Assembly (NCBI GenBank): GCA_946479285.1
Contig: CAMLFH010000010.1
Location: 1-64,000, forward strand
Origin: an uncultured Flavobacteriales bacterium
Lineage (GTDB): Bacteria; Bacteroidota; Bacteroidia; Flavobacteriales; Crocinitomicaceae
Direction: 5' to 3'
DNA: 64,000 nucleotides
Under the pieces are notes generated by a model. The model was not told where the DNA came from, did no database searches, and saw only the letters and a list, made by a program, of their open reading frames with translations. Both the position numbers and the translations under genes were made by a program. This document shows, piece after piece, positions 1 to 64,000 of the stretch (positions within the stretch are counted from its first letter, which is position 1; each line of letters begins with the position of its first letter).

Positions 1-462
1 TTCAAACTAAACCTGATTCACCCGATCTACACGGACGAACAATCTGTTTTCCTGGATTACTCCGATCCGCATACCCCGAAAATTATAAAACCGAAGAATA
101 CCGCGAAATCAACCTGTGCTTTTGACGAAATTGACAAGAACTCAAAAATCATTTTTGAAGGAGTAACCATTAGTTTGGAGCAAAAGAAAGAAATCGACGA
201 ATTTGAAAGCATTGGAATTTGCGGCAAACCGGAGTGGTTGCAGCAAACTGAAATCCCAAGATGTCCTAAAAGTGGTAAAGCCATGAAATTCGTTTGTCAG
301 TTGGGGAGTTTTGGTGAGATTAAAGCCACTTACAGCAACGTTGAAGCTACAGACGGCATGGAAAGCTATTTCGAGAATCTGAACTTTTGGTGCGACGGTA
401 ATTTGTACATTTTCATCGAGCCGGCTGCAAAAACAGTCTGTTATACCATGCAAAACACGTAG
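1..462 (+). CDS. YwqG/DUF1963-like protein, 5'-truncated by the window edge
   Basis: The reading frame is open from base 1 to the TAG at 460-462, so 153 C-terminal codons are visible and the N-terminus lies outside the window. The stretch around visible residues 72-95 (GICGKPEWLQ, then CPKSGKAMKFVCQLGS) and the end (NFWCDGNLYIFIEP) follow the usual DUF1963/YwqG pattern: a Trp-containing turn, a CP..G..M block and an aromatic-rich 'DG-LYIF' strand. The family's biochemical role is not known. A TTG at 175 and no ATG before the conserved part make an internal start unlikely. Family assignment is by eye and moderately sure. Confidence 0.65.
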   Translation, partial: FKLNLIHPIYTDEQSVFLDYSDPHTPKIIKPKNTAKSTCAFDEIDKNSKIIFEGVTISLEQKKEIDEFESIGICGKPEWLQQTEIPRCPKSGKAMKFVCQLGSFGEIKATYSNVEATDGMESYFENLNFWCDGNLYIFIEPAAKTVCYTMQNT

Positions 463-527
463 ATTGATCTTTCCGGATACAATTTGATCAAACAAAATCC
501 GTTTATCTGTTTACTAACGGTTAAAGA

Positions 528-1082
528 ATGATACCCAATCTTACTTTATTACTTATTGTGATGACTTCTTTCGGAGCTTTTTCCCAGGAAGAAACTTCCA
601 AATCTTCTGTTGATTCGATTTTCCGGCTCCAAACAGATTCTATCGGACGAAAAACAATTGCCAGCAAATCGGAAACCGATAGCAGCTATCTACTCTACTA
701 CACCGTTACAAACATCTCCTCCGATACACTGATCTTCATCACGAATTCCTGCTTCTATTACAACCATTTTTCATTGCAGGTTGGGAAACTCGAATTCGAT
801 TTAAATGCGGATGGCGGATGTTCGATCAATGCCGTGACTCCTCATTCAATTGCTCCCGGGGAATCATTCCATAAAACAGAATGGATAACCTCACCCGACC
901 TCCATAAACTTTCAAAAGGAGAATGGACTGTAAGCCTATCGATCCCACTTATAAAGCACGATGATAAAACGTATCGCATCGACGGCAGGAACTTTGTGAA
1001 AAACAAAGAAATCCTTACAGGTGTTTCAGCCGCAAAAATTTTCGAAACTCCTATAAATAGAAAACGAAAGAAATCGCACTAA
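528..1082 (+). CDS. exported protein of unknown function, predicted beta-sandwich
   Basis: A 184-residue protein with a clear N-terminal signal peptide (hydrophobic LTLLLIVMTSFGAFS, cleavage expected near residue 20 before EETS). The mature part has alternating hydrophobic strands (LLYYTVTNISSDTLIFITNS) and a loop with IAPGES, the style of an Ig-like domain in exported proteins. The C-terminus is basic (NRKRKKSH). I recognise no enzyme motif. It sits 65 bp after the YwqG-like gene and 24 bp before the next gene in the same direction, so co-transcription is possible. The start is the first ATG, directly before the signal peptide. Confidence 0.7.
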   Translation: MIPNLTLLLIVMTSFGAFSQEETSKSSVDSIFRLQTDSIGRKTIASKSETDSSYLLYYTVTNISSDTLIFITNSCFYYNHFSLQVGKLEFDLNADGGCSINAVTPHSIAPGESFHKTEWITSPDLHKLSKGEWTVSLSIPLIKHDDKTYRIDGRNFVKNKEILTGVSAAKIFETPINRKRKKSH

Positions 1083-1106
1083 GCCTTAACGCATTACAAT
1101 CTTTAA

Positions 1107-1568
1107 ATGACAGCAATCCAGGAAATCAGCAACATATTCTCCTGGCTCCACGATGGAACAATAACCGGATGGAGCGGAAACAGGGATTCATTAATTCTAG
1201 TGGTTGAATGCACCTACCTGGCAGAACGGATTGACCCGTCATTCGATCTGTTCTATGTTGAGTTGCACCAAATTGACCTTATTGAGTTCGATCCCTGGAC
1301 GATTCCGGTAGATCAGCCTGCTGTTATTAAAACTGATTTTTTCGACATTTTTAAAGCAGAACTTGAAATCCTTTCAACGGAGATAAAAGAAGATACCGTT
1401 GTGATAATCTGTGATCAGCACGACAAGAAAAATTTCGATTATCGTGGCGGAAACTTGAGTATCCGCTGTGAAGGGCTCAAGCTTTTTGATCAAAACAAGA
1501 ATCTGCTCACCCCGGAACAATTTGAAAAAATTTGCAGCGCATACTGGGATGAATGGAGCCAGCAGTAA
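1107..1568 (+). CDS. hypothetical protein, 153 aa
   Basis: An acidic cytoplasmic protein without signal peptide or membrane segment. It opens with a helix (TAIQEISNIFSWLHDGTITGW) and continues with strands rich in aspartate and aromatic residues (LFYVELHQIDLIEFDPW). The spacing of 'HDGTI' followed by a hydrophobic 'LILVVEC' strand resembles small immunity-like or housekeeping orphan proteins common in Bacteroidota, but I cannot name a family. It lies 24 bp behind an exported protein, and the convergent desaturase gene ends 62 bp later. No terminator hairpin is evident between them. Confidence 0.6.
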   Translation: MTAIQEISNIFSWLHDGTITGWSGNRDSLILVVECTYLAERIDPSFDLFYVELHQIDLIEFDPWTIPVDQPAVIKTDFFDIFKAELEILSTEIKEDTVVIICDQHDKKNFDYRGGNLSIRCEGLKLFDQNKNLLTPEQFEKICSAYWDEWSQQ

Positions 1569-1630
1569 TTTGAGCGCAGTCCATACAATTCTTCCCATTC
1601 ATTGAATCTAAATCAATATGAACAAATCCT

Positions 1631-2512
1631 TCAGGAAAACGAACGCTGAGAAGTTTCTGATTCTTTCTCAATGCGTTTTCTTTTTTGAACCCACTTCTTA
1701 GTGAAACTAGGCAACATCGGATCCACCAATTGTCCCAAGTAATTCCTTGGAAATTCTTCTTTGATCCCGAAATGTTCCGGTTCATGGTCGGGGCAGACGT
1801 ATGTCCCAAACAAAATATCCATCAGCGGTGAAATATTCGCATAATTCCCGCGATCGCGTTCCAGATCATGATGCCAGTGATGTAATGCCGGCGAACCAAT
1901 GATCTTTTGCAGAAAACCAATATTCAGTCGCACATTGCTGTGAATGTAGATCGCCCAAAGTCCTCTGAAAACGGCTATCATCACAATAGCTTCCAAATCA
2001 AATCCGAGTAAGAATGCGGGCAGATTGATGATTCCCACCGTGTAAATAGAATCGATCGGATGTTCCCGGTGTGCCGCCAGCCAGTCCATGGTTTCTGCCG
2101 TGTGATGCACCTTGTGAAAACGCCAGAGAAAATCTACTTTGTGCTGCAGGCGGTGTCCCCAGTAAATCAGGAGATCACTCAAAATCAGCACTTCCAAACC
2201 CTGGACCCAAATGGGCTGTTGATGCACCAACTGCAAATACGAAAGTGATAATTGCTCCTGGAACCATTCATTGATGTGAAATAAGATCCAGATCACCAGG
2301 CTGTTCCACACCAAATACTGACCAAAGAAAAAACACAGGTCCAAAAACCACTGTTTCCGGAAAAATGCCTGGTTCTTCTTCGCCGGAAATACGCGTTCCA
2401 TTGGAACATAGACAATGACTAAAAACAGGAAACTCACCCCCGTTGCAAAAACTGATTCCAATAACCACATCTTATTTTTATTTACTGTTTTTTTCTGTAC
2501 CAAACTGCTCAT
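1631..2512 (-). CDS. sterol desaturase / fatty acid hydroxylase family protein
   Basis: A 293-residue integral membrane enzyme of the fatty acid hydroxylase superfamily, which uses a di-iron centre held by histidine clusters to hydroxylate or desaturate lipids. All the expected clusters are visible: HRLQH near residue 119, HKVHH near 132 and HHWHHD near 215. Hydrophobic segments lie at about 16-38, 55-80, 103-116 and 155-185. Length is normal for bacterial members. The substrate cannot be read from sequence; sterol or carotenoid-like lipids and fatty acids are all possible. The gene is alone, with unrelated genes on either side. Confidence 0.88.
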   Translation of the reverse strand: MSSLVQKKTVNKNKMWLLESVFATGVSFLFLVIVYVPMERVFPAKKNQAFFRKQWFLDLCFFFGQYLVWNSLVIWILFHINEWFQEQLSLSYLQLVHQQPIWVQGLEVLILSDLLIYWGHRLQHKVDFLWRFHKVHHTAETMDWLAAHREHPIDSIYTVGIINLPAFLLGFDLEAIVMIAVFRGLWAIYIHSNVRLNIGFLQKIIGSPALHHWHHDLERDRGNYANISPLMDILFGTYVCPDHEPEHFGIKEEFPRNYLGQLVDPMLPSFTKKWVQKRKRIEKESETSQRSFS

Positions 2513-2596
2513 TTATTACCATTGATGCGTAATCTATATACAAACTATATCTTTTGGTGTAATGAAGATTCACTATCGTTACTGATTTTGAACTGC

Positions 2597-2881
2597 TCAG
2601 GAAAAATGATCCGTATTGATATTTTCCACCTCCTGATAATGCGGCGTCAGCTTATAAACCGTATCAAAATTCTCAGGATTAAAACCACCCGCCGAATTCA
2701 AATGCCGAAACACATTTAATTCTTCTTCCGAAGCATTTTTCGGCGCATCCATCCTTTTTTCATCATTGATAATGATTTTCTTCTCTTTAGAAAAAATATA
2801 ACCGCCTTTGTAAAGCATAAAACCTATAATCAGGCTTACAAAAAGAAGGATGGTCAGTATTTTGACAGATCTTGTCTTCAT
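2597..2881 (-). CDS. small membrane-anchored protein, paralogue of the upstream gene
   Basis: A 94-residue protein with one N-terminal hydrophobic segment (ILTILLFVSLIIGFMLY) followed by KGGYIF and a short polar tail. It closely resembles the gene directly upstream on the same strand (2894-3265): both share the pattern K-I-L-T-x-x-L-F-V-S-L-I-x-G-F-x-L-x-KGGY-x-F and a later 'F(N/D)P-x-x-FDT' stretch. The two start codons and the 12-bp gap indicate a tandem duplication read as an operon. The anchor could be an uncleaved signal peptide. Function unknown. Confidence 0.7.
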   Translation of the reverse strand: MKTRSVKILTILLFVSLIIGFMLYKGGYIFSKEKKIIINDEKRMDAPKNASEEELNVFRHLNSAGGFNPENFDTVYKLTPHYQEVENINTDHFS

Positions 2882-2893
2882 GGTTGACTCGGT

Positions 2894-3265
2894 TTATTTT
2901 CTTCTGCGGGCTTTTTTTACTTGCTTCCCAAGAAATGTTTTAGGCAGTTTGACTTCGAATGTAAACTTGACAGGCATGGATTTTGTGCTTCCCAGGAAAT
3001 GATCTTCCTTCATAGGCAGCATGAATAGCGTATCAAACAAATCCGGGTCAAATGCACCCGACATCTTAAGCTTCTGAAAAGTATTCAATCCAAAATCCCG
3101 CTGCGAAACAGCCTTCATTTCACAGCCTGTTCCGCCATTCGGATCCGACATGTATTTCACTTTCTTATCCGCAAAAAGATATCCGCCCTTGTGGAGTGTA
3201 AACCCGAAAATCAAGGAAACAAAGAGCGTTAAGGTTAAAATTTTGATGGGTGTTTTTATTTTCAT
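2894..3265 (-). CDS. small membrane-anchored protein, tandem paralogue
   Basis: A 123-residue protein starting at the ATG at 3265; an in-frame TTG three codons upstream is less likely. It has an N-terminal hydrophobic segment (ILTLTLFVSLIFGFTL) followed by KGGYLF, then a polar region with 'FDPDLFDTLFMLP' and a strongly basic C-terminus (KKARRRK). It is the longer member of a tandem pair with the gene at 2597-2881. It is probably an inner-membrane or periplasmic anchored protein of a lineage-specific family. Nothing in the sequence shows what it does. Confidence 0.7.
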   Translation of the reverse strand: MKIKTPIKILTLTLFVSLIFGFTLHKGGYLFADKKVKYMSDPNGGTGCEMKAVSQRDFGLNTFQKLKMSGAFDPDLFDTLFMLPMKEDHFLGSTKSMPVKFTFEVKLPKTFLGKQVKKARRRK

Positions 3266-3340
3266 AGTCGGCAAAATCGATATCTTGGTGCTTGATTATA
3301 AACCCAAACACAAAAAACGTTCAACTGAATACAATATTCT

Positions 3341-3841
3341 ATGAAAATTCTCGAAACACCACGCCTCGCCCTTCGTGAAATGACCCCGGAAGACGCTGAA
3401 TCTGCTTACCTCCTCAATTCAGATCCGGAAGTGCTCAAATATACCGGAGACGATCCTTTTCAAAGTGTGGAAGAAGCGCGCGATTTCCTGGGGAAATACG
3501 AATCGTACAAAAAATACGGCTTTGGACGCTGGGCAATGATTCTCAAAGAAACCGGCGAATATCTGGGCTGGTGCGGTTTGAAATACACTCCCGAACTCGA
3601 TGAATTTGACATCGGTTACCGACTGATGAAAAAATTCTGGGGTAAAGGTTATGCAACAGAAGCCGCGGAAGCTTGTTTGGAACTTGGGTTCAGTCAATTC
3701 GGAATGAAATCAATTGTAGGAAGAGCAATGCCCGCAAATTCGGCTTCGGTCAGGATACTTGAAAAAATTGGCTTAACTTACCTGGAAAACCGAATAACAG
3801 AAGGATACGAAGAAGTGATCTACATCAAACACAAGGCATAA
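3341..3841 (+). CDS. GNAT family N-acetyltransferase (RimJ/RimL type)
   Basis: A 166-residue acetyltransferase of the RimJ/RimL branch of GNAT. It begins with the typical 'ILETPRLALREMTPEDAE' strand-helix, has the central 'WAMILKETGEYLGWCGL' strand, and carries the acetyl-CoA pyrophosphate loop KKFWGKGYATEA near residues 105-116, followed by the conserved 'AMPANSASVRILEKIG' block. These enzymes acetylate amino groups of proteins or small molecules; the acceptor is unknown here. The next gene starts 4 bp after its stop, so the two are very likely co-transcribed. Confidence 0.85.
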   Translation: MKILETPRLALREMTPEDAESAYLLNSDPEVLKYTGDDPFQSVEEARDFLGKYESYKKYGFGRWAMILKETGEYLGWCGLKYTPELDEFDIGYRLMKKFWGKGYATEAAEACLELGFSQFGMKSIVGRAMPANSASVRILEKIGLTYLENRITEGYEEVIYIKHKA

Positions 3842-3845
3842 TCTC

Positions 3846-4235
3846 ATGACAGAAGTAAAAGTAAACGAGTATGTTTCAACACTGGAATCAAACGAACAGG
3901 AATTCGTAAATCAGTTACGACAGCTTATACTGGCAATTGATCCGGAAATCCGGGAACACATTAAATGGAATTCAAGTGCTTTCTTTTATTCCGGTGAAAT
4001 GGAGGCTTTTGATGCAAAAGAATACAAACGCGATTTACTGGTAGTAAACCTGCATCGCGGAAAATTCCTCCTGGTCTTCCCTACCGGCGCAAAAATTCCC
4101 GATGCTATCCTAAAGGGAAAAAACTATCCGGACGGAAGAAAAATCGTGACCTTAGATAAGATCGAAGATCTACAAAAAATGGAATCCAATATTCAGTCCG
4201 GAATTAAAAACTGGATCAGTCAAATTGAAAAATAA
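3846..4235 (+). CDS. DUF1801 domain protein (YdhG-like)
   Basis: A 129-residue single-domain protein. The N-terminal helix (VNEYVSTLESNEQEFVNQLRQLI), the 'IKWNSSAFFYSGE' strand pair and the 'RGKFLLVFPTGAKIPD' segment match DUF1801, a small alpha/beta fold of unknown biochemical role that is widespread in Bacteroidota. The gene follows the GNAT gene by 4 bp and precedes a lipoprotein gene by 6 bp, so the three form a probable operon. The start is an ATG; no alternative start fits the family N-terminus better. Confidence 0.78.
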   Translation: MTEVKVNEYVSTLESNEQEFVNQLRQLILAIDPEIREHIKWNSSAFFYSGEMEAFDAKEYKRDLLVVNLHRGKFLLVFPTGAKIPDAILKGKNYPDGRKIVTLDKIEDLQKMESNIQSGIKNWISQIEK

Positions 4236-4241
4236 TAAGCT

Positions 4242-4859
4242 ATGAAAAAAATACCTGCATTCGTAATCGGACTTTCAGTAACAATCCTTTTCTCCTGCGG
4301 AGAATCAACCAGGGAAGAAGCCAAAAAATCCGTTGAAATGGATGAACCTCAAACGGAAGAACCGTCTAAAACAAAAACGGAACTTCCTGACGAAAAGTCA
4401 GAATACCTGATCGAGAACAAAGTGCTTCATGCTTTTTCAGATCCGTCTAAAAAAGATGAATTCCGCATCGTTGTAACTGGTAAAAGCCTGCTGAAAGGAA
4501 AAGTGATTTTCACTATCACCAATTCCGAGGGGAAAAACCTGCTCAAAGAAGAATTCGACGCAGATTACCTCCTGGGGTATGATTTCACCGGAGATATTCA
4601 TTCGCAAACCCAAACAGACGCCTTCATTACCAAACGCGTCAATCAATTTTTCTCCAAAGAGAAGTTCAGCGTTCCTGCTATGGAAGAAAATGTGGTTTTT
4701 GAAGACCAAAGCTATTACATCGACCAGGAAACGTGGGAAGAGATCAAGTCCGATAAAAAGGCTGTCGGGTTTTACTATTTATTGGGGAAAGAAGATGGAA
4801 GACACATTGCTTTTTCTAAGAAAAAAGGAAAAGTGGTGATGTTTTACAACTGCTGCTGA
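4242..4859 (+). CDS. putative lipoprotein of unknown function
   Basis: A 205-residue protein with a lipoprotein signal peptide: basic start, hydrophobic core (PAFVIGLSVTILF) and a lipobox ending in Cys19 (ILFSCGES). After the anchor comes a charged low-complexity linker rich in Glu, Lys and Thr (residues 20-50), then a compact domain with several beta strands and a C-terminal CC pair. It probably sits in the outer or inner membrane facing the periplasm. It is the third gene of a tight cluster with the GNAT and DUF1801 genes. I do not recognise a family. Confidence 0.72.
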   Translation: MKKIPAFVIGLSVTILFSCGESTREEAKKSVEMDEPQTEEPSKTKTELPDEKSEYLIENKVLHAFSDPSKKDEFRIVVTGKSLLKGKVIFTITNSEGKNLLKEEFDADYLLGYDFTGDIHSQTQTDAFITKRVNQFFSKEKFSVPAMEENVVFEDQSYYIDQETWEEIKSDKKAVGFYYLLGKEDGRHIAFSKKKGKVVMFYNCC

Positions 4860-4949
4860 TACCGAAAGAGTTCAAAATGCTTGCGCTAAAGCTTGTGCCA
4901 TCGCTAAAGCTATTGGCGACACGCGATCAGCATCGGCGCAGGATCAAAA

Positions 4950-4984
4950 GGATCAAATTGAATCGTTCAAACGATATTTGATCC
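4950..4984. repeat. inverted repeat (hairpin) upstream of lemA
   Basis: Arms GGATCAAAT (4950-4958) and ATTTGATCC (4976-4984) pair perfectly, with an inner 4-bp stem ATCG/CGAT around loop TTCAAA and a 3-nt bulge. It lies 90 bp before the lemA start, in a gap without coding capacity that also contains two copies of CGCTAAAGCT. The T-run is not adjacent, so it is a weak terminator candidate. It could equally be an operator or a decayed repeat. Confidence 0.5.
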
Positions 4985-5073
4985 GTTCAAACCCGGTTTT
5001 TAGTTAACAATTCTTAATCCGGCGTGCGAACAGAAATTAGTACTATATTCGCTTAACATTTAAACTTAAAAAC

Positions 5074-5640
5074 ATGGTCATTGGACTTATTATCACTGGC
5101 GTTATTATCCTGATTTTAATCATCTGGTTAGTCTCAATCAATAACCGTCTTGTATCACTGAAAAACAACCGCGAAAGTGCTTTTGCAGATATCGATGTGC
5201 AATTGAAACAACGTTACGACTTAATTCCGCAATTATTGGGAGCTGTTAAAGGCTACATGAATCACGAAAGTGAAGTGTTAACTCGAGTTACAGAAGCTCG
5301 TTCGGGATATCTTCGTGCAGGAACTATTGCTGAAAAGATCGAAGCGGAAAACAAAATGACTTCTGCAATGAACGGATTCAACATCCAGATGGAAGCTTAC
5401 CCGGATTTGAAAGCAAACACGAACTTCATGCACTTACAGCAGGAAATCGGTGATTTGGAAAATAAACTGGCGGCAGTTCGTCGTTTCTTCAACTCTTCTA
5501 CAAAAGAGTACAACAACGGTATCGAACAATTCCCAAGCAACATGATTGCTAAATCCAAAGGATACAAAACAGAGCCGATGTTTGACTTAGGTGTTGATCA
5601 GCGTCAGACTTTGGACAAAGCACCGGAAATTAAATTCTAA
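5074..5640 (+). CDS. lemA: LemA family protein
   Basis: A 188-residue LemA protein: one N-terminal membrane segment (GLIITGVIILILIIWLV, about residues 3-20) with a short outside tail, then a long cytoplasmic four-helix region starting with VSLKNNRESAFADIDVQLKQRYDLIPQLL, the family hallmark, and including 'VTEARSGYL' and 'FMHLQQEIGDLENKLAAVRRFFN'. Length is typical. Its role is unknown, but lemA is very often next to an M48 protease gene, as here (9 bp gap). Upstream, TATATTCG near 5045 is one base off the Bacteroidota -7 box TAnnTTTG. Confidence 0.93.
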   Translation: MVIGLIITGVIILILIIWLVSINNRLVSLKNNRESAFADIDVQLKQRYDLIPQLLGAVKGYMNHESEVLTRVTEARSGYLRAGTIAEKIEAENKMTSAMNGFNIQMEAYPDLKANTNFMHLQQEIGDLENKLAAVRRFFNSSTKEYNNGIEQFPSNMIAKSKGYKTEPMFDLGVDQRQTLDKAPEIKF

Positions 5641-5649
5641 TCGATTTTA

Positions 5650-6570
5650 ATGGCAGCTTACATTGGTCTTCAACAACAAATTCGAAGCAACAATTTAAAG
5701 TCATCTTTGATATTAGCAGGATTCCCGTTATTGATCTTAGCGGGAGTCTATGCTTTTTTCTTCTTTATGATGGGCGGAAAAGAGCATATGGATCAGGTGA
5801 ACCAACGCTTCATTACCACCATTCCATTCGTGATCGGCGGAGTGATCATTTGGTTTTTGATCGCTTACTTCGCCAATTCAACCATGATCCAGTTGGCTTC
5901 CAATTCACGATCACTGGAACGCAAAGAAAACATGCGGGTTTATAACCTCACGGAAAACTTATGCATGTCCGTAGGTATGAAAATGCCCCAATTATTCGTC
6001 ATCGACTCTTCTGCTCTGAATGCTTTTGCCAGCGGGATCAATGAAAAAAGTTATGCCGTAACACTCACTACCGGGATCATCGAACATTTGAACGATGAAG
6101 AACTTGAAGGAGTTATTGCCCATGAGTTAACACACATCCGCAACAAAGACGTTCGATTATTGATTGTCTCCATCATTTTCGTTGGAATCATTTCTTTCGC
6201 GGTAGATATCTTATTGCGAAACCTGCTTTGGGGCGGTGGACGAAGAGACAAAGACGACAACAAAGGAGTTCTGATCGCCCTGGCTATTTCAGCCGTTGCG
6301 TTATTGTTATCCGTACTCTTCAAATTTGCTTTGTCGCGCAAACGAGAATACCTCGCTGATGCAGGCGCAGTTGAAATGACCCGCAATACCAAAGCAATGG
6401 CTTCTGCTCTTCGCAAGATTTCCGGTCATTCGGAAGTAAGCAGTGTGAAAAGCGAAGACATGAAACAGATGTTCATCGAACACAAGGCTTTGGACGGAGC
6501 AGGATTTGCAGGTTTATTTGCAACCCACCCTCCTATCGAAAAACGCATTGCTGTTTTAGAACAGATGTAA
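5650..6570 (+). CDS. M48 family membrane metalloprotease (HtpX-like)
   Basis: A 306-residue zinc protease of the HtpX/M48 family, predicted to cleave damaged or misfolded membrane proteins at the inner membrane. The zinc site is HELTH at residues 158-162, with the third ligand Glu233 in 'KREYLADAGAVEMTRN'. Hydrophobic segments lie at about 20-40, 55-75, 175-190 and 212-228, flanking the active site as in HtpX. The C-terminus has the expected 'LFATHPPIEKRIAVLEQM'. It is in an operon with lemA (9 bp gap) and overlaps the next gene by one base (TAATG). Confidence 0.92.
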   Translation: MAAYIGLQQQIRSNNLKSSLILAGFPLLILAGVYAFFFFMMGGKEHMDQVNQRFITTIPFVIGGVIIWFLIAYFANSTMIQLASNSRSLERKENMRVYNLTENLCMSVGMKMPQLFVIDSSALNAFASGINEKSYAVTLTTGIIEHLNDEELEGVIAHELTHIRNKDVRLLIVSIIFVGIISFAVDILLRNLLWGGGRRDKDDNKGVLIALAISAVALLLSVLFKFALSRKREYLADAGAVEMTRNTKAMASALRKISGHSEVSSVKSEDMKQMFIEHKALDGAGFAGLFATHPPIEKRIAVLEQM

Positions 6571-7019
6571 TGAAATCGAAAGCCGCACACCGCATTTTCA
6601 TAACCCTCGGACTTATTTGCATTGCATTTGCAGGTTTCATGCCTTTGGGCTATTCTGTCATTTACCCGGAGAAAACAAACGATTTCAAAGATTACGTTCT
6701 CAGACCCGCTTTTGGGATCACACATTCGGTTTATTACCTCAATTTCATCTTGTTAACTATTCCGCTTATCTGCGGCTACCACGGAAGAAGAGATATTGCA
6801 CGCATATTCGTCATTCTGTTTGGAATTTTAGCAATTATAGCCACTTTCATCGGTTGTTCTTTTATCGGAATGACCTGGGACGGGCCCATTCATGGAAATA
6901 CCGGCTTAGGCATGTCCTCACTGATTGCAGGAGATATCTTCCTCCTTATTGGGTGTCTGCTCCAAATTACCAGGAACAGGCAAATCGCTCAAGAAGCAGA
7001 AACTGAGACAGAAGCATGA
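6570..7019 (+). CDS. membrane protein of unknown function, about four TM segments
   Basis: A 149-residue hydrophobic protein. Predicted membrane segments are at about 9-29, 53-70, 78-100 and 112-134, and the tail is acidic (EAETETEA). Its ATG shares the A of the TAA stop of the M48 protease gene, so translation is probably coupled and the three genes lemA, protease and this one form one operon. That context suggests a membrane-quality-control partner, which is inference only. I see no known domain. Confidence 0.7.
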   Translation: MKSKAAHRIFITLGLICIAFAGFMPLGYSVIYPEKTNDFKDYVLRPAFGITHSVYYLNFILLTIPLICGYHGRRDIARIFVILFGILAIIATFIGCSFIGMTWDGPIHGNTGLGMSSLIAGDIFLLIGCLLQITRNRQIAQEAETETEA

Positions 7020-7099
7020 AATTATTCTTTTTCTATGCACCGGAAAAAGATAAGAACAGGACAATCAGAAAGTGAATTATTAGACCAGTAGCAATTATT

Positions 7100-7507
7100 C
7101 TAATCCACCTTTCCTCTCAACTTCTTAATCTCAGCCTTTTTCTTTTTTACTAAAAGACGACGCTCTTTGACTCCTCTTGGAACCTTGGTTTCCTTGCGCT
7201 TTTTGATAATTTTAAACGCAAAGTCAAGCAATTCATCGAGCTTCTCCAGAACCAACTGTTTATTTCCCAGTTGAGAGCGATCTGTTTGTGAAATGATTTG
7301 AAGCACTCCTTCTTTAGTGATTTTATGGGAAAGTTTCGTAAGCAGGATTTCACGCTGTTCTTCGGTAATGAGCGCAGAAGTTTGAATGTTCCAGTTTAAC
7401 TCCACTTTGGAAGAAACCTTATTGACGTTCTGACCACCCTTTCCTCCGCTTCTGCTCGTTTTGAAAGAAAGTTCAGAAAGGATCTGCTGTGCTGACACTG
7501 CCCTCAT
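7100..7507 (-). CDS. arfB: alternative ribosome-rescue factor ArfB (YaeJ-type peptidyl-tRNA hydrolase)
   Basis: A 135-residue member of the class I release-factor family lacking codon-recognition domains. It hydrolyses peptidyl-tRNA on stalled ribosomes. The catalytic GGQ is at residues 24-26 within RSGGKGGQNVNKVSSKVEL, and the C-terminal 35 residues are strongly basic (KKRKETKVPRGVKERRLLVKK, broken here into pieces by the reader's frame), which in ArfB enters the empty mRNA channel. Length fits the family. It starts 8 bp after the stop of the TonB-dependent receptor gene on the same strand, so it is likely read from the same transcript. Confidence 0.93.
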   Translation of the reverse strand: MRAVSAQQILSELSFKTSRSGGKGGQNVNKVSSKVELNWNIQTSALITEEQREILLTKLSHKITKEGVLQIISQTDRSQLGNKQLVLEKLDELLDFAFKIIKKRKETKVPRGVKERRLLVKKKKAEIKKLRGKVD

Positions 7508-7515
7508 AAATTGTG

Positions 7516-10146
7516 CTATATCCTGATAATCAGCTTTACATTGAATCGACGCTGCGTCAAATAATTCGGGATCGAATAATACTTCCCCTCAACATCCTGG
7601 ACCCATTGCTTCGAAAGCACGTTATTCACTCCAAGCAGGTTGAATACCTCAAACGAAATGATGGCACTTTCCATTTTCTTCAGGAACTTACGAGTCTTAC
7701 CCGGTTTGCGGTACAGAATATCATAAGACATTCCCATATCCACGCGGAAATAAGATTTCATAGTCAAAGTATCTTTGTAGCGGGAATGGTCCGGCGGACC
7801 GTAAGGCAGACGTGAACCATAAGTAATTCCAACCTGGCAGGTCAACTGTTTCAGTCCTGGCATGTGATCCTGGAACAAAACTCCAACCGTTACATGCTGA
7901 TCTGTTGGTCTGCGGATATAACCCGGATTTACCCGATTCGAATCAACAGCAACCTGGTCTTCGCTAAAACCGTAAATAATCTTCTCTCCGGCCGCATTGT
8001 AATAATCGTAGTAATAATCATCTTTAATATCTTCTTTCGTTGAAAGGAAGCCCAATTTAAAGAAAGACATCAATCCCGGAACAAATTCCCCGTTCAGGTT
8101 CAAATCCAAACCTGTAGCATAAGCCACCGCATTATTCTCAGCAAAGTAGCGCGTGCGCACATTGTCTACTTCGTAAGGATTTACGTCCCACATGTATTTG
8201 TAGTAAGCTTCCGCTGAAAATTTAAACGGAGATTCGCGTTTCAGCATAAAGAAACTGTAATCCATTCCTAAGACAAAATGAGCCGACTTTTGTGATTTCA
8301 CATCCGGATTAATTTTCCCCGAAAAGGTTCTGAATTCCCGGTAGAACGGTGGCTGATAATACAATCCGGAAGAGAAACGGTAACGAACAAATCTCCTGAT
8401 AAACATCGTATCTTTGCGCACATATTTGACAGGGTAAAAAGTTAAGCTCAAACGAGGCGTTATGAAGCCATCGTTGTTAAATGTCGTATAAGTCCCTCTC
8501 AATCCGTAATCCAATACCAAAGATGATTTGCCTTCTTTAATGGTATCGCGAACAATCCTTTGTCTGATAGTTCCAATAGAATCTTTGTACTTATAGGTCT
8601 TTGAAACAGGAATGTTATTTCTGGGTTTTCTCCATTCCCAATGGTCCTGCGCATACGCATTGTAGCGCTGGTTGTCTACCTGGAGTTTGCTCTTCACGAC
8701 TTCAAACAGATCCACTTCATCAGTTGGCTGATTTACCTGGGAAAAACCTGCCGAATCGACAAACTGCCATTCGCTCAGCACATCATTAAAATGATCGATC
8801 TGAACTCCTGCACCCACTTTCAGCTCGTGCCTGGTATTCGCTTTTTTTGGAGTGAAAAGGACTGATCCGTCGTGGTAAACACTAAAAATATCTGCCTTCA
8901 GCTTATTTCTGGCGTGATTCAAAAAGCCTCCAACTCCCAAAACAGCAATAGAATCGCCAAATTCTTCTTTGGAAGGATCCATTTCTAACTCGTTGATGTA
9001 ATATTCACCCAGGATGTCGAAAGTCTCGCGTTCATCACTTCTGAAATAAGTAAAGAAAGTCTTCCCTTCGTACTTTTTGGAAGAATAATTCAGTGAAGTT
9101 CCCACTGTAGAAGTCAGGAAGTTCGTTTTTTCCTGTCCTTCAAAATAAATATTGAATGAATAAGCCTGGTTCGCTGTTCCAAAGTCGGTTTGACTGGTCT
9201 GCGGGGCAAATTGATAGCTGTTTGATGAGATGTGGCCGAGCATCGTCCAGGACCAGTGTTCATTCATGGTATAATTTGTTACAGCCTGCGCATCCCAAAA
9301 CACCGGGTTGTAATTTCCTTTCGTGGGCAGAGAATTCAACAAATATCCGTTTGCACGATACCGCGCTCCGAGCAAATACTGGAACCGATCGTGTTTTCCG
9401 ATCTTATCTTCTATGTGGGCTTCCACACCAAGCAATGAAGCCATAGCAGAAATCCGCAGTGAATCGGCACGTTTGTATTTGATATCCAAAACAGAACTCA
9501 ACTTATCTCCATACATGGATTGAAAACCTCCCGAGGAGAAGTAAATATCTTTTACCAAAGCCGTATTGATAAAACTCAATCCTTCCTGCTGACCGGAACG
9601 TGTTAAGAACGGCCGATTGATCAAAAATCCGTCTACATAAACCAGGTTTTCATCGTAATTTCCTCCGCGAACATTGTAATTGGAAGTCAATTCATTATTC
9701 GAATTTACACCGGCCTGGGTCAATACTAAAACGCGTTCAACACCACCAAATGTTTGTTTCTGAAGGTCGATAGGTGGCATTTTTTCTAAACCATTGAGTT
9801 CATTTCTGGAAGTATTGACATCCACCTCGATCAATCCGAAATCAAAAACAATCGGATCGATAACAAATGACTTTACATCCGGGATCTCTACATTTTTTCG
9901 AAACTCTACTTCAGCATCGTATTGTGCGATCATCCCGTATTTCCTGGGAGCAAGCTGAATCCGGAAACGACCATTTTTATCCGTAACTGTTGAAAGAGTG
10001 TCCGTTCCCGAAATAAAGAAAACGGAAATATTCGGTAATTCAGCCTTCCGATTATCCAGCACATTTCCAGTTACCTGAACTTGAGACCAAAGAGCGGTCA
10101 GGGGCATAAAAACAAGAAGGAATAATACTAGAAATTGGTTTCGCAT
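7516..10146 (-). CDS. TonB-dependent outer membrane receptor with N-terminal carboxypeptidase-regulatory domain
   Basis: An 876-residue outer membrane receptor. Order: signal peptide (about 1-22, ending TALWSQ); a CarboxypepD_reg-like beta-sandwich (about 23-105, with 'VTGNVLDNRKAELPNISVFF'); a plug domain (about 120-230, with 'NYNVRGGNYDENLVYVDGF'); then a long beta-barrel to the C-terminus (RRFNVKLIIRI). This layout is the usual Bacteroidota TonB receptor without a SusD partner. No SusD, TonB or ExbBD gene is near, so the ligand is unknown; proteins of this type import iron chelates, cofactors or oligomers. It is co-directional with arfB, which follows 8 bp later. Confidence 0.9.
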   Translation of the reverse strand: MRNQFLVLFLLVFMPLTALWSQVQVTGNVLDNRKAELPNISVFFISGTDTLSTVTDKNGRFRIQLAPRKYGMIAQYDAEVEFRKNVEIPDVKSFVIDPIVFDFGLIEVDVNTSRNELNGLEKMPPIDLQKQTFGGVERVLVLTQAGVNSNNELTSNYNVRGGNYDENLVYVDGFLINRPFLTRSGQQEGLSFINTALVKDIYFSSGGFQSMYGDKLSSVLDIKYKRADSLRISAMASLLGVEAHIEDKIGKHDRFQYLLGARYRANGYLLNSLPTKGNYNPVFWDAQAVTNYTMNEHWSWTMLGHISSNSYQFAPQTSQTDFGTANQAYSFNIYFEGQEKTNFLTSTVGTSLNYSSKKYEGKTFFTYFRSDERETFDILGEYYINELEMDPSKEEFGDSIAVLGVGGFLNHARNKLKADIFSVYHDGSVLFTPKKANTRHELKVGAGVQIDHFNDVLSEWQFVDSAGFSQVNQPTDEVDLFEVVKSKLQVDNQRYNAYAQDHWEWRKPRNNIPVSKTYKYKDSIGTIRQRIVRDTIKEGKSSLVLDYGLRGTYTTFNNDGFITPRLSLTFYPVKYVRKDTMFIRRFVRYRFSSGLYYQPPFYREFRTFSGKINPDVKSQKSAHFVLGMDYSFFMLKRESPFKFSAEAYYKYMWDVNPYEVDNVRTRYFAENNAVAYATGLDLNLNGEFVPGLMSFFKLGFLSTKEDIKDDYYYDYYNAAGEKIIYGFSEDQVAVDSNRVNPGYIRRPTDQHVTVGVLFQDHMPGLKQLTCQVGITYGSRLPYGPPDHSRYKDTLTMKSYFRVDMGMSYDILYRKPGKTRKFLKKMESAIISFEVFNLLGVNNVLSKQWVQDVEGKYYSIPNYLTQRRFNVKLIIRI

Positions 10147-10276
10147 CTTCGCTTAAACGTTGAAATGCCGAAATTAGTGTAAACTTTTTTATTTCCTTCG
10201 AACAACACAGATTATTTCCTGCGGAGGAGAATGCGATAGCATTTGAAAACGAAAAATGTCTTTCGATAGCGTTGGG

Positions 10277-10690
10277 TTATTCCTTTTCCCTATAAATTGA
10301 GATAAATGTTCCAAGCATTATAAACAATGTCCCGAATAAAGAAAGGACCTGCCCGATTTCAGCACTTCTGACACATGGAGTCGCACCCCAATTTGGGGCA
10401 TTCCAGTATAAGAGCACGAATAACAAGAACATCGATGAAAAAACATAAAGCAATACTTTATTAAACTTCTCGTGATGGTAATAAGCCGGTAAAAAGATAA
10501 GTATCGTATAGAGAAATTGATCCCAATATATTTTTGATTCATAGCTAAAAACAAAAAACGGAATAGTTCCGGATTCATCTGAATTCCACTTGCAACTACT
10601 ATAAAAAGGGAGAAAAACAGATGAAACGATCAAGAAGAATCCTGCTATCACCAAACCAATTCGCAAATACTTAATCGAAGTATAAATCAT
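10277..10690 (-). CDS. small membrane protein, about four TM segments
   Basis: A 137-residue hydrophobic protein with membrane segments at about 8-28, 52-72, 77-95 and 113-131, short loops and a charged end (SIYREKE). A loop between the first two segments contains 'SCKWNSDESGT'. It starts 30 bp after the stop of bshC on the same strand and may be the second gene of that transcript. No domain is recognised; a function in thiol metabolism cannot be inferred from position alone. Confidence 0.65.
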   Translation of the reverse strand: MIYTSIKYLRIGLVIAGFFLIVSSVFLPFYSSCKWNSDESGTIPFFVFSYESKIYWDQFLYTILIFLPAYYHHEKFNKVLLYVFSSMFLLFVLLYWNAPNWGATPCVRSAEIGQVLSLFGTLFIMLGTFISIYREKE

Positions 10691-10720
10691 TTAATTAGAA
10701 TTTGCGTGCTGCGGGAATTT

Positions 10721-12304
10721 TTATTTCGTCAAATCTACCACGATCAATCCTGCTTCAAACGGATCAATTTCTGCATGAATTTGCGCCAGCAATTCCTTAT
10801 AAGCACCACTTGGCGCAAATTGCAGCCAATGAAAATGCCTTTCCTGCAGTGAATTCTCCGGAATAACCCGCTCCGAAATAAAGTCTATGGATTGCAATAC
10901 CTGCTCATGACGCTGTTTGAGTTGTTTTACAAGGCGTTGTTCGAAAGATTCCAGTTGTTTTTTAATGCGTACTGTTTCCGCTTCCGCAAAAGATTCCAAA
11001 GTGGCTTCAATGGATTTTGCCTTATCGATCATCGTAGCACGCAATGCCTCAAATTCAGAATAAAGTGTTGAAAGATCCAAATCATCGCCTTCATTTTCGG
11101 TCAGGAAGAGCTTCTTCAAATCTTCTCTTGCCTGGAAATAACGTTCTTCCGGCCAATTCAGTTTATCCATGCGCTTTTTCAAAGCTCCATCAATCAATTG
11201 AAGAGAGACGCGTTGCTGGATCAATGGGAACAAAGTATGATGCACTTCAAAAACACCTTTTAACTGGATCCAGTAAGCCATTTCGCCTCCTCCTCCAACG
11301 TAAACCAAATTCGGTAAAATTGTTTCCTGGTAAACCGGACGTAGAATCACATTGGGGGAAAAATTCTCCGGTTCTGACTCAACCAATTTCGCTAATTCTT
11401 CCTGGCTGTAAACCGTTCCGTCAATGGCCAAACCATTTGCCGTTGGTTCAATGCGCAAACGTTCCCCGGCTTTCAGGTAAAATAAGTTGCAATCACGCGC
11501 ATGAGCCTGGGGTTTATAGCCGGCAGTTTCTACCAGTTTATTCATATTCTGAACCGCATGATGGGCCAGATTGCTTGAAATTTCTCTTAAAATGACGGGA
11601 ATAAATTCGCGTTTCAATTCGCGATGATCCGGCTGCAGCACCAAAACGCCGAAATCAGCAAATAATTTACTGATGAATTCCTGCAAATAAGAAGCGTAAT
11701 CGGTCTTTTCTGAAATGGCGATTAATTCATTAATTTCCGTTTCTTTTCCCTCAAAAAAAGTACTGAACTGAGATTTCACTTCACTGAAATCACTCATATT
11801 AAAACGACCTACAGGTCCGGTTTGATCAGATTCCCAGGTCAATTTTTGATTGAACAAATGTGCCGATTTCACTTCGTCGAAATCATGGTCTTCGGAAGCC
11901 ATCCAAAAAACAGGGACGGCCTTAAAATCCTTTTGGCTTTTGTTAAACTCTTCCGCCAACCGAACCACATGCAATACTTTATAAACCAAATAAAGCGGTC
12001 CGGCGAAAAGCGTTAACTGATGTCCGGTTGTAATGGTAAAGGTATTCTCGTTTTCCAGAAGCCTTAGGTTTTTCGCCTGACTTTCAGACGCGTAGGAACC
12101 AATTTGCTGATCCCAAACCTGCACCAGGTTCTTTCGTGTTCCGGAAGAATAAACTTCCTTCTTTTTGTTTGCCTGTGCCTGCAGGTCCGAAACGGAACTC
12201 AATGGCGCTGTTAGAAATTGCCCGAATGATTGTTGGTTCCCAAAAGCCTGGGAAAATGATGAAAATTGTCTGATTTTATCGCGGGCGATAGTTGTATGAC
12301 TCAT
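10721..12304 (-). CDS. bshC: bacillithiol biosynthesis cysteine-adding enzyme BshC
   Basis: A 527-residue enzyme expected to join cysteine to glucosaminyl-malate in the last step of bacillithiol synthesis, in the cytoplasm. Family signatures are clear: 'TTGHQLTLFAGPLYLVYK', 'VPVFWMASEDHDFDEV', 'LVYVGGGGEMAYWIQLK' and a C-terminal coiled coil rich in Lys, Glu and Gln. I chose the ATG at 12304: an ORF open 14 codons further upstream would read through the promoter box TACATTTG at 12309-12316, which lies only 4 nt before this ATG. bshA and bshB are not in the window, as is common since these genes are scattered. Confidence 0.93.
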   Translation of the reverse strand: MSHTTIARDKIRQFSSFSQAFGNQQSFGQFLTAPLSSVSDLQAQANKKKEVYSSGTRKNLVQVWDQQIGSYASESQAKNLRLLENENTFTITTGHQLTLFAGPLYLVYKVLHVVRLAEEFNKSQKDFKAVPVFWMASEDHDFDEVKSAHLFNQKLTWESDQTGPVGRFNMSDFSEVKSQFSTFFEGKETEINELIAISEKTDYASYLQEFISKLFADFGVLVLQPDHRELKREFIPVILREISSNLAHHAVQNMNKLVETAGYKPQAHARDCNLFYLKAGERLRIEPTANGLAIDGTVYSQEELAKLVESEPENFSPNVILRPVYQETILPNLVYVGGGGEMAYWIQLKGVFEVHHTLFPLIQQRVSLQLIDGALKKRMDKLNWPEERYFQAREDLKKLFLTENEGDDLDLSTLYSEFEALRATMIDKAKSIEATLESFAEAETVRIKKQLESFEQRLVKQLKQRHEQVLQSIDFISERVIPENSLQERHFHWLQFAPSGAYKELLAQIHAEIDPFEAGLIVVDLTK

Positions 12305-12308
12305 GGAG

Positions 12309-12316
12309 CAAATGTA
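12309..12316 (-). promoter_or_regulatory. -7 promoter box of bshC, leaderless arrangement
   Basis: On the minus strand this reads TACATTTG, a full match to the Bacteroidota -7 consensus TAnnTTTG, followed by 4 nt (CTCC) and the bshC ATG. Transcription would begin at or within the start codon, so the message is probably leaderless. The pyrE box at 17194-17201 has the same sequence, flanking bases and spacing. Confidence 0.6.
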
Positions 12317-12534
12317 CACATCATTTTCACTTGAAGCAGTTACCATGGAAGCTAAACTGTTAAAAACCTTAAAAGAATTCCGCGTTCCAAATTCCAGATT
12401 CCGTATTGAGATTCCAAGAATAGGACTCTAAAACCCTTTCATTAATAACCTTTGTATAAATTTTCAACTAGTGGGTTCGCGAATACTACAAACTCCCATT
12501 CGGAATTCGTAATTGGGAATTCGCAATTATAAAG

Positions 12535-12542
12535 TATTTTTG
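12535..12542 (+). promoter_or_regulatory. -7 promoter box of the cyclophilin gene
   Basis: TATTTTTG matches TAnnTTTG and lies 20 nt before the cyclophilin ATG at 12563. The leader between them is A-rich (GTAATTTATAGAAA), as is usual for Bacteroidota genes without a Shine-Dalgarno sequence. The preceding gap holds AT-rich inverted stretches of the type GAATTCG..CGCAATT but no gene. Confidence 0.5.
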
Positions 12543-12562
12543 CAAAAAGTAATTTATAGAAA

Positions 12563-13015
12563 ATGGAAGCTATTATTCGTACCGAAAAGGGAGATATGCG
12601 TGTTACCTTCTTTCAGGAAGATGCACCGAATACAGTTGCTAACTTTGTAAAGTTGGCTAAAGAAGGTTTTTACGACGGATTGACTTTTCACCGCGTACTG
12701 CCTGATTTCGTGATCCAGGGAGGATGTCCGAATTCACGTGAAGGGGCAACAGGAACACCGGGAACAGGTGGACCGGGTTACAAAATTGATTGTGAACTAA
12801 ACGGTGGAAACCAACACCACGATCGTGGAGTACTTTCTATGGCACATGCCGGAAGAAATACAGGTGGTTCTCAGTTTTTTGTTTGTCACAGCAGAAATAA
12901 CACGGCTCATTTGGATCGTCAGCATACTTGTTTTGGAAAAGTGACTGAAGGTGTGGATATCGTTGATGATATCAGACAAGGTGACCGCATTATTGCGATT
13001 GAAATTCAGGATTAA
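12563..13015 (+). CDS. cyclophilin-type peptidyl-prolyl cis-trans isomerase
   Basis: A 150-residue single-domain cyclophilin that catalyses prolyl isomerisation in protein folding. Without a signal peptide it acts in the cytoplasm. The active-site motifs are all present: '[15 protein letters not shown]' (catalytic Arg at about 43), '[19 protein letters not shown]' and '[19 protein letters not shown]'. Length fits the small PpiB-like group. It is a single-gene unit: own promoter box at 12535-12542 and a strong terminator directly after. Confidence 0.93.
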
Positions 13016-13032
13016 GAAAAATTAGACCAAAC

Positions 13033-13076
13033 AAAAACCCCGCAGCAGAATTTACATTTCGCTGCGGGGTTTTGTT
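13033..13076. terminator. bidirectional intrinsic terminator after the cyclophilin gene
   Basis: Stem CCCCGCAGC (13038-13046) pairs with GCTGCGGGG (13061-13069), flanked by A-run and T-run on either side, so it can stop both the cyclophilin transcript and the opposing DUF1573 transcript. The stem and the loop (AGAATTTACATTT) resemble the hairpins at 21636 and 23554. Confidence 0.85.
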
Positions 13077-13080
13077 TATG

Positions 13081-13128
13081 TAAAAAAGTAGTAGGGGCGC
13101 GATTAATCGCGCCCCTACTACTTTTTTA
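13081..13128. repeat. 48-bp perfect palindrome, GTAGGGGCG repeat family
   Basis: Every base from 13081 to 13128 is symmetric about 13104.5. The core is GTAGGGGCGCGATT followed by its complement, and the ends are A-run and T-run. Related perfect palindromes lie at 33918-33951 (same core) and 35656-35685 (GGAAAATTTTCC centre), with an imperfect cousin at 18264-18291. All are intergenic, next to gene ends. It is REP-like and could also end transcription in both directions. Confidence 0.8.
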
Positions 13129-13141
13129 ATATATCCTAATC

Positions 13142-13585
13142 TTAATTTGTCTTCGGAGATTCAGCTGGTGCTGCTTCCTGCGGCAAAACTTTACCTGTGA
13201 TCGTTAAAATGATCGGCTCAGTAGAAGCGTTTGTTGTAACAGTAATTGTTTTAGTGAACTGTCCAACACGCTTAGTATCGTAATTCACAACAATTTTAGA
13301 AGACTTTCCTTTTGCAATCGGCTCAGTTGGTTTCTCAGCAGCTGTACAACCGCAAGAAGTTTGAACATTTGTGATGATCAAAGGAGTTTTCCCGTTGTTT
13401 TTGAATTCGAAAATAAATGGCTCTTTAGAATCGTAAGGAATTTCAGCTCTTTCGATTTTCAAAGTTTTAAAAGTTACCGGAGACTTCGCCTCTGTTTTTA
13501 CTTCTTTTGCTGGCTTATCAGTTGTTGTTTGTGCAAATGTTCCAAGTGAAATCAGTGAAACTGCAAGAATTGCTATTACTTTCAT
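13142..13585 (-). CDS. DUF1573 exported protein
   Basis: A 147-residue protein with a signal peptide (MKVIAILAVSLISLGTFAQ) and one DUF1573 domain, an Ig/ASH-like beta-sandwich. The domain signature is 'FIFEFKNNGKTPLIITNVQTSC' read as two parts, with the conserved SCGC (about residues 81-84), followed by 'GKSSKIVVNYDTKRVGQF' and a final strand ending in ITGKV. Proteins of this family are secreted or outer-membrane associated in Bacteroidota; their function is unknown. The tail is Pro/Ala-rich (QEAAPAESPKTN). It converges on the cyclophilin terminator. Confidence 0.9.
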   Translation of the reverse strand: MKVIAILAVSLISLGTFAQTTTDKPAKEVKTEAKSPVTFKTLKIERAEIPYDSKEPFIFEFKNNGKTPLIITNVQTSCGCTAAEKPTEPIAKGKSSKIVVNYDTKRVGQFTKTITVTTNASTEPIILTITGKVLPQEAAPAESPKTN

Positions 13586-13677
13586 GTGTTTTAGTTTTAA
13601 CTATACAAGAATACGAACTCTTTTTAGAATGGTTGTTTAATTAACAAAAAATTAAATGCAAAAAACTACCGTAAACG

Positions 13678-13745
13678 GAGTTCAAAAAAGTTCAAAGGTT
13701 AAAAAGGTTAAAAATGAATTCAATAAAATTTGAACTATTGAACTC
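13678..13745. repeat. GTTCAAA / TTTGAAC nested inverted repeat before the TPR kinase gene
   Basis: GAGTTCAA (13678-13685) pairs with TTGAACTC (13738-13745), and just inside AGTTCAAA pairs with TTTGAACT (13729-13736). Two GGTTAAAAA units fill the loop. Further TTTGAAC copies continue to about 13761, 36 bp before the start codon at 13798. The same architecture appears before 15854 and before 35006, so this is a dispersed family. Confidence 0.6.
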
Positions 13746-13797
13746 TTTAAACATTTGAACATTTAATTATATTCGTAATCCATTCAAAAAGAGTTTC

Positions 13798-15693
13798 ATG
13801 AAGTTGCTTTCAAGTTGCATCCTGTTCCTCACCACCGGAATTTTATTTGCGCAGACACAGCAGCAGCTGGATTCACTGGAACGGCAAATCCCAAAGAAAA
13901 CCGGGAAAGAAAAGGTACAGCTGCTAAACGATCTGACTTACTATTATTTCCGCTCCGACGCTAAAAAAGCCATCGGCTTCGGCTCCAAATCGCTCCAATT
14001 GGCCAAAACGCTGCATGACGACAGGATGCTGGCCAATACTTACAACGATTATTCCATGCCCTTTCTCACAACCGGGAATTTTCAAAAATCGGTGGAACTG
14101 AACTACAAAGCACTTGAGATTCGGACCCGGTTAAAAGACACATCCGGGATGATCTCTTCTTATGCAAAACTGGGAAATGGGTATTATGAATTGGGGCAAT
14201 ACAGAAAAGCACAGCAATCCTATAACCAGGCTATTTATTATGCGAAGATCCTGGGAGACGAAAAAACTTTGCTTCAAATCTATCAAAACAGCGCCAATGT
14301 GCTTGAAACCGGCGGATTTATAAAGGAAGCGTTAAAAATGCAGCTCGACGTTCATGGAATCGCCATTCGAACGGATGATAAACTGGTTCAAATCTCCAAT
14401 TATGGAAACCTGGGATCCTGCTATCAAAAATTAAATCAATACCAAAAAGCACGGGAAATGTACCTGAAAGCAATTCCTATTGCAAAGGAAACCAATCAAC
14501 CGGAACAATTGGCCATGGTCTACCAGGGCTTGGGAGTGGTAGAAAGAGCAGCAGGAAATACGGATCTCGGGTTGAATTACTACCGGCAGGCCCTCACATT
14601 ATACAAGCGGCTGCATTCTAAAACCGGAGAAGGCATCATTGCAGTAAACATTGGAAACTCCTTTTTAGATCTGAAACAACCGGATTCAGCGGCTGTTTAT
14701 TTGAATGAGGGACTGAAGCTGGTGAAAGAAACCAAATCCTACAAGCAGATTATGAATGCCTACAGCGGTTTGTCGCAATTGGAACTAAACCGGAAAAACT
14801 ATCAAAAAGCAAGTGAATATCTAATTCTTAAAAATAAATACCAGGACAGCGTAACACTTTTCCAGGGAAATGAGCTCATTGCCGATGTATTTGGAAAATA
14901 TGAATTGGAAAAAAATCAACGGGCATTGGCCGAAAGTGAAGCGAAAAATGCAAAAAATCAGTTGTATAAGGCAATCTGGATTGGGATTTCTGCAAGCCTA
15001 CTCCTACTTTTCGTGGTAGTTTTCTTATTCTTCCGACACAAACGCAAGATTGCCAAAGAAGAACTCATCCGTACAAAGCAGGAAGAACATTATTTGCGCG
15101 AAAAACAACTGAACGAACAAAAACTCAGCATTTCCAGAGAATTGCACGACAATGTAGGTTCACAAATCACTTACCTGATCTCTTCCATCGACAATCTTTC
15201 GTACCTGGACGAGGAAAACAAAATCGTAAATTCGAAACTACACGATCTCAGCGATTTCGGGAGAAACACCATGCAGGAACTCCGCAGTACCATTTGGGCT
15301 ATGAACGCTGAAGATGGCAGCATTGAAACACTTTTGACACGAGTTGAAAGTCTGCGAAACAAAATTCCGCTTCCGATTGAGATCCAAAATAGAATCCCAC
15401 AGGATTATCCGTTGAAATCAACAGAATTACTAAATCTGTACCGGATTATCCAGGAATCGATCCAAAATACCCTGAAGTACTCGGAGGCAACAACTATCCG
15501 AATTTCATTGCAGGAAAATGAGAATAGGATCTCCGTAAGTATTTCTGATAATGGACGCGGGATCCAGGCTGAAAACACATCCGGGAACGGCTTACAGAAT
15601 ATGCGTTACCGCTGTGAACAGATTGGCGGCGAATTTCAACTAAAAACAGGCGAAAATGACGGAACAACTATTTCGTGCACATTCGGCATCTGA
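13798..15693 (+). CDS. TPR-containing sensor histidine kinase (HisKA_3 type)
   Basis: A 631-residue membrane sensor kinase. Order: signal sequence (about 1-19); six or more tetratricopeptide repeats in the periplasm (about 35-370, e.g. 'SYAKLGNGYYELGQYRKAQQS'); one membrane segment at about 391-413 (IWIGISASLLLLFVVVFLFF); a HisKA_3 dimerisation domain with phospho-acceptor His450 in 'SRELHDNVGSQ'; and a HATPase_c domain ending with 'DNGRGI' and 'GNGLQNMRYRCEQIGG'. It phosphorylates a NarL/LuxR-type regulator, almost certainly the one encoded 160 bp downstream. The signal it detects is unknown. Confidence 0.92.
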   Translation: MKLLSSCILFLTTGILFAQTQQQLDSLERQIPKKTGKEKVQLLNDLTYYYFRSDAKKAIGFGSKSLQLAKTLHDDRMLANTYNDYSMPFLTTGNFQKSVELNYKALEIRTRLKDTSGMISSYAKLGNGYYELGQYRKAQQSYNQAIYYAKILGDEKTLLQIYQNSANVLETGGFIKEALKMQLDVHGIAIRTDDKLVQISNYGNLGSCYQKLNQYQKAREMYLKAIPIAKETNQPEQLAMVYQGLGVVERAAGNTDLGLNYYRQALTLYKRLHSKTGEGIIAVNIGNSFLDLKQPDSAAVYLNEGLKLVKETKSYKQIMNAYSGLSQLELNRKNYQKASEYLILKNKYQDSVTLFQGNELIADVFGKYELEKNQRALAESEAKNAKNQLYKAIWIGISASLLLLFVVVFLFFRHKRKIAKEELIRTKQEEHYLREKQLNEQKLSISRELHDNVGSQITYLISSIDNLSYLDEENKIVNSKLHDLSDFGRNTMQELRSTIWAMNAEDGSIETLLTRVESLRNKIPLPIEIQNRIPQDYPLKSTELLNLYRIIQESIQNTLKYSEATTIRISLQENENRISVSISDNGRGIQAENTSGNGLQNMRYRCEQIGGEFQLKTGENDGTTISCTFGI

Positions 15694-15733
15694 CGTATTG
15701 GAGATTGCCGATGAAACAACGTACTTTGTACTG

Positions 15734-15842
15734 AAAAGTTCAATTGTTCAAATCCAATCGTTACGCGAAACGGGTTCAAATTTGAATCGTTTTAGGAACA
15801 AAAACCGAAGTTGAACACTTTGAACTTTTAAACCATTTGAAC
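15734..15842. repeat. GTTCAAA / TTTGAAC repeat region between kinase and regulator genes
   Basis: AAAAGTTCAA (15734-15743) pairs with TTGAACTTTT (15820-15829). A second GTTCAAAT copy inside and ATTTGAAC at 15835-15842 add alternative pairings, and GGTTCAAATTTGAATC in the middle is itself nearly symmetric. It fills the gap between two genes that normally share one transcript, so it may attenuate or process the message. Confidence 0.5.
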
Positions 15843-15853
15843 TCTTAAATAGT

Positions 15854-16510
15854 ATGATCCGTATAGCAGTAGCCGAAGACAACGCTTTTTTAGCAAAATC
15901 CATCCAGGAAAAACTAGCCCTTTTCCCGGGAGAATTGAAATTCAAGTTCCATGGATTCAATGGAAAACTGTTTTTGGAGAAATTAGCAGAAGATACTACT
16001 GTTGACGTAGTCCTGATGGACATTCAAATGCCTGAGATGGATGGAATTGAAACCACACGCATTCTTTCCGGGAAGTATCCGCAGATAAAAGTAATCATGC
16101 TGACCGTTTTGGACGACGAAGAATCTATTTTCCAGGCTATTCTTGCAGGAGCAAACGGTTATTTGTTGAAAGATGAAAATCCCCGCATGCTGCTTCAAAG
16201 CATTTTATCCATCATGGAAGGCGGAGCACCGATGTCGGCCGGAATTGCCTCAAAAGCACTGAGATTATTGCGAAATCCCATCAAACCGGAAGCCGAAAAA
16301 TCCGACACTGAAAAGCCGGAGCTTTCCCCGCGTGAGATAGACGTTTTGAATCAGTTAAGCAAAGGAATGGATTACAAACAAATTGCAGAAAATTTAATTA
16401 TTTCTCCGTCAACCGTCCGCAAACACATCGAAAATATCTACGGAAAATTACAGGCCCACAATAAAATGGAAGCTGTGAAAATTGCTCAAAAACACCGGAT
16501 CATAGATTAA
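15854..16510 (+). CDS. NarL/LuxR-family response regulator
   Basis: A 218-residue DNA-binding regulator. Receiver domain about 2-120 with phospho-acceptor Asp56 in VVLMDIQMPEMDG and the conserved Lys in 'GYLLKDENP'. A short linker, then a LuxR-type helix-turn-helix (about 152-216: 'LSPREIDVLNQLSKG', 'IAENLIISPSTVRKHIENI'). It pairs with the HisKA_3 kinase upstream, the standard partner class for this output domain. Targets unknown. Confidence 0.93.
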   Translation: MIRIAVAEDNAFLAKSIQEKLALFPGELKFKFHGFNGKLFLEKLAEDTTVDVVLMDIQMPEMDGIETTRILSGKYPQIKVIMLTVLDDEESIFQAILAGANGYLLKDENPRMLLQSILSIMEGGAPMSAGIASKALRLLRNPIKPEAEKSDTEKPELSPREIDVLNQLSKGMDYKQIAENLIISPSTVRKHIENIYGKLQAHNKMEAVKIAQKHRIID

Positions 16511-16514
16511 AAGG

Positions 16515-16591
16515 GACTTCGACTCCGCTCAGTGTCCTTTCCCAAAAATAACGAAAGATATTAATTCCGGTGACTGAGCGGAGTCGAAGTC
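16515..16591. repeat. 19-bp inverted repeat pair (CACTGAGCGGAGTCGAAGTG type)
   Basis: GACTTCGACTCCGCTCAGT at 16515-16533 is the exact reverse complement of 16573-16591, 39 bp apart. The second arm overlaps the stop codon of the NUDIX gene (TGA on the minus strand at 16590-16592). Sequences of this kind recur in many Bacteroidota genomes as short intergenic repeats (from memory). Here it separates two convergent genes and may act as a bidirectional terminator. Confidence 0.75.
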
Positions 16592-17198
16592 ACCAATTCT
16601 TCGCCATTTCCAACACCTCTACAATCGAATCATACGTATTCTCCCGGATCATTTTCCACTCCTCCTTCTCAATCCAGATTGCCTGCGTAATCGATTCTTC
16701 TTCCTGCGGTGTCAATTCCATCGACCCGGAATAATTCAGTGCATACCACCAATTTTTTTTGATCGTAAGCTTTCCCATGTAGGAATAAGTATGAAAAGTA
16801 ACTCCGAGAAAATGATCAATTTCCGGACTTTTTATCCCGCATTCTTCTTCAATTTCCCGAACAGCGGCCTCCCAGGGCTGTTCATTCGAATCCAGTTTTC
16901 CCTTAGGAATATCCCACACTCCATGTCGTTCAATAAATAAATACCGCCGATCACACTTTACTATCCCGCCGGCAGCGTCCATAAATTCATAGGCATGAAA
17001 AACCCGGTTGAAGGCCAATTCAAAATCTTCATAAATCACTAACAAACAAACGCTTGAAGCAGTAAAATCAAACTGATTCAAAAGCGTTGATAAATCATTC
17101 TCCAGCGAATTCCAAACCAAATCATACCTTCCGGAAGGCACTTTTTCCGAAGAATCCAAAAATTGGATAACCGAATTATCAATAAAAACTTTGTACAT
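16590..17198 (-). CDS. NUDIX hydrolase
   Basis: A 202-residue protein from the ATG at 17198; an extension of 32 codons upstream would run into pyrE and is rejected. The Nudix box (G x5 E x7 REUxEExGU) occupies residues 100-122, with 'REIEEECGI' at its end. Before it lies 'VWDIPKGK', and an N-terminal region of about 70 residues (MYKVFIDNSVIQFLD...) precedes the fold. Members hydrolyse nucleoside diphosphate derivatives; the substrate is not clear. Its start codon is divergent to pyrE with only 7 bp between the two ATGs, so its promoter must lie inside pyrE. Confidence 0.9.
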   Translation of the reverse strand: MYKVFIDNSVIQFLDSSEKVPSGRYDLVWNSLENDLSTLLNQFDFTASSVCLLVIYEDFELAFNRVFHAYEFMDAAGGIVKCDRRYLFIERHGVWDIPKGKLDSNEQPWEAAVREIEEECGIKSPEIDHFLGVTFHTYSYMGKLTIKKNWWYALNYSGSMELTPQEEESITQAIWIEKEEWKMIRENTYDSIVEVLEMAKNW

Positions 17199-17201
17199 TT
17201 G
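17194..17201 (+). promoter_or_regulatory. -7 promoter box of pyrE, leaderless arrangement
   Basis: TACATTTG matches TAnnTTTG exactly and stands 4 nt (CAGT) before the pyrE ATG at 17206, so the transcript probably starts at the start codon. The box overlaps the first codons of the divergent NUDIX gene, whose ATG is the complement of 17196-17198. The arrangement duplicates that of bshC. Confidence 0.6.
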
Positions 17202-17205
17202 CAGT

Positions 17206-17847
17206 ATGATTTTAAATAAAGATCGAGCACTAAAAGTAGCTGAATTTTTGCTACAAATTAAAGCAGTAAAGTTACAACCAAATTCTCCGTTCACTTGGGC
17301 ATCCGGTTGGAAATCCCCTATTTATTGTGATAATCGGATTACACTTTCATTTCCGGCAATCAGAACCTATATCCGACAGGGATATGCGGATGCAATTTTG
17401 GAACATTTTGGAAAACCGGACATCATTGCAGGTGTTGCAACCGGAGGTATTGCGCAAGGAGCGTTAGTAGCTCAGGAATTAGGAATTCCTTTTGTTTACG
17501 TTCGCAGTTCTGCAAAAGCACACGGAATGGGTAATCAGATCGAAGGTCACTTTGAAAAAGGACAGCGTGTTGTGGTTATTGAAGATTTGATTTCGACAGG
17601 CGGAAGCAGTTTAAAAGCTGTAAATGACCTGAAAGAGGCAGGGCTGGAAGTGAAAGGACTGGTTGCCATTTTTACTTACGGTTTCGATATCTCAATTAAA
17701 AATTTCGTCAACGCAGAATGTCCGTTCGTCACACTAACGGATTACGAACATTTGATTGATCAGGCATTGAAATCAGATTATGTAACTGATGCAGATATCG
17801 ATTCTCTGCGTGAGTGGAAGATTAATCCCGAAAACTGGAAAAAATAA
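17206..17847 (+). CDS. pyrE: orotate phosphoribosyltransferase
   Basis: A 213-residue cytoplasmic enzyme that makes orotidine 5'-phosphate from orotate and PRPP in de novo pyrimidine synthesis. Visible signatures: N-terminal 'SPFTWASGWKSPIYCDNR', the flexible loop 'AKAHGMGNQIEG', and the PRPP-binding motif VVVIEDLISTGGSS with Glu126-Asp127. Length fits. I chose the ATG at 17206 because an in-frame TTG five codons upstream lies inside the promoter box. An SRPBCC gene follows 4 bp later. Confidence 0.95.
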   Translation: MILNKDRALKVAEFLLQIKAVKLQPNSPFTWASGWKSPIYCDNRITLSFPAIRTYIRQGYADAILEHFGKPDIIAGVATGGIAQGALVAQELGIPFVYVRSSAKAHGMGNQIEGHFEKGQRVVVIEDLISTGGSSLKAVNDLKEAGLEVKGLVAIFTYGFDISIKNFVNAECPFVTLTDYEHLIDQALKSDYVTDADIDSLREWKINPENWKK

Positions 17848-17851
17848 AGCC

Positions 17852-18253
17852 ATGCTGTTAAAAACTGATTCTTCACCGGTAAATGCTCCCGCTCAGAAAG
17901 TATTTGAATTTCTTTCAGAGGCAAAGAACATGGAATATTTGCTGCCAACCGATAAAATCTCTGACTTTCAGTCAAATGAGAACGGCTGTTCATTCAAAGC
18001 ACAGGGAGGAATCGTTATTCCATTGATCTATGTATCCAAGGAACCGAACACAAAAATCGTCATGGAATCCGGTGAGAAGGCGCCCTTTAAATATACCTTA
18101 TCGATCATTCTGAAAGAAACAGGTCCTGAAACCTGCGAAGGTCATCTCGAATTCGAGGCGAATATCAATATGTTCATGAAAATGATGGTGGAAAAACCAT
18201 TGAGCAATCTTTTTGGAGTGATGACCAAAAATCTTCAGAAACAATTCGAGTAA
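17852..18253 (+). CDS. SRPBCC family protein (START/polyketide-cyclase-like fold)
   Basis: A 133-residue protein starting at the ATG at 17852, 4 bp after pyrE stops. The pattern is that of the helix-grip fold: 'VNAPAQKVFEFLSEAKNMEYLLP' at the N-terminus, then antiparallel strands, and a long C-terminal helix 'MMVEKPLSNLFGVMTKNLQKQF'. Such proteins bind hydrophobic ligands, but the ligand is unknown. Being in the pyrE transcript does not prove a role in pyrimidine synthesis. Confidence 0.82.
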   Translation: MLLKTDSSPVNAPAQKVFEFLSEAKNMEYLLPTDKISDFQSNENGCSFKAQGGIVIPLIYVSKEPNTKIVMESGEKAPFKYTLSIILKETGPETCEGHLEFEANINMFMKMMVEKPLSNLFGVMTKNLQKQFE

Positions 18254-18263
18254 AAACATGATT

Positions 18264-18291
18264 GTAGAGACGCGATTCTTCGCGTCACTAC
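18264..18291. repeat. imperfect palindrome related to the GTAG..CGCGATT family
   Basis: GTAGAGACGCGATTC is followed by TTCGCGTCACTAC; GACGCGA pairs with TCGCGTC and the outer GTAG with CTAC, with small mismatches. It lies between the convergent ends of the SRPBCC gene and birA and probably ends transcription there. Confidence 0.6.
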
Positions 18292-18297
18292 TGTTTT

Positions 18298-19059
18298 TCA
18301 TTCAATTGGTATTCCCTTGCCGTAGTTCGCTTCGAAATTCAATTCCTGGTTGTGATAGACCGTAATAACACCATCTCTTTCCAACAATAAATTTCCAATT
18401 TGGTCTACCCCGCGAATGATACCTGTAAACGGAAGCGGATTTTGACGCTCTTCCAATACTATGGGTTCATCCTTCTTCCATAAAAAAGATTCGTAAGTGT
18501 TTTTCAGATAAGTAAAGTCGGATTGTTGGAGGTATTGATAGAATTCATTCATTTGACTGCTCAACTCGTCCAAAACACTCAATATTTCGGGAGATTTACC
18601 CGACAGCTCTTCCAAAGAAGTTGCATAGCCTACACTCTGAACCGGCGAGATATTCACACCAATTCCAACAATTGCTCCTTCTACCCGGCCGTTTTTCCAA
18701 TTTGTTTCAATCAGGATTCCTCCAATTTTCTGACTATCTATGAAAATATCATTCGGCCATTTGATGGAAACTTTCTTGCGGGTGAAAGACTGAACCATTC
18801 CCCGAACAGCCAGTGCAATGCCCATATTGAGGAAACATAAGTGGTCAACTGACAAAAAATCAGTTTTCAAAAAATAGGTCCCGGTGAACTGCTTTGACCC
18901 TACAGACTGCCAATGGCGGCCTCTTTGCCCCCTTCCTGCAGTTTGATGCTCTGCCAAAATTACAGTCCCATGCGCCAATTTCCCTTCAGAAAGCAGCTTG
19001 GCAGCATAATTGTTAGTAGAGTCTACCTCATGGATTTGGATAATTTGCTGACCAATCAT
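18298..19059 (-). CDS. birA: biotin-[acetyl-CoA-carboxylase] ligase
   Basis: A 253-residue biotin protein ligase that activates biotin as biotinyl-AMP and attaches it to a lysine of carboxylase carrier subunits. The catalytic signature is present: 'HEVDSTNNYA' near the N-terminus, 'EHQTAGRGQRGRHWQS' and 'KWPNDIFIDSQKIGGILIE', then 'GIGVNIS'. There is no N-terminal winged helix, so unlike E. coli BirA it should not be a repressor. It is divergent from rsfS with an 81-bp gap. Confidence 0.93.
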   Translation of the reverse strand: MIGQQIIQIHEVDSTNNYAAKLLSEGKLAHGTVILAEHQTAGRGQRGRHWQSVGSKQFTGTYFLKTDFLSVDHLCFLNMGIALAVRGMVQSFTRKKVSIKWPNDIFIDSQKIGGILIETNWKNGRVEGAIVGIGVNISPVQSVGYATSLEELSGKSPEILSVLDELSSQMNEFYQYLQQSDFTYLKNTYESFLWKKDEPIVLEERQNPLPFTGIIRGVDQIGNLLLERDGVITVYHNQELNFEANYGKGIPIE

Positions 19060-19115
19060 GTTTTATTAACAAGTATTTGCATTTAACAATCACACAAATC
19101 AAGCTAATTAATGCT

Positions 19116-19123
19116 TAGATTTG
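19116..19123 (+). promoter_or_regulatory. -7 promoter box of the rsfS-ftsH operon
   Basis: TAGATTTG matches TAnnTTTG and lies 17 nt before the ATG at 19141. The in-frame ATG at 19111 precedes this box and so would not be in the transcript, which decides the start of rsfS. Confidence 0.55.
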
Positions 19124-19140
19124 TATTTACAAAATTACGA

Positions 19141-19518
19141 ATGTATAAATTAAAAAACGACATAGATTCTAAAGTACTTTGCGACGCTATCGTTGAAGGT
19201 ATGCAGGAAAACAAAGCGAAAGACATCGTTGTATTAGACCTACGAAACATTTCAAGTGCAGTTACAGACTTTTTTGTCATTTGCTCCGGTGAGTCCACCG
19301 TGCAGGTAGATGGTATTGCTTCTACCGTGCAAAGACATACCCGAAAAGAGCTTCAGGAAAAACCCTGGCACCAGGAAGGTAAAACAACTTCTGAGTGGGT
19401 TTTATTGGATTATGTAAGTGTTGTAGCGCACATTTTCTACAAAGATGCACGACATTTTTATGAATTGGAAGATCTCTGGTCAGACGCACTCAGAACAGAT
19501 ATTCCAAATTTGAATTAA
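19141..19518 (+). CDS. rsfS: ribosome silencing factor RsfS
   Basis: A 125-residue RsfS/Iojap protein that binds uL14 on the large subunit and blocks subunit joining when nutrients are short. Signatures: 'KAKDIVVLDLRNISSAVTDFFVICSG', written here in halves by its two strands, 'EKPWHQEG' and 'WVLLDYVSVVAHIFYKDARHFYELEDLW'. The start at 19141 is preferred over 19111 because of the promoter position. It precedes ftsH by 7 bp, an arrangement often seen in Bacteroidota. Confidence 0.92.
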   Translation: MYKLKNDIDSKVLCDAIVEGMQENKAKDIVVLDLRNISSAVTDFFVICSGESTVQVDGIASTVQRHTRKELQEKPWHQEGKTTSEWVLLDYVSVVAHIFYKDARHFYELEDLWSDALRTDIPNLN

Positions 19519-19525
19519 CTCTATT

Positions 19526-21622
19526 ATGGCTGAAAATAACAATTCAAACAAACCGAAAAGAAATCCTTACGCGATATACTGGATTTACGCAGCAATCGTA
19601 TTGGGAATCATCTTTACAGCTTATCTCAAAAACTCTTCGGACGCTCAACTGCGCAATATCAACACTTTCTACTCACTGGCTGATTCCAGTATGATTGCTG
19701 ATGCGCGCATTGTGAACTACAAGCGGGTTGATTTCAAATTGAATGAAGCAGGTGAAAAATTTGTAAAGAACAATAAGAATCCGAAAGGAGAATTAAAATA
19801 CATCAAGAAAGCATTGGAGACTGAAGGAAATACCAAACCTGTTTTCTCCATTGATATCGTAGATGCCGGAAATTTTGAAACCAAACTGGATCAAATCAAT
19901 GATAGTTTAGTTGCTAAAGGTAAAGCTGCCATATCTGCACCTCCTATTGAAGAACACGATTATTTCGGTTCAATTATGGGGTTCATTTTTCCAATTCTTA
20001 TCCTTATTCTAATCTGGGTTTTCGTTATGCGGCGTATGTCCGGCGGAGGCGGCGGTGCCGGAGGACAAATCTTCAACATCGGTAAATCACGTGCACAGGT
20101 TTATGAAAAAGGAAAATCCACCAACATTACGTTTAAGGACGTAGCTGGGTTGGAAGGAGCAAAAGAAGAGATCCAGGAAATTGTGGAATTCTTAAGAAGT
20201 CCGCAGCGGTATACCGAATTGGGAGCAAAAATCCCGAAAGGAGCGTTGCTTGTAGGGCCTCCGGGAACAGGTAAAACCTTATTGGCCAAAGCTGTTGCAG
20301 GTGAAGCAAAAGTTCCGTTCTTCTCACTTTCCGGATCTGATTTCGTTGAAATGTTCGTAGGAGTTGGAGCATCACGTGTACGTGACTTGTTCCGCCAGGC
20401 AAAAGAAAAAGCACCGGCAATCATTTTTATTGATGAGATTGATGCAATTGGTCGTGCAAGAGGTAAAAACAACGGTTTCAACTCAAACGACGAGCGTGAA
20501 AACACCCTGAACCAGTTGTTGACTGAAATGGACGGCTTCGGAACAAACTCCGGGGTAATCATTTTAGCGGCTACAAACCGCGCAGATGTATTGGATGCAG
20601 CTTTGATGCGTGCCGGTCGTTTTGACCGTCAGATCTATGTAGACATGCCGGATTTGAATGAGCGAAGAGAAATTTTCCAGGTTCACTTAAAACCAATTAA
20701 GCTGGAGAAAAACTTGGATGTTGAATTTTTGAGTAAGCAAACTCCAGGTTTCTCCGGAGCAGATATTGCAAACTTGTGTAACGAAGCCGCTTTGATTGCT
20801 GCGCGTAAAAACAAAAAGTTTGTAGAAAAACAAGATTTCTTAGACGCAGTTGACCGTATTATCGGTGGATTAGAGAAGAAAAATAAGATTATCACTAAAG
20901 GAGAAAAGCGTGCAATCGCATTCCACGAAGCAGGTCACGCAACCACTTCCTGGTTATTAGAACACGCGCATCCGTTGGTGAAAGTAACTATCGTACCTCG
21001 CGGACGTTCCCTTGGAGCAGCGTGGTATTTGCCGGAAGAGCGCCAAATCACCACGACAGAACAAATCTTAGACGATATGTGTTCTGCTTTGGGTGGTCGT
21101 GCTGCTGAGCAATTGATGTTTGGAAAAATCTCTACCGGAGCTTTAAGTGATTTGGAGAAAGTGACCAAGCAGGCTTATGCCATGGTTTCCATCTACGGAT
21201 TGAACGAGCGTGTAGGAAATGTTTCCTTCTACGATTCACAAGGCCGCGACTCTTTTACAAAACCTTATTCGGAAGATACAGCTCGTATCATTGACGAAGA
21301 AGCAAGTAAACTGATCGAGACACAATACCAGCGAGCTTTACAAATTCTTTCTGAAAACAAGGATAAATTGACCGCTTTAGCTGATAAGTTATTGGATAAA
21401 GAAGTAATCTTCAAAGAAGATTTGGAGGAAATCTTTGGAAAGCGTTTGTGGATCTCTGAAGAAGAGGAAAACGCAGCTGTGAATACTCCACCAATTGAAG
21501 ATTCGCAAGTGGATATCAACCCGGAAAATCCCATGAATGAATCAACGGCAACAGATCCGGATTCGAATTTCATCAATCCGACCATTGAACCGCTGGATAA
21601 CAAAGACAAAACTGAAGAGTAA
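19526..21622 (+). CDS. ftsH: ATP-dependent zinc metalloprotease FtsH
   Basis: A 698-residue inner membrane AAA+ protease that degrades misfolded membrane proteins and short-lived regulators. Two membrane segments (about 13-31 and 150-168) flank a periplasmic domain. The AAA domain has Walker A GPPGTGKT near 244-251, Walker B 'AIIFIDEIDAIG' and the SRH 'ATNRADVLDAALMRAGRFDR'. The protease domain carries HEAGH at 467-471. The last 60 residues are an acidic, Pro/Asn-rich tail. A terminator hairpin follows directly. Confidence 0.97.
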   Translation: MAENNNSNKPKRNPYAIYWIYAAIVLGIIFTAYLKNSSDAQLRNINTFYSLADSSMIADARIVNYKRVDFKLNEAGEKFVKNNKNPKGELKYIKKALETEGNTKPVFSIDIVDAGNFETKLDQINDSLVAKGKAAISAPPIEEHDYFGSIMGFIFPILILILIWVFVMRRMSGGGGGAGGQIFNIGKSRAQVYEKGKSTNITFKDVAGLEGAKEEIQEIVEFLRSPQRYTELGAKIPKGALLVGPPGTGKTLLAKAVAGEAKVPFFSLSGSDFVEMFVGVGASRVRDLFRQAKEKAPAIIFIDEIDAIGRARGKNNGFNSNDERENTLNQLLTEMDGFGTNSGVIILAATNRADVLDAALMRAGRFDRQIYVDMPDLNERREIFQVHLKPIKLEKNLDVEFLSKQTPGFSGADIANLCNEAALIAARKNKKFVEKQDFLDAVDRIIGGLEKKNKIITKGEKRAIAFHEAGHATTSWLLEHAHPLVKVTIVPRGRSLGAAWYLPEERQITTTEQILDDMCSALGGRAAEQLMFGKISTGALSDLEKVTKQAYAMVSIYGLNERVGNVSFYDSQGRDSFTKPYSEDTARIIDEEASKLIETQYQRALQILSENKDKLTALADKLLDKEVIFKEDLEEIFGKRLWISEEEENAAVNTPPIEDSQVDINPENPMNESTATDPDSNFINPTIEPLDNKDKTEE

Positions 21623-21635
21623 TAAATTTTAAAAT

Positions 21636-21677
21636 CCCCCGTAGCAGCATTTGCATTCGCTACGGGGGAATTTTTTT
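21636..21677 (+). terminator. intrinsic terminator between ftsH and cdsA, abutting the cdsA start
   Basis: CCCCCGTAGC (21636-21645) pairs with GCTACGGGGG (21659-21668), followed by AA and seven T (21671-21677). The T-run ends 2 nt before the cdsA ATG at 21680, so the hairpin occupies the position where the cdsA leader should be. Confidence 0.85.
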
Positions 21678-21679
21678 CT

Positions 21680-22624
21680 ATGAAAGATGTATTGATACGC
21701 TCCGTTTTCGGGGCTTTATTTTTGATGGTTGTTTTCACTCCTTTCGTTTACGATGTGAGACACAATGCCAACCTTCTAAATTTGGTATTCTATGTATTTA
21801 CTATGCTGGGAACCCATGAGTTGAATGAAATGAGCAAGAAGAGCTCTTTAAAGCATTCGGTGAAACTACCTGCTCTTTTGTTTGTAACAGCTCTATTCAT
21901 GCCTCTTTTGATTCAAACCGCAAAAGGATTTTACCCCTTACTCTTCAATCCGGTTTGGGAATATTTTGAGCAGACTCCTGCATTGTTTGTATTGTGGGGA
22001 ATTTTAATCGTTACATTATTCATCCTTTCTTATTGGATTTTCAAAAAAGAAAAGATTGACTTTGTCTTCAAAAATCCGTTTGTTTTTAACATCCTGTACC
22101 CCATTTTACCCATGTGGGTTCTGGCAATTGCATATACCCTCACAACCAGTGATTACAATCCATTGTTAGCTAATAATACACTTGCAGTCACTGAAAACAG
22201 TATGGTACTGGTCAACAATAAACTGATCTTATTACTTGTTTTATTACCCATTTACCTGAACGACACACTTGCTTACGTTTTCGGGCGCTTATTTGGAAAA
22301 ACTCCCTTACTCCCAAGTGTTTCACCCAAGAAAACACGCGAAGGGTTTATCGGCGGAATGATAGGTGCAGCTTTGGTGATGTTTGCGGTACATTATTTTG
22401 TCAAAGAATTTGCTTATCTCAGTGCCTGGAAAGTGGTCGGAATATCTATTCTGGCAAGTATTTTAGCAACGCTGGGAGATCTCTTTGAGAGCAAATTGAA
22501 GCGATCTGTGAACATCAAAGATTCCGGGAATATTCTTCCCGGACATGGTGGAATTCTCGACAGAATTGACGCAATGCTATTCGTAGCTCCCGTTTTATAT
22601 GTACTTTTGATGCTCATTAGTTAA
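21680..22624 (+). CDS. cdsA: phosphatidate cytidylyltransferase
   Basis: A 314-residue membrane enzyme that makes CDP-diacylglycerol from phosphatidic acid and CTP. The family signature is at the C-terminus: 'SVSPKKTREGFIGGMIGA', 'GDLFESKLKRSVNIKDSG' and 'LPGHGGILDRIDAMLF'. About eight hydrophobic segments precede and surround it. The next gene, psd, begins 9 bp later, so two steps of phosphatidylethanolamine synthesis are joined. The start codon sits directly behind the T-run of a terminator. Confidence 0.94.
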   Translation: MKDVLIRSVFGALFLMVVFTPFVYDVRHNANLLNLVFYVFTMLGTHELNEMSKKSSLKHSVKLPALLFVTALFMPLLIQTAKGFYPLLFNPVWEYFEQTPALFVLWGILIVTLFILSYWIFKKEKIDFVFKNPFVFNILYPILPMWVLAIAYTLTTSDYNPLLANNTLAVTENSMVLVNNKLILLLVLLPIYLNDTLAYVFGRLFGKTPLLPSVSPKKTREGFIGGMIGAALVMFAVHYFVKEFAYLSAWKVVGISILASILATLGDLFESKLKRSVNIKDSGNILPGHGGILDRIDAMLFVAPVLYVLLMLIS

Positions 22625-22633
22625 CATCAAAAC

Positions 22634-23296
22634 ATGACACTTCACAGAGAAGGAACAGCTACAATTATCATCGCAGTTATTATCCTTGGATTGATCCAAT
22701 GGGGAAATTACTGGCTTTATACAGTTACCGGATGGCTTTGGCTATTCCTATTATTATCTGCCGGAGCATTGGTAATGCTTTATTTGGTAGTTCAGTTTTT
22801 CAGAATCCCGAAACGCACATTCACTTTCACAGATTCCGATATTTTATGTCCGGCAGACGGAAAAGTAGTGGTAATCGAAGAAGTTGAAGAAACAGAATAT
22901 TTCAAAGACCGCCGTATCCAGGTTTCCATCTTCATGTCGCCTTTAAATGTACACGCAAACTATTTCCCCATCAGCGGATTGGTGAAATACGTGAAATACC
23001 ACAAAGGATTGTTCCTGGTTGCGTGGCATCCGAAAAGCTCTACAGACAATGAAAGAAGTACGGTAGTCGTTCAGCACTCATCCGGACAGGAAGTACTTTT
23101 CCGCCAGATTGCAGGAGCTGTAGCACGCAGAATTTGTTATTACACCAAAGAAGGTCAGACTGCAGAAACCGGTCAGGAATTCGGATTTATCAAATTCGGT
23201 TCTCGTGTAGATGTATTTTTACCGCTTGGCACGAAATTAGATGTTAAAATCGACCAGGATGTTAAAGCTAAGTTAACGAAGCTTGGCTCATTCTAA
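22634..23296 (+). CDS. psd: phosphatidylserine decarboxylase proenzyme (short form)
   Basis: A 220-residue decarboxylase that converts phosphatidylserine to phosphatidylethanolamine. Two hydrophobic segments (about 10-28 and 35-55) anchor it; the catalytic part has 'ILCPADGKVV', 'VSIFMSPLNVHANYFP' and 'GAVARRICYY'. Autocatalytic cleavage between Gly189 and Ser190 in 'IKFGSRVDVFLP' should give the pyruvoyl group. This is the short form common in Bacteroidota. It is in operon with cdsA; pssA is not in the window. Confidence 0.93.
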   Translation: MTLHREGTATIIIAVIILGLIQWGNYWLYTVTGWLWLFLLLSAGALVMLYLVVQFFRIPKRTFTFTDSDILCPADGKVVVIEEVEETEYFKDRRIQVSIFMSPLNVHANYFPISGLVKYVKYHKGLFLVAWHPKSSTDNERSTVVVQHSSGQEVLFRQIAGAVARRICYYTKEGQTAETGQEFGFIKFGSRVDVFLPLGTKLDVKIDQDVKAKLTKLGSF

Positions 23297-23334
23297 TAAT
23301 AATTGTATTTTTAAGCAAATTAAAACATTGAACC

Positions 23335-23532
23335 ATGAAAAAAGCATTTGTTGCATTGACTTTATTTATGTTTGTAGGATCTGTAAGCGCTACTGTTTAC
23401 GCTGCATCTAACAACACGACAGTTTCTATCGTTAAACATGACGATAAAAAAGGTAAAAAGAAGAAAAGCAAAAAAGGTTCTTGCGCTGGTGAGAAATCAG
23501 GAGGATCTTGCTGCCAGAAAAAAGCTGCTTAA
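23335..23532 (+). CDS. small exported Lys/Cys-rich protein, 65 aa
   Basis: A signal peptide (MKKAFVALTLFMFVGSVSATVYA) is followed by a mature peptide of about 42 residues. It has a dense lysine cluster (DDKKGKKKKSKKG) and three cysteines near the end (GSCAGEKSGGSCCQKK). It starts 38 bp after psd and ends before a strong terminator, so it is a genuine short gene. Metal binding, polyanion binding or an antimicrobial role are all conceivable; nothing decides between them. Confidence 0.75.
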   Translation: MKKAFVALTLFMFVGSVSATVYAASNNTTVSIVKHDDKKGKKKKSKKGSCAGEKSGGSCCQKKAA

Positions 23533-23549
23533 TACATTAAACGAAATAA

Positions 23550-23590
23550 AAAACCCCGTAGTGAATGTGAATTCTACTACGGGGTTTTTT
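23550..23590. terminator. bidirectional intrinsic terminator
   Basis: CCCCGTAGT (23554-23562) pairs with ACTACGGGG (23576-23584), with A-run before and six T after. It ends the cdsA-psd-small peptide unit and faces the DUF2147 gene on the other strand. The stem is almost the same as that at 21636. Confidence 0.87.
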
Positions 23591-23634
23591 GTATTATAAA
23601 ACTCCAAATTATCAGCTTTGCTGACTTCTTGGAG

Positions 23635-24066
23635 TTAGTCTTTACTCTTAATCCATGTTTGGGTTCTGTAAAACGGCCCAACATATCCTCTTACGTGTAA
23701 TTTGTTAAAGTCATCCTTATCAATCCAAATTGCGCAGGTATAAATTTTTCCACTTTCCGGGTCCACGATCGTGCCGTCTTCCCATTCTCCTCCGTCCCAT
23801 TCTAATCCGCGTACAATCTGTAAACCAACCAATGGCTGATCTTTCCGATCGTCCGTACATTTTTTACACTTGGGGTTTTCTTCTCGCCCCTCTCGCGGAT
23901 ACAAGTAAGTGATTTTCCCGTAAAGCTTTTCATCCTTCTTATAAAGCTCCACTTTTGATTTCTTCTTGCCTGTCTTGTCATCAATTGTAACCCAAGTTCC
24001 TAAACAAGATTGCGCTTTGGCAGCTACAAAAATCAACAAGAATAATGATGTGGTAATCCATTTCAT
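23635..24066 (-). CDS. DUF2147 exported protein
   Basis: A 143-residue protein starting at the ATG at 24066, directly before a signal peptide (MKWITTSLFLLIFVAAKAQS). The mature part is DUF2147: 'CLGTWVTIDDKTGKKKSKVELY', given here as one strand pair, 'LYGKITYLYPREGREENPKCKKC', 'VGLQIVRGLEWDGGEWEDG' and 'VRGYVGPFYRTQTW'. The domain is a small lipocalin-like beta-barrel of unknown role, frequent in exported proteins of Bacteroidota and Proteobacteria. Confidence 0.88.
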   Translation of the reverse strand: MKWITTSLFLLIFVAAKAQSCLGTWVTIDDKTGKKKSKVELYKKDEKLYGKITYLYPREGREENPKCKKCTDDRKDQPLVGLQIVRGLEWDGGEWEDGTIVDPESGKIYTCAIWIDKDDFNKLHVRGYVGPFYRTQTWIKSKD

Positions 24067-24201
24067 AGTTTCGAATTTTAACCCAATATACATCTTTTTT
24101 CTATGAATGCATAGGAATTCGAGCCCGCAAGCGCAATTCTAATCTCATTTTAATCTTCGGTAAACTCACGAAAGAACAAAAATAATTTCAGATGATTTAA
24201 T

Positions 24202-24215
24202 ATACCGATCGGTAT
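24202..24215. promoter_or_regulatory. perfect 14-bp palindrome, TetR-type operator candidate
   Basis: ATACCGATCGGTAT is fully symmetric and lies 69 bp before the first gene of the DinB/metallo-hydrolase operon. A near -7 box (TACATTCG, one base off TAnnTTTG) begins 5-6 bp after it at about 24221. Palindromes of the form TACCGnnCGGTA are typical operators of TetR-family repressors (from general knowledge). No tetR gene is in the window. Confidence 0.55.
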
Positions 24216-24283
24216 TTTTAATACATTCGTTCCGAAAAGGAAGAAGCGGCATTTGAACAAATCTTTATTTAAAACTCTGAAAA

Positions 24284-24832
24284 ATGGAAATATCATCGGT
24301 GAAAAACTTTCTCAACTACCTGGAGAAAACCAGGGCACAAACAAAAAGAATCATCCAGGCAATTCCACCGGATAAACTGGACTGGACCTATAAAGAGGGT
24401 AAATTCACTTTTGCTGATTTAATCAGGCACATTGCTTCTATTGAAAGAACTGTTTTTGCCGAAGTTGCAACTGGAAACCCTCCAAATTATAGGGGTTGCG
24501 GAAAAGAATTGGCAGACGGATACGATCAGGTACTTCAGTATTTCGATGACAAGCATGCTGAATCACTTGAGATTTTCAATTCAATTCCGGACACGGCCTT
24601 AAAACAACCGGTAAAGTCTCTGGACGGAAAAGAAATTGAGTTAGGAAACTTCTTGCGGGCACTTATTGTGCATGAAGTACATCATAGAGCAGCAATGTGC
24701 ATTTACCTGAACTTAATCGATGTCGAATCACCACCGGTAATCGGATTAAAGGAGGAACAAGTCATTCAAATAAGTAAGGCCTCTAATGAGCCAGGCATTT
24801 CACCGGTGAATTTTAAAAACGATCAAAAATGA
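24284..24832 (+). CDS. DinB superfamily protein
   Basis: A 182-residue four-helix-bundle protein of the DinB/YfiT superfamily. The first helix (FLNYLEKTRAQTKRII), 'FTFADLIRHIASIERTVFAE' with a metal-ligand His near residue 49, and 'LRALIVHEVHHRAAMCIYLN' with the HxxHH ligands near 142-146 are in the right places. Family members bind a divalent metal and several act as thiol transferases using bacillithiol or mycothiol; here this is inference. It is the first gene of a five-gene operon and overlaps the next by 4 bp. Confidence 0.87.
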   Translation: MEISSVKNFLNYLEKTRAQTKRIIQAIPPDKLDWTYKEGKFTFADLIRHIASIERTVFAEVATGNPPNYRGCGKELADGYDQVLQYFDDKHAESLEIFNSIPDTALKQPVKSLDGKEIELGNFLRALIVHEVHHRAAMCIYLNLIDVESPPVIGLKEEQVIQISKASNEPGISPVNFKNDQK

Positions 24833-25575
24833 AAATTCGAAAATTAAACTGGGCAGGACTAAAATTGGAATGCGGTGATAAAACTGTTCTGATTGATGCG
24901 GTAGAAAATTTCACGTCCTATTTTCCTGTTTTAGGAATTCCATTAACTCCCCTGATCCATTTTTCCGACACCATAAAAGCAGATTACATACTCCTTACAC
25001 ATTTGCATTTGGACCATTTCGATCGAGGAGTCATTGAAAAATGCTTAACCCCCACCGGGAAAATAATCGCTTACAAAAAACATGAAAAGCAGATTGCCAA
25101 ACTCAATCTCCCGTATAAGCTGTTAGATAACGACGAAACATTCGGAGAAAACGGGATCTCGTTTAAATGTGTTTACTCCCTGGATGGAATCGGTGAAGAA
25201 CAAACTGCCTGGATCGTGGCTTTTGCCGAAACCAAACTATTTCATGGCGGCGATACTATTTGGCACAATCAATTTTGGCGGCTGGGCAAAGAGAATACCA
25301 ACATCAATTTTGCCTTTTTGCCCATTAACGGTGCAATTGTAAACTTTCAAATGGTTGGTTTGGAATACAGCACGGTTCCGGCTTCACTGACGCCTGAACA
25401 AGCATTTAACGCAGCAAAATTATTACATGCAGAAAAGCTGATTCCCATTCACTACGAAAAATTTGCCACCTCGTTTTATCAACCTGCAGACACCAGCGAA
25501 TCTGTGTTGAATCAGTATTCAGCGGTCATTAAACAGCCATACCAGCTGCTGACTGATGGTGAATACCTGCATTAA
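24829..25575 (+). CDS. metallo-beta-lactamase fold hydrolase (UlaG/YtnP-like)
   Basis: A 248-residue MBL-fold protein. It carries the metal motif HLHLDH with His58, His60, Asp62 and His63 in 'ILLTHLHLDHFDRG', a later 'FHGGDTIW' strand and a final 'LIPIHYEKFA' with the last ligand His. There is no signal peptide, so it is cytoplasmic. The substrate is unknown; beta-lactam activity should not be assumed. The start overlaps the previous stop (ATGA), pointing to coupled translation. Confidence 0.87.
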   Translation: MKIRKLNWAGLKLECGDKTVLIDAVENFTSYFPVLGIPLTPLIHFSDTIKADYILLTHLHLDHFDRGVIEKCLTPTGKIIAYKKHEKQIAKLNLPYKLLDNDETFGENGISFKCVYSLDGIGEEQTAWIVAFAETKLFHGGDTIWHNQFWRLGKENTNINFAFLPINGAIVNFQMVGLEYSTVPASLTPEQAFNAAKLLHAEKLIPIHYEKFATSFYQPADTSESVLNQYSAVIKQPYQLLTDGEYLH

Positions 25576-25587
25576 AAAAATAAGCTC

Positions 25588-26106
25588 ATGGAATTTTCCT
25601 TTCATAGAACATTAGAAGTCCTTGCAAATACGCCCGACACGGTTTTTGCAATCCTGCACAACCTGAGTGAAGATTGGACCAATCGCAACGAAGGCGACAA
25701 TACCTGGACAGTAAAAGAAGTTGTTGCACATTTGATCGAATGTGAAGAAACAAACTGGCTGCCGAGAATACGGATTATCCTGAATAGCCCGGACCGGGTA
25801 TTTGCTCCGATGGATATGCAGGCACATTTTGAAATTGCCAAAAATCACTCACTTCAGGAGTTATTGATTAAATTCAAAGAGTTGAGAGCAAACGGGATCA
25901 GCGAATTAAAAGAATACCAGCTGCAGGGAACTGATTTTTTTAAATCTGCAAATCATCCTGTAATCGGTGAAGTACTAATTCAGCAGCTGATTTCTGCATG
26001 GGCAACACATGATATGGCACATATTGCGCAAATTGCCAGAATAATAGCCAAACAAAACAAAGAGTTTGTAGGCGGTTTTAAACAGTATTTAAACATTTTA
26101 AATTGA
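25588..26106 (+). CDS. DinB family protein
   Basis: A 172-residue DinB_2-type four-helix bundle, different in sequence from the first DinB gene of the operon. Landmarks: 'VFAILHNLSEDWTNRNEGDNTW', shown as its two helices, 'VKEVVAHLIECEETNWLPR' with the first metal His, and 'ISAWATHDMAHIAQIARIIAKQ' with the HxxxH ligands. It lies 12 bp after the MBL gene. Two DinB paralogues in one operon suggest a shared thiol-dependent detoxification job, which is inference. Confidence 0.85.
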   Translation: MEFSFHRTLEVLANTPDTVFAILHNLSEDWTNRNEGDNTWTVKEVVAHLIECEETNWLPRIRIILNSPDRVFAPMDMQAHFEIAKNHSLQELLIKFKELRANGISELKEYQLQGTDFFKSANHPVIGEVLIQQLISAWATHDMAHIAQIARIIAKQNKEFVGGFKQYLNILN

Positions 26107-26113
26107 AAACAGC

Positions 26114-26482
26114 ATGAATAAACACCTAGCGGAAAAGTTTGCTCAGGAATGGATCAATTCCTGGAACAACCATCAAATTGATGAGATTTTATCCCACTAT
26201 GCGGACGACGTGGAATTTTACTCCCCGTTTATCCCACTTCTAAAGTTTAACGAAACAGGAATAATTACAAACAAAGCCGATTTAAAAAAATACTTTGAAA
26301 TCGGGTTAAATACCTATCCTGATTTGCATTTTCAACTTCATCATTACTTTGTCGGGATTCATACCCTTGTGCTTTACTACACATCAGTCAATGGCAGAAT
26401 GGCAGCAGAAGTTTTCGAATTGAACGAGCAGGGAAAAGCGGTGAAAGTGTATTGCAATTATACAGAAGCAAGCCAGCAATGA
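26114..26482 (+). CDS. SnoaL/NTF2-like protein
   Basis: A 122-residue cone-shaped alpha+beta fold protein: 'AQEWINSWNNHQIDEILSHYADDVEFYSP' is the standard first helices and strand, followed by 'LKKYFEIGLNTYPDLHFQL' and a C-terminal sheet ending in 'VKVYCNYTEAS'. Such proteins bind small hydrophobic ligands or act as isomerases and cyclases. It lies 7 bp after the DinB gene and overlaps the following GNAT gene by 4 bp. Confidence 0.83.
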   Translation: MNKHLAEKFAQEWINSWNNHQIDEILSHYADDVEFYSPFIPLLKFNETGIITNKADLKKYFEIGLNTYPDLHFQLHHYFVGIHTLVLYYTSVNGRMAAEVFELNEQGKAVKVYCNYTEASQQ

Positions 26483-27072
26483 AATGGATAACTCATCCGG
26501 TTGTGCTAAAGGACAAACAAATCTGCCTGGTTCCTTTAACCGAATCTCACTTTGATGATTTGATCCAATTAGCGCAGGATAAACGTATTTGGAGTCATTA
26601 TGCCATTGACGGAAGCAACTCCAGCTTATTGAAGGCCAGTTTGGAAAATAGCTTGGCCGAACGCGAAAAAGGAATGCAATACCCATTCGTTATTCAATGG
26701 AATGAAACCGGCAAGATTATAGGCAGCACCCGCTTTTTAGAGATGCAGCCCGAGCATAAAAAACTGGAGATCGGCTGGACCTGGCTTCATCCGGATTATT
26801 GGGGAACGAACATCAACACAGCATGTAAATACTTATTGTTTACCTATTGTTTTGAAGAACTGCAAGCAAATAGAGTTCAACTAAAAACAGATGAAAACAA
26901 TCTCCGCTCCCGAAAAGCGATTGAAAAAATCGGTGCGCAATTTGAAGGTATCCTACGGAACGATATGATACGCGATAACGGAACCAACCGGAATTCGGCC
27001 TATTACAGTATCATTCAAAGCGAATGGGAAAGGAACAAAATACATCTCCGGGAACTATTGGCAACAGAATGA
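26479..27072 (+). CDS. GNAT family N-acetyltransferase (RimJ/RimL type)
   Basis: A 197-residue acetyltransferase starting at 26479, where ATGA overlaps the previous stop; a longer frame beginning at 26452 is not preferred. Motifs: 'VPLTESHFDDLIQLA', 'GKIIGSTRFLEM', 'LEIGWTWLHPDYWGTNINT' (the acetyl-CoA loop, slightly atypical) and 'LKTDENNLRSRKAIEKIGA'. It is the last gene of the operon. Its stop codon and that of the convergent amidotransferase gene are only one base apart, with no terminator between. Confidence 0.87.
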   Translation: MKWITHPVVLKDKQICLVPLTESHFDDLIQLAQDKRIWSHYAIDGSNSSLLKASLENSLAEREKGMQYPFVIQWNETGKIIGSTRFLEMQPEHKKLEIGWTWLHPDYWGTNINTACKYLLFTYCFEELQANRVQLKTDENNLRSRKAIEKIGAQFEGILRNDMIRDNGTNRNSAYYSIIQSEWERNKIHLRELLATE

Positions 27073-27073
27073 G

Positions 27074-27649
27074 CTATTTCTTGACAATCTCCACGAAATT
27101 CCGGATCATCTTCAGTCCTGTTGGAGTCAGAATACTTTCCGGGTGGAATTGAACGGCGTAGATTTTCTTTTCGGGAATTTCCATGGACATCAGCACTTTG
27201 CTTTCTGAAAAGGCAGTTGGCATAAACGGAGAATCTTCTTCCAAACGAACTGCCCAGGAATGGTAGAGACCTACTTCGAGAACTTCCCGAATTCCTTCAT
27301 AAAAAAGGGAATATTCTGTCGTCAGATGAATTTCTTCCGCCAATCCGTGCTTCACGATTTCCTGGTTGTAGACCGAATCGCCGGTGTGAAGTGCCAAAGC
27401 CTGCATTCCCAAACAAACTCCGAGAATTGGAATGTTTTTTTCGAAAGCCAAAGCCACTACTTCCATCAATTTACCGGCTTGCGGAGGCAAACCAGGCCCG
27501 GGAGACAGAACAACTGCCTGGTAATTCTCCAAAGCAGAGCCATCGACTTCCAGGTTGTTGAACACATCAACCGTCACATCACACTGTTCCAAATAATGAA
27601 CAATGTTGTACGTGAACGAATCGAAGTTATCTACTAATAAAAACCGCAT
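27074..27649 (-). CDS. class I glutamine amidotransferase, anthranilate/aminodeoxychorismate synthase component II
   Basis: A 191-residue amidotransferase that supplies ammonia from glutamine to a TrpE- or PabB-type partner. N-terminal 'FLLVDNFDSFTYNIVHYL' is diagnostic for TrpG/PabA; the nucleophile Cys lies in 'PILGVCLGMQAL' and the catalytic His-Glu in 'AVQFHPESILTPTG'. No trpE, pabB or other trp gene is near, so PabA (folate) or a dual-use protein is possible. The start at 27649 follows a TAAATTTG box by 6 nt; upstream extension is rejected. Confidence 0.9.
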   Translation of the reverse strand: MRFLLVDNFDSFTYNIVHYLEQCDVTVDVFNNLEVDGSALENYQAVVLSPGPGLPPQAGKLMEVVALAFEKNIPILGVCLGMQALALHTGDSVYNQEIVKHGLAEEIHLTTEYSLFYEGIREVLEVGLYHSWAVRLEEDSPFMPTAFSESKVLMSMEIPEKKIYAVQFHPESILTPTGLKMIRNFVEIVKK

Positions 27650-27655
27650 GTGCAC

Positions 27656-27663
27656 CAAATTTA
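27656..27663 (-). promoter_or_regulatory. -7 promoter box of the amidotransferase gene
   Basis: On the minus strand TAAATTTG matches TAnnTTTG and stands 6 nt (GTGCAC) before the ATG at 27649. On the plus strand TAAACTTG at 27665-27672 (one mismatch) may serve ridA, so two divergent promoters overlap in a 36-bp gap. Confidence 0.55.
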
Positions 27664-27685
27664 GTAAACTTGCAAAAAAGAATCG

Positions 27686-28063
27686 ATGAAAAAGGCAATT
27701 CAAATTCCGGGAGCTCCTGCCCCGATCGGACCATACAGTCAGGCTATTGTTAGTGGAGATACTGTTTACGTAAGCGGACAAATTCCATTGAATCCGTTTA
27801 CAGGTGAATTAGAGATCGGATCGATTGAAGAAGCTACTCATCAAATTCTAAAAAACATAGAAGCCCTTCTGAAGGAAAATGACATGACTTTAAATCACAT
27901 TGTGAAGTGCAGTATTTTCATGACCGATTTAGGGCAATTTTCCGAGATGAATGCCGTTTATGGTTCATACTTTCAGGATGTACCTCCGGCAAGAGAAACT
28001 GTTCAGGTTTCCAAATTACCGATGAACGTACCGATCGAGATTTCTTGTATTGCCGTAAAATAA
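27686..28063 (+). CDS. ridA: RidA family enamine/imine deaminase
   Basis: A 125-residue RidA (YjgF) protein, a trimeric cytoplasmic enzyme that hydrolyses reactive enamine intermediates such as 2-aminoacrylate. The sequence has 'GAPAPIGPYSQAIVSGDTVYVSGQ', seen as its first two strands, 'KCSIFMTDLGQFSEMNAVY' and the active-site 'PPARETVQVSKLP' with the catalytic Arg near 105. Length is exactly typical. The glycosyltransferase gene begins 20 bp later in the same direction. Confidence 0.92.
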   Translation: MKKAIQIPGAPAPIGPYSQAIVSGDTVYVSGQIPLNPFTGELEIGSIEEATHQILKNIEALLKENDMTLNHIVKCSIFMTDLGQFSEMNAVYGSYFQDVPPARETVQVSKLPMNVPIEISCIAVK

Positions 28064-28083
28064 ACTAATACACAACTGTTATT

Positions 28084-30036
28084 GTGACCCATTCTGCTCC
28101 GAAAATTGCTGTTATCATAGTCAACTACAACGTTGTCTTTTTCCTGGAGCAATGCCTGAATTCTGTTGCCGAAGCAATGAAACAGGAAGACGCGGAAGTG
28201 TGGGTCGTGGACAATAATTCTGTGGACGGTTCTGTGGAAATGGTCCGGGAGAAATTCCCCTGGGTCAAAGTCATCGCCAATAAAGACAACAAAGGATTTT
28301 CGCGGGCCAATAACCAGGCAATGGAAATCTCCGAATGCAACTACCAGCTGCTTTTAAACCCGGACACCGTTATCGAAGAAGATACTTTATCAAAAGTGGT
28401 GGCTTACATGGACCAACATCCGGAAGTTGGTGGATTGGGAGTTCGCATGGTTGACGGAAAAGGAGTATTTCTTCCCGAATCCAAAAGAGGTTTGCCTACA
28501 CCGGCAGTTGCATTCTATAAAATCTTCGGAATTTCACGTATTTTACCCAAATCAAAGATCTTCGGAAGATACCATTTGGGCTATTTGTCGGAATTTGAAA
28601 CGAACGAGATTGAAATCCTTTCCGGGGCATTTATGCTGATGCGCAAGGAAGCTTTAGATAAAGTGGGTTTATTGGACGAAGAATTCTTCATGTATGGAGA
28701 AGACATCGATCTTTCCTACCGGATCATCAAAGGCGGATACAAAAACGTTTATTTCCCGGAAACGCGCATCATTCATTACAAAGGAGAAAGTACCAAGAAA
28801 AGTTCGGTGAACTACGTATTTGTATTCTACCGCGCCATGGTGATCTTTGCCCGGAAACACTTTTCGCAGAAAAACGCACGTTTGTTTTCTTTCCTGATCA
28901 ATTCGGCTATTTATTTCAGAGCAGGATTGGCGATTGCAATGCGCTTCATTCGCAAAATCACACTTCCTGTTTTTGATACGTTTTATATTCTGCTGGGTTT
29001 ATTTGCTTTGACGAATTACTGGCAGCAGGCACAAATTGATTTCCCGGCACAAACCACGAATATCCTGATCGGGATTTACACCTTCATCTGGATGAGTTCG
29101 GTGGCTTTGCAAGGCGGATACGATCAACCGATTACGTTTAAGAAATTCATCTTCGGCGGAGCTGTTGGAACGGCTTTCATATTGATTCTCTATGCACTTT
29201 TCCCGAAAGAATGGCAGTTTTCACGCTTATTCATTTTATTGGGTGCAGGATGGATTATTGGATACTACATCCTTTCCCGCTGCATCCTTCACCTGACCAT
29301 TGGAAAACGATTTACCATTAACGGCCGCAAGCACGCAAATTTTGCCATTATTGGCTCACCGGAAGAATTTGAACGCGTTTCGCAATTGCTGCATCAAACA
29401 CAGCCAAAGATTGCTCAAATCGTTTCTGTTTCCCTGAACGAAGATCATGGAAAAGATTCTTTGGGATCGATCAGTCAACTGGATCAAATTGTGCGGGTCC
29501 ACAACATAGATGAGATTATTTTTTGTGCCAAAGACATGAGCGCAGCAGATATTATTCACTGGATGACCGCCATTCCGGATATTTCCGTAGACTACAAGAT
29601 TGCCCAGCCCGACAGTCAATACCTGATTGGTTCCAATTCCATTGAAACTGCCGGAGATTTGTATATTCTGGAGATCAATGCCATTAGTCAGCCGGCAAAA
29701 AAACGCCAGAAAAGACTCTTTGATTTCCTGGTCGGAGTGATTTTACTGCTTATTTCTCCCCTTCTCATTTGGGCATATACACATAAGCTCCAATTTTTAG
29801 GGAATCTCCTGAAACTGATCAGCGGACGAAAAACCGTGGTTTCTTACAACGAACAGAGCAATTTATCCAATAAGCAACTGCCCAAAATCAAGAAAGGAAT
29901 CCTTACCCCAACCGATCATTTGAGCGGATTGGATGAGAATTTGAAATCCAAACTGGACTTGTTGTATGCACGCGAATATTCGGTATTCCGTGACATCCAG
30001 ATTTTATGGAAAACGTGGAAAAAATTAGATCAATAA
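28084..30036 (+). CDS. multidomain glycosyltransferase: GT2 + membrane region + degenerate sugar-phosphate transferase-like C-terminus
   Basis: A 650-residue protein with a GTG start. Residues about 8-230 are a GT2 glycosyltransferase ('VIIVNYNVVFFLEQCLNSV', 'VWVVDNNSVDGS', 'LLLNPDTVIEE', 'GAFMLMRKEALDKVGLLDEEF'). About five membrane segments follow (roughly 265-410). Residues about 417-530 look like the nucleotide-binding domain of polyprenyl glycosylphosphotransferases ('FAIIGSPEEFERVSQLL'). The end, 'RLFDFLVGVILLLISPLLIW' and 'LDLLYAREYSVFRDIQILWKTW', resembles WbaP-type sugar transferases, but the usual catalytic core is missing. It probably acts in cell-surface polysaccharide synthesis. 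Confidence 0.82.
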   Translation: MTHSAPKIAVIIVNYNVVFFLEQCLNSVAEAMKQEDAEVWVVDNNSVDGSVEMVREKFPWVKVIANKDNKGFSRANNQAMEISECNYQLLLNPDTVIEEDTLSKVVAYMDQHPEVGGLGVRMVDGKGVFLPESKRGLPTPAVAFYKIFGISRILPKSKIFGRYHLGYLSEFETNEIEILSGAFMLMRKEALDKVGLLDEEFFMYGEDIDLSYRIIKGGYKNVYFPETRIIHYKGESTKKSSVNYVFVFYRAMVIFARKHFSQKNARLFSFLINSAIYFRAGLAIAMRFIRKITLPVFDTFYILLGLFALTNYWQQAQIDFPAQTTNILIGIYTFIWMSSVALQGGYDQPITFKKFIFGGAVGTAFILILYALFPKEWQFSRLFILLGAGWIIGYYILSRCILHLTIGKRFTINGRKHANFAIIGSPEEFERVSQLLHQTQPKIAQIVSVSLNEDHGKDSLGSISQLDQIVRVHNIDEIIFCAKDMSAADIIHWMTAIPDISVDYKIAQPDSQYLIGSNSIETAGDLYILEINAISQPAKKRQKRLFDFLVGVILLLISPLLIWAYTHKLQFLGNLLKLISGRKTVVSYNEQSNLSNKQLPKIKKGILTPTDHLSGLDENLKSKLDLLYAREYSVFRDIQILWKTWKKLDQ

Positions 30037-30067
30037 AAAGCATTGGTGAAAATCCTATTTTTTCCGT

Positions 30068-30075
30068 TATTTTTG
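30068..30075 (+). promoter_or_regulatory. -7 promoter box of the E2 gene
   Basis: TATTTTTG matches TAnnTTTG, 33 nt before the ATG at 30109. It gives the E2 gene its own promoter, separate from the glycosyltransferase gene ending at 30036. Confidence 0.5.
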
Positions 30076-30108
30076 TACGAAATTTAATCGAGAATTCTTA
30101 GTCGTTAT

Positions 30109-31473
30109 ATGGCACAAATTGAAATTCGTCTTCCAAAAATGGGAGAAAGCGTTACAGAAGCTACCATTACTAACTGGTTGAAAGAAGTTGGTGATACTGT
30201 AGCAATGGATGAAGCATTGGTAGAAGTTGCAACGGATAAAGTTGATAACGAATTACCGTCAGAAGCTGCCGGTGTCCTGGTTCAAAAATTATTTGAAAAA
30301 GACCAGGTTGCCCAGGTTGGTGATGTCATTGCAATTATCTCTACGGATGGAGATGCTGCGCCAGCTGCTCCGAAAGCAGAACCTGCTGCTGTAGCGGCGG
30401 TTGCAGAAACAGTAGCAACAGCGCAAGCAGTAGTTTCAAACGGCGGAACTGCTTTGGATAAAAACAGTGGAGATGGTAAATTCATTTCTCCGCTTGTAAG
30501 AAGCATTGCACAAAAAGAAAATATTTCCATGTCAGAAATTGATGCGATCAATGGAACGGGCATGGGCGGAAGAGTGACTAAAAAAGACATTCTTTCTTAC
30601 ATCGATACACGTGGAACAGGAGCTCCTGCAACTACAGCTGCACCTGCTGCTCAAGCTGCAAAACCAGTTTCTGCACCTGCTGCTTCCAACGGAGCTGCTC
30701 CGGCTGTTTCAGGCGGATCTTCTTTCCTGAGCAACATCAAAGAGCCGGTTGTGATGCCAATGGCCGGTGATGAAATCATCGAGATGGACCGAATGCGTAA
30801 GCTGATTGCTGAGCACATGGTGATGTCGAAACACGTTTCCCCGCACGTAACTTCTTTCGTTGAAGCTGACGTTACGAATATCGTGAACTGGAGAAACAAA
30901 ATGAAGAAGGAATTTGAAAAACGTGAAGGTGAAAACTTAACGTTCACTCCGATCTTCATGGAAGCTGTTGTGAAAGCTATCAAGGATTTCCCAATGATCA
31001 ATGTTTCTCTTTCAGGAAACCAGATCATCAAGCGTAAGGATATCAACATCGGAATGGCGACTGCACTTCCTTCCGGAAACTTAATTGTTCCTGTTATTAA
31101 ACAGGCTGACCGCATGAACCTGACAGGAATTGCGAAATCAGTGAATGAATTGGCAAGAAATGCACGCGACAACAAATTGAAGCCGGAAGATATCCAGGGT
31201 GGAACGTATACTGTAACAAACGTAGGAACATTTGGAAACGTGATGGGAACTCCTATCATCAACCAACCACAAGTTGCTATCCTTGCTTTGGGAGCAATTC
31301 GTAAGATGCCTGCAGTGATCGAGACACCGGAAGGAGACTTTATCGGCATCCGTCACAAAATGTTCTTATCTCATTCATACGATCACCGCGTGGTTGACGG
31401 TTCTCTTGGAGGACAATTTGTGCGCCGGGTTGCTGACTACTTAGAGCAGTTCGATGTCAACAGAGAAATCTAA
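30109..31473 (+). CDS. dihydrolipoamide acyltransferase (E2) of a 2-oxo acid dehydrogenase complex
   Basis: A 454-residue E2 subunit. Lipoyl domain 1-80 with the lipoylated Lys44 in 'EVATDKVDNELPS'; an Ala/Pro-rich linker; a peripheral subunit-binding domain about 121-160 ('ISPLVRSIAQKENISMSEID', 'GGRVTKKDIL'); a second Ala-rich linker; and a catalytic domain from about 225, with DHRVVDG at 425-431. Specificity (pyruvate, branched-chain or 2-oxoglutarate) is uncertain; the 'MRKLIAEHMVMSKHVSPHVT' stretch leans to the branched-chain type. E1 and E3 genes are not adjacent. Confidence 0.92.
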   Translation: MAQIEIRLPKMGESVTEATITNWLKEVGDTVAMDEALVEVATDKVDNELPSEAAGVLVQKLFEKDQVAQVGDVIAIISTDGDAAPAAPKAEPAAVAAVAETVATAQAVVSNGGTALDKNSGDGKFISPLVRSIAQKENISMSEIDAINGTGMGGRVTKKDILSYIDTRGTGAPATTAAPAAQAAKPVSAPAASNGAAPAVSGGSSFLSNIKEPVVMPMAGDEIIEMDRMRKLIAEHMVMSKHVSPHVTSFVEADVTNIVNWRNKMKKEFEKREGENLTFTPIFMEAVVKAIKDFPMINVSLSGNQIIKRKDINIGMATALPSGNLIVPVIKQADRMNLTGIAKSVNELARNARDNKLKPEDIQGGTYTVTNVGTFGNVMGTPIINQPQVAILALGAIRKMPAVIETPEGDFIGIRHKMFLSHSYDHRVVDGSLGGQFVRRVADYLEQFDVNREI

Positions 31474-31508
31474 GTTTACATTTTGTAACTAAAAAATAAA
31501 ATGAACGT

Positions 31509-31546
31509 AAGACCCACCAACTTTAACTGAAAGAGGTGGGTCTTTC
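31509..31546 (+). terminator. intrinsic terminator after the E2 gene
   Basis: AAGACCCACC (31509-31518) pairs with GGTGGGTCTT (31535-31544), followed by a short T/C run. It lies 15 bp before the start of the PorE-like gene, so that gene needs read-through or a promoter overlapping the hairpin. Confidence 0.8.
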
Positions 31547-31561
31547 TTAATTTATAGAACA

Positions 31562-33901
31562 ATGAAATTACTAAACTCTACTATTTTACTAACGCTCTTG
31601 TGTCCCTTCATGTCATTTGGTCAATACGATACCAAACGTGTGATGGAATTGATCAACAGTGGTTCCGAATCGGAGCTGGTGATGGAGAGTGCGATTATGA
31701 TCCAGGAAGGTTATTACTACCAGGCCGGGATGATCGTAGACAAATTACTCGAATTTCAACCTACCAGTTCTAATTACAATTACCGCAGAGGATTCATTTA
31801 TTTTGAGATGTCTACCGATTTCGTAAAAGCTATCCCTTACCTGGAAAGAGCGGTTGTAAAAACGGATAAAAAATGGGACCCTTTCAACACAAAAGAAACG
31901 GCAGCTCCTATTGATGCGTATTTTGAAATGGGAAGATGCTACCATGCGGCCGGAAACATTGATAAAGCGGAAGAGTTTTACAATAAGTTTTTGGCAACTT
32001 CCATTACAAAATCCAATAACGTTTTCTTCGCGAAATTGTACCTGGAGCAGTGTAAAGTGGCACGTACAGAAATGATGAGTCCAAAAAGTGTTTATTTGAA
32101 AAATATGGGAAGCTCGGTGAATACGAAAAATCCGGAATTTTCTCCGGTCATTTCATTGGATGGCTCTGCTTTGTACTTTACTTCCAAAAGAAGATGGGTA
32201 ACCGGTGCTTCAGACAAAGGATTAGACCCAAGAAACAATCAGTACCCGGAAGATATCTACGTTTCATACCGCGATTTCGATTCCACGTGGATGGATCCTA
32301 TCAAACTGGAATTCTGTGATTCTTTGCAAAATGAAGCTACCCTGGCGGTAAGCCCGGATGAGCGTCGTGTATATGTTTACCAGGATACAAAAGGAAACGG
32401 AGATATTTTCTACTCTGATTTCTCCACGAACAAATTCCAGCTGGTAACTCATTTGGATGATAAGAAGATCAACACAAATGATTGGGAGACGCACGCAACG
32501 GTTACTCCTGATGGACAACGCATGTATTTCGTTTCTAACCGGAATGGCGGAATGGGAGGACGTGACATTTACTACTCTATCAAGCAAAAAGACGGCACCT
32601 GGGGAGATCCTGTAAATGCAGGACCAACTATCAACGGACCAATGGATGAAGAATCCCCGTTCATTTCTATAGATAACAGTACCCTTTACTTCTCCTCTAA
32701 CGGGAACAAAAGTATGGGTGGATTCGATATTTTCATGTCGAAAGCAGATGGAAAAGGAAATTGGGGCCCTGCAATGAATTTAGGTTCTCCGATCAATTCC
32801 ACTTGTGATGATATTTTCTATACAACTACGGTTGACGGATTAACGGGATATATGACTTCACTTCGTGCAGACGGAAAAGGTGAAAAAGATATCTACGAGA
32901 TCAAAAACAACTACTTAGGAGTTAAGAACATTGCTGTCTTGAACGGGAAGATCAACGTGATCGGGAACCAGCCTCTACCGGAAGATGTTTCTGTAACATT
33001 GCGTTGTTTGAACTGTGACAATCCATATGACCGTAAATTGTTCCCGCGTTTACGTGACGGAGTTTTCATGAACTCTTTGGAGCCTTGTAAGGAATACGAC
33101 TTAACGTTCTCTTATGAGAAAAACGGGAAGAAAAACTTCTACAGTGAAAAGTTCAAAACAGAATGCAACAAAGAATACTCGGAAGTTTACCGCGAGTTCT
33201 GGTTAGACCTGGACAAGCAGATGATGGTGAAACCTTACTATGTGGTTGGAACAATTACAGACAGCAAGACCAACCAAAAGCTAAGCGGTGTTACAATCAC
33301 TTTGATCAACAAGAAAACAGGAGAAAAGATTTCTTCATCTGTCACAGCTTCAGCCGGAGCTTACAAAACAGATACGCTTGGCGGATTTAAGAAAGGAGAC
33401 AACGCGGAGTTTGCTCTGACATTGGAGAAAGCAGGATACATTACCATGACGTATGACGCTCCGTTTACTTTAGATGACAATTCTGAGATTCGTATCGACC
33501 GTTCATTGGCGAAAAACGAAGTGGGAACAGACATCGGTTTGAATGTAAACCCGATTTACTTCGACTACAACAAATCTAACATCCGTCCGGATGCGGCGGC
33601 AGAACTGGATAAGATCGTGAAGATCATGAAAGAGAACCCGGGGATTAAAATTGAGTTGGGATCACACACGGACAGCCGTGGTGCGGATGCTGCCAATGTG
33701 GTTTTATCGGATAAACGTGCCAAAGCTTCTGCCCGCTACATCGTTTCTAAAGGAATTGCTGCCAACAGAATTATCGGAAAAGGATACGGTGAGAACAAAC
33801 TGAAGGTATCAGACGAACAGATCAACAACATGTCTACATTCGAAGAAAAAGAAAAAGGACATCAGTTGAACCGTAGAACAGAATTCCTGATCGTAAAATA
33901 G
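31562..33901 (+). CDS. OmpA family protein with TPR, PD40 propeller and CRD domains (PorE-like)
   Basis: A 779-residue envelope protein. Order: signal peptide (about 1-20); TPR-like helices (about 25-165); a beta-propeller with PD40/WD-type blades (about 180-450, e.g. 'DGSALYFTSKRRW', 'PDGQRMYFVSNRNGGMGGRD', 'STLYFSSNGNKSMGGFDIF'); a carboxypeptidase-regulatory-like domain (about 558-640); and a C-terminal OmpA peptidoglycan-binding domain (about 665-779, 'YFDYNKSNIRPDAAAELDKI', 'GSHTDSRG'). This order equals that described for PorE of the type IX secretion system. Whether it is the T9SS component or one of its paralogues cannot be told here. Confidence 0.88.
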   Translation: MKLLNSTILLTLLCPFMSFGQYDTKRVMELINSGSESELVMESAIMIQEGYYYQAGMIVDKLLEFQPTSSNYNYRRGFIYFEMSTDFVKAIPYLERAVVKTDKKWDPFNTKETAAPIDAYFEMGRCYHAAGNIDKAEEFYNKFLATSITKSNNVFFAKLYLEQCKVARTEMMSPKSVYLKNMGSSVNTKNPEFSPVISLDGSALYFTSKRRWVTGASDKGLDPRNNQYPEDIYVSYRDFDSTWMDPIKLEFCDSLQNEATLAVSPDERRVYVYQDTKGNGDIFYSDFSTNKFQLVTHLDDKKINTNDWETHATVTPDGQRMYFVSNRNGGMGGRDIYYSIKQKDGTWGDPVNAGPTINGPMDEESPFISIDNSTLYFSSNGNKSMGGFDIFMSKADGKGNWGPAMNLGSPINSTCDDIFYTTTVDGLTGYMTSLRADGKGEKDIYEIKNNYLGVKNIAVLNGKINVIGNQPLPEDVSVTLRCLNCDNPYDRKLFPRLRDGVFMNSLEPCKEYDLTFSYEKNGKKNFYSEKFKTECNKEYSEVYREFWLDLDKQMMVKPYYVVGTITDSKTNQKLSGVTITLINKKTGEKISSSVTASAGAYKTDTLGGFKKGDNAEFALTLEKAGYITMTYDAPFTLDDNSEIRIDRSLAKNEVGTDIGLNVNPIYFDYNKSNIRPDAAAELDKIVKIMKENPGIKIELGSHTDSRGADAANVVLSDKRAKASARYIVSKGIAANRIIGKGYGENKLKVSDEQINNMSTFEEKEKGHQLNRRTEFLIVK

Positions 33902-33917
33902 TCATTAAAATATATTC

Positions 33918-33951
33918 AAAGTAGGGGCGCGATTAATCGCGCCCCTACTTT
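33918..33951. repeat. 34-bp perfect palindrome, GTAGGGGCG repeat family
   Basis: AAAGTAGGGGCGCGATT is followed by its exact reverse complement, then more T. The core is the same as that at 13081-13128. It starts 17 bp after the stop of the PorE-like gene and can serve as its terminator. Confidence 0.8.
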
Positions 33952-34012
33952 TTTATACACGTTTCGCCGCTACCTTTTTTATTTTCGCCATCTTTGAATA
34001 TAACTTTATCGT

Positions 34013-34867
34013 ATGAATTTATCGCTCACCCGCAACTTTGTCATGTTGGACCTGGAAACCACCGGATTGGATGTTGCAAAAGACCGCATCATGGAGATTG
34101 CTTTGATTAAAATCACTCCGGACGGAGTACAGAGCGAGTATTGCAAACGTGTCAATCCAACTATTCCAATCAGCAAAGAATCTGCAGAAATTACCGGCAT
34201 TACAGACGAGATGGTTGCCAATGAACCGACTTTCGCACAGCTGGCAGACGAAATTGCTGCATTTATCGGAGATGCCGATTTGGGAGGATACAATTCCAAC
34301 AAATTCGATATTCCTGTGCTGGCGGAAGAATTCCTGCGAATCAATCACACATTTAAAGTGAATGCCCGCAGGTTCATCGACGTTCAGAATATCTTCCACA
34401 AGATGGAACAACGCACATTGGCGGCTGCATACCAGTTTTACTGCAAAGAATCCATGGAAAATGCACACAATGCCTTGTATGATACCAAAGTAACCTTAGA
34501 CGTTTTTAAAGCGCAATTAGAGCGTTATCCCGATTTGGCGAAAACGATTCCCGAACTCTCTGATTTTTCGCGCCAGGGGAATAACGAATGGCATGATTTC
34601 GCGGGAAGACTGGCAAAAACAAAAGATGGACAGGTTTGCTATAATTTCGGAAAGCACAAAGGAAAAACGGTGGAAGAAGTAGCAGATTCCGAGCCTGGAT
34701 ATTTTGGCTGGATGATGGATGCAGATTTCCCCCTATTTACCAAACAATTGCTGCGTGAAGAAATGGAACGCATCAAGCAAAAACGCCGTGAAAAACGCGA
34801 AGGAGAAAACTCAAATCTAAGTATTGAGGATAAGCTGGCGGCGTTGCAAAATAAGTTCAAAAAGTAG
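34013..34867 (+). CDS. DEDDh 3'-5' exonuclease (DnaQ/ExoX-like)
   Basis: A 284-residue exonuclease. The DEDDh motifs are Exo I 'FVMLDLETTGLD' with Asp13 and Glu15, Exo II around 'LGGYNSNKFDIPVLAEEF', and Exo III 'NAHNALYDTKVTLDVF' with His and Asp. The C-terminal third has 'YNFGKHKGKTVEEVADSEPG' and 'YFGWMM', the small domain found in ExoX-like and related Bacteroidota proteins, and then a basic tail. It lacks polymerase and proofreading partners, so it is probably a stand-alone DNA or RNA repair exonuclease. Confidence 0.9.
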   Translation: MNLSLTRNFVMLDLETTGLDVAKDRIMEIALIKITPDGVQSEYCKRVNPTIPISKESAEITGITDEMVANEPTFAQLADEIAAFIGDADLGGYNSNKFDIPVLAEEFLRINHTFKVNARRFIDVQNIFHKMEQRTLAAAYQFYCKESMENAHNALYDTKVTLDVFKAQLERYPDLAKTIPELSDFSRQGNNEWHDFAGRLAKTKDGQVCYNFGKHKGKTVEEVADSEPGYFGWMMDADFPLFTKQLLREEMERIKQKRREKREGENSNLSIEDKLAALQNKFKK

Positions 34868-34940
34868 AAAAGTTCAAAGGGTTCAAAGAGGTTCAATCGA
34901 AAAATGGAAAATCATCAAATTGGTTTAAATATTGAATTTG

Positions 34941-34993
34941 AACATTTGAACATTTGAACATTTGAACATTTGAACATTTGAACATTTGAACAT
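34941..34993. repeat. 8-bp tandem repeat (AACATTTG) x 6.6, upstream of the FAH-family gene
   Basis: Six full copies of AACATTTG and a partial seventh run without interruption and end 12 bp before the ATG at 35006. Each unit differs from the -7 consensus TAnnTTTG only at its first base. A stretch with three GTTCAAA copies (34870-34897) lies on the other side of the gap and can pair with the TTTGAAC phase of the array. Confidence 0.85.
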
Positions 34994-35005
34994 AAAATAG
35001 AAGAA

Positions 35006-35617
35006 ATGAAAATCATCTGCATAGGGCGTAATTACGCCGATCACGCGAAGGAATTGAATAATCCGCTTCCAACCGAGCCTGTTTTTTTTATGAAACCGGA
35101 TACGGCTTATTTGCCTGCGGGAACTGATTTTTACATTCCTGATTTTACCAAAGACCTGCATTATGAATGCGAAGTGGTGGTAAAAATTAAAAAAGTGGGA
35201 AAGAATATCCAGGAGAAATTCGCTTCCTCCTACTACGATGAAATCTCGTTAGGGATTGACTTCACAGCTCGTGACCTGCAGGAACAATGCAAAGCAAAAA
35301 GCCTTCCGTGGGAAAAAGCAAAAGCCTTCGACAACAGTGCACCGATGGGAGCGAAATTTATCCCGGTAAGTTCATTGGATCTGAATGACTTTCATTTCAC
35401 CCTAAAGAAAAACGGCACTGCAGTTCAAAACGGACATACAGCTGACATGATTTTTTCCATCGATAAAATCATCGCATACGTTTCGCAATTCGTAACCTTA
35501 AAAACAGGAGATTTGATCTTCACAGGAACACCAGCCGGAGTTGGTCCGGTAGCAATTGGTGATCACCTGGAAGGATTTATCGGGGAAGAGAAAATTTTGG
35601 ATTTGAAGATCAAATAA
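35006..35617 (+). CDS. fumarylacetoacetate hydrolase family protein (FAHD1-like)
   Basis: A 203-residue FAH-fold enzyme. It begins with 'IICIGRNYADHAKELNN', has 'PVFFMKPDTAYLPAG', the metal-site motif 'HYECEVVVKI' (His-x-x-x-Glu-x-Glu type), 'GIDFTARDLQ' and 'TGDLIFTGTPAGVGPV'. The short length without an N-terminal domain fits the FAHD1/acylpyruvase or oxaloacetate decarboxylase group rather than true fumarylacetoacetase. The substrate is not decided. It follows an unusual tandem repeat. Confidence 0.9.
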   Translation: MKIICIGRNYADHAKELNNPLPTEPVFFMKPDTAYLPAGTDFYIPDFTKDLHYECEVVVKIKKVGKNIQEKFASSYYDEISLGIDFTARDLQEQCKAKSLPWEKAKAFDNSAPMGAKFIPVSSLDLNDFHFTLKKNGTAVQNGHTADMIFSIDKIIAYVSQFVTLKTGDLIFTGTPAGVGPVAIGDHLEGFIGEEKILDLKIK

Positions 35618-35655
35618 TTCCGAATTATGAATTATTTGATCTGTTTTAAACATTC

Positions 35656-35685
35656 AGTAGGGGCGGAAAATTTTCCGCCCCTACT
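35656..35685. repeat. 30-bp perfect palindrome, GTAGGGGCGG repeat family
   Basis: AGTAGGGGCGGAAAA is followed by its exact reverse complement. The outer arms equal those of the 48- and 34-bp palindromes, while the centre has changed symmetrically (GGAAAATTTTCC instead of CGCGATTAATCGCG), so both halves changed together. It lies between convergent gene ends. Confidence 0.8.
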
Positions 35686-35703
35686 ATTTAATATAATTCG
35701 TAA

Positions 35704-37026
35704 TTATTGAAAAGGCCATTCTGAATTCCGCTTTGCTTTCACGAAATACACAATTATTCCGAGACCGATTACGCCCAATCCGGCAAGAATCATCTGCCAG
35801 CCTGTAGCTATCAATATTCCCGCCCAAAGAATGATTCCGAGAATTGCCGGGATTGGAAACCAGGGCATTTTCCAGGGAAAGAACTGCTTTCCGCGTTGTT
35901 TGTGGAGCAAAATTAATCCTACAGACTGACCAATGAACTGGATCAGGATCCGCATGGCAAGTATGGCGCTGATCACATCACTTAGTCGAAATAATAAGCT
36001 GAAGATGAAACCCAGTCCGCCGAGGAACAAAAGGGAAATATGCGGAAACTGCTTGGTTGGATGCAATTTGGCAAAGATTTTAAAGAAGGAACCATCAACC
36101 GCGGCTGCATAGGGAATGCGGCTATAGCCCAGTGTTGCTGAGAATAACGACGCAAAAGCCACCCAAAGCACCAAACAGGTTACAATGATTGCTGCGGTTC
36201 CTCCCATCAGCTTTTCCATGAATGAACTGATCAGGTAGTCGTTGTCACAGGCATCTTCCCAAGGAATTACACTCACCACGCTAACATTCATTGCCAGGTA
36301 GAGAATCGAAATTCCGGTAATGGAAAGGAACATGCTTCGGGGAATATTGCGCGTAGGATTTTTGATCTCACTTCCAAGGTGACAGACGTTGTAATAGCCC
36401 AAATAACTGTAAACAGTTTTCACGCTGGCGAATCCAAGGGCGGAAACAAACGCATAATTGACGGTCAGTCCATCGTTCATGTGCTTGATGGGTTCCAGGA
36501 AGTTTCCATGAGAAATCCCACCGGCAACGATCCAAAGAATGGTAAAAATAACACCGAACCAAAGCATGACACTGATCTTCCCGATGGTTTCAATCTTCCG
36601 GTAAAGCAGGATTACGATGAGAACAACTACTGTCCCGCTGACGGCTTTGGATTGCCAAGTATTCATTGGAACCAGGTAGGAAAAATAGGCTGAAAAACCG
36701 ATTGCTGCGGACGCAATTACCAGAGGTGCCTGGATCATAGTCTGCCAAACGAAGAGAAAACTCATCAGGCTGCCGGCTTTTTTGGGTCCGTAAGCTTCTT
36801 TGAGAAAATTGAAAGATCCGCCAGCTTTTGGATAGGCTGCCCCGAGTTCGCTCCAAACAGTTGCATCAACAAAAGACAAAAGTGCACCGGCCAGCCAGGC
36901 GTATAAAAAGTAAGGACCGTTCATCATGGTAATGATCATCGGCAGGGTGATGAACGGGCCGATACCGACCATATCGATCATATTTATAGCGGTAGCCTGT
37001 CCTAGGCCTAAACGTCTTTCCAACAT
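35704..37026 (-). CDS. APC family amino acid permease
   Basis: A 440-residue transporter with about 12 membrane segments. The N-terminus 'LGLGQATAINMIDMVGIGPF' is the first APC helix with its unwound glycine-rich part, followed by 'AWLAGALLSFVDATVWSELG' and 'YPKAGGSFNFLKEAYGPK', which match the amino acid-polyamine-organocation family. It probably exchanges or imports an amino acid across the inner membrane. It is a single gene with no metabolic neighbour to suggest the substrate. The start is the first ATG, directly before the conserved helix. Confidence 0.88.
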   Translation of the reverse strand: MLERRLGLGQATAINMIDMVGIGPFITLPMIITMMNGPYFLYAWLAGALLSFVDATVWSELGAAYPKAGGSFNFLKEAYGPKKAGSLMSFLFVWQTMIQAPLVIASAAIGFSAYFSYLVPMNTWQSKAVSGTVVVLIVILLYRKIETIGKISVMLWFGVIFTILWIVAGGISHGNFLEPIKHMNDGLTVNYAFVSALGFASVKTVYSYLGYYNVCHLGSEIKNPTRNIPRSMFLSITGISILYLAMNVSVVSVIPWEDACDNDYLISSFMEKLMGGTAAIIVTCLVLWVAFASLFSATLGYSRIPYAAAVDGSFFKIFAKLHPTKQFPHISLLFLGGLGFIFSLLFRLSDVISAILAMRILIQFIGQSVGLILLHKQRGKQFFPWKMPWFPIPAILGIILWAGILIATGWQMILAGLGVIGLGIIVYFVKAKRNSEWPFQ

Positions 37027-37047
37027 GTAGTAAAATTACTAATTCCC

Positions 37048-37065
37048 TCCCGATAACTATCGGGA
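37048..37065. repeat. 18-bp palindrome TCCCGATAACTATCGGGA
   Basis: TCCCGATA and TATCGGGA flank AC. It differs by one base from the palindrome present in the three tRNA-derived units at 37760-37945 (GC centre). It lies 22 bp before the permease start, in a 209-bp gap that holds no gene I can support. Confidence 0.7.
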
Positions 37066-37235
37066 TACGAATTGCAAATTAAGTTTTCGAACTTCATTTC
37101 ACGGAGGAGCGCAGATCACCGATTCCTCTCTCCTATCCGGGATCTTATTTGGGAGCTACGCAATCCCCGCTGAGCAGGATTCGTAAAAGTATCAAGTAAA
37201 ACCCTTATTTTAACCTTTTAAAACTCAAATCACAC

Positions 37236-37688
37236 ATGCTCAAATACCTGCTTTCCATCCTGGTTTTCGGTTTTACAAGCTCTGCTTTCGGACAAGATTC
37301 TACTTTCCTTTCAACAAACGAACGCCTGCAAATGGAACGCTTCCGATTTACCGAAGAAGAACAGGAAGCCGTTTTCTTTATCGGAACCGGATATACGGGC
37401 GGCCCGGGAAGCATGCCGATACTGGACATTTCCAATTGGAACGGAAGACCTCTGCGTTACAATGATGATTTACCGATCTACCTGAACGGGAACTTTCGCG
37501 AACAACTTGCACCAAAAATGCCCGGCTGCATGATCGGTTCACCGCAGATTATCGTAAGCGCTACGATCCGGATGGTTAAGAAAGAAGCAGTAATTTCCAC
37601 TCCCAATCATCAAAAAATGGCTTATTACGAAGTGGAAGTGATTGAGCTGAACAACATTGAGGTGAAGACGCAGCCTTGCAGGGATTAA
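37236..37688 (+). CDS. exported protein of unknown function, 150 aa
   Basis: A signal peptide (MLKYLLSILVFGFTSSAFGQ) is followed by a mature domain of about 130 residues with 'FIGTGYTGGPGSMPILDISNW', read as two loops, 'NDDLPIYLNGNFREQL' and a Cys pair (PGCMIG and QPCRD) that might form a disulphide. It probably acts in the periplasm or outside. No family is recognised. It directly precedes the tRNA-Leu repeat region. Confidence 0.68.
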   Translation: MLKYLLSILVFGFTSSAFGQDSTFLSTNERLQMERFRFTEEEQEAVFFIGTGYTGGPGSMPILDISNWNGRPLRYNDDLPIYLNGNFREQLAPKMPGCMIGSPQIIVSATIRMVKKEAVISTPNHQKMAYYEVEVIELNNIEVKTQPCRD

Positions 37689-37759
37689 GTTTGGTGCTGA
37701 AAAAACTGATCTGTTGAATTCAGGAAGATGAAAAAATACTATCTTCGTTTGCAGATACT

Positions 37760-37945
37760 GCGCGCGTGGTGATCCCGATAGCTATCGGGATGGTAGACAT
37801 GCGAGAAATATAATAAATACTGCGCACGTGGTGATCCCGATAGCTATCGGGATGGTAGACATGCGAAGTAGAAAATAATAACTGCGCACGTGGTGATCCC
37901 GATAGCTATCGGGATGGTAGACATGCGAAGTAGAAAATAATAACT
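37760..37945. repeat. three tandem 62-bp units made of the tRNA-Leu 5' end with a palindrome in the D-loop
   Basis: Units start at 37760, 37822 and 37884, and the intact tRNA follows in the same register at 37946. Each begins GCGCACGTGGTGA as the tRNA does (unit 1 has GCGCGCG), then TCCCGATAGCTATCGGGA where the tRNA has AAT, then TGGTAGACATGC, after which tRNA similarity stops. An A-rich spacer completes the unit. Units 2 and 3 are identical over all 62 bases; unit 1 differs in the spacer. No unit can form a complete tRNA. Confidence 0.92.
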
Positions 37946-38030
37946 GCGCACGTGGTGAAATTGGTAGACATGCCATCTTGAGGGGGTGGTGCCATTAGGT
38001 GTGCTGGTTCGAATCCAGTCGTGCGCACCA
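37946..38030 (+). tRNA. tRNA-Leu, anticodon GAG
   Basis: An 85-nt tRNA with encoded CCA. Acceptor GCGCACG pairs with CGTGCGC, discriminator A. The D-arm is GTGAAATTGGTAGACAT; the anticodon stem CCATC/GGTGG encloses the loop TTGAGGG with anticodon GAG (reads CUC and CUU); then a class II variable arm and T-arm GCTGG-TTCGAAT-CCAGT. The long variable arm and the D-loop fit leucine. It is the only complete tRNA I find in the window, flanked by partial copies on both sides. Confidence 0.93.
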
Positions 38031-38037
38031 GAGAAAA

Positions 38038-38070
38038 AAGAGCAATTCGAGAGAGTTGCTCTTTTTTTTT
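38038..38070 (+). terminator. intrinsic terminator of tRNA-Leu
   Basis: AAGAGCAA (38038-38045) pairs with TTGCTCTT (38056-38063), followed by a long T-run to 38070. A degenerate copy of this hairpin follows the tRNA 3'-end copy at 39331-39357. Confidence 0.85.
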
Positions 38071-38175
38071 TACACTAGTATTCGTTTGATTTTTTCTACA
38101 AACGAAAAATAACCTGTGTTCGACGAATAATAAATCCAAGTGGTGTTATAGGTATTCCTCTTTTATCTTTACTCT

Positions 38176-39111
38176 ATGAAAAGCCTATCAATTATTTTTA
38201 TAAGTTTAATATTAAACATTGTCTCTTGCAATGAACAGGTATGTATAGTAACTAATTCCGAATTGAGGAAAGTATTGGAAATGGGTAACGATGCAACAGA
38301 CTTAAATATTCAGAATAGCAATATCAGCTGCTTACCTCCTGAAATTCGAAAGTTGAAAAATCTAAGATTAATTTTATTAAAAAGCAATCAACTGACAAAT
38401 TTGCCTGTCGAAATCGGACAATTAGAGAAATTAAACTGGGTGAGTTTAATGGATAATAAATTAGAGGAATTACCTAGAGAAATTGGTAATCTAACAAATT
38501 TGGAGCATTTTGATTTGGACATGAATAGACTGACTACACTGCCGTCCGAAATCGGTAAATTGAAAAAGCTTAAATATCTAAATCTAGATGATAATAACAT
38601 TCAGCAGTTACCTAAAGAAATTGGAAAAATGAAAAGTCTCGAGGATATATTCCTTTTAGGTAATAGAAATTTAGATGTTACAGACTTACTTGTCAAAATT
38701 CGGCATCTTCCTTCAATCAATAAATTGTATTTGTCTGAAATCAACATGAAAATACTGCCGAAAGAAATAGGGTCTGTGAAAGCTGTTAAAATGCTTTTTT
38801 TGTCCAGTAATAATCTGAAAGTAATTCCCGCATCTATTGCTAACCTGAAACAATTAAAGTACCTGAACTTAGGTAATAACCCGGAATTAGATTTTAACGC
38901 AACATTCAAACTATTATCACAATTACCCAATTTAAAGGAATTGTATATCGGCGACAATCAGCTCCATCACCTGCCTGAAAACATTACACTTCTGAAAAAG
39001 GTTGAAACAATTTACCTTGTCAACAATAGTGTTTCTGATAAAGAAATAGATGCTTTATATAAAATAATGCCAACTACTCATTTCGAACGTACCGGAAATA
39101 TCCAGCGATAA
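38176..39111 (+). CDS. leucine-rich repeat lipoprotein
   Basis: A 311-residue protein with a lipoprotein signal (IIFISLILNIVSC, Cys18) and about nine leucine-rich repeats of 22-23 residues, such as 'LPVEIGQLEKLNWVSLMDNK' and 'LPSEIGKLKKLKYLNLDDNN', covering about 40-300. LRRs of this plain type form protein-binding solenoids. It should face the periplasm or cell surface. The gene is AT-richer than its neighbours and lies between two copies of the tRNA-Leu 3' end (38012-38028 and 39305-39321), so it looks acquired. Confidence 0.85.
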   Translation: MKSLSIIFISLILNIVSCNEQVCIVTNSELRKVLEMGNDATDLNIQNSNISCLPPEIRKLKNLRLILLKSNQLTNLPVEIGQLEKLNWVSLMDNKLEELPREIGNLTNLEHFDLDMNRLTTLPSEIGKLKKLKYLNLDDNNIQQLPKEIGKMKSLEDIFLLGNRNLDVTDLLVKIRHLPSINKLYLSEINMKILPKEIGSVKAVKMLFLSSNNLKVIPASIANLKQLKYLNLGNNPELDFNATFKLLSQLPNLKELYIGDNQLHHLPENITLLKKVETIYLVNNSVSDKEIDALYKIMPTTHFERTGNIQR

Positions 39112-39126
39112 TTATAGTCTGTTACC

Positions 39127-39154
39127 GGTTCGAACTTTGAACTGACTTGCGCAC
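39127..39154 (+). repeat. 28-bp element, copy A
   Basis: Starts GGTTCGAACTTTGAACTG and ends TTGCGCAC. The first half can fold as a short arm (GGTTC with GAACT), like a tRNA T-arm; the end equals the tRNA-Leu acceptor side TGCGCAC. It lies 15 bp after the LRR gene stop and directly before a terminator. Copies C and E share the first 22 bases exactly. Confidence 0.75.
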
Positions 39155-39160
39155 AAAAGG

Positions 39161-39190
39161 AAGTCTGACACGCAGTGCCGGACTTTTTAA
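39161..39190 (+). terminator. terminator after 28-bp element A
   Basis: AAGTCTGACAC and GTGCCGGACTT pair with small mismatches around a short GCA loop, followed by five T. It ends the LRR gene transcript. Between here and 39415 lie only the tRNA 3'-end copy and a degenerate terminator. Confidence 0.7.
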
Positions 39191-39284
39191 ATTCTACACC
39201 ATTCCAAGATTGCTTGAAGAATGGTTGGAATAAAAAAGTTCGGGGAAATGTGAAACATTTTCAGACTTCTATGCTTGGGTAAAA

Positions 39285-39321
39285 GCGCACATTGTTGGAT
39301 ATTTAATCCAGTCGTGCGCAC
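39285..39321 (+). pseudogene. tRNA-Leu remnant: acceptor ends with internal deletion
   Basis: AATCCAGTCGTGCGCAC (39305-39321) is an exact 17-base match to the 3' end of tRNA-Leu (38012-38028). Upstream, GCGCAC at 39285-39290 matches the 5' acceptor strand, with the whole middle of the tRNA missing. A degenerate form of the tRNA terminator follows (AAGAGCAAT ... TTATTGCTTTT). It looks like an attachment-site duplicate or a decayed tRNA copy. Confidence 0.8.
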
Positions 39322-39415
39322 AATAAATAGAAGAGCAATATCGAAAGTTATTGCTTTTGTGTTTCTACCTTGAGTCAAAAATACTTTTTCCACATTTTAT
39401 ATAGATATTTAGTCA

Positions 39416-39958
39416 ATGAATCGATATGAATACAACGATCAGATAATTGAAGTCTTCAATGAAGAAGCTGATTCTCCAAACAATTACTCGCTAACTTATT
39501 TTAGCGGCGACGAAAACGACTACCAAGTTAGTCATCATGGCATACGCGTTTTTCAGAATGGAATTGAAAAAGTAAGTTGCCTGCTGATTGGTTCTGGAGG
39601 AGCTACCGGCATACAGGAAAATTCTTCGTTGATCCAAGAGAATCGGTTGGTTGTTTGCTGCTGTGACACCATTTTTTGTATCAAATTGCCCACACTACAA
39701 CTGAACTGGAAACTAAAAGCGGATTTGGCTACTTGTTTTCAAATATTGCCCCTGAATGAAGATTTTATTGTACACGGAGAAGTAGAAATAAGTCGGATCG
39801 ACAGGAATGGATCTGTAAAGTGGTCATTTTCTGGTCACGATATTTTTGTCAGCATGGATGAAAACATTTCATTCGAACTTCTTTCAGACCATATTCTGTT
39901 ACACGATTTCATTGGAAACCGTTATATGTTGGACTTTAATGGAAAACCATTGACTTGA
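39416..39958 (+). CDS. orphan protein, 180 aa, possibly beta-propeller-like
   Basis: A soluble protein without signal peptide. It starts MNRYEYNDQIIEVFNEEAD and is strand-rich: 'LVVCCCDTIFCIKLPTLQLN', 'VHGEVEISRIDRNGSVKWSF' followed by SGHDIFVS, and an end 'FIGNRYMLDFNGKPLT'. The 'RIDRNGSVKWSFSGHDIF' phrase recurs, from memory, in small uncharacterised proteins of scattered distribution, which would suit an immunity or accessory protein. Its stop codon TGA abuts a 28-bp element: the A of TGA is 2 bases before GGTTCGAAC. Confidence 0.65.
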   Translation: MNRYEYNDQIIEVFNEEADSPNNYSLTYFSGDENDYQVSHHGIRVFQNGIEKVSCLLIGSGGATGIQENSSLIQENRLVVCCCDTIFCIKLPTLQLNWKLKADLATCFQILPLNEDFIVHGEVEISRIDRNGSVKWSFSGHDIFVSMDENISFELLSDHILLHDFIGNRYMLDFNGKPLT

Positions 39959-39960
39959 CC

Positions 39961-39988
39961 GGTTCGAACTTTGAACTGACTTGCCCAC
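39961..39988 (+). repeat. 28-bp element, copy C
   Basis: Same first 24 bases as copy A and ending TTGCCCAC (one change from TTGCGCAC). The preceding ACC is shared with copy A as well, so similarity reaches back into the stop codon of the upstream gene. A terminator follows at once. Confidence 0.75.
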
Positions 39989-39990
39989 CG

Positions 39991-40025
39991 AAAAAAATCC
40001 AGCATTTCTGTTGGATTTTTTTTTA
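39991..40025 (+). terminator. terminator after 28-bp element C
   Basis: AAAAATCCA (39993-40001) pairs with TGGATTTTT (40012-40020) around a 10-nt loop, and the T-run continues to about 40024. The 170 bp from here to the AraC gene hold its promoter and nothing else I can support. Confidence 0.8.
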
Positions 40026-40186
40026 TTTAGTATCGTGAACTAACCTCTGTTATTAAGATTACTTTTTCATATGTTCTTTTTTGTACTGCAAATTTCTGAC
40101 GATGATTATCTGGCATAGCAAAACAAATTCAGGATTCTTGTATACTCATCCACGTTTAATAATCGGTTTGTAAAGTTTGTTTTTTG

Positions 40187-40194
40187 TAACTTTG
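40187..40194 (+). promoter_or_regulatory. -7 promoter box of the first AraC gene, leaderless arrangement
   Basis: TAACTTTG matches TAnnTTTG and is 4 nt (TCTA) before the ATG at 40199. TTTG at 40167-40170 or 40176-40179 may be the -33 element. Confidence 0.6.
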
Positions 40195-40198
40195 TCTA

Positions 40199-41077
40199 AT
40201 GGAAAAAGAGAATATTCGTTCGGTCTCAGAGTTCAACAATGAATTAAAGTTAAAAGGCTTCAATGCTTTTCAGATTGAAACCGATGGAAATGCCACAAAG
40301 GTCTACAGCCGGAAAGATTTTTATAAGATTTGCCTCACTACTGGGAAAAGTAAAATTCATTATGCAGATAAAACTTTTGAGCAGGAAGGTACTATTCTCT
40401 TCTTCGGAAATCCACACATTCCATACTCCTGGGAGACAATATCCACAACTTACGTGGGGTATACCATTTTGTTTTCGGAAGAGTTCTTTCAGAAATCAGA
40501 ACGTTCCGAAAGCCTTTTGCAATCGTCCTTTTTTAAAATTGGCGGCACTCCTGTGTTGAAAATAACAGAAGCACAAAGAGAGTTCCTCAATACAATTTTC
40601 CAAAAAATGATTGATGAACAAAAGAGCGATTATCAATTCAAAGATGAGCTCATACGCAATTACATCAGCCTGATCGTTCATGAATCGTTAAAGCTGGAAC
40701 CGGCAGAAAACTACACCCGAAGCAACAATGCCGCTTCACGGATTACAAACGTTTTTCTCGAACTTCTGGAAAGACAATTCCCTATTGAGACCAGTGAAAA
40801 ACCACTGGAATTAAAAACAGCGCAGGATTACGCCAGGGAACTCAATTTACATGTCAATTACCTGAACCGCGTAGTGAAAGAAGTCACCGGTAAATCGACA
40901 ACCACACACATCACTGAACGCATTGTAGCCGAGGCCAAAGCAATGTTGCTCCACACCGATTGGAATGTATCAGAAATAGCCTACGCACTTGGGTTTGAAT
41001 CACCATCCTATTTTAATAACTACTTCAAGAAAAATACGGGCACCAATCCAAAGAAGATCCGGTTAGACATAGTTTGA
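40199..41077 (+). CDS. AraC family transcriptional regulator
   Basis: A 292-residue regulator. The N-terminal 170 residues form a cupin-like sensor region ('YADKTFEQEGTILFFGNPHI', 'YSWETIS'), and the C-terminal 100 residues an AraC-type double helix-turn-helix: 'ARELNLHVNYLNRVVKEVTG' and 'VSEIAYALGFESPSYFNNYF', with 'TGTNPKKIR' at the end. It probably controls the acetyltransferase and hydrolase genes that follow in the same direction. The ligand is unknown. Confidence 0.92.
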   Translation: MEKENIRSVSEFNNELKLKGFNAFQIETDGNATKVYSRKDFYKICLTTGKSKIHYADKTFEQEGTILFFGNPHIPYSWETISTTYVGYTILFSEEFFQKSERSESLLQSSFFKIGGTPVLKITEAQREFLNTIFQKMIDEQKSDYQFKDELIRNYISLIVHESLKLEPAENYTRSNNAASRITNVFLELLERQFPIETSEKPLELKTAQDYARELNLHVNYLNRVVKEVTGKSTTTHITERIVAEAKAMLLHTDWNVSEIAYALGFESPSYFNNYFKKNTGTNPKKIRLDIV

Positions 41078-41129
41078 ATTTCGTAATTATAGGTTTGATT
41101 GTTGCTACCAGTCAACCGGTGCTTCCCCG

Positions 41130-41137
41130 TAACTTTG
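41130..41137 (+). promoter_or_regulatory. -7 promoter box of the acetyltransferase gene
   Basis: TAACTTTG, the same box as for the AraC gene, 24 nt before the ATG at 41162. It implies that the acetyltransferase and hydrolase genes form a unit separate from araC. Confidence 0.55.
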
Positions 41138-41161
41138 TATTCGTAATTAAATGCAAAGAAT

Positions 41162-41728
41162 ATGGAGGACACAACTATTTTCACAAGAGATCGATCAGGA
41201 GAAACCATTCAGCTGGACGATACCGAATACCCTTTGCTATTCAAGATTATCCAAAAAGCCATTCGGACAACCTCAAAGTTGAATAATCTGGTAACAGATG
41301 ATTTACAGGAGATCAACGCCGTCTTCAGTGAATTGATCGGCAAAAAAGTAGACGATTCATTCTTTATTATCCCGCCATTCTATTCAGATTTCGGCGAGAA
41401 TATCAGCATCGGGAAAAATGTGTTTGTAAACCATGCCTGTACGTTTATGGATCGTGGTGGAATCACTTTGGAAGATAACGTGCTTATCGGTCCGAAAGTA
41501 AACCTGATCACCACCAATCATCCAGTCAATCCTTCTGAAAGGAGAGCAACTATTTCTCAACCAATAGTCATCAAGAAAGGCGCTTGGATTGGTGTTGGTG
41601 CAACCATATTACCAGGAGTAACCATTGGAGAGAATTCCATTGTGGCTGCCGGAGCGGTGGTTTCCAAAGATGTTCCGGATAATTCAATCGTAGGCGGAGT
41701 TCCTGCCAAACCCATCAAGTCTATATAA
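41162..41728 (+). CDS. sugar O-acetyltransferase of the LacA/Maa hexapeptide family
   Basis: A 188-residue left-handed beta-helix acetyltransferase. After an N-terminal helical cap, hexapeptide repeats run from about 75 to 185: '[20 protein letters not shown]', '[17 protein letters not shown]', the catalytic His in '[11 protein letters not shown]', '[20 protein letters not shown]' and '[10 protein letters not shown]'. The enzyme transfers acetyl from acetyl-CoA to a sugar hydroxyl. It precedes the alpha/beta hydrolase by 16 bp. Confidence 0.92.
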
Positions 41729-41744
41729 TTAAAACAATTTTAAT

Positions 41745-42788
41745 ATGAAAAGTAAAATCATCGCAGCAATCAGTACAATCCTTTTGTTTTTTCAAGCATT
41801 CGGACAAACAAAATCAACACAAACAATGGAGACAAAAACAGAACAATACACTTTCCAATTGAGTGAAAAAGTAACCCGGCAAAAAGTAACCTTCAAAACC
41901 CGCTATGGAATTACATTATCTGGGGATTTATATGTTCCGAAAAATGTTGGAACCGGAAAATTGGCAGCACTCGCGATCAGCGGTCCTTTTGGAGCTGTAA
42001 AAGAACAGTCTTCAGGACTGTATGCGAACCAGATGGCAGAACGTGGCTTTATAGCAATTGCGTTTGATCCGTCGTACACAGGTGAAAGCAGTGGCGAACC
42101 CCGCAATGTGGCATCACCCGATATCAGCACCGAAGATTTCAGTGCAGCAGTTGACTTTTTGGGACTTCAAAAAAATGTGGATAGAAATAGAATTGGCATC
42201 ATAGGGATTTGTGGCTTCGGCGGTTTCGCATTAAATGCAACAGTTGTAGATAAACGAGTGAAGGCTGTAGCTACCACCAGTATGTACGATATTTCGAGAG
42301 TAAACGCAAAAGGATACAATGATCAGATGACTCCGGAAGAACGGACAAAAGCGCTGGAGAAAATGAGTGCTCAAAGATGGGCGGATGCAGAAAATGGAAA
42401 ACCGGCATATCCTGAAACGCATTTGCCGGAAAAATTAACCGGAAATGAACCACAGTTCATCAAAGATTACTTCGATTATTACAAAACACCGAGAGGTTAC
42501 CACGAACGATCTTTGAATTCAACCACTGGATGGACAACAACCAATTCACTTTCATTTATGAATATGCCATTGTTGACCTATCTCAAAGAAATATCCCCAC
42601 GGCCAATGTTATTGATCGCGGGAGCAAATGCGCATTCCCGCTACATGAGTGAAGATATTTACAAAGAAGCTTCCGAACCGAAAGAATTGATGATCATTCC
42701 AAATGCCGTTCACGTAGATCTGTATGACAAAGTGGATGTAATCCCGTTTGACAAACTGGAGTCCTTTTTTAATGAATACCTCAAATAA
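41745..42788 (+). CDS. exported alpha/beta hydrolase
   Basis: A 347-residue hydrolase with a signal peptide (MKSKIIAAISTILLFFQAFGQ). The fold shows 'LAALAISGPFGAVKEQSSGL', the nucleophile elbow 'IGIIGICGFGGFALNA' with Cys or a neighbour in place of the normal GxSxG serine, and a C-terminal 'PRPMLLIAGANAHSRYMSED' and 'PNAVHVDLYD' with the Asp/His. It resembles the YcjY/dienelactone-type group, where a cysteine nucleophile is known, so GICGFGG may be active. It probably acts in the periplasm. A terminator follows. Confidence 0.85.
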   Translation: MKSKIIAAISTILLFFQAFGQTKSTQTMETKTEQYTFQLSEKVTRQKVTFKTRYGITLSGDLYVPKNVGTGKLAALAISGPFGAVKEQSSGLYANQMAERGFIAIAFDPSYTGESSGEPRNVASPDISTEDFSAAVDFLGLQKNVDRNRIGIIGICGFGGFALNATVVDKRVKAVATTSMYDISRVNAKGYNDQMTPEERTKALEKMSAQRWADAENGKPAYPETHLPEKLTGNEPQFIKDYFDYYKTPRGYHERSLNSTTGWTTTNSLSFMNMPLLTYLKEISPRPMLLIAGANAHSRYMSEDIYKEASEPKELMIIPNAVHVDLYDKVDVIPFDKLESFFNEYLK

Positions 42789-42850
42789 ATGTAAGAGTTA
42801 AACTATGACAATCAAGTAAAAAGCTTTCAATAAGGAATGAATTTATCCTG

Positions 42851-42886
42851 GAAATGCTCTGCCAATGGTGGGGCATTTGCCTTTTT
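42851..42886 (+). terminator. intrinsic terminator after the hydrolase gene
   Basis: AAATGC (42852-42857) and GCATTT (42873-42878) pair, extended by GCC/GGT inside, followed by GCC and five T. It closes the acetyltransferase-hydrolase unit. Confidence 0.65.
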
Positions 42887-42992
42887 AGTACATTTCAAAT
42901 TACATAAATCATCTATTTACACCCCGCTTATACGGGCAATTAACTTTTTATTTCTCGGAATTCTTAGGTTGAATGTCATAGAATTTAAGAAG

Positions 42993-43000
42993 TATATTTG
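42993..43000 (+). promoter_or_regulatory. -7 promoter box of the second AraC gene, leaderless arrangement
   Basis: TATATTTG matches TAnnTTTG and is 3 nt (AAT) before the ATG at 43004. An in-frame TTG inside the box is therefore not used as the start. Confidence 0.6.
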
Positions 43001-43003
43001 AAT

Positions 43004-43873
43004 ATGGTTTCAGACATCATAAAATACGACTTTAAGCCAGGACTTCCCATTGAATTCGAAGTTGTGAGTCTTCGCGACTTATACAATGTCCATAAAGAAT
43101 TAATGACCAGTCCTCATCGAACAGGTTTTTACCATGTACTTTGGTTTCAAAAAGGAATCACAAAACATTTGGTGGATTTCAAACAAGTAACTATTGAGCC
43201 GAATACCATTCTTTTTCTGAACAAAGACATCGTTCATCACTTTGATATTAAAGGAAACTTTGATGGAAAAGCCATTATGTTTACAGATAGCTTCTTCTGT
43301 AAAACTGAAGCTGATACAAAGTATTTACGGAATAGTATTTTATTCAACGATTTGTTTTCCGTCTCCAAAATCAAATTGAACCAGAATAAAGGGTTTGAAG
43401 ATTTGTTTGCTTTAATAATCGACGAATCAATGAATGAAAATGATCCTTTCCATTCAGACATCTTACGGAATCTACTTCACAATCTTTTATTGAAATCCGA
43501 AAGAGTTCGTCGTGAACAAGATTTTACGGAAATAAAAAAAGATGCCCATTTGGATTATGTCATCATGTTTAAAGATTTACTTGAAAAAGAATTTAGAAAC
43601 AGGAAGCAGGTAAGTAATTATACAGATGAATTGATTGTAAGCGCAAAACGTTTAAATCAGGCAACCAGTAAAGTATTGGGCAAATCACCTAAAGAACTGA
43701 TTGATGAAAGAGTTATGCTTGAAGCTAAAAGGTTATTGGTTTACACTAACGAAAGCGTTAAGGAAATCGGCTTTGAATTAGGCTTTGAAGAACCAACTAA
43801 CTTTATCAAATACTTTAGAAAGCATACTGATATTACTCCTGTGGAATTCCGTGAGCAATTCCGAATGGATTAA
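43004..43873 (+). CDS. AraC family transcriptional regulator
   Basis: A 289-residue regulator, distinct from the first AraC gene. The N-terminal sensor region has 'GFYHVLWFQKGITKHLVDFK' and 'PNTILFLNKDIVHHFDIKG', an AraC-type cupin. The DNA-binding part has 'VSAKRLNQATSKVLGKSPKE' and 'VKEIGFELGFEEPTNFIKYF', then 'TDITPVEFREQF'. The likely target is the NTF2-like gene 78 bp downstream. Starts at the ATG at 43004, which follows its promoter box by 3 nt. Confidence 0.92.
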   Translation: MVSDIIKYDFKPGLPIEFEVVSLRDLYNVHKELMTSPHRTGFYHVLWFQKGITKHLVDFKQVTIEPNTILFLNKDIVHHFDIKGNFDGKAIMFTDSFFCKTEADTKYLRNSILFNDLFSVSKIKLNQNKGFEDLFALIIDESMNENDPFHSDILRNLLHNLLLKSERVRREQDFTEIKKDAHLDYVIMFKDLLEKEFRNRKQVSNYTDELIVSAKRLNQATSKVLGKSPKELIDERVMLEAKRLLVYTNESVKEIGFELGFEEPTNFIKYFRKHTDITPVEFREQFRMD

Positions 43874-43951
43874 AAGTATCATTTAAAACCCCATTTATAC
43901 CTTTTCGACGCTAGAGCATTGTCGCAACTTTGTACCATTAAAAAAGATGAT

Positions 43952-44830
43952 ATGAAAAAGATGACTTTGTACACAGCGATAATTTTAGGAGTTGGATTAT
44001 CCCCTGCTTGTCAGGCACAAAACCGCTCAAATTCTAAAATAAAAAAAGAAAATAAAATGGAAAATTCAAACAAACAACAAGTAACAGAGCTGTTGAAGAG
44101 TATTCAAACAGGTGCTTCTGAGCCGATCGCATTTATTAATTCTGAAAAATACATTCAGCACAATTTAGGTGCAGCTGACGGACTTGCAGGATTTGGTGCA
44201 TTGTTAGGTCAACTTCCTAAAAATTCTGCAAAAGTAAATACAGTACGTGTTTTCCAGGATGGCGATTATGTCTTTTCACATACGGATTACAACTTTTTTG
44301 GTCCGAAAATCGGTTTCGATATTTTCAGATATGAAAATGGTAAAATCGTTGAGCATTGGGACAACCTTCAGGAAACACCAAAACAAGCCAACCCTAGTGG
44401 TCACACAATGATTGACGGAACTACTGAACTCAAAGATTTGGATAAAACCGAATCAAATAAAGTGCTTGTAAAAAATTTCGTGGATGATATTCTCGTAAAT
44501 GGAAAAATGGAGAAACTTGCGGGGTATTTTGATGGCGATAATTATATCCAACACAATCCACAAATTGCAGATCAATTATCAGGTCTTGGAAAAGCACTTG
44601 AATACCTTGCATCGATTGGTGTTACGATGAAATATGATACAATTCATAAAGTTTTGGGAGAAGGAAATTTCGTGCTAGTTGTAAGTGAAGGTACATTCGG
44701 TGGAAAACCAACAGCTTTCTACGATCTTTTCCGAGTTGAAAACGGAAAGATTGCTGAGCATTGGGATGTAATTGAAGAAATTCCAGCTAAAGTGAATTGG
44801 AAAAACAGTAACGGAAAGTTTGGTTTCTAA
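43952..44830 (+). CDS. exported protein with two SnoaL/NTF2-like domains
   Basis: A 292-residue protein with a signal sequence (MKKMTLYTAIILGVGLSPACQAQ) and two similar cone-fold domains, about 40-160 and 175-290. Each has a 'YIQHN' strand ('SEKYIQHNLGAADGLAGFG' and 'GDNYIQHNPQIADQLSGLG') and ends 'F(R)YENGKIVEHWDNLQE' or 'FRVENGKIAEHWDVIEE', so it arose by internal duplication. This is the SnoaL-like polyketide-cyclase-type group. The role is unknown. The 28-bp element D and a terminator follow. Confidence 0.87.
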   Translation: MKKMTLYTAIILGVGLSPACQAQNRSNSKIKKENKMENSNKQQVTELLKSIQTGASEPIAFINSEKYIQHNLGAADGLAGFGALLGQLPKNSAKVNTVRVFQDGDYVFSHTDYNFFGPKIGFDIFRYENGKIVEHWDNLQETPKQANPSGHTMIDGTTELKDLDKTESNKVLVKNFVDDILVNGKMEKLAGYFDGDNYIQHNPQIADQLSGLGKALEYLASIGVTMKYDTIHKVLGEGNFVLVVSEGTFGGKPTAFYDLFRVENGKIAEHWDVIEEIPAKVNWKNSNGKFGF

Positions 44831-44860
44831 GTAACCTGTCATTTTCTATTGAATGATTTT

Positions 44861-44888
44861 GGTCTACTTTTAGACTGAAATTGCGCAC
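44861..44888 (+). repeat. 28-bp element, copy D (diverged)
   Basis: GGTCTACTTTTAGACTGAAA followed by TTGCGCAC: same length, same GG start and same end as copies A and C. The arm is rebuilt with other bases (GTCTA pairs with TAGAC), so the pairing is kept although the sequence changed. Confidence 0.65.
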
Positions 44889-44890
44889 AA

Positions 44891-44933
44891 AAAAGAATCG
44901 GGATTTTACAGTAGTAAGGTTCCGATTCTTTTT
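44891..44933. terminator. terminator after 28-bp element D
   Basis: AAGAATCGG (44893-44901) pairs perfectly with CCGATTCTT (44922-44930), with A-run and T-run on the sides. It can stop both the NTF2-like gene and the convergent orphan gene. Confidence 0.85.
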
Positions 44934-44961
44934 CACTCTTCTCAAGACTTTTCAATATCGG

Positions 44962-45519
44962 TTATTCTATTTGCTGCTCTTGACTTTGAGCACGATACAT
45001 TTCCTCTGCATTTGAATACCATTGATATTTTGCTTCATCTGCGAACCAGTAAGGTGGTGGATACAAGCCAATCTCGTGTAAAAAGGGAATGTAATCATCC
45101 GCATCGAGACCATCTATTCGGAACATGGCAGATTCTTTGACGATTTCTCCGCCGCGAATGAAAACAAAGTATCCATCTGTAGGTATACTTGCAAAATCCG
45201 AATAATGCTCTAAAATAAAATTTTGAAGCCCCATTGTTCTGATCCAGTCAATCAGTGTTTTTAGAGAATGTCCGTATCCGTCCTCTTCTTCTGGATCAGT
45301 ATAGTCTTCGATATTCCAGTCAGAACCATTTTTTAATTCCAAATCATCCAGCAGTTCGTCAATCCGGGAAAATTTTAAAGCCTGCCCGATGAAATGTTCC
45401 AAATGATAAGGATTAATGTTTATTGGAATAATAACGCATGCTCCTTCCTTAAAATGAACGATTCCTTTATCAATTTCAAGGGGCTGATTGGTGATAATAG
45501 CTGTGATTTCCTGTCCCAT
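44962..45519 (-). CDS. orphan acidic protein, 185 aa
   Basis: A soluble protein without signal peptide. It contains 'GACVIIPININPYHLEHFIG', an acidic segment (DYTDPEEEDGYGHSL), 'GYFVFIRGGEIVKESAMFRI', 'LHEIGLYPPPYWF' and a Gln/Glu-rich end. Composition and size resemble immunity or accessory proteins of variable regions, but no family is recognised. It is the only minus-strand gene in the 38-51 kb accessory part and lies between 28-bp elements D and E. Confidence 0.62.
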   Translation of the reverse strand: MGQEITAIITNQPLEIDKGIVHFKEGACVIIPININPYHLEHFIGQALKFSRIDELLDDLELKNGSDWNIEDYTDPEEEDGYGHSLKTLIDWIRTMGLQNFILEHYSDFASIPTDGYFVFIRGGEIVKESAMFRIDGLDADDYIPFLHEIGLYPPPYWFADEAKYQWYSNAEEMYRAQSQEQQIE

Positions 45520-45576
45520 GTGGCTTATTTCTATCTAAAAATAATCAAAATAATTAACTCATTTCTGATCTATGTT

Positions 45577-45604
45577 GGTTCGAACTTTGAACTGACTTTC
45601 ACAC
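45577..45604 (+). repeat. 28-bp element, copy E
   Basis: The first 22 bases equal copy A, and the end reads TTTCACAC instead of TTGCGCAC. It lies 57 bp upstream of the minus-strand orphan gene and 145 bp before kup. No terminator hairpin follows, unlike copies A, C and D. Confidence 0.65.
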
Positions 45605-45749
45605 CGGGCAACAAAAAAATAACTGCACGCCAAAAGTGGGTAACCGTTCATGCAGCACCTAAATCTTTATATTTTCTTTACACCTGCGAAAGTACTTTTG
45701 ACTGTTCATTCCCATCAAAGGGACAGTATAAACATTCATTTGCATCATC

Positions 45750-47696
45750 ATGTCAAAAAGCCATCATCACGCCTTATCTTTTGCGGGATTGATTATCACG
45801 GTAGGAATTATCTTCGGGGATATAGGAACATCTCCTCTCTACGTATTAAAAGCCATTGCAGGAGACAGGAAACTGACCGAACAACTGATCCTCGGAGGGC
45901 TGTCCTGTATTTTCTGGACGCTGACCTTACAAACTACGATCAAGTATGTGATTATTACCCTGCGTGCTGACAATAAAGGGGAGGGTGGTGTTTTTTCATT
46001 GTACACTTTGGTAAGAAGACGAAAGCGCTGGCTGGTAATACCTGCCATGATAGGAGGTGCGGCCTTGCTTGCGGATGGAATTATCACTCCTCCCATATCG
46101 GTTTCTTCGGCAATTGAGGGATTAACATCTATTTATCCGCAGATTGAAACCCTCCCGATCATTATCGGAATTATTGTTGCGCTTTTTGTGATCCAGCAAT
46201 TCGGGACTGCTTTTGTGGGTAAGGCATTCGGCCCGGTAATGATGATCTGGTTTCTTATGCTCGGAACACTCGGAATTTCCAAACTCCTCACAGATGTGAG
46301 CGTTCTAAGGGCATTGAATCCCTATTATGCCTATGATTTACTGGCAAATTATCCCGGGGGATTTTGGCTGCTGGGTGCTGTTTTTCTTTGCACAACCGGC
46401 GCTGAAGCTTTATATTCTGATTTGGGACACTGCGGCAAACAAAATATCCGGGTAAGCTGGATCTTTGTGAAAGTGATGCTGGTAATCAACTATTTTGGAC
46501 AAGGAACCTATTTATTGCATCATCTCGGAAAGCCGATCCATGATGAAAATCCATTTTTCCTGATTGTCCCGGATTGGTTCCGCCTGACATCCATTATAAT
46601 AGCTGCAGCTGCTGCCATTGTCGCTTCGCAGGCACTGATTTCCGGATCGTTTACGCTTATCAATGAAGCAATCCGGTTGAATTTGTGGCCAAGGGTCCGG
46701 GTTCGTTTTCCTTCAGATATTAAAGGTCAGATCTATATTCCATCAGTCAACTGGTTTATGATGCTTGGTTGTATTGCCATGGTATTGTACTTCCGAAAGT
46801 CAGAGAATATGGAAGCTGCCTACGGATTGTCTATTGTTTTGGCAATGGTCAGTACCACCATCCTGTTGTATTTTTACATGGTACGCAGGCACTGGAACCC
46901 GGTGATCCGGATTTTGCTAACCTCCGTCTTTCTGCTCGTGGAAACCGGTTTCCTGATTGCACAGATTGAAAAATTCCCACACGGAGGTTACATTACGCTG
47001 ATGCTTGCAGTTGCTTTGATAAGTTTGATGTTTATCATTTTCAGAAGTAAGAAGATCCGAACAAGCTACCTGGAATACGTCAAGATCAAACATTATTTGC
47101 CTATTCTTCAAAAATTGTCGGCCGATGATCAGATTCCGGTTTATTCTACTCATTTGGTTTACCTGACAAGTGCTGAAAAAGTGGACGAGGTTGAATCGAA
47201 AGTGTTCTATTCCATCCTGGAACAGCAGCCCAAGCGTGCGGAACGTTACTGGTTTGTGCATGTAAAAACAGACGATGAACCCTATACCCTTGAATACAAA
47301 GCAACCAAGGTCATCACTCAGGGAACAAACGATATTATTCGCATCGACTTCAAACTGGGATTCCGGGTGCAGCCTAAATTGGATACGATGTTCCAGCAGG
47401 TAGTTTCCGAAATGGTAGCAAATAAAGAGATTGAAATTCAGAGTAGATTCGCCAACGAATATCATCGTTCGGACAATATCGGTGATTTCAGTTTTGTAAT
47501 CATTCGTAAATTTCTTTCCAATGACAATGAATTGCCCTGGTTCCAGAAAATAGTCATGAATGGGTATTTTGTATTAAAAGGATTGGCCCTTACAGAAAGA
47601 AATGAGTTCGGACTCGATCCGAGCAGTTTGGTGGAAGAGCAATTTCCCTACGTGTTATCCAAATCAACTCCTCAACAGGTTAAACGTGTAGATTAA
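45750..47696 (+). CDS. kup: KUP/HAK family potassium transporter
   Basis: A 648-residue K+ uptake protein of the inner membrane, thought to work as K+/H+ symporter. The N-terminus 'GLIITVGIIFGDIGTSPLYV' is diagnostic. About 12 membrane segments run to about residue 440, then a cytoplasmic C-terminal domain ('VPYVLSKSTPQQ'-like end and 'FRVQPKLDTMFQQVV'). Length fits. It is followed by kdpD, kdpE and an outer-membrane porin gene in the same direction, a pairing discussed in the findings. The 145-bp leader shows no riboswitch that I can recognise. Confidence 0.95.
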   Translation: MSKSHHHALSFAGLIITVGIIFGDIGTSPLYVLKAIAGDRKLTEQLILGGLSCIFWTLTLQTTIKYVIITLRADNKGEGGVFSLYTLVRRRKRWLVIPAMIGGAALLADGIITPPISVSSAIEGLTSIYPQIETLPIIIGIIVALFVIQQFGTAFVGKAFGPVMMIWFLMLGTLGISKLLTDVSVLRALNPYYAYDLLANYPGGFWLLGAVFLCTTGAEALYSDLGHCGKQNIRVSWIFVKVMLVINYFGQGTYLLHHLGKPIHDENPFFLIVPDWFRLTSIIIAAAAAIVASQALISGSFTLINEAIRLNLWPRVRVRFPSDIKGQIYIPSVNWFMMLGCIAMVLYFRKSENMEAAYGLSIVLAMVSTTILLYFYMVRRHWNPVIRILLTSVFLLVETGFLIAQIEKFPHGGYITLMLAVALISLMFIIFRSKKIRTSYLEYVKIKHYLPILQKLSADDQIPVYSTHLVYLTSAEKVDEVESKVFYSILEQQPKRAERYWFVHVKTDDEPYTLEYKATKVITQGTNDIIRIDFKLGFRVQPKLDTMFQQVVSEMVANKEIEIQSRFANEYHRSDNIGDFSFVIIRKFLSNDNELPWFQKIVMNGYFVLKGLALTERNEFGLDPSSLVEEQFPYVLSKSTPQQVKRVD

Positions 47697-47709
47697 GCAT
47701 TACATAGCT

Positions 47710-47717
47710 TATATTTG
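47710..47717 (+). promoter_or_regulatory. -7 promoter box of kdpD
   Basis: TATATTTG matches TAnnTTTG and lies 6 nt before the ATG at 47724, inside the 27-bp gap after kup. kdpDE may therefore have a promoter of its own. Confidence 0.5.
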
Positions 47718-47723
47718 AACATT

Positions 47724-48809
47724 ATGACAGGACTAAGTGAGATCCGTTTAAAACCTTTGTTGTGGCAGATCATTGTTTGCGTTCTGCTTATCGGTATTCC
47801 GGCGGGAATCTGTTTCATGTTTGCAGATTTGATTGGTTACCAGGTAGTAGCCTTCATTTTATTATTAATTGTTTCGCTTATTGCTGCCATTTTTGACAGG
47901 TGGCCGGTATTGATCTCGGCTACATTGAGTGCATTTATCTGGGATTTTTTCTTTATTCCACCCCGTTTCACCATTACCGTTTCTTCACGAGAAGATTTTT
48001 TCCTGCTGTTAATGTACTTCGTAATAGCTTTGTTAAATGTGGTAATTACCCGTAAGATCAAAGAAACGGACCAAAAGAAGCACGAACAGCATGAGCAGAA
48101 ACGAACAATTGCACTTTATAACACCTTACTGCAAACACTTTCTCACGAACTTAGAACCCCGATAGCAACCATAATCGGTTCGGTAGATACACTCAATGAA
48201 CAAAAGGACCGTCTTACGCCTGTGCAGGAAGATGCGCTAAAAGATGCCATTCACGATTCGGCACTGCGATTAAATGACCAGGTGGAAAAATTACTCCGGA
48301 TGTCGCGGATCGAAGCCGGTGAATTCCCCCTGCTTAAAGATTGGTGCAGTATCCCGGAATGGGTTCACTCCTGTTTGCAGCGCAATGAAAATCTGCTGAG
48401 CGGTCATACCATTAAAGTGGAGGTCATGGAAAATTTACCGCTATTAAGCCTGGATACGGGTTTGATGGAGGTTGCATTGTTCAACCTACTGCAGAACGCG
48501 CATTTGTATACTCCCATTGGAACAACAATCACCATCCGTTGTGCCATTGAAAACACGCATTTTGTACTGGAGGTGATGGATGAAGGTCCCGGTTTCCCGG
48601 AAGAAAGCAGAACGGAGGTCTTTGAGAAGTTTTTCCGTCTGCCTCAATCAAGAGTTGGCGGAACGGGCCTGGGACTTTCCATCGTGAAGGGAATTGTTGA
48701 AGCACACGGGGGTACGATCATTCTGGAGAATCTCCCGGAATCGGGAGCTAAGTTTACCATCCGGATCCCTACGGAAATGTCTTACTTTAACACATTCGGA
48801 CATGAGTAA
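47724..48809 (+). CDS. kdpD: KdpD-type sensor histidine kinase, short form
   Basis: A 361-residue kinase that equals the C-terminal half of KdpD. DUF4118 membrane region about 15-105 ('FDRWPVLISATLSAFIWDFF', 'FIPPRFTITVSS'), coiled linker, HisKA with His141 in 'TLSHELRTPIATIIGSVDTL', and HATPase ('NLLQNAHLYTP', 'GTGLGLSIVKGIVEAHGG'). The N-terminal KdpD and UspA-like domains of the long form, about 400 residues, are absent. The start at 47724 follows the promoter box; an in-frame TTG upstream is rejected. It overlaps kdpE by 8 bp. Confidence 0.92.
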   Translation: MTGLSEIRLKPLLWQIIVCVLLIGIPAGICFMFADLIGYQVVAFILLLIVSLIAAIFDRWPVLISATLSAFIWDFFFIPPRFTITVSSREDFFLLLMYFVIALLNVVITRKIKETDQKKHEQHEQKRTIALYNTLLQTLSHELRTPIATIIGSVDTLNEQKDRLTPVQEDALKDAIHDSALRLNDQVEKLLRMSRIEAGEFPLLKDWCSIPEWVHSCLQRNENLLSGHTIKVEVMENLPLLSLDTGLMEVALFNLLQNAHLYTPIGTTITIRCAIENTHFVLEVMDEGPGFPEESRTEVFEKFFRLPQSRVGGTGLGLSIVKGIVEAHGGTIILENLPESGAKFTIRIPTEMSYFNTFGHE

Positions 48810-49479
48810 AGCAGAAATTCTTATCATTGATGACGAGCCCCAAATTCGCAAATTGCTTGAAATTAACCTGGAAAGCAATGATTATAAAGTATACATGGCG
48901 GAAACCGGGAAAGAAGGCTTGCTGAAAGCTGCCAATCATCCGCCAAACCTGATTATACTTGATCTCGGACTTCCTGACAAAAGCGGACATGCGGTTTTAA
49001 AGGAACTCCGGGAATGGTACAATAAGCCGATTATTATACTTTCGGTTCAGGACGACGAAGAAAGCATTGTTAAAGCTTTGGATAACGGTGCGAACGACTA
49101 TCTTACAAAACCATTTCGTTCACAGGAATTGCTTGCCCGGATCCGGTCGGGATTAAGGCATGCGGATAACCAGACAATCCAGAATGTACTTTCATTCGAA
49201 GAATTGGAATTGGATTTAATTGCCCGTGTGGTGCGCAGAAACGGACTGGAAATTAAGCTGACTTCAACGGAATATTCGTTGTTGATCCTGCTTGCAAAGT
49301 ATGCAGGGAAAGTATTGACCCACCAATTCATTCTGAAAGAAGTTTGGGGTCCCGGTTACCAAATGGAAACGCAATATCTCCGGGTGTTTGTGGCTCAGTT
49401 ACGAAAGAAGATTGAGGAAAATCCGAACCAGCCAAAGCATTTACTGACGGAAAGCCGCGTAGGTTACCGATTTATATGA
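48802..49479 (+). CDS. kdpE: KdpE-type response regulator (OmpR family)
   Basis: A 225-residue regulator. Receiver domain 1-120 with Asp54 in 'LIILDLGLPDKSG' and the conserved Lys in 'NDYLTKPFRSQELLARI'; winged helix about 130-225 ('LTSTEYSLLILLAKYAGKVL', 'VFVAQLRKKIEENP', 'ESRVGYRF'). It is the partner of the kinase that it overlaps by 8 bp. The true start is the ATG at 48802; an open frame runs 36 codons further upstream but lies in kdpD. Confidence 0.93.
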   Translation: MSKAEILIIDDEPQIRKLLEINLESNDYKVYMAETGKEGLLKAANHPPNLIILDLGLPDKSGHAVLKELREWYNKPIIILSVQDDEESIVKALDNGANDYLTKPFRSQELLARIRSGLRHADNQTIQNVLSFEELELDLIARVVRRNGLEIKLTSTEYSLLILLAKYAGKVLTHQFILKEVWGPGYQMETQYLRVFVAQLRKKIEENPNQPKHLLTESRVGYRFI

Positions 49480-49572
49480 ATTCGATCTTTATAAATTCTT
49501 TATACGAAAGGGCCGTTCTTTTATTCGGGACTTATAGCTGAAACTCTTCCTTTGTGCCTATAAACACAAACG

Positions 49573-50922
49573 ATGAAACCATTTCTTTTTCTTCTTTTTA
49601 TTGTCCTTCCGGCATGTATCTTTTCGCAGGAAAATGCAACCGACAAAAAACCATTTGGGGATATTGATGCCACCTGGCAAAACGGTTCCGACCGCAGGGA
49701 TTCGGTTATTTGGAACACAAAATATTTCACTCCTTCTATCATGATCGATGTGAACTATAATTACGGGTTCAACAACCCAATTGACAACACAGTTATTGGC
49801 TCAACAGCTTTGGCCCGGAGTAATGAAATTCAGGTATCTTCTGTAAATCTTGGCGGCGACTTTGTCTATAAAAACGCACATGCCCGGATAATGACCCAAT
49901 TCGGTACCCGTTCCATCGTGGTTCCGCGAAATGACTACAGTGTTTATAAAGGACAGTATGAGCTGGCAAATGTGTACAGACACCTCAGTGAAGCCTATGC
50001 GGGTTATCACTTCAATAAATGGTATGGAATAAATGTGGACGCAGGTCTTTTCATGTCTTATATCGGTTTGAATTCGTATTACCAGTCGGAAAACTGGGAA
50101 TATCAGGCATCCTTTACATCCGATAATACTCCCTGGTTTTTTAATGGACTCCGTGTTCAGATCCATCCCACAAAACACCTGAAAATTGAACCGTGGATCA
50201 TTAATGGCTGGCAGAGCTATGGGAAATTCAATGCAATGCCCGGCTTTGGGGGGAATATCACCTGGATGCCGAATAGCCATTTAAAACTTCTGACCAATAA
50301 TTACTATGGAACCGATGTTGCAGGGATTCCCGATAGAAAACGTTTTCATTCGGATAACAGCTTACTGGTCAGGTATTACAATAAGCCACAAGCTAAAAGT
50401 ATTTCGCGAATGGCCTTCTCACTGACAGGCGATATCGGTTTTGAAAAAGGTGGAGGAGTCAATGGGTTTAAAGCTGATACGTCAGCTCCCAAACAATATT
50501 TTCTGAGTGCTATGTTTTATAACCGAATTTGGTTTGCAAAAAACAAAATGGCCTGGACAATCGGTGGTGGTGTGATGAGTAACCCCGGACGTTACCTTGT
50601 TTTGTATCCTACAGGTCAGGCAAGTCCGCTTCCTGATCCCCAAAACCCGACACAAACCGAAGGTGCATTTCCCTTTAGTGCCAATCCGGGAGATTTATTC
50701 AGTGGCTGGGACTGCTCCACAAATTTCGATTGGATGCCCAATCAAAGTATCACTATCCGGGTAGAATATGTTTACCGGCATTCAAGTATCCCCTATTTTG
50801 CAGGCAAGGGAGGTGTAACTTCTCCTTCCGGATATACTACAGCAACACTTGCCTCAGATTGGCGTCCCGATTTGGTGCGTTCAGAAAGTCGTATTATACT
50901 TGCCCTCTTATTTCGAATTTGA
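49573..50922 (+). CDS. outer membrane beta-barrel porin (Bbp2/OmpL-like)
   Basis: A 449-residue outer membrane protein with a signal peptide (MKPFLFLLFIVLPACIFSQ). The mature part alternates strands and turns throughout ('TPSIMIDVNYNYGFNNP', 'EAYAGYHFNKWYGINVDAGL', 'WIINGWQSYGKFNAMPGFGG', 'ITIRVEYVYRHSS') and ends in a strand 'RSESRIILALLFRI'. It fits the Bbp2 porin family. In Bacteroidota such a porin is typically encoded within kdp operons, which suits its position after kdpE. It may admit K+ or other cations. Confidence 0.85.
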   Translation: MKPFLFLLFIVLPACIFSQENATDKKPFGDIDATWQNGSDRRDSVIWNTKYFTPSIMIDVNYNYGFNNPIDNTVIGSTALARSNEIQVSSVNLGGDFVYKNAHARIMTQFGTRSIVVPRNDYSVYKGQYELANVYRHLSEAYAGYHFNKWYGINVDAGLFMSYIGLNSYYQSENWEYQASFTSDNTPWFFNGLRVQIHPTKHLKIEPWIINGWQSYGKFNAMPGFGGNITWMPNSHLKLLTNNYYGTDVAGIPDRKRFHSDNSLLVRYYNKPQAKSISRMAFSLTGDIGFEKGGGVNGFKADTSAPKQYFLSAMFYNRIWFAKNKMAWTIGGGVMSNPGRYLVLYPTGQASPLPDPQNPTQTEGAFPFSANPGDLFSGWDCSTNFDWMPNQSITIRVEYVYRHSSIPYFAGKGGVTSPSGYTTATLASDWRPDLVRSESRIILALLFRI

Positions 50923-51008
50923 ATAGTCAGAATCAAATAAATAAAAAAATCATAAGAGGAACTGATAGGATGGAAGAAAAAATTAAGTTTGAACATCAAA
51001 CTATTTTT

Positions 51009-51036
51009 GGTTCTCCTTTTTAACCGAATTGCGCAC
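51009..51036 (+). repeat. 28-bp element, copy F (diverged)
   Basis: GGTTCTCCTTTTTAACCGAA followed by TTGCGCAC. The length and both ends agree with copies A and D; the arm here pairs GGTT with AACC. It lies 86 bp after the porin gene and 16 bp before the next start, followed by A7 but no clear terminator. Confidence 0.6.
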
Positions 51037-51052
51037 AAAAAAATAATCGATC

Positions 51053-51547
51053 ATGAATTACCAAACTGTTTTTGAAGTCACCGACAAGTCATTTTCATGG
51101 ATGTGCCTGATTCCTCTTTTGGTATCAGCGGTCCTCTTTTTCTTTGCCTGGTATAATCGAAAATACCGCCATGGATTGCCTGGTGTCAAAATCGGCATCA
51201 TCGTTCTAACCATTATTGGTGGAATTACCTTATTTATTTCTATTATTTTGATTCCAACGAGCTTATTGAATCAATTAGAGACCAAACAAAAATATACTTC
51301 CGGCCGATACCAATTAATCGAAGGAAAGATTGTCGATTTTCATCCAATGCCGGTAGAAGGTCATTCCAATGAAAGCTTTACATTAAATGGCGTTTACTTT
51401 GAATATTCCGATTTTCAACCGATGTATTCCTTTAACAATTCAGCTTCCCATGGTGGACCTATCCGGTTTGAAGGACAGCAAGTCAGGATTGGTTTCATCA
51501 CAGATAAAGGTAAAAACCTTATTTTGAGGGTTGATGTAAAAAAATGA
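51053..51547 (+). CDS. membrane protein of unknown function, 164 aa
   Basis: Two hydrophobic segments at about 16-34 and 46-70 ('WMCLIPLLVSAVLFFFAWY', 'IGIIVLTIIGGITLFISIIL') are followed by a soluble domain of about 90 residues with 'YTSGRYQLIEGKIVDFHPMP', 'FTLNGVYFEYSD' and 'GQQVRIGFITDKGKNLILRV'. The last part looks like a small beta-barrel (OB-like) with the 'EG-VV-F' pattern seen in DUF3592-type membrane proteins. The role is unknown. Confidence 0.68.
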   Translation: MNYQTVFEVTDKSFSWMCLIPLLVSAVLFFFAWYNRKYRHGLPGVKIGIIVLTIIGGITLFISIILIPTSLLNQLETKQKYTSGRYQLIEGKIVDFHPMPVEGHSNESFTLNGVYFEYSDFQPMYSFNNSASHGGPIRFEGQQVRIGFITDKGKNLILRVDVKK

Positions 51548-51623
51548 ATCTGTTACTGATAGCGGGGTAACATGTTGTCTCCTTATTACATAGAGAACAA
51601 AGAAGTATTTATCTTTAGTACCT

Positions 51624-52196
51624 ATGAACATCAACACACGATCGCGAATCATTATTTATTTGGTCGTAATTTATTTATTGGCCAATTTGCTATTCAAGGA
51701 ATATACCTATGTGTGTCCGTATAAGGATTCCGGGATAGTGTATCCTTTTTCATCTTCCATTTTCATCTGGTGGTTTTTGATTATTTGCTCTATAATACTA
51801 AGCATTCCATTAGTGAGAAAGCAGAAGATTGGATTCTTAGGACTAATGCTTTTCTTAGCTGTATTAATCAAACCAATTATTCAACCCAAATTAAGAAAAG
51901 AAACCGCAACAGAGTTTTATACTGCACGTAAAGTCGTTTTGAAACAACTGGTGAAAAAATACCCAAATCAACCGGATCGAAAAATGATCACGCCCGCTAT
52001 TGAAAAATTGGATTTTGAAGAACTCATTATTGTTGATGGGAATTATTTTTTCTTAGTTTGGGACGAAAACTATCCTTATCCCTATGGAATTTATTACAGT
52101 GAAAAGAGAGAGCTTCCTTCAAAAATATTAGATAGTTCCATTCGCTGTAAGAAACTCGAAAAGAACTGGTACGAATTCGAATATGTCTTTGAGTAA
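51624..52196 (+). CDS. membrane protein of unknown function, 190 aa
   Basis: Three hydrophobic segments (about 8-24, 44-62, 70-88) precede a soluble C-terminal half: 'TEFYTARKVVLKQLVKKYPN', 'IIVDGNYFFLVWDENYPYP' and 'KLEKNWYEFEYVFE'. I recognise no family. It is separated from the upstream membrane protein gene by 76 bp and converges with the YD-repeat gene with a 35-bp gap. Confidence 0.65.
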   Translation: MNINTRSRIIIYLVVIYLLANLLFKEYTYVCPYKDSGIVYPFSSSIFIWWFLIICSIILSIPLVRKQKIGFLGLMLFLAVLIKPIIQPKLRKETATEFYTARKVVLKQLVKKYPNQPDRKMITPAIEKLDFEELIIVDGNYFFLVWDENYPYPYGIYYSEKRELPSKILDSSIRCKKLEKNWYEFEYVFE

Positions 52197-52231
52197 GCTG
52201 GTTCTGACAATTGTCTTCGAAGTCTGCTCAT

Positions 52232-53062
52232 TCAATAATACTCATAAACAATCCTGCGTTTTCCTTCTGAAAAGGTCCGCAATCCATCGGGAGTGTATTC
52301 CGTATCGGAACTGCGTGTTTTTGCTGTCAGGTTGTCGGTATAAAAAAGGTGTGTGCGGTTTTCTTTTTCATCGTAGGTCCATTCCCAGGTATCGGTAATG
52401 CGGTCTTTTTCATGACGCATTTGTTTCAGGCATTTTCCCTTTTCGTTGTATTCGTAAGTAAAATAAAAGTACAGCGAGTTGTCGGGATTGAAACGTTTCA
52501 TGAGCTGCAGCTGGTTGCCGGCATAATAGAAGGAATCAACAAAGAAGAAACCGTTTTTAAGAGAATCTCCAGACATGTTCCATTGCGTCCGAATCCTGTT
52601 TCCCAAACTGTCGTAGCTGTGTTTCCAGGTATCACCGAAAAGGGAATTCTTCTTTTTATAAGTGATCTTTTGCTGGTCGTTGCAGGTATATGAATAAGTG
52701 GTGATCAAGGGCGGGGAATTTTCAAGGACATAGGAAATTTCCTTCGATAGTTCACCGTTTTCATTGTATTCGTAAAAGACCTGGTAGTTTGTAGATGCGA
52801 AAAAGCTTAGTTTCAGATGCGACCAGCTTTCAATTTCCCTTCCCAGCGTATCCAGCCTGATGTAAGAGCTCAGCTTTCCCTTTCCAACTCTTTTTGCGGT
52901 GCGGTATTCATAGAAACGAATCGTTTTAACCTTGTTTTTCCGGTAAAGTGCTGCTTCGGCATTCTGCTCCTGGTTCAGCTGTGCCAATGGAAGATTGTAC
53001 AGGGAGCACACGAATCCGAACAGTACGGTCAAACAAAGTTTCATGAAGGTATTTTTTAGCAT
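52232..53062 (-). CDS. exported protein with YD/RHS-like repeats
   Basis: A 276-residue protein with a signal sequence (MKLCLTVLFGFVCSLYNLPLA after a short N-terminal extension; the ATG at 53044 is an equally good start). The mature part has repeats of the YD type: 'VFYEYNENGELSKEI', 'HSYDSLGNRIRT', 'FTYEYNEKGKCLKQM', 'WTYDEKENRTHLF'. These resemble single strands of RHS shells but are too few to build a toxin cage. Such short proteins are common, uncharacterised exported proteins in Bacteroidota. Confidence 0.75.
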   Translation of the reverse strand: MLKNTFMKLCLTVLFGFVCSLYNLPLAQLNQEQNAEAALYRKNKVKTIRFYEYRTAKRVGKGKLSSYIRLDTLGREIESWSHLKLSFFASTNYQVFYEYNENGELSKEISYVLENSPPLITTYSYTCNDQQKITYKKKNSLFGDTWKHSYDSLGNRIRTQWNMSGDSLKNGFFFVDSFYYAGNQLQLMKRFNPDNSLYFYFTYEYNEKGKCLKQMRHEKDRITDTWEWTYDEKENRTHLFYTDNLTAKTRSSDTEYTPDGLRTFSEGKRRIVYEYY

Positions 53063-53149
53063 GGGTAAAATCCCACAAATTTCGCGCCAGTGAGAAAAAT
53101 CCTTATCCCAGACTTTCATTTTATATCTTTGAGCTCATTCAATGAACTG

Positions 53150-53557
53150 ATGAAAACTCTGGCTTATATCCTACTTACACTCTTTCTGATTCTGGCAATC
53201 GGGTATTGCACCGTGATGAGTCAATTGAGTAAAACCACATGGGGCGGCTGGACACCTCCTGAAACTGAGTTTCCCGAAGAGAACCTTGAGAATGAAAAGC
53301 TAAAAGCAAATGATGCTGTTGAAAAACTTCAATCGACCCACAGTTTTACCGATGATTACCGGTCACATCCGACTTCTTTTTCTGTCAAAATTGAGAATCT
53401 CACAACCGATTCAACTTCCTATTATTACTTGAAAACGGTTTATAAGGACAGTAATAACAAAGAACAAACAATCTCAAACTACCGGGTAGATTCTAAATCC
53501 GGGATGATTGAAAAGAAATATGTAAAGTCCAGTGCCTGGATTTATTTGAATGAATGA
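53150..53557 (+). CDS. single-pass membrane protein, 135 aa
   Basis: Starts at the ATG at 53150; upstream in-frame codons are not used because the box TATCTTTG (53124-53131, TAnnTTTG) lies between. One N-terminal segment (LAYILLTLFLILAIGYCTVM) is followed by a Glu-rich stretch and a small domain with 'SHPTSFSVKIENLTTD', 'YYYLKTVYKDSNNKEQTIS' and 'SKSGMIEKKYVKS'. It could be a periplasmic anchored protein. It is divergent to the YD-repeat gene with 87 bp between the start codons. Confidence 0.65.
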   Translation: MKTLAYILLTLFLILAIGYCTVMSQLSKTTWGGWTPPETEFPEENLENEKLKANDAVEKLQSTHSFTDDYRSHPTSFSVKIENLTTDSTSYYYLKTVYKDSNNKEQTISNYRVDSKSGMIEKKYVKSSAWIYLNE

Positions 53558-53576
53558 GCTGATTTCATCCTTCTTG

Positions 53577-54815
53577 TCACAATCTCCGTGGCACTGCTTC
53601 CTTCTCAATCGTAAATACCAAATCATCTCGTTTGATCTTTATGATCATCGGCCCTTCTCCTTTGCCCAATGCTTTGGCCCATAAACGGAACTCGCAGAAA
53701 TCAGCAAAAACAGGAAGTTTTTTGTTGTTGACCTCCACAATGGTGTCCGTTAACAAAAGTCCGGCTTGAGCTGCCGCAGAACCTTCATACAGGTTTGCTA
53801 CGGTAAAGACTTTGCTTTTGGAATCGTAATGAATGTAGAAGCCGAATTCCTTTTCGTCGACCTTTTTCTTTTCAGTGGTATTTGATTTCAAATACAGATC
53901 ATTCTTTTTGAAATCAAAAAACAGGTTGTAATCAGATAAAATTCCCATTCCCAAAAGTGAACTGTTTCGCTTATACATATCGATTGAAGGATTGGATATC
54001 TGCACTTTCCCCATTTCAACGTTAACGGTATTGTAAGCATAGGTTGTGTCCATACTTCCGCCCAATAAACCGAAGCTGGAATATCCCCACAACACCGTTT
54101 TCTGCTCATTCTTAAACACCGAATCGGTTTTCTCATCCTTTGGCATAGTTAATGATCCGGCAGATCCTGTATCAATATAGACATCTTTGAATTTCTTTCC
54201 CTTGATTTCCAAATCAACCGTGAGACCGGGAACAACCGTCAGCCAGGGCATTCTCATGGAAGGCGAGCGCTTTGCACCCTGAACCTTTTGGTAACCTTCC
54301 AGGTTTGGCCGGCCGGATTTAAAATCGGTAATAATGATCTTCTGATTCTCCATGTCGATTTCCCAATAGGCAGTCTGCATGAGGTCTGCACCTATGATCC
54401 CATCCAGGGCAATGCATCGTACGATTTCACTCGGTTCTGCGGCATAGACTGTGAAAATGTCTTTGAATTTGCTATTCCCGATCGTCATATCGAGCATCAC
54501 ATAAACACTTTTTGCTGAATTCCCGCGGGAGTCACTTACATTGTAAATCATCACCGTATCTGCTTTTGCTGCTTCGAAAGCGTCCTTGTAGATCACGGAA
54601 ACCGGTGCCCCGGTATCGACCATAAATTCGTATTCCTTGTCCGAATCGTCGAGTTTCACTTTGATCACTATCAATTTATTATGGATTTCGAAAGGGATTT
54701 CCGTACGGAAGGTTCCTTTTGGAGCTTTTCCTTTCGACATGTAGCGAAATTGCTTCGTGCTGGAGCAGCCAGTCAGAAAAATCAATAATAGTAAGATCAG
54801 CGTTATTTTTTTCAT
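53577..54815 (-). CDS. lipoprotein with two retropepsin-like aspartyl domains and a C-terminal PDZ domain
   Basis: A 412-residue protein. Lipobox 'LLLLIFLTGCSS' (Cys17 region); first aspartyl-protease-like domain with Asp67 in 'FMVDTGAPVSVI' and 'IALDGIIGADLM'; second with Asp215 in 'YIDTGSAGSLTMP' and 'SLLGMGILSDYNLFFDF'; then a PDZ domain (about 320-405) with 'YEGSAAAQAGLLLTDTIVEV'. Two DTG motifs in one chain could form the active site as an internal dimer. It should be a periplasmic or surface protease. It is a single gene, divergent from a T9SS cargo. Confidence 0.85.
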   Translation of the reverse strand: MKKITLILLLLIFLTGCSSTKQFRYMSKGKAPKGTFRTEIPFEIHNKLIVIKVKLDDSDKEYEFMVDTGAPVSVIYKDAFEAAKADTVMIYNVSDSRGNSAKSVYVMLDMTIGNSKFKDIFTVYAAEPSEIVRCIALDGIIGADLMQTAYWEIDMENQKIIITDFKSGRPNLEGYQKVQGAKRSPSMRMPWLTVVPGLTVDLEIKGKKFKDVYIDTGSAGSLTMPKDEKTDSVFKNEQKTVLWGYSSFGLLGGSMDTTYAYNTVNVEMGKVQISNPSIDMYKRNSSLLGMGILSDYNLFFDFKKNDLYLKSNTTEKKKVDEKEFGFYIHYDSKSKVFTVANLYEGSAAAQAGLLLTDTIVEVNNKKLPVFADFCEFRLWAKALGKGEGPMIIKIKRDDLVFTIEKEAVPRRL

Positions 54816-54895
54816 GGCGTGAAGATAAATGAATTAACGACCCCATTTCCAACCATTCAAATACAAACGAATCTAAGAACCAGAAATACGAACGA

Positions 54896-55879
54896 ATGTT
54901 TAAATTCAATCTTTTTTTACTGCTATTCTTAGGATCTTCTGTTTCGACAGTTTTTTCCCAGGGAAACCTGCTGGTTAATCCTGATTTTGAGGATTACATC
55001 ACCTGTCCGGATGGGATTGACCAGTTTAACCGCTGCTATGGCTGGACTACTCCAACATTAGGCACCAGCGACTACTACAACAGTTGCAGTTCAAGTCCTT
55101 TTGCTACGGTTCCTGCAAATAATATGGGTCCCTTAGCTGCTTACAATGGTGTAGGATATGCCGGAATCTATTTTCACCTCGCCATGAGTGATCCTTATCT
55201 TTCCGGTGCTGAATATATCCAAGGGCAAACGAACACTCCGCTCGAAGCAGGAAAAACCTATAAACTGGCAATGAAAGTATCTCTGCCGGCAAGTTCGGGC
55301 GTTGCAGTTGACGAATTCGGTGCTTACTTTTCTTCCACGCCCTTTTTTGATTCAATCCCTCTTCAGTTAGAGTTTACTCCTCAATGTGTCTTTTTCAATC
55401 CGAATTTCTATACAACTGTCGGCAATTGGATGCATGCTGAAACAACCTTCATAGCGCAAGGCGGGGAGCAATATCTTACGATCGGTACTTTCAAGAAAAC
55501 AACTATTCAGAATGTCCTGCCTGTAAACTCGAATAATCCGGCGTCTTACATGTTCATAGACGGGATTAAACTGACAGAATACATTGAAGGTGAAGAAGAG
55601 GAAGAAGAAAATCCATTACCGGCAGAAACATTCCTCATTCCCAACATCTTTACACCGAACGGAGACGGAACAAATGATTTGTGGAAGCCTAAATTAATCG
55701 GATTCGAAACATACACTGTTTCTATTCTCAATCGTTGGGGAAACCTCATCTATGAAGGTGATGCGGATGGATTCTCCTGGAATGGTCAAACAACCGATGG
55801 CAAACCTTACTCCGACGGCGTTTACTTTTACCGGATCAACGGAACAAACATGGCCGGTTCTTTTGAATTAATCCGATAA
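54896..55879 (+). CDS. secreted protein with T9SS type B (gliding-motility-associated) C-terminal sorting domain
   Basis: A 327-residue protein: signal peptide (about 1-22, LFLLLFLGSSVSTVFSQG), a galactose-binding-like domain (about 23-220, starting 'NLLVNPDFEDYITCPDG' and with several Cys), a short acidic linker (EGEEEEEEN), and the type B sorting domain about 245-327: 'IPNIFTPNGDGTNDLWKP', 'YTVSILNRWGNLIYEGD', 'GKPYSDGVYFYRI'. Cargo with this domain is exported by type IX secretion. The substrate bound is unknown. Confidence 0.92.
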   Translation: MFKFNLFLLLFLGSSVSTVFSQGNLLVNPDFEDYITCPDGIDQFNRCYGWTTPTLGTSDYYNSCSSSPFATVPANNMGPLAAYNGVGYAGIYFHLAMSDPYLSGAEYIQGQTNTPLEAGKTYKLAMKVSLPASSGVAVDEFGAYFSSTPFFDSIPLQLEFTPQCVFFNPNFYTTVGNWMHAETTFIAQGGEQYLTIGTFKKTTIQNVLPVNSNNPASYMFIDGIKLTEYIEGEEEEEENPLPAETFLIPNIFTPNGDGTNDLWKPKLIGFETYTVSILNRWGNLIYEGDADGFSWNGQTTDGKPYSDGVYFYRINGTNMAGSFELIR

Positions 55880-56407
55880 TCAGATTAGATTCCTCTGATT
55901 AATCCAGACAAAATTTCCAGATTCACGGCATCAAAAAGTTCTGGCAATAAATCCTCTTAATAACGCACATACCCTGTCACTAATTTCCAGGAATTGCCGC
56001 ACCAATTAGAATTACGTCCTTCGAGCTAAATAGTTTATTTTTTTGTGTCCTGAAAACACAGGAAACCCTATCGCTGTTCATTTTGTTAAATTTAGTTAAC
56101 AATGCGAACTATTTTTCGAAATAACTATCAATCAGATTTCAACACAAATCATCCTACCCTTCTGATTTAAGGCCTGGAAATCTGATATATCCAAACTTCA
56201 AACGACTCTTCATCCTGATTGACACCACCAAGAAACAAGCAGTTTTGCTTGATATTTCAAGAATTATATAATATATTGGAGAAAGATCTTTTTTAGATTT
56301 GCACGCAACGAAAACCATAAATTAAAAAGATTCACCCGAATTTTGGAGATGCGGTTTTTGAAGGAAACATAAGTAAATACAAAGATTAAACACTAATTCA
56401 CTACGCA
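55880..56407. other. 528-bp non-coding gap with an inverted repeat and a promoter box
   Basis: No open frame here looks coding on either strand. TTGTTAA (56083-56089) pairs with TTAACAA (56096-56102) around 6 nt, an operator-sized perfect inverted repeat. TAGATTTG at 56294-56301 matches the -7 box TAnnTTTG and would give the phosphorelay genes a leader of about 100 nt. The first 150 bp after the T9SS cargo show no strong terminator. Confidence 0.6.
56294..56301 (+). promoter_or_regulatory. -7 promoter box of the phosphorelay operon
   Basis: TAGATTTG, a full match to TAnnTTTG, lies 106 nt before the kinase ATG at 56408. The intervening leader has the A-rich stretch AAATTAAAAAG and no stable hairpin that I can see. 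Confidence 0.5.
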
Positions 56408-57673
56408 ATGTATTCTACATTATTCACGACCGAATCCTTGCTTATCCACCCAAATTTTGAAGAGAGTGACATCCACTTTCTAAAGGAATTCTACCAATTC
56501 AGCCAGAAATACCATGTTGAGGCTGCTGAAGATTTAGTAACGTCATTCAAGGACCATCCTTTTTGGGGAGAATTCTTAAAAATGCAGTCTCCGGAAGAAC
56601 AATTAAAAAACGGAGAGCGCTCCCAGCAACTTCAATATAACGCCATTTACAATAATCAGTGGGATGAATTCACAAAAGAAACAATCCAGCAGGGAAGAAT
56701 GTATGCCCAGCAGAATGTAAAGTATTCGGATTGGTACGAATTCATCAAAATATACAAGGATTGCCTGAATTTCTATATCTTAAAGGAATACCCGAACGAT
56801 ACCGAACGGGCTGTCAATACTTGCAAAGGCTTGCGTCTTTTGACCGACTACATGATGTACCTGATAGCGGAAGCATATTTCCAGGAGAAAAATATCATTA
56901 TTTCCCAGGTCAATGCCGATCTGGAAAAACGGGTAAAGGAGCGGACGGCAGAACTCATCGAGATCAACGAAGAATTGGAGCGTTTCAGTTATTCGGTTTC
57001 ACACGACCTCCGTGCACCTCTTCGTGCAATAGACGGATTTGCTAAGATCCTGGAAAAGACCCAAGCCGCAAACCTGGACGATACCGGGAGAAAATACCTG
57101 GGCATCATTACAGGAAGTATTGCCAGAATGGGAAACCTGATCGACGACCTCCTGTCTTTTTCGCGTTTAGGCCGACTGAACAAAAACCTAAACCAGTTCA
57201 GCATGAGAGGTTTGTTCACAGAAGTGTTTCAAATCCTGAAGCTCGATGAACCGAATAAGAATGTGGAGCTGATCATTGGAGACCTTCCGGATGTAACAGC
57301 AGATCGCGAAATGATGAAACATGTGGTAAACAACTTACTGGGAAATGCGATCAAGTTCTCTTCGAAAAAAGCTCATGCGAAAATCGAGGTGAATGCCGTG
57401 GAAACGGACGAAGAAATTATTTTCTCCGTAAAAGATAATGGCGCAGGATTCGATATGCGGTATACATCCAACCTGTTTGGCATTTTTCAGCGTTTGCATT
57501 CCGATACTGAGTTTCCCGGCACGGGAGTTGGACTGGCAATTGTTCAGCGCGTGATGCAAAAACATGGCGGCAGGGTTTGGGCAGAATCTATCCTGAACGA
57601 AGGAGCTACTTTTTATTTCGCATTAACCAAACAAGATCAACCTGAATCATCTGTTATAACTGAAACCGTATGA
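56408..57673 (+). CDS. cytoplasmic sensor histidine kinase with N-terminal globin-like helical domain
   Basis: A 421-residue kinase without membrane segments. Residues 1-165 are all-helical; '[19 protein letters not shown]' and '[16 protein letters not shown]' recall the F-G-H helices of globin-coupled or RsbR-type sensors, but the position of the haem histidine holds Tyr. A coiled coil (about 165-190, ending [17 protein letters not shown]) leads to HisKA with His199 in '[20 protein letters not shown]' and HATPase ('[11 protein letters not shown]', '[18 protein letters not shown]'). Its stop overlaps the regulator gene by 4 bp. Confidence 0.9.
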
Positions 57674-58119
57674 AAACTTCTGAATTCATTGACATCTTAT
57701 TTGTAGAAGACAGCGCAATAGATGCTGAGTTGACCTTAATTGCTCTGCGCGAAGAAAACCTCGCTAATAATGTCATCTGGCTGCAGGACGGCGCACAGGC
57801 TTTGGATTTTATTTTTGCAGAGGGTGAATATGCCCACCGACAAATTGAAAATCAGCCCAAATTGATCTTACTGGACTTGAAAATGCCTAAGGTCGGAGGG
57901 ATTGAAGTCGTAGAAAGGATTCGCGGAGATGAACGCACGAAGCAGATTCCAATTGTGATCATGACCTCTTCAAAAGAGGAAAAGGATGTGGTAGACAGTT
58001 ACAAACTCGGAATCAACTCCTACATTGTAAAACCGGTAGATTTCGACAAATTCTCCAAAAGTGTAAAAGAGATAGGCTTTTACTGGTTACTCATGAACCA
58101 ATCTCCAATAAAAGGCTGA
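57670..58119 (+). CDS. single-domain response regulator (Rcp1-like)
   Basis: A 149-residue receiver domain without output domain. Acidic pocket '[12 protein letters not shown]', phospho-acceptor Asp69 in '[13 protein letters not shown]', Thr/Ser in '[13 protein letters not shown]' and Lys in '[15 protein letters not shown]'. It has the long beta4-alpha4 region of the Rcp1 group that pairs with phytochrome-like and other soluble kinases. It overlaps the kinase gene by 4 bp (ATGA) and ends one base before the next gene, so it probably relays phosphate between them. Confidence 0.93.
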
Positions 58120-58120
58120 T

Positions 58121-59749
58121 ATGCACTTGAAAATTATTATCCTGGAAGATGAAGACGGCGATGCAGAATTGATAAAATACCATGCATCGACTTTAGAATA
58201 TGAATGCGAATTCAGGCGTGCGTACTCGGAAGAAACTTTCTTAAAAGCACTGGAAGGTTTCGTCCCGGATATTATTCTCTCCGATTACAAACTCAACGGA
58301 TATGACGGGTTGCGGGCACTTGAATATTGTACTTCCAGGTTTCCTTTTATTCCTTTTATCATCATTACAGGAACATTGGGACCTGAACTTGCAGTCAAAA
58401 TAATCAAAGAGGGAGCAAGTGATTTTTTATTGAAGGGTCATCTTGCCAATCTTCCTATGACCATGACAAGGGTACTGCGGGAAGCAGAAAAGAAAAAAGA
58501 AGCGGCAAAATTCCAGGAAGAACGCGACCTTCTTTTCGTCCACTCTATTGACCTGATCGGTTTAGTGGGTAAAGATGGTTATTTCAAAAACATCAACCCT
58601 GCTTTCGAACGCACACTTGGCTATTCCATTGATGAAATACTGACTACACCTTTTATTGAATTCATTCATCCGGATGACCAGGAAAGGACGCTGCGTGAAG
58701 TAGAACACATAGAGACCTCCACCCAAGCCATCAAACTGGTGAACCGCAGTAAATGTAAAAACGGCGAATATATCTGGCTGGAATGGAATATTGTTATGTA
58801 TGGAGAACTGGTATTCACGAATGCCCGGGACATTACCGAACGAAAGCGTGCCGAGCAGGAAATCCTTCAATTGAACCAGGAACTGGAGCAAAAAGTAGAG
58901 CAAAGGACACAGGAACTTTCCGTTGCAAATACCTCCTTGATAACGGAAATCGGGGAACGGATCCTTATTAGTGAAAAACTGGAGGAAAAGAACAGGGAAA
59001 TCACCGACAGTATCAATTATGCCCAACGGATCCAGCATGCCAAGATCCCAAGCATTGATTATCTTCACAACCGCCTTTCGGAATACTTTGTTTTTTTCCA
59101 ACCCAAAGATATTGTCAGCGGAGACTTTTATTACTTCCACCAAAACGGAAATACGCTTTTTTTAGCAGCTGCAGATTGCACCGGACACGGTGTACCGGGC
59201 GCTTTGGTAAGTATGATAGCTATGGAAAAATTAGAAGATGCATTTCAAAAAAGCACCAATCCGGCTGAAGTACTCAGTAGGATGAATAAAAGCGTTAAGT
59301 CGGCTTTCCAGCATACGGATGATGATAAATCACTTCGCGACGGGTTGGATATTGCGCTTTGCGTTTTAGATATTACAACCGGCTTCATGCAGTTCGCAGG
59401 TGCAAATCGGCCATTGTGGATCATTCGAAAAGGTGCGGATGATATCGAAGAATTAAAGGGCACCCGCACTGCAATTGGTGGTTTTACCGAAGAAGATGAA
59501 CGATTCGAGCTAAATCAGGTCCAACTCGAAAAAGGTGATACCTGTTATTTGTTCTCGGACGGATATGCTGATACTTTTGGAGGAGAAAATGACAAAAAAA
59601 TGATGACGAAGCGTTTCAAAGAAATCCTTCTCAGTATCCAGTTCCATCATTTAAGTGAGCATGAGAAATTATTGGCGCAACACCTCGATGAGTGGAAACA
59701 GGAAAACGGCCAGACAGATGATATCCTGGTGCTGGGATTCCGGTATTGA
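58121..59749 (+). CDS. response regulator with PAS domain and PP2C/SpoIIE phosphatase output
   Basis: A 542-residue protein: receiver domain 1-125 with Asp55 in 'IILSDYKLNGYDG'; PAS domain about 135-245 ('LVGKDGYFKNINPAFERTLG'); coiled coil about 246-300; and a SpoIIE-type PP2C phosphatase about 320-541 with 'DIVSGDFYYF', 'LAAADCTGHGVPGALVSMIA' and the closing 'QTDDILVLGF'. Such RsbU-like phosphatases dephosphorylate anti-anti-sigma proteins. No rsbV or rsbW homologue is adjacent, so the target is elsewhere. Confidence 0.92.
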   Translation: MHLKIIILEDEDGDAELIKYHASTLEYECEFRRAYSEETFLKALEGFVPDIILSDYKLNGYDGLRALEYCTSRFPFIPFIIITGTLGPELAVKIIKEGASDFLLKGHLANLPMTMTRVLREAEKKKEAAKFQEERDLLFVHSIDLIGLVGKDGYFKNINPAFERTLGYSIDEILTTPFIEFIHPDDQERTLREVEHIETSTQAIKLVNRSKCKNGEYIWLEWNIVMYGELVFTNARDITERKRAEQEILQLNQELEQKVEQRTQELSVANTSLITEIGERILISEKLEEKNREITDSINYAQRIQHAKIPSIDYLHNRLSEYFVFFQPKDIVSGDFYYFHQNGNTLFLAAADCTGHGVPGALVSMIAMEKLEDAFQKSTNPAEVLSRMNKSVKSAFQHTDDDKSLRDGLDIALCVLDITTGFMQFAGANRPLWIIRKGADDIEELKGTRTAIGGFTEEDERFELNQVQLEKGDTCYLFSDGYADTFGGENDKKMMTKRFKEILLSIQFHHLSEHEKLLAQHLDEWKQENGQTDDILVLGFRY

Positions 59750-59781
59750 ATTTCATTAAAGAATAAAAAAATCTCGTTTTT

Positions 59782-59807
59782 TGTCACAAAACCACTTTAT
59801 CCCGGTC
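59782..59807 (+). promoter_or_regulatory. ECF41-type promoter before the decarboxylase-like gene
   Basis: TGTCACA at 59782-59788 equals the -35 motif reported for ECF41 sigma factors; 14-16 nt later CGGTC (59803-59807) stands where the reported -10 motif CGTC is expected. The ATG is at 59826. The sigma factor itself is encoded one gene downstream. The -35 match is exact, the -10 has one inserted G. Confidence 0.6.
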
Positions 59808-59825
59808 TTTGGTAAAAAAACGTTT

Positions 59826-60386
59826 ATGGATACTCCTTTTTTATTACCGATCGAGAAGCCTAAAAGCCTTCTTTGGAAACTGATCTATTACATGACCCGT
59901 AAACGATTTGGCAAGGTCCTTACTCCTTTAAAAGTATCGGCAGTACGAATGCCCTTAGCCTTTGGAAGCTTTTCCGGGAAAATCTCCAAACTTGACAAAA
60001 AGCTAAAGCTGCCGGCTGAAACCGTGATGCTGATTCGCGAGCAGGTAGCTCACATCAATGTCTGCGAATTCTGCATGGATATCGGACGCGCTTTTACGAT
60101 AGTGTCATCCATGAATCAGAAGAAATTCGATGAATTACCGGATTACAGTTCGAGTATTTTGTTCTCAGATAAGGAGCGTATATTACTGGATTTTGTGACG
60201 ATGCTGAGCAAAGACCGAAAAATGGATCACGAGCAGTTTAAGAAACTGGCAAAGCACTATGACGAGCGAGAGATCTGTGAGATCGTTTGGATCACTGCCA
60301 GCGAGTTTTATTATAACATCGGGAATATCGGGCTGAACATTCATTCGGATATGTTGTGTGACATTGCGAAGAAACGAGTTAGTTAA
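59826..60386 (+). CDS. carboxymuconolactone decarboxylase / AhpD-like family protein
   Basis: A 186-residue protein starting at the ATG at 59826; an upstream in-frame TTG lies in the promoter region. The AhpD-like core has the redox pair Cys80-x-x-Cys83 in 'HINVCEFCMDIGRA', preceded by 'LPAETVMLIREQVA', and a later 'EICEIVWITASEFYYNIGNI'. AhpD-like proteins reduce peroxidase partners through such a CxxC. In many genomes this family is the standard neighbour and target of ECF41 sigma factors, exactly as here (29-bp gap to the sigma gene). Confidence 0.9.
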   Translation: MDTPFLLPIEKPKSLLWKLIYYMTRKRFGKVLTPLKVSAVRMPLAFGSFSGKISKLDKKLKLPAETVMLIREQVAHINVCEFCMDIGRAFTIVSSMNQKKFDELPDYSSSILFSDKERILLDFVTMLSKDRKMDHEQFKKLAKHYDEREICEIVWITASEFYYNIGNIGLNIHSDMLCDIAKKRVS

Positions 60387-60415
60387 AAACAACCTTTTTT
60401 AGTAGTTTTAATTCA

Positions 60416-61276
60416 ATGGAATTGACCAAAGAAATACTTGCTCTTCGCCCCTACCTCTTCAGCATTGCCTACAATATGCTGGGCATGGTGGAAGAAGCAG
60501 AAGATATTGTACAAGATGTATTTGAGAAATGGATTTCTGCTCGTGAAGTGGAAAATCCAAAAGGGTATTTGGCCCGGGTTGCCGTGAATCAAAGTATCAA
60601 CCGGTTGAATGAATTGCGAAAAGTACGCGAAAATTATGTGGGGCTTTGGCTTCCGGAACCTTATATTACCCTGGAACCGGAACCGGTCCCCACCATTGAA
60701 TACGGCATGCTGTTTTTACTGGAAAGACTCAACCCTAATGAGCGTGCAGTATTCATTTTGCGTGAAAGCTTTTCAGAAGACTATGATTCGATAGCAGATA
60801 CGACCGGACTTTCTGCTGAAAACTGCCGGCAGATACTTCACAGAGCGCATGAAAAAATGGGTCGAAGTAAACCTTTGCAGGTGGATCCGGAAAAACAAAA
60901 ATCGTTTACGGAAGCTTTCCTGGCAGCATTACATGGTCAGAACCGGGCACAACTGGATAGTTTACTCAGAAACGATATTGAACTTTACAACGATGGCGGC
61001 GGCAAACGAGCGGCTTCACTCAAACCGCTTTTTGGATTGGCGAAAGTACTGAAATTCCTGATCGGTGTTGCGAACCTGGAAGAAGTCACCACACAGCATT
61101 TCGAATACCAGCCCGCATATGTCAACGGACGCCCTGCAGCGCTCATTTTCAACAGAACACTTGATCAACTTGATTCAATGCAGTATGTGGAAGTGGAAAA
61201 CGAGGAAATTTCGCGGTTGATTTATGTACGAAATCCGGATAAATTGAAGATCCGGGGGGAGATTAAGCTGAATTAG
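60416..61276 (+). CDS. ECF41-group RNA polymerase sigma factor with SnoaL-like C-terminal domain
   Basis: A 286-residue extracytoplasmic-function sigma factor. Region 2 about 8-75 ('FSIAYNMLGMVEEAEDIVQD'), region 4 about 110-160 ('NERAVFILRESFSEDYDSIA'), and a fused SnoaL-like domain about 165-286. The three hallmark motifs of ECF41 are visible: WLPEP at 78-82 in the linker, DGGGK from 193 and NPDKL from 273. In this group the C-terminal domain controls the sigma part in place of an anti-sigma factor. It probably reads the promoter at 59782. Confidence 0.93.
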   Translation: MELTKEILALRPYLFSIAYNMLGMVEEAEDIVQDVFEKWISAREVENPKGYLARVAVNQSINRLNELRKVRENYVGLWLPEPYITLEPEPVPTIEYGMLFLLERLNPNERAVFILRESFSEDYDSIADTTGLSAENCRQILHRAHEKMGRSKPLQVDPEKQKSFTEAFLAALHGQNRAQLDSLLRNDIELYNDGGGKRAASLKPLFGLAKVLKFLIGVANLEEVTTQHFEYQPAYVNGRPAALIFNRTLDQLDSMQYVEVENEEISRLIYVRNPDKLKIRGEIKLN

Positions 61277-61454
61277 AAGAAATCTTCTTTTTTAGTTATT
61301 AAATGTAACTTTTTATCACATAAAACAACCAATTCTAACTTTCAGGATTTCTTGTGTGCTATATTTTACCGGAAAACCACATTTAACATTTTCCGATTTG
61401 ATTGCTTATCCCGAATGGTTTAACTTACTCTTCATAACAATTATTCACTTTCTT

Positions 61455-63158
61455 ATGAAGACAACACTATTCACAGTGGCGCTTTTGCTTGCGCCTTACT
61501 TGGGTAACTCCCAAAGATTCCTGGAAACAACAAACGGAAGCTGGCTGCATCCGAACCTTTCTGTTGAAATCTTCCAGGATTTTGTCATCAGCGGTTACAC
61601 GGAAACCAATCCCGGAACCGGTTTGCTAACTCCCACATTTAAAATTTCCGGCGCAGCAGGAGGAGCTATCACTACTTTTTATGTCGATTATCCAGATGCC
61701 GTTTATTTAATGGATTTTACCATTCGGGAAGCTACCAACACCATCATTCTTACCGGAATGACAGCAGTAACAACCGGCGGAACACCCTATAAAATGATTG
61801 TAGCTGAGGTAGATTTCTTTACCGGGGCACCGGTTCAAAGTTCGCTTGAATATACTTTCAACGGAAATTCCATGGTTCCGCACCAGGTAATTTGTTCAGA
61901 AGCTACAAGCCAGGTCACGATTGTGGGAACTGAAATTGTGGGGACGCTCGCCGCCAGCAATTATTCTACCATCCCGAAATTCGGTTTTGTTCTTGGTGTG
62001 GATCTCAATAATTTCAACACCATTCTTTACAATCCGATCGAAATGGACCTTTCTGCAGGCACTATGTGGGATTATGACATGTTGGAAAACATTACCGAAG
62101 TGCCCGGATCCGGCTATTTTATTTCCGGATCCTGCAACGCACCTTCCTCAGGAGAACAAAACCTACTCATCCTTGGAACAGATTACGCAGGAAATGTCAC
62201 CTTTTCCTCCATTGTCGACAATACCAATTCCCGCTTTGCAGGTTCCTCGGTCATGTACAATGCGCCATTGAATGTGGTTTATTTATTGGCAAACAACAGC
62301 GTCATTCATCAATTCCAGGTAGCAAAATGTGATCCGTTAACAGGAGCATTCCTAACACCGTGGTTCCGTCACCAGTTGGCCGGTTACCCAATAGGAAGCG
62401 GTGTTGATCAAAATGGTTTCCGATTAGTACAGTCACTCAATAATGAAATTGTAATTGGCGGATACTTAAGTTCTCCTTCCGGGGCATTGCCCCAGCAGCT
62501 TACCCCTTTTCAAATTACGATGAGGGATAACCTGGTTTTCCTGGCCGCGAAGATTTATCAATCAGGGAACAACTCCCCTTTGTCACCAAGTTATTTTGAA
62601 GAAAACGGGAATTCTGTTTTTATCAACACCCCGGATATGATTGCTTACAATCCTTCTATCAAACGTACTTACCTGGTGAATCAAAATACCGTGAACGGAG
62701 GGTTTGATCTGCATGTTTCTTCCCTTCTGAAACCTTCCAAGTGTGAAAAACAGGTCGGAGCTACTACCTTTACTACCGCACCATTCATCGTAGGAAGCCC
62801 GTTCTTCAACCCGCTTCCAATGTACACAGCAGGTTACCCGTCTAATCCAATTCCTCGTCCGAAGATGGAACAGGTACTTTGTCAAAGTGTTGCTCCAACA
62901 CTGATAGCGAATAATCCGGAGATCACATTGGCCCCAAATCCGGCGAATGACAGGATAAACGTTACACTGGATGAAGAAACCATTCAACATGTATTTATTT
63001 ACGATCTGAAGGGGAACCTGGTTATTTCGCAAAAAGCCGCTGAAAGAACTTCCGATGCAATGACTCTTGAAATAAGCAAACTGGATCAGGGTGCTTATTT
63101 AATGGAAGTTACCACGAAAGAAGGTGTTGTTTACCGCCAACGATTCGTGAAGCAATAA
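61455..63158 (+). CDS. secreted protein with T9SS type A C-terminal sorting domain
   Basis: A 567-residue protein starting at the ATG at 61455, directly before a signal peptide (MKTTLFTVALLLAPYLGNSQ); an ORF open 33 codons upstream has no such feature. The central 450 residues are strand-rich and repetitive ('ITTFYVDYPDAVYLMDF', 'ILTGMTAVTTGG', 'YFISGSCNAP'), like a propeller or adhesin. The last 80 residues are a type A sorting domain: 'ITLAPNPANDRINVTLDEE', 'VFIYDLKGNLVISQKA', 'LDQGAYLMEVTTKEGVVYRQ' and final FVKQ. A terminator follows. Confidence 0.9.
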   Translation: MKTTLFTVALLLAPYLGNSQRFLETTNGSWLHPNLSVEIFQDFVISGYTETNPGTGLLTPTFKISGAAGGAITTFYVDYPDAVYLMDFTIREATNTIILTGMTAVTTGGTPYKMIVAEVDFFTGAPVQSSLEYTFNGNSMVPHQVICSEATSQVTIVGTEIVGTLAASNYSTIPKFGFVLGVDLNNFNTILYNPIEMDLSAGTMWDYDMLENITEVPGSGYFISGSCNAPSSGEQNLLILGTDYAGNVTFSSIVDNTNSRFAGSSVMYNAPLNVVYLLANNSVIHQFQVAKCDPLTGAFLTPWFRHQLAGYPIGSGVDQNGFRLVQSLNNEIVIGGYLSSPSGALPQQLTPFQITMRDNLVFLAAKIYQSGNNSPLSPSYFEENGNSVFINTPDMIAYNPSIKRTYLVNQNTVNGGFDLHVSSLLKPSKCEKQVGATTFTTAPFIVGSPFFNPLPMYTAGYPSNPIPRPKMEQVLCQSVAPTLIANNPEITLAPNPANDRINVTLDEETIQHVFIYDLKGNLVISQKAAERTSDAMTLEISKLDQGAYLMEVTTKEGVVYRQRFVKQ

Positions 63159-63172
63159 GTCAATTTATTTAC

Positions 63173-63207
63173 AGCAGGCGTGCGATTAATTGTACGCCTG
63201 CTTTTTT
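63173..63207 (+). terminator. intrinsic terminator after the T9SS cargo gene
   Basis: AGCAGGCGT (63173-63181) pairs with ACGCCTGCT (63194-63202) around a 12-nt loop, followed by T6. The 190 bp from here to the DUF692 gene hold nothing I can identify. Confidence 0.85.
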
Positions 63208-63397
63208 ATTTGAAGATAACTTGATCATCACCATCTCTAATATATTGCCAATTTCAACAACAAACTTAAGAGCTGGTATCGAAACATTACCCTAATAGAA
63301 TAGCTCATCTTTAAGAGTCGTTTCCACTTTCCCGGAAGCGACTTTTTTAATTTCCGGATAATTGAACGAAAGAAAACGGATGTTGGAATAAGAGGAA

Positions 63398-64000
63398 TTA
63401 CCAGCCTTTCTCCCACTTCTGAGCAATCCGCAGTGCTGTTTCCAGCATAAAAATAGACCATCTTTCGGTTTGCCAGTTTGAATTAGCAAGCGAAGATGTG
63501 CGAAGCAGGTGAAATGCCTCTTCGGTGTTTTTCGAACGTTCCAGGATAGAAGACAACTCCAGTTGCTGTTCATGCAATTTTAAAGATTCCGGAACTGGTT
63601 CTTTGAGTGGAAGTAATTGGTTCAGGAGAAAATCGTTCTTCGAAAACCGTTTATCATGCATGTTGAAATCATTCACAATCGTCTGCATCCTTTCGTAATC
63701 CTGCTGAAAGAGTAGTTGACTTTCAGCTGTGTGAAGTGCAACTCCCAATTGTTCCAGCACCACAAATTTCAGGTTAGGACACACTGGCAAAGTTTGTTTC
63801 AGCAGCTCAAACACTTCTTCGGGAACGGCATCGTCGTGGGTATCTCTGCGAATCGTTCGGTTGGGCTTAAGAGCTGATGCATCCCAGCTTCCGCCTGAAA
63901 TATGGATTTCACGCACCCTATCAAGCGGATAGGCACGTATCATTGTTTCAAAATCAAGTGAGAAATTTTGAAGCTGACAATATAAATTATGAAGGTCGAG
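63398..64000 (-). CDS. DUF692 family protein, C-terminal part (N-terminus outside the window)
   Basis: The frame stays open from the stop at 63398 to the window edge (201 codons). The first visible residues, LDLHNLYCQLQNFSLDFET, then 'LDRVREIHISGGSWD' and 'DTHDDAVPEEVFELL', match the second half of DUF692, a TIM-barrel family with two or three iron ions that includes MbnB and TglH, enzymes modifying cysteine in peptides. An Asp/His pair (DTHD) and Glu in 'VVLEQLG' are metal-ligand positions. An internal ATG at 63943 would leave out conserved strands, so the true start is beyond 64000. Confidence 0.85.
   Translation of the reverse strand, partial: LDLHNLYCQLQNFSLDFETMIRAYPLDRVREIHISGGSWDASALKPNRTIRRDTHDDAVPEEVFELLKQTLPVCPNLKFVVLEQLGVALHTAESQLLFQQDYERMQTIVNDFNMHDKRFSKNDFLLNQLLPLKEPVPESLKLHEQQLELSSILERSKNTEEAFHLLRTSSLANSNWQTERWSIFMLETALRIAQKWEKGW

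Follow-up and report, generated by a model that had tools for sequence, protein, structure and literature searches.

Short mobile palindromes of Bacteroidota probably replace the loops of hairpins, and hits on tRNA genes would survive only where an intact copy of the tRNA is kept, the palindrome-bearing partial copies multiplying afterwards; we give this reading a probability of about 0.6. The sequence rule itself is well supported for tRNA copies and has been demonstrated at one terminator. The window, i.e. the whole stretch of 64,000 nucleotides that was analyzed, carries three such partial copies in front of an intact tRNA-Leu(GAG) gene (Table 1). Each unit reads GCGCRCGTGGTGA + TCCCGATAGCTATCGGGA + TGGTAGACATGC, while its counterpart in the tRNA reads GCGCACGTGGTGA + AAT + TGGTAGACATGC, so that the 18-base palindrome TCCCGATAGCTATCGGGA stands where the tRNA has AAT in its D-loop. 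The unit starts are 62 bp apart, the last one lying 62 bp before the tRNA; likeness to the tRNA stops at about base 27 and is followed by a 19-nt A-rich spacer. Unit 3 repeats unit 2 exactly, and unit 1 differs from both by one base (GCGCGCG) and in its spacer. This is the structure reported in a preliminary description of the locus, which also noted the related lone palindrome upstream (TCCCGATAACTATCGGGA). The latter is bracketed by AATTC (37041-37045) and GAATT (37069-37073) and hence may sit at the tip of a short stem. With up to 3 mismatches allowed, the palindrome is matched 4 times in the window and never in 100 dinucleotide-preserving shuffles. A simple scan of the window for a terminator consensus returned 0 terminator-like sites, the inverted repeat behind the tRNA not being among its hits.

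Table 1. Features of the tRNA-Leu(GAG) locus and its surroundings, in positions of the window
Feature	Position	Strand	Description or basis
Unit 1	37760..37802	+	copy of tRNA-Leu nt 1-27, palindrome at 37773-37790 in place of the D-loop AAT
Unit 2	37822..37864	+	built like unit 1, palindrome at 37835-37852
Unit 3	37884..37926	+	same sequence as unit 2, palindrome at 37897-37914
A-rich spacers	37803..37821, 37865-37883, 37927-37945	+	19 nt, one after each unit
Intact tRNA-Leu(GAG)	37946..38030	+	ARAGORN; Rfam RF00005, 47.1 bits
TATCTTCG, relaxed TANNTTTG box	37740..37747	+	sequence and comparison with relatives
Solitary palindrome TCCCGATAACTATCGGGA	37048..37065	.	upstream of a permease gene
Inverted repeat with T-run	38034..38067	+	probable terminator of the tRNA transcript

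The nearest relatives by the tRNA locus are L009 (Fluviicola sp.), L014 (Flavobacteriales UBA7666) and L323 (genome G457). L323 has two units within a contig of 4.63 Mb (G457:C1) and other relatives have one or two, which makes an assembly slip an unlikely source of the array. Upstream of its tRNA L323 shows the end of an FAA hydrolase-like protein, and the window has an FAA hydrolase at 35006-35617 (comparison by eye and domain search). As the genome of L009 shares its family with that of L042 (Crocinitomix catalasitica), the window probably belongs to Crocinitomicaceae. The identity of units 2 and 3, together with the two-unit relative, supports the earlier suggestion that the fragment multiplied in register with the gene.

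The arrangement recurs. An exact-pattern scan (CCCGATNNNNATCGGG, 1-3 bases, GGTAGACA) of the GTDB species collection (84,980 genomes) found 80 matches at 68 loci; about 1 would be expected by chance if base composition were uniform. According to their record titles, 66 of the 68 loci belong to Bacteroidota or its subgroups, and most are partial copies of the local tRNA-Leu placed just upstream of the intact gene. One of the two exceptions, L066 from a Gammaproteobacteria MAG, has no tRNA near it and is probably a chance match; the other (L030) is titled Actinomyces viscosus, probably wrongly, since L268 (genome G500, from the same family as the genome of L009) has the same unit and tRNA. A tRNA on the same strand lies within the 700-nt search range of 71 matches (70 tRNA-Leu, with all five anticodons, and 1 tRNA-Gly); the remaining 9 have none, several of them being at contig ends. 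Three matches, one of them in L032 and two in L060, represent nearly complete tRNA-like sequences whose own D-loop holds the palindrome.

Natural pairs of empty and filled sites indicate how the units arise. L278 and its empty sisters L270 and L274 are closely alike in the leader, and L278 has 57 bp extra, exactly in the D-loop: the palindrome, GGTAGACATGC (copying the right flank), then GGAAATT, and finally a repeat of the leader end with tRNA nt 1-15 (the left flank). Palindrome and partial copy thus appear to arise together, the intact tRNA being the rebuilt one. L267 (empty) and L268 (two units) form a second, looser pair. For filler sequences such as the GGAAATT of L278 no source was identified.

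Hairpins other than the D-arm of tRNA-Leu are hit as well. The genome of L060 (G006, a Lentimicrobiaceae MAG) has six palindromes spaced by 112-113 bp downstream of tRNA-Asn, and those of its units that were read are copies of the 3' part of that tRNA and its terminator with the T-loop replaced by the palindrome. Further copies involve tRNA-Phe (anticodon loop) and tRNA-Val, tRNA-Lys and tRNA-Gln (D-loop). In the tRNA-Val and tRNA-Lys copies of L098 and L095 the anticodon stem is also replaced, by CCCGAT...ATCGGG arms with a short centre. Outside tRNAs, the terminator behind one gene of Robiginitalea marina (G004) reads ACCCCGG-palindrome-CCGGGGT, while its ortholog in G548 reads ACCCCGG-TAAT-CCGGGGT; the six other loci compared from the genus Robiginitalea have different short-loop terminators after the matching gene end. 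Replacement of a loop is therefore seen at one terminator (TAAT by the palindrome) and in D-, T- and anticodon loops of tRNAs, and presence and absence of a palindrome at one and the same site, as expected of short mobile palindromes, is seen both here and in L278 versus L270/L274.

An excess of hairpin tips is also visible statistically. In collecting sites, those less than 40 nt from the end of a locus and those that were repeated exactly had been set aside. After deduplication of 169 pooled non-tRNA sites 86 remained, and contiguous flanking stems of at least 5, 6 and 7 bp were found at 19, 13 and 8 of them (shuffle means 4.1, 1.2 and 0.39; none of 2000 shuffles reached the observed values). 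Among the 46 deduplicated sites from evenly drawn genomes the excess was weaker, with 6 versus 1.7 for at least 5 bp (reached by 13 of 2000 shuffles) and 4 versus 0.5 for at least 6 bp (2 of 2000), while stems of at least 7 bp showed no significant excess (1 site, 379 of 2000). Hairpin tips are over-represented among the sites, and most sites lack a strong stem: at 73 of the 86 no flanking stem reaches 6 bp, which means that loops are not the only targets. At 17 deduplicated tRNA sites the real flanks folded no better than shuffles (6.41 versus 6.82 pairs).

As expected of a short mobile palindrome, near-identical copies are dispersed over the genomes. Six genomes chosen for a tRNA unit contain 16, 47, 9, 33, 35 and 31 copies of CCCGATNNNNATCGGG, and a reversed-pattern control gave 0 in all genomes counted. 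Among 198 evenly drawn Bacteroidota genomes (including the genome of L009, on which the draw was centred) the exact 16-mer occurs in 19, with 1-30 copies each. Read inward, 142 of 172 flanks have T as their first base, which extends the palindrome to its 18-bp form; no sequence tag is evident in the flanks beyond this T. Only 5 of 79 sites in the evenly drawn genomes (3 loci) are clearly tRNA-linked, so we do not claim that tRNA genes are favoured over the rest of the intergenic sequence. Genome G485 contains 56 copies of a second palindrome, TCCGCCGCGGCGGA (0 for the reversed control); several of them stand in repeated contexts, and one occupies the D-loop of the partial tRNA-Leu copy L314 of that genome. 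The mobility attributed to the palindrome in the preliminary description is borne out by these dispersed copies and by the empty and filled tRNA sites.

We propose that TCCCGATAGCTATCGGGA is one of several mobile palindromes, which would swap a few loop bases and cap an existing stem. The target strand would be in its folded state at insertion, the most likely route being template switching or hairpin processing in replication; the order within the insert (palindrome, right-flank copy, short filler, left-flank copy) suggests two or three jumps of the nascent strand. In an essential single-copy tRNA gene only those events that leave one intact tRNA would survive, so D-loop hits would leave 5' partial copies upstream and T-loop hits 3' partial copies downstream. 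Later in-register duplication may turn such copies into arrays like that of the three 62-bp units, and the units would form a structured pre-tRNA leader that is probably transcribed, with any benefit to the host being hypothetical. A more specific version of this scheme, which we regard as possible but doubtful, postulates a dedicated bacterial activity that recognizes folded loops whatever their sequence and swaps in one of several palindromes, the tRNA flanks being copied and the intact tRNA rebuilt. If true, this would define a class of loop-directed mobile palindromes apart from REP/RAYT and integrase-driven elements.

The exact limits of the units bear on the question of a DNA or an RNA intermediate. 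They were determined for 72 units (merged from 74) with an intact neighbouring tRNA, selected on the palindrome plus GGTAGACA. In 62 of the 72 the unit and the local tRNA agree in their first nine bases; exact sharing upstream of tRNA base 1 ends within 0-4 nt in 47, and sharing past GGTAGACA ends within 0-5 nt in 68. Such limits, close to the mature 5' end and resembling a 5' tRNA fragment, are what would be expected if a palindromic RNA hairpin were joined into the loop of a cleaved RNA and the chimaera were reverse-transcribed and recombined beside the parent gene. The choice of targets (a terminator and tRNAs, i.e. arms of structured RNAs) agrees with this route, as does a somewhat higher frequency of RVT_1 proteins in palindrome carriers (12 of 19 versus 73 of 179 non-carriers, a weak association uncorrected for genome size). 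However, in L006, L038 and L052 the units share 17-40 or more leader bases with the tRNA as well, RVT_1 was not detected in 7 of the 19 carriers, and no cDNA signature was seen. We consider the RNA route unlikely and in our judgement favour the DNA route roughly two to one.

Another possibility, which follows the order of events put forward in the preliminary description, is that a tandem partial tRNA copy came first and was entered by a palindrome later, the insertion being favoured since a self-folding unit spares the real tRNA. The palindrome and GGTAGACA had served to select the unit-limit set, so partial copies were also sought without reference to the palindrome. In the Fluviicola family, to which the genomes of L009 (G001) and L042 (G003, Crocinitomix catalasitica) belong, an intact D-arm pattern matched in 120 of 150 genomes, and 90 of the 150-odd places were examined (30 from the search and 60 taken by place; 3 with less than 150 nt upstream). 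Partial 5' copies were found at 11 of these loci (10 genomes), which are not independent events, as some genomes are closely related and at least four of the loci (L268, L278, L284 and L306) look like loci of the scan. A twelfth locus, L342, was left out as a chance GGAAGACA match. All 11 copies have a palindromic D-loop insert: the standard one, variants in L293, L332 and L283 (one mismatch), one cut by Ns in L307 and, in L314, the different palindrome TCCGCCGCGGCGGA. Unit numbers and palindrome occupancy in relatives, the check proposed earlier, thus show units at 11 of 90 family loci, every one of them filled. Among 397 genomes of the family of Robiginitalea marina a single copy (L385) was recovered with a 5'-anchored pattern for one tRNA-Leu type, and its palindromic insert is degenerate. 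A phylum-wide search of 395 genomes, whose pattern does not cover the window's GAG type, turned up four partial copies: L130, which carries a further palindrome-like insert, and L127-L129, which are palindrome-free. The latter have a normal D-loop, are longer and reach the anticodon, and they show that partial copies can arise without a palindrome. L127 and L128 share a common copy of the tRNA-Leu 5' half, with a similar spacer, upstream of an intact tRNA-Leu.

Equilibrium folding, which ignores co-transcriptional folding, proteins and modification, provides the second argument for prior duplication. Over 51 parseable, partly related loci the acceptor stem forms with a mean probability of 0.84 when the tRNA is folded by itself, 0.22 when its real units are included and 0.07 when those units are given the native D-loop; the palindrome version yields the better value at 38 loci and the worse one at 13 (Wilcoxon p = 0.0006). 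In the window the respective values are 0.99, 0.96 and 0.37. The model suggests that the units compete for the 3' half of the tRNA in most of the 51 loci and hardly at all in the window. Nevertheless, with every family copy filled and no palindrome-free intermediate in the comparison of L278 with its two empty sisters, the claim that duplication preceded the palindrome is unsupported; since palindromes number tens per genome at most, chance hits on each rare partial copy would be unlikely, and we find this order of events improbable. As to the fold of the unit itself, the duplex energy of the post-D-arm sequence with the leader and acceptor strand is lower than when shuffled between loci (mean -5.48 versus -4.49, 0 of 300 as low). 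The sequence after GGTAGAC of the next copy (intact tRNA or next array unit) gives nearly the same value (-5.35, n = 48), so we do not claim that the whole unit forms one hairpin with the post-D-arm part as the reverse complement of leader plus acceptor strand.

It has also been considered that the units are kept because their hairpins regulate processing, stability or dosage of the tRNA. The motif TANNTTTG, which we take to be a promoter-like box of Bacteroidota, occurs upstream of the first unit, no more than 60 nt away, in 17 of 56 parseable loci (shuffle mean 2.4); the spacer adjoining the tRNA contains it in 1 of 56 (shuffle mean 1.4). A relaxed form is found in 21 of 56 upstream regions versus 4 of 56 spacers, counts that have no shuffle baseline, and the window has only the relaxed version, TATCTTCG; TATATTCG stands at a like place upstream of the units in L009, L314 and L323. 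With the box enriched upstream of the first unit, the units are probably part of a transcribed pre-tRNA leader, as had been surmised, and those of the window probably so if TATCTTCG acts as the box. The RNA of the window locus is also predicted to fold strongly (z = -8.45), an effect that would be due largely to the palindromes themselves. The absence of units from 79 of the 90 family loci and the variety of tRNAs, arms, palindromes and unit numbers (0 to 3) speak against maintenance for such a function, to which we attach little probability.

Less probable still is that the palindromes form a REP family whose movement depends on a REP-associated tyrosine transposase (RAYT). A short palindrome in dozens of copies would fit, and Y1_Tnp proteins are present in 16 of 19 palindrome carriers; but they are nearly as common in non-carriers (129 of 179), the Robiginitalea marina genome has 33 palindromes and no Y1_Tnp match, and neither the palindrome nor its 8-base half occurs at any of 14 Y1_Tnp loci (about 3.2-3.3 kb each). 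REP tags are defined as GTAG or CGTC, and association with a RAYT is a trait of the GTAG type, according to the accessible text of PMC3733652. Within 10 nt of the 86 deduplicated non-tRNA sites GTAG was found at 3 and CGTC at 4, i.e. the sites are not marked by REP tags, and the association with a Y1 transposase that the GTAG type would show is likewise absent from the 14 loci and from the R. marina genome. A RAYT as mover is supported neither by presence nor by proximity, and neither Y1_Tnp nor RVT_1 accounts for the movement of the palindromes. Least credible of all is the scar of an attachment site of a phage or integrative element, since, although tRNA genes are classic integration sites, phages and ICEs that target them have an integrase gene beside the tRNA and repeat its 3' end, whereas here it is the 5' end that recurs, in units of short period (62 bp in the window, 45 bp upward elsewhere), none of ten neighbouring window proteins has an integrase domain, and terminators and T-loops are hit likewise.

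Several known systems resemble parts of this behaviour. REP, BIME and REPIN sequences are also short hairpin-forming palindromes in tens of copies; unlike REP/RAYT systems, the palindromes described here have neither a GTAG/CGTC tag nor a link to a Y1 gene, lie in the loops of other hairpins and come with partial tRNA copies. Rickettsia palindromic elements (RPE) are likewise short palindromes at many places in a bacterial genome, and are set apart by being known mainly from insertion into protein genes. Some integrative elements rebuild the tRNA they enter, so that insertion leaves an intact tRNA as it does here, but they use a recombinase and usually affect the 3' end, while in our case a duplication of tens of bases restores the 5' end and no recombinase was found nearby. 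Mobile palindromes are known from mitochondria too, including those of Volvox. According to the accessible parts of PMC4478555 and PMC2800124, yeast GC clusters, sponge RHEs and the double-hairpin elements of Allomyces are lineage-specific and patchy, and RNA-mediated movement has been proposed for some of them. As far as those texts go, the likeness lies in short elements spread within a genome and patchy among relatives; the palindromes reported here differ (RHEs and double-hairpin elements being compared by description) in that they are bacterial, the same palindrome occurs in several orders of one phylum, a loop is replaced at an orthologous hairpin, and partial tRNA copies arise with the intact gene kept.

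Searches of the open-access literature, which leave subscription papers uncovered, found, among the papers listed, no account of this palindrome in hairpin loops or of palindrome-bearing partial tRNA copies, and the 16-mer CCCGATNNNNATCGGG is absent from the text of open-access papers among the matches listed. This is a real and recurrent behaviour of short mobile palindromes, undescribed as far as literature searches reach. It attaches an insertion rule (hairpin loops) to a palindrome that occurs across Bacteroidota, and it supplies natural empty/filled pairs, which together make the movement of tiny non-coding palindromes testable in cultured bacteria. It also accounts for arrays of broken tRNA 5' ends, which were missed here by the tRNA finder, and suggests a possible way in which an essential tRNA gene could take insertions without being lost.

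A few further occurrences deserve mention. Viral contigs contain no units of the GGTAGACA type and 37 stretches with the 18-mer; L148 (IMG/VR, a viral-class contig) has at position 4838 a tRNA-Met-like sequence of full length whose D-loop holds the palindrome. L213 (genome G200) has at 506 and 1068 a pair of tRNA-Leu-like sequences about 560 bp apart, without an ARAGORN call, with the palindrome in the region of the variable arm. A lone half-palindrome, CTATCGGGA, lies on the minus strand of the window at 50328-50336. In Robiginitalea marina many palindromes (L110-L122) stand mid-way in a dispersed repeat, TGTCATTTCGAAGGAG...GACTGAGAAATCTC.
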